Source: an uncultured Actinomycetes bacterium (GTDB taxonomy: Bacteria; Actinomycetota; Thermoleophilia; Solirubrobacterales; Solirubrobacteraceae). From it: a DNA stretch of 8,034 nt. The notes below the pieces were generated by a model, which worked only from the letters and a program-made list of their open reading frames with translations, had not been told where the DNA came from and did no database searches. The DNA lies in the NCBI GenBank assembly GCA_937888775.1, contig CALAQT010000196.1:1-8034 (forward strand), given 5' to 3'. Below, in pieces: positions 1-8,034 of the stretch (positions within the stretch are counted from its first letter, which is position 1; every line of letters starts with the position of its first letter). Position numbers and translations under genes: made by a program.

Positions 1-1
1 T

Positions 2-58
2 GTGACCGTCAACCGAGGATCGCCGTCGAAGTTCCACGACGATCCGGACATCCTCTGA
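2..58 (+). CDS. C-terminal end of an unidentified element gene (5' partial)
   Basis: A short open frame enters from the left edge and stops at TGA 56-58, giving a tail that ends in KFHDDPDIL. Most of its codons end in G or C (about 15 of 18), like the other genes here, while the competing frame through the same bases is much poorer in G/C at third positions. I therefore read it as the 3' end of a gene that starts outside the window. A GTG at its first codon could in principle be a start, but an 18-residue gene is unlikely. The product is not recognisable from so few residues. Confidence 0.45.
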   Translation: MTVNRGSPSKFHDDPDIL

Positions 59-69
59 GCGAGTCCTAC

Positions 70-285
70 GTGCGCCGCCACCCAGACGTGTTCGGCAGGC
101 TCGATGGCTTCCCAGGTGTCGTCCTTCACGACCGTGCGCGCGTGGAATCGTTGCTGACCGCACGCTGCCCTAGCGAGCAGTCACAAGCGGTCGCAACGCC
201 AGTCGCAGAGCCAAGGCCGACGACCAAGCGACGGCGAGTTATTGGCACCAGCGCCAACCGGCTGCCAATTCGGGGTGAGCGATGA
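70..285 (+). CDS. Small hypothetical element protein (71 aa)
   Basis: A GTG start gives a 71-residue basic protein. The first 30 residues, containing HPDVFGRLDGFPGVV and RARVESLL, have a faint look of a small winged-helix DNA-binding fold (a short hairpin, then a helix), but no family is recognised. The second half is a proline- and arginine-rich tail (TTKRRR). Its TGA overlaps the ATG of the next gene by 4 bp, which supports translation and coupling to the terminase genes. The start is uncertain: the frame is open to the left edge, and a CTG at 55-57 would overlap the upstream stop by 4 bp in the style of this element. The Shine-Dalgarno match before GTG 70 is weak. DNA recognition is only a guess. 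Confidence 0.5.
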   Translation: MRRHPDVFGRLDGFPGVVLHDRARVESLLTARCPSEQSQAVATPVAEPRPTTKRRRVIGTSANRLPIRGER

Positions 286-722
286 CCGAGCCGACCCCCC
301 ATGCTTTGCATCTGAGCGAGCTTGCTCCGCCGCGCGGTAACGCTTTGACGCACGGAGCATTTTCAGATTCGCTCGTTAGCCCGCGGGCACGCGAGCTTGC
401 CGAGCAGACCCTCGGCGCGCACCTTCACCTGGACGCGGCCAAGGACGGCCCCGCCATCGCCCGGTACTGCACGCTGCTGGCGCGCATCGAGCGCGTCAAC
501 TGCTGGCTGGCCGACCAGCCCGACGACGTGTTCAGCGACCCGGAGATGGGCACGGTGCACGCGGCCCACGAACGGCTCGACAGGTGGAACCGGCAGGCCG
601 AGGCGGCTGAGCACCGGCTGGCCATCGACCCCTACACCCGGTCCAAGCTCGGGCTGGTGCAGGCAGCGGCCTTCGACCTCGCCCGTGCGATGAGCGACGC
701 CGGGGAGGAGCACGATGGCTGA
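282..722 (+). CDS. Probable terminase small subunit
   Basis: This 146-residue protein directly precedes and overlaps the large terminase gene, the standard place for the small subunit that recognises the packaging site and delivers DNA to TerL. Its N-terminus carries RGNALTHGAF (about residues 18-27), a GN...HGA pattern I associate with phage small-terminase-like proteins. The remainder is mostly helical, with a central helix around residues 60-76 and a C-terminal segment (IDPYTRSKLGLVQAAA, about 115-130) resembling the P27-type small terminase tail. The start ATG overlaps the preceding stop as ATGA and has a weak GGTGAG upstream. The call rests mainly on position plus these short motifs. An unrelated small packaging or head protein is the alternative. 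Confidence 0.65.
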   Translation: MTEPTPHALHLSELAPPRGNALTHGAFSDSLVSPRARELAEQTLGAHLHLDAAKDGPAIARYCTLLARIERVNCWLADQPDDVFSDPEMGTVHAAHERLDRWNRQAEAAEHRLAIDPYTRSKLGLVQAAAFDLARAMSDAGEEHDG

Positions 723-2394
723 CGCGACTACCCCCGGCGCTTTGCAGTCCAGCCTCTCCGAGTTCGCGCGCGCAGCCGGTTGTCCGCTCGCGGATTTCCA
801 GATTCGGGCTTTGGAACTGCTGCTGCGGATCACGGTGATCGTGGCGCCCCGGCAGAGCGGCAAGTCGCGCTCGCTGGCGATCTTGGCGCTCTGGTGGGCT
901 TACCGGCAGCGCAAGCAGCGCATCTTGATCGTGTCCGCCGGGGAGGAAGGCTCGCGGCGTCTGCTGGCGGAAGTCCGGCGGATCGCGCAGGGCAGCGACC
1001 TGCTCCGCGGGAGCGTGGTCGATGAGTTCGCGGGGCTGTTGACGCTGAGCAACGGCTCGGAGATTCGGAGCGTCCCGGCGTCGGAGAGGCAGGTGAGGGG
1101 CTGGTCCACGGACCTGCTGCTGGTCGATGAGTGCGCCCTGGTGAGCGACGACCTGCTGTTGGGGGCGGCGATGCCGACCACGGCGGCGCGGTCCGAGGCG
1201 AGGATTGTCCTGGCGTCGTCCGCGACGGTGGCCGCGGGCAGCTTCTACGACCACGCGAAGCTGGGCGAAGCGGGCAGCGAGCATGTGCGGACCTTCCGCT
1301 GGTCGTTGACGGAGTGCCCGTGGATCGGCGCGAGCGCGATTGCTGCGGCGCGGGAGTCGATGAGTGAGCTTCGGTTCAGCGCCGAGTACGAAGGGCAGTT
1401 CGCGGGGTCGGGTGATTCGCTGTTCCCGCGCGCGGTGCTGGACCGGGCGACCGTGGACTACACCCCGGACTTGATGATGGGCGCCACGGGGCTGGCGCGC
1501 GGGCTTGGCGGAGTGGACCTTGCGACGACGAACGACCTGTGCACCAAAGTCGTCATCGCGCGGCTGGCGGTCCCTGGCCGTCGCGTGTTCGGGGTCCGCT
1601 ACGCCCATGCGTGGCCGCAGGGCGAGTTGCTGCACAAGGTGTCCGGGGACATCGTGCGGAGCCCGGCTCTCCTTCACATCCTGAGCGTGGATGGCACCGG
1701 CATGGGCGGCCCGATCTTCACTCAGGAAATATCCCCGCGCTACGAGCGGGAGCGGCCCTACACGGCGGGCGGCGGGCGGCTCCCGTCGCGCGGGCTGGTG
1801 ATGGTGCAGGAGAAGCTCTACAGCATCGGCGCGGAACCTCCGCCGAAACCGCGGCGGCGGCGCGAGCCGTCTGCGTCGTTCGTGACGGACAAGCGCGCCA
1901 TCGTGTTTAGCTCGGCACTCAAGGCGGCGGGCTACAGCGGGCTGCGGCTGATGATCGACCGGGGCGAGCTTGTGATCCCGGCGAGCGCCAGCGACCTGAT
2001 CCGCGAGATGCTGATGCTCCGAGTGGACCTGAGCCCGACGGGCGTCGAGCGCATCGAAGCGGCGGGCAGCGGACGGGACGACCTGTGCGACGCGCTCATG
2101 CTCGCCACGGCGCCCTACCGGCGCGACGGGTGCAGTTGGAAAACGTATCTCGCTGATCTGCTCAACCCGGCCAGCGTGCTCCCGGAGCCGTATCTCCCGG
2201 CGGCGGTCGCGGCATCGGAGCACGTGGACGGCCCGGACGGGCTGCGCGTGCCCAGACGCCCCGTGTGGATGAGCGTGGCGGGCAGCGAGCTAACCCTTCC
2301 CCCCGGCCTTGACCTCGTTGACCCGGAAACCCGAGAGGTGCAGCGGCAGGTGCGCGAGGCCCTGAGAACCCCAACCACAAGGAGCACACGATGA
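715..2394 (+). CDS. Phage terminase large subunit (TerL)
   Basis: This is the DNA-packaging motor: an N-terminal ATPase that translocates DNA into the prohead and a C-terminal RNase H-like nuclease that cuts it. Visible motifs in the 559-residue product are Walker A APRQSGKS (residues 44-51), Walker B LLLVDEC (134-140, acidic D138/E139), the coupling motif ASSAT (167-171), and nuclease acidic residues in GVDLATTND (D268), SVDGTGMG (D326) and RDDLCDALMLA (around 455-464). Length is within or slightly above the usual range. A basic, proline-rich stretch (PPPKPRRRR, about 375-383) lies between nuclease motifs, and about 95 residues follow the last motif. The ATG is set by GGGGAGGAG 4 nt upstream and overlaps the small-subunit stop by 8 bp. 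No portal gene follows, which is unusual. Confidence 0.95.
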   Translation: MADATTPGALQSSLSEFARAAGCPLADFQIRALELLLRITVIVAPRQSGKSRSLAILALWWAYRQRKQRILIVSAGEEGSRRLLAEVRRIAQGSDLLRGSVVDEFAGLLTLSNGSEIRSVPASERQVRGWSTDLLLVDECALVSDDLLLGAAMPTTAARSEARIVLASSATVAAGSFYDHAKLGEAGSEHVRTFRWSLTECPWIGASAIAAARESMSELRFSAEYEGQFAGSGDSLFPRAVLDRATVDYTPDLMMGATGLARGLGGVDLATTNDLCTKVVIARLAVPGRRVFGVRYAHAWPQGELLHKVSGDIVRSPALLHILSVDGTGMGGPIFTQEISPRYERERPYTAGGGRLPSRGLVMVQEKLYSIGAEPPPKPRRRREPSASFVTDKRAIVFSSALKAAGYSGLRLMIDRGELVIPASASDLIREMLMLRVDLSPTGVERIEAAGSGRDDLCDALMLATAPYRRDGCSWKTYLADLLNPASVLPEPYLPAAVAASEHVDGPDGLRVPRRPVWMSVAGSELTLPPGLDLVDPETREVQRQVREALRTPTTRSTR

Positions 2395-2588
2395 CCGATG
2401 ACACCATGTTGGCCGAGCTGCGAGCGGAGCTTGCCAAACAGCGGGAGGACAGCGACGCCCGGTACGACGCTCTGGTGGCAGAGCTTGACCGCCAGAACCA
2501 GAAGGACGAGGAGCCCAAGCCCCTCACGGCGGCGGGCGTGGCGGAGACGCTAAGCCGCGGATACGAACAGGACGGGGGCGAGTCGTGA
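2391..2588 (+). CDS. Small acidic coiled-coil protein (65 aa), unknown function
   Basis: The 65-residue product is dominated by a charged helix (residues 4-37, with spaced leucines in LAELRAELAK and ALVAELDRQN) typical of a short coiled coil, followed by an acidic, flexible tail. The ATG overlaps the TerL stop by 4 bp and sits 6 nt after AAGGAG (2379-2384). Its own stop overlaps the next start as GTGA, so it is expected to be made in step with TerL. The family is not recognised. Its place just after the terminase would suit an accessory packaging, scaffold or head-assembly protein, but that is inference from position only. Confidence 0.75.
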   Translation: MTDDTMLAELRAELAKQREDSDARYDALVAELDRQNQKDEEPKPLTAAGVAETLSRGYEQDGGES

Positions 2589-3235
2589 GCGCCATAGCGG
2601 AGCGTCTGGAGGAGCTTTACACCGCGGTGTCCGCTGCCAAGCACCGAGTAGCCGAACTCGACGCTGCGCGCCGGGATGGTGCCCGCCGGGTGGAGCGCGC
2701 CCGGATGGAACTGCTGGAGCACTACCGCGCCCAGGGGCGCGGCGAGGCACCCGCGGACGATAAGGGCGACCTGGCGATGGGACAGGAGCCGATCACGGAG
2801 GAGCAGCGGTTGGTGGCCGCTCTGCACGAGGCCGAAGGCGGCCTAACGATGCGCCCGGTGCAGTACCCGATGGGCAACGGCGACGCGGACATCGCGCTGG
2901 TCGCGGTCGATGAGCGCGCCGAGGCGATGCACGAGGGCGCCGTGGAGATGCTCGCGGAGCGCGAGAGCGAACTCCAACAGCACGTGGCGTCGAACCTCAC
3001 CGCGCTGGCGGTGGAGCGCGCTCCGCGCGCCGGGGAAATCCGGGACCGGGTGGCCGTGGTGCTGATAGAGGGCCGGGCGGTCGCGGATGCCTATGAGCGA
3101 ACCAAGAACGGCTGGGTCGAACTGCTCAAGCTCGCGGGCCGGAAGGACCTGATCGCCGAGATCCCGGCGAACCCGCTGCGCGGCATCAACGGATTGGAGG
3201 CGGCGGTGTTGCCGATGCCGGTCAGCTTCACGTAA
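2585..3235 (+). CDS. Helical protein of unknown function (216 aa)
   Basis: The product starts at a GTG that overlaps the previous stop by 4 bp. It is rich in Ala, Glu and Arg and looks almost wholly helical. An N-terminal coiled coil (about residues 3-48) is followed by a short less-helical part (MRPVQYPMGNGD, about 88-99), a second long helix region (about 108-145), and a more globular C-terminus ending PLRGINGLEAAVLPMP. No catalytic motif, signal peptide or membrane segment is seen. It occupies the slot where a portal would normally follow TerL, but it is far too short for a portal (usually more than 400 aa) and shows no resemblance to one. A scaffold, structural or capsid-modifying protein is possible. 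I do not recognise a family. Confidence 0.8.
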   Translation: MSAIAERLEELYTAVSAAKHRVAELDAARRDGARRVERARMELLEHYRAQGRGEAPADDKGDLAMGQEPITEEQRLVAALHEAEGGLTMRPVQYPMGNGDADIALVAVDERAEAMHEGAVEMLAERESELQQHVASNLTALAVERAPRAGEIRDRVAVVLIEGRAVADAYERTKNGWVELLKLAGRKDLIAEIPANPLRGINGLEAAVLPMPVSFT

Positions 3236-3240
3236 CCCGC

Positions 3241-3311
3241 TGCGGCGGCGTGCCGTGCGTCCTGCGCTGGCCCTGGCTAGGCGCCCGCAGGACGCACGGC
3301 ACGCCGCCGCA
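3241..3311 (+). repeat. 26-bp perfect inverted repeat (strong hairpin; possible terminator)
   Basis: The left arm (3241-3266) and right arm (3286-3311) are exact reverse complements with a 19-base loop. The arm starts TGCGGCGGCGTGCCG and is very GC-rich, so the RNA hairpin would be extremely stable. It begins 5 nt after the stop of the 216-aa gene and ends 15 nt before the Shine-Dalgarno site of the next gene. There is no run of T after the stem on either strand, so a classic intrinsic terminator is not certain, although actinobacterial terminators often lack the U-tract. Other options are an mRNA 3'-end stabiliser, a recombination or packaging site, or a binding site for a dimeric protein. 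Confidence 0.85.
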
Positions 3312-3326
3312 AGACGACAAACGGAC

Positions 3327-3333
3327 AAAGGAG
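3327..3333 (+). promoter_or_regulatory. Shine-Dalgarno site AAAGGAG
   Basis: AAAGGAG lies 7 nt before the GTG at 3341. It is near-consensus and is the main reason for accepting the short 51-codon gene that follows it. Confidence 0.75.
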
Positions 3334-3340
3334 CACCGCA

Positions 3341-3496
3341 GTGGACGAACCCATAGACGAGCCCACCAAGGACGCCATCAAGTTCGGCGTCACCGAAGAA
3401 CCACCGGAAGAACTGCCGCCCGGCATCGCCGGGCTGGTCGGAGCGGGTGGGCTTGGCCCGCTCGCCCCGACCCCGCCCACCGAAATCACCCACTAA
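3341..3496 (+). CDS. Small acidic proline-rich protein (51 aa), easily missed
   Basis: GTG 3341 to TAA 3494-3496 encodes 51 residues. The N-terminal half is acidic (MDEPIDEPTKDAIKFGVTEE), followed by PPEELPPG and a Gly/Pro-rich end with GLVGAGGLGPLAPTPP. A near-consensus AAAGGAG stands 7 nt upstream, and codons are strongly G/C-ending. It lies after the 26-bp hairpin and 16 nt ahead of the 88-aa gene, so the two probably form a small transcription unit or a read-through part of the terminase operon. Composition suggests a largely disordered peptide. The family and function are unknown. Its small size means automated callers would often drop it. Confidence 0.65.
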   Translation: MDEPIDEPTKDAIKFGVTEEPPEELPPGIAGLVGAGGLGPLAPTPPTEITH

Positions 3497-3500
3497 CACC

Positions 3501-3506
3501 AAGGAG
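3501..3506 (+). promoter_or_regulatory. Shine-Dalgarno site AAGGAG deciding the 3513 start
   Basis: AAGGAG stands 6 nt before ATG 3513. It selects this start over an in-frame upstream GTG at 3447, which would place 22 extra codons inside the preceding gene. Confidence 0.75.
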
Positions 3507-3512
3507 ACCATC

Positions 3513-3779
3513 ATGGCTCGATTGAAACAAGCAGGGCCGCCCCGCGAGGTGCTGACCCCGGCGCCCATGAACCCCAAGCACCTCACCGACCGCCAGAACG
3601 GAATCCCTGCCCAGTTCCGGGCGGCCGACAAGGAAGGCGAGCAGGCCGCGCAGGACGGGACCACGGCTGGCGCTGACGGCATGCCACCGAACCCGAACAC
3701 CGCGCCCGGCAGTAACAAGAGCATCCCGGCGCCGTTCCGGGACGCCATCGTCACGCCCGCCGGGTTCCACGTACCCTAG
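3513..3779 (+). CDS. Small protein with duplicated IPAxFR motif (88 aa)
   Basis: The 88-residue product begins at ATG 3513 after AAGGAG. It is rich in Pro, Ala, Gly and Asn, and probably mostly unstructured. A short motif occurs twice, exactly 40 residues apart: GIPAQFRAA (30-38) and SIPAPFRDA (70-78), which suggests an internal duplication or two copies of a peptide that binds a partner. No transmembrane segment or enzymatic motif is visible. It ends just before a hairpin that probably terminates this small unit. The family is not recognised. A structural tail or head accessory peptide, or a helper-interaction peptide, are only possibilities. Confidence 0.7.
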   Translation: MARLKQAGPPREVLTPAPMNPKHLTDRQNGIPAQFRAADKEGEQAAQDGTTAGADGMPPNPNTAPGSNKSIPAPFRDAIVTPAGFHVP

Positions 3780-3783
3780 CCGC

Positions 3784-3817
3784 TATGCCCGGGGACTTGC
3801 CGCAGTCCCCGGGTATA
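3784..3817 (+). terminator. Hairpin terminator after the 88-aa gene
   Basis: A perfect 10-bp GC-rich stem (CCCGGGGACT 3788-3797 with AGTCCCCGGG 3804-3813) has a 6-base loop, and a G-U plus three A-T pairs extend it to 14 bp. It starts 5 nt after the preceding stop. The right flank lacks a clear T-run, so termination is probable rather than certain. Confidence 0.6.
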
Positions 3818-3826
3818 TGCTAGACT
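3797..3826 (+). promoter_or_regulatory. Putative promoter of the RHH regulator-integrase operon
   Basis: A -35-like TTGCCG (3797-3802) and a -10-like TAGACT (3821-3826) are separated by 18 nt, a good fit to housekeeping sigma consensus in actinobacteria. The expected start of transcription is near 3833, about 37 nt before the regulator's GTG. The -35 box covers the last base of the stem and five of the six loop bases of the hairpin terminator just described, so both elements share DNA. Confidence 0.55.
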
Positions 3827-3834
3827 CCCCTGGC

Positions 3835-3845
3835 GTTAGGCTAAC
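3835..3845 (+). promoter_or_regulatory. Palindrome GTTAGGCTAAC, candidate operator
   Basis: GTTAG-G-CTAAC is a perfect 11-bp odd palindrome 8 nt after the -10 box, at the expected transcription start. This is a natural place for the RHH protein encoded just downstream to bind and repress its own operon. The assignment is inferred from position and symmetry. Confidence 0.45.
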
Positions 3846-3869
3846 AACGACGCAGAAAGGCAGGCTACA

Positions 3870-4279
3870 GTGGACTTTACGGTGTATGTCCCCGATGACC
3901 TCGGGGAGCGACTAAAGAGCGTGGCGCCGAAGGTGAACTTCTCGGCACTGTTCCGGGAGGCGGCGAAATCAGAGCTAGACAGGCTCGACCGCACCGCCGA
4001 GATGGCTGGAGATGCGCAGGAGTTCGAGTTGGACATGCGGTTGCCGGAGGGCACCCCTTACGTGGGCGTGATCCGAGGCGAACAGCTCACCAACACCCAC
4101 AACGGGTGCACCTTCTATCTAACCGACGACGGGCGGGTGCTCGCCTACTACGACAAACCGGCGGAAGGTGAGCCATACGTCGTGCAGGTCGAAAATGCTG
4201 GGGTCCAGTCGGGCTACGCCTCCAACGAAGATTTCATCAAGGTGGCCGCGGCGTTGGGCGAAAAGGCACGGTGTCAGCT

Positions 4280-4283
<4 letters not shown>
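3870..4283 (+). CDS. Ribbon-helix-helix DNA-binding regulator with C-terminal domain (137 aa)
   Basis: Residues 1-40 fit an RHH (Arc/CopG-like) fold: a short strand (DFTVYVPDD), then two helices (LGERLKSVAP and NFSALFREAAKSELDRL). RHH dimers insert the strand into the major groove and typically repress their own promoter. A second domain (about 62-137) with YVGVIRGEQL, FYLTDDGRVLAYYD and FIKVAAALGEK resembles domains I recall next to integrases in actinobacterial elements, but I cannot name it. The GTG start follows AGAAAGG by 9 nt. Its stop overlaps the integrase ATG by 4 bp, so the two are probably co-translated. It likely controls integrase expression or excision direction. A type II antitoxin is a less likely alternative, since no toxin gene is adjacent. 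Confidence 0.7.
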
Positions 4284-5622
<1,339 letters not shown>

Positions 5623-5632
5623 GGAGCCACCG

Positions 5633-5638
5633 AGTTTA
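5633..5638 (-). promoter_or_regulatory. Possible -10 box of tRNA-Arg
   Basis: On the minus strand, TAAACT ends 10 nt before the mature tRNA 5' end, a suitable place for a -10 box. No convincing -35 is seen 17-18 nt further upstream. Confidence 0.4.
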
Positions 5639-5741
5639 TTGCGGGGAAGCGGTACTCGTCGCGTAGCGCCCCCGAGGTCGTGCGGCAATCCCGCCGCCAG
5701 CGTGGCCGGGCGGCCTCTCGGGCTTCCAGGTCCCTCGCCTG

Positions 5742-5747
5742 TAGGCT
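5742..5747 (+). promoter_or_regulatory. -10 box TAGGCT for leaderless transcription of the lipoprotein gene
   Basis: TAGGCT fits TANNNT and ends 6 nt before GTG 5754, so transcription should begin at or next to the start codon. No Shine-Dalgarno site is present, and no clear -35 is seen. Confidence 0.55.
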
Positions 5748-5753
5748 GACGCC

Positions 5754-6092
5754 GTGAAACCTTCCCTTGCCTTCCTGCTGGCCGTCTTCGCGTTTGTCGT
5801 CACCGGCTGCGGAAGCACGAGCACCGGAACCGCGACCACCGGAACCGCGACCATCGCTACTACGACCGGGCAGTCGACGGTGCAGGTCCAGGTCAAGGAA
5901 TACCCGGCCCAGGTCCAGCACAACATCATCGTCGGCTGCACCACGAGTGGAGGCACGGCATCACAGTGCCGTTGCTACCTCAAGAAGCTCGAGGCTCACC
6001 TCACGGTCAAACAGCTGGCCGCCATCGAACGGGCCACCGGCCCGCCGTCTCCCAGCTTGGCCAAATACGCGAAGGAATGCCAGGGCGCATAG
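5754..6092 (+). CDS. Small secreted lipoprotein with four further cysteines
   Basis: The GTG start gives 112 residues. A basic start and hydrophobic segment (residues 4-16) lead to the lipobox VTGC, with Cys19 as the lipidation site, so the mature protein should be anchored on the outer face of the membrane. A Ser/Thr/Gly linker (20-42) follows, then a small domain with C62, C72, C74 and C109, which could form two disulfides (pattern C-x9-C-x-C plus a C-terminal Cys). I recall similar small Cys-containing proteins in soil actinobacteria but know no function. It lies just outside the integrated element and is probably host DNA. The start is supported by the signal peptide and the TANNNT box. 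Confidence 0.8.
   Translation: MKPSLAFLLAVFAFVVTGCGSTSTGTATTGTATIATTTGQSTVQVQVKEYPAQVQHNIIVGCTTSGGTASQCRCYLKKLEAHLTVKQLAAIERATGPPSPSLAKYAKECQGA
5823..5852 (+). repeat. Tandem 15-bp repeat in the lipoprotein linker
   Basis: ACCGGAACCGCGACC occurs twice in direct succession. It encodes the TGTAT repeats of the Thr-rich linker after the lipidated cysteine, so linker length may vary between strains by slippage. Confidence 0.8.
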
Positions 6093-6109
6093 GGCAGCGC
6101 GGGTGCGAG

Positions 6110-6115
6110 TAGCAT
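6110..6115 (+). promoter_or_regulatory. -10 box TAGCAT for leaderless transcription of the hydrolase gene
   Basis: TAGCAT fits TANNNT and ends 7 nt before GTG 6123. There is no Shine-Dalgarno site in the 30-nt gap after the lipoprotein gene, so the hydrolase probably has its own leaderless promoter. Confidence 0.55.
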
Positions 6116-6122
6116 CACCGCC

Positions 6123-7004
6123 GTGCCCGACCGCGCCGATGTGACGTTCGACTCAGGCGGCGAGCGCTGCGCGGCCTGGCTGTACAGCCCGCAGGGAGCA
6201 ACCGCGTGCGTCGTCCTTGCCCACGGCTGGACGGGGGTGCGCGAGCAGCGCCTGGACGCGTTCGCCGAGCGCTTCGCCGCCGCGGGGCTCGCCGCGCTCG
6301 TCTTCGACTACCGCCACTTCGGAGCCAGCGAGGGACAGCCGCGCAGCCTGCTCGACATCGGGCGCCAGCTCGCCGACTGGCGCGCCGCCGTCACCTACGC
6401 GCGCAGCCTCGAGGGCATCGACGCTGAACGCGTGGCCCTGTGGGGCAGCTCCTTCAGCGGCGGGCATGTCATCGAAATCGCCGCCCGCGACCCGCGCATC
6501 GCCGCCGTCGTCGCGCAGGTGCCCTTCATCGATGGCCTCGCCAACCTCATGCGCCTCGGCAAGGTGCACTCGCTGCGCCTCACCGTCGAGGGCATCAAGG
6601 ACCAGGCGGGTGCGCTCCTGGGCCGCCCGCCGCACATGCTCGCCTCCGTCGGGCCGCCCGGCTCCACCGCCGTGATGACCTCGCCCGACGCCGAGCCCGG
6701 CTTCCTCGCGCTGAACCCTGAGGGTCTGTCCTGGCCCAACGAGGCCGCCGCGCGGATCGCTCTGCGCGTTGCCGCCTACCGCCCGATCCGCAGCGCCGAG
6801 CGAGTGCGCTGCCCGATCCTCTTCGCCGTCGCCGACGAGGACGCCGTCACTCCGCCCGACCTCGCCGAGAAGGCAGCCATGCGTGCGCCCCACAGTGAGA
6901 TCCGCCACTACCCCGGCGGGCACTTCGACCCCTACGTGGGCGAGCTGTTCGAGCGCGTCGTCGCGGACGAGACCGAGTTCCTGCTGCGCACCCTCGGCGG
7001 ATAG
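6123..7004 (+). CDS. Alpha/beta hydrolase (dienelactone hydrolase/acyl-esterase-like)
   Basis: The 293-residue product has a complete alpha/beta-hydrolase layout: oxyanion-hole region VVLAHGWTG (31-38), the FDYRHFGASEG strand-loop (61-71), nucleophile elbow LWGSSFSGGH with Ser110 as predicted nucleophile, acid residue in VADEDAVTPP (probably D240, possibly D238) and histidine H267 in YPGGHFDPY. The elbow reads G-S-S-F-S-G rather than strict GxSxG, a variation I associate with some actinobacterial hydrolases of this group. A cap-like insertion lies between about 140 and 215. No signal peptide, so it is cytoplasmic. Substrate unknown; an ester, lactone or acyl-peptide is possible. The GTG start is supported by the adjacent TANNNT box and by the N-terminal strand beginning at once. 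Confidence 0.85.
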   Translation: MPDRADVTFDSGGERCAAWLYSPQGATACVVLAHGWTGVREQRLDAFAERFAAAGLAALVFDYRHFGASEGQPRSLLDIGRQLADWRAAVTYARSLEGIDAERVALWGSSFSGGHVIEIAARDPRIAAVVAQVPFIDGLANLMRLGKVHSLRLTVEGIKDQAGALLGRPPHMLASVGPPGSTAVMTSPDAEPGFLALNPEGLSWPNEAAARIALRVAAYRPIRSAERVRCPILFAVADEDAVTPPDLAEKAAMRAPHSEIRHYPGGHFDPYVGELFERVVADETEFLLRTLGG

Positions 7005-7017
7005 GGCAGTCGGGAGG

Positions 7018-7031
7018 GCGCCCCGGGGCGC
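7018..7031. repeat. 14-bp GC palindrome between hydrolase and RNase Z genes
   Basis: GCGCCCCGGGGCGC is a perfect palindrome in the 70-bp gap. As RNA it would give only a 5-bp stem with a 4-base loop and has no T-run, so it is at best a weak terminator. It may be chance in GC-rich DNA. Confidence 0.3.
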
Positions 7032-7061
7032 GCGAACCGCACGCGGCGCGTCTGCCGTCGC

Positions 7062-7067
7062 TACCGT
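7062..7067 (+). promoter_or_regulatory. -10 box TACCGT for leaderless transcription of the RNase Z gene
   Basis: TACCGT fits TANNNT and ends 7 nt before ATG 7075, with no Shine-Dalgarno site between. It supports ATG 7075 over a longer frame that enters from inside the hydrolase gene. Confidence 0.5.
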
Positions 7068-7074
7068 TGCCCGC

Positions 7075-7990
7075 ATGGACCTCTCGGTGTTCTTCCTGGG
7101 CACGGCCGGCTCGGTGCCCAGCGCACGGCGGGGGCTGCCCGCGGTGCTCATCACCCGCGGCGGGGAGCGGCTGCTCGTGGACTGCGGCGAAGGCACCCAG
7201 CGCCAGCTGCTGCGCTCGGTGGGGCTCGTGGATCTGGACATGGTCTTCATCACGCACTTCCACGCCGACCACTGGCTGGGCCTGCCGGGGATGCTGAAGT
7301 CCTTCGCGCTGCGCGATCGCAGCGCGCCGCTGACCGTCTACGGGCCCGAGGGGCTCAGGGAGCTGATGGGCGAAATGCGCGTCGTATACGGCCGGCGCCT
7401 GCCGTATGAGCTGACCCTCCAGGAGATCGAGCCGTGGGGCGAGGTCGAGCTCGACGGCTATCGCGTGGCCGCGGTGCCTGTCAGGCACGGCAACCGCGTC
7501 GCCTACGGATACGCGCTGATCGAGGACGATCGCCCCGGCGAATTCGACCCCGCGGAGGCCGAGCGCCTCGGCGTCCGCCCGGGCCCGGACTTCGGGCGCC
7601 TGCAGCGCGGGGAGGTCGTCGGGGGCGTGCGCCCCGAGCAGGTGATGGGCGCCTCCCGCGAGGGGCGGCGCGTCGTCATCTCCGGGGACACCGCGCCCGT
7701 GCAGGCACTCGCCGTGGCCGCGCACCAGGCCGACCTGCTCGTCCACGAGGCCACGTTCGCCGAGGAGGAGGCCGAGCGCGCACGCGAGACCTTCCACAGC
7801 ACGGCGCGCCAGGCCGCCGAGCTCGCGCGCGAGGCCGACGTCGGGCTGCTGGCGCTCACGCACATCTCCAGCCGCTACGCGGGCGGGGAGATCCGCGAGC
7901 AGGCGCGTGCGGTCTTCGCCGCCACCGAGGCGCCCCGCGACTTCGACACGATCGAGGTGCCGCTCCCGGAGCGCGGGAAGGCGACGCTCC
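7075..7990 (+). CDS. rnz: Ribonuclease Z, 3' end lost at the contig end
   Basis: This metallo-beta-lactamase-fold endonuclease trims the 3' trailers of tRNA precursors that lack an encoded CCA, in the cytoplasm. The core is complete: GTAGSVPS (9-16), DCGEGTQRQ (36-44), metal-binding THFHADH (H61, H63, D65, H66), H138 in VRHGN, D205 in SGDTAP, the HEATF and HST segments (about 224-243), and H263 in LTHISSRY. The exosite arm for tRNA (about 152-190) is also present. Genomic sequence supports 305 residues, close to the full family length, so probably only a few C-terminal residues are missing. The frame continues to a TAG at 8023-8025, but that part is adapter. The tRNA-Arg in this window is a plausible substrate because it lacks CCA. 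Confidence 0.95.
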
Positions 7991-8034
7991 AGATCGGAAG
8001 AGCGTCGTGTAGGGAAAGAGTGTAGATCTCGGTG
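7991..8034. other. Illumina TruSeq adapter contamination
   Basis: The last 44 bases begin AGATCGGAAGAGCGTCGTGT and continue through AGGGAAAGAGTG to GATCTCGGTG, which is the well-known Illumina universal adapter read-through sequence. Genomic sequence therefore ends at 7990. In the RNase Z frame it translates to the familiar artefact GRASCRERV. The match is from memory but is long and exact in appearance. Confidence 0.97.

Follow-up and report, generated by a model that had tools for sequence, protein, structure and literature searches.

The 8,034-nucleotide stretch of DNA analysed here (the window) ends in a sequencing adapter that was most likely brought in by an untrimmed read off a short insert and that closes the gene for ribonuclease Z (RNase Z) with a spurious stretch of 11 residues and a spurious TAG; we put the probability of this reading at about 0.97. 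The features on which it rests, with their evidence in brackets, are the following.

7075 to 7989, plus strand: native part of ribonuclease Z, 305 codons, C-terminal tail missing (TIGR02651 profile; alignment of 120 relatives)
7990 to 7992, plus strand: hybrid codon CAG (Q306), whose C is genomic and whose AG is adapter (sequence)
7991 to 8034, plus strand: reverse-complemented Illumina TruSeq Universal adapter (58 bases), bases 1 to 44 (44/44 exact match; the identical 44-mer at contig ends in IMG/VR)
7993 to 8022, plus strand: false C-terminus IGRASCRERV, adapter-encoded (translation; absent from the best 120 relatives)
8023 to 8025, plus strand: false stop TAG from the adapter (open reading frame list, translation)

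The adapter and the reading frame across the junction

The original prediction was that the terminal 44 bases are the TruSeq universal adapter, and both the identification and the coordinates proved right: bases 7991-8034 agree at 44 of 44 positions with the reverse-complemented TruSeq Universal oligo, from adapter base 1, the whole oligo being 58 bases long. Under a uniform model, the chance of a 44-base identity at one position is about 3e-27. The adapter points away from the insert, with its bases in the order met by a read leaving it, and its leading A (7991) occupies the dA-tail/T-overhang position of TruSeq chemistry. It is counted as terminal on the assumption that the window end (8034) is the end of the record. 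Apart from this end, the window contains no 12-mer of the P5/P7 adapter sequences that were tried, and an adapter at its left end was rejected for that reason. An untrimmed read from a short insert would have passed the end of that insert into the TruSeq adapter (read-through), and the assembler would have halted at 8034, coverage or the graph having ended; a gene caller would then label the RNase Z gene complete.

From the ATG at 7075, the RNase Z frame translates as ...ERGKATL-Q-IGRASCRERV-TAG, and the mechanical open reading frame list likewise gives a closed frame (6769-8025, the first start being an upstream TTG), in agreement with the claim that the frame runs through the adapter to an in-frame TAG. 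The last genomic base is C7990, and codon 306 is composed of this base and the adapter AG, yielding a false Gln; therefore, only residues 1-305 are native. The false tail IGRASCRERV has the sequence originally claimed, with one refinement: counting Q306, the adapter encodes all or part of 11 residues rather than 10.

Could the 44 bases be genuine chromosome, with RNase Z truly ending in IGRASCRERV? The frame is open across the junction and is closed by a stop, as this alternative would have it, but the exact 44-base identity to a synthetic oligo argues strongly against it, as do the relatives and the other contigs described below, and we regard it as vanishingly improbable.

The native part of the protein passes the TIGR02651 cut-off (292.95), with residues 5-295 covering profile positions 2-302 of 302, and scores 302.0 bits without the adapter tail and 301.8 with it. 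HxHxDH is the zinc-binding motif of ribonuclease Z, and HFHADH in the translation fits it. By the profile match, the conserved RNase Z domain lies entirely within the native part. Given this complete domain and the near-equal scores, the family model is blind to the false end. The window protein thus resembles bacterial ribonuclease Z in scoring above the curated cut-off over nearly the whole profile; it differs in being without the C-terminal tail that the best 120 of 8000 scored candidates carry after the conserved domain.

Relatives beyond the junction and the genomic setting

A protein search for RNase Z relatives supplied these best 120 of 8000 scored candidates. All 120 extend past the last native residue, by 18-68 residues (median 30); VRWS comes next in 71 and ERWS in 15, and the adapter peptide is found in none of the 120, which also speaks against a genuine end. 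The claim that the true C-terminus is missing is accordingly upheld, since 120 of the best 120 relatives continue differently. The closest of them, P0001, shares 96% identity over 97% of the query and is 339 residues long, 34 of which lie past the junction; judged by this protein, about 34 residues and the stop are likely to be missing from the window's RNase Z.

Among the matches listed from a genome collection are 79 RNase Z loci, in which we sought the counterevidence named in the original prediction, a relative carrying these bases as chromosome. The first 20 adapter bases occur in 0 of the 79 loci listed, a further point against a genuine end, and IGRASCRERV as a biological tail is rejected on the relatives' different continuations together with these loci. 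Nineteen of the 79 were followed beyond the junction: 18 come to a stop 10-66 residues on (in L126, whose match ended at residue 301, the distance runs from there), and the remaining locus, L134, runs off its own contig. Plasmid records with RNase Z number 89 of 72,556, all below 60% identity, and were set aside.

The residue at the junction position is Val in 83 of the best 120 of 8000 scored candidates, Glu in 18, and Leu or His together in 16. C7990 is compatible with a Leu (CTN) or His codon and incompatible with Val or Glu, the commonest there; in the genome loci, the junction codon starts with C in 1 of 18 that are readable (L126 being left out, as its match ended earlier). Because C7990 does not fit Val or Glu and C is found in a single one of those loci, which weighs against the main reading, this base either differs genuinely from the relatives or is a mistake at the end of the insert.

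Phage genes occupy the window left of 5550, and the features of this region are as follows.

715 to 2394: terminase large subunit
ending at 5611: phage-type integrase frame, in the span 4271-5622
5550 to 5622, minus strand: tRNA-Arg(CCG)

The stop of the integrase frame (5611) falls inside the antisense of the tRNA-Arg(CCG) gene, and as a result of this overlap the last integrase residues (RPAGIEPATSRSGGERSIR) are tRNA-encoded. The tRNA gene at 5550-5622 is likely the attachment site of a prophage-like element. Of 14 relatives' loci scanned among the 79 listed, 12 have a minus-strand tRNA-Arg(CCG) upstream of RNase Z, in keeping with an element that would have integrated in this tRNA of a Solirubrobacterales chromosome. 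Relatives of the terminase large subunit in phage records are distant (best-ranked 23.8% identity; all 989 below 60%), and in IMG/VR two stretches fit a pattern for terminase relatives, none of them confirmed. A perfect 26-bp inverted repeat with a 19-base gap between its arms lies at 3241-3311, just past an open reading frame ending at 3235.

The same adapter in other records

In IMG/VR, at least 120 stretches carry the 44-mer, with at least 122 matches, whereas a 22-mer immediately before the junction has no match there. Among the 122 matches listed, 116 lie at most 300 bases from a contig end and point outward (in record coordinates), 102 of them within 30 bases, and three stop exactly at the 44th base, as in the window; a control search with the reversed 44-mer gave 0 matches in IMG/VR. 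That the identical 44-mer ends many other IMG/VR contigs again disfavours genuine chromosome at the end of the window. The full 58 bases are present in 39 listed matches, followed by A in 36 (at least three A in 32) and by the end in 3; poly-A after the adapter indicates that a read has run past the end of its template. The listed stretches bear 55 assembly ids, 26 of which have more than one adapter-bearing stretch, although for one of those 26 both stretches come from a single record. An adapter length fixed by the assembler k-mer was also considered; it is not supported, because exact adapter runs reaching the end of a stretch occur at each length from 44 through 58 bases, those below 44 being left out by the query itself.

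Six of the 122 listed matches (L025, L047, L076, L089, L117 and L120) do not point outward near a contig end, so adapters are also found inside assembled records, a point against the main reading. One of these, L076, is a 1,617-base piece of a 147,747-base record, with the 44-mer near the end of that piece. Such cases bear on a second alternative, in which a real adapter became attached to the contig through a ligation chimera or an assembly join and not by simple read-through. The six internal or inward-pointing matches favour it, as do two annotated records that carry the adapter well inside a finished genome, and together they indicate that non-terminal joins do occur. The adapter in the window, however, is terminal, points outward and begins with its first base, as read-through predicts; for this contig we therefore consider a chimera or join improbable and infer read-through, not another route of joining adapter to insert, as the source.

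In annotated collections, a search with the 44-mer at megablast sensitivity hit seven phage records out of 50,697, a single plasmid record out of 72,556 and a single E. coli genome out of 5,426; KT254133.1 is the only one of them matched over all 44 bases. In that record (phiFenriz, labelled a complete genome), all 44 are internal and lie between annotated genes (L200:1501-1544). MW202825.1, a circular phage record marked UNVERIFIED_CONTAM, has 33 exact adapter bases (L201:1001-1033) within UOF82384.1, which is annotated as a hypothetical protein and lies on the opposite strand. Among E. coli genomes, the complete chromosome NZ_CP123349.1 has 28 exact adapter bases in fliI (L203:1501-1528), which is annotated there as a frameshifted pseudogene.

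False protein ends and their consequences

Read forward, the 44-mer gives DRKSVV and a stop in one frame, IGRASCRERV and a stop in another, and no stop within its 44 bases in the third. In 33 of the 122 listed IMG/VR matches, the adapter stop closes an open reading frame of at least 100 native codons, these being mechanical frames with a start codon and not annotated genes; the IGRASCRERV frame is used in 21 and the DRKSVV frame in 13, with L004 having both. An annotated case is found in Escherichia phage HMD-P3 (PQ462667.1), in which the deposited coding sequence XIJ71931.1, named as an endonuclease, passes into an exact adapter stretch of 33 bases, is closed by the adapter TAG and ends in DRKSVV. 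It resembles the window's RNase Z in that an annotated coding sequence enters the same adapter and is stopped by its TAG; it differs in that the adapter is internal to a record labelled a complete genome and is read in the DRKSVV frame instead of the IGRASCRERV frame. This case and the mechanical open reading frame list lend support to the prediction that an automated annotation would report a complete gene, the behaviour of the gene caller itself being what we infer from them. Across metagenome protein databases, there is a good chance that adapter tails systematically make false, apparently complete protein ends; if so, because two of the three frames close with TAG, unrelated families would gain the same spurious C-terminal motifs.

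The contig-end adapter of the window is itself a database error of an ordinary kind that has been described before. According to Moeller et al. 2024 (PMC11536531), adapter sequences concentrate at the contig ends of MGnify genomes, with 1110 of 15,657 MGnify species assemblies adapter-enriched (p below 0.01), and instances adjoin portions of the strand-specific adapter, one of which, CGTCGTGTAGGGAAAGAGTGT, is also present in the window. The topic of that paper is the accuracy and contiguousness of assemblies, whereas the present analysis follows what the adapter does to a single predicted protein; in a term search of the main text, 'protein' and 'open reading frame' each occur 0 times. A search for the adapter peptides themselves led to one paper, in which the translated 5' TruSeq adaptor is used on purpose as a linker (PMC7949039). 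Judged by titles and the starts of abstracts, we found no account in the literature of adapter-encoded protein ends, on which work may nonetheless exist.

The finding is a matter of data quality, says nothing new about the organism and is of low biological interest. Even so, a gene that is cut short and closed by a false stop can look complete, pass its family model and enter databases, and adapter peptides could be used to flag such entries for database cleaning.
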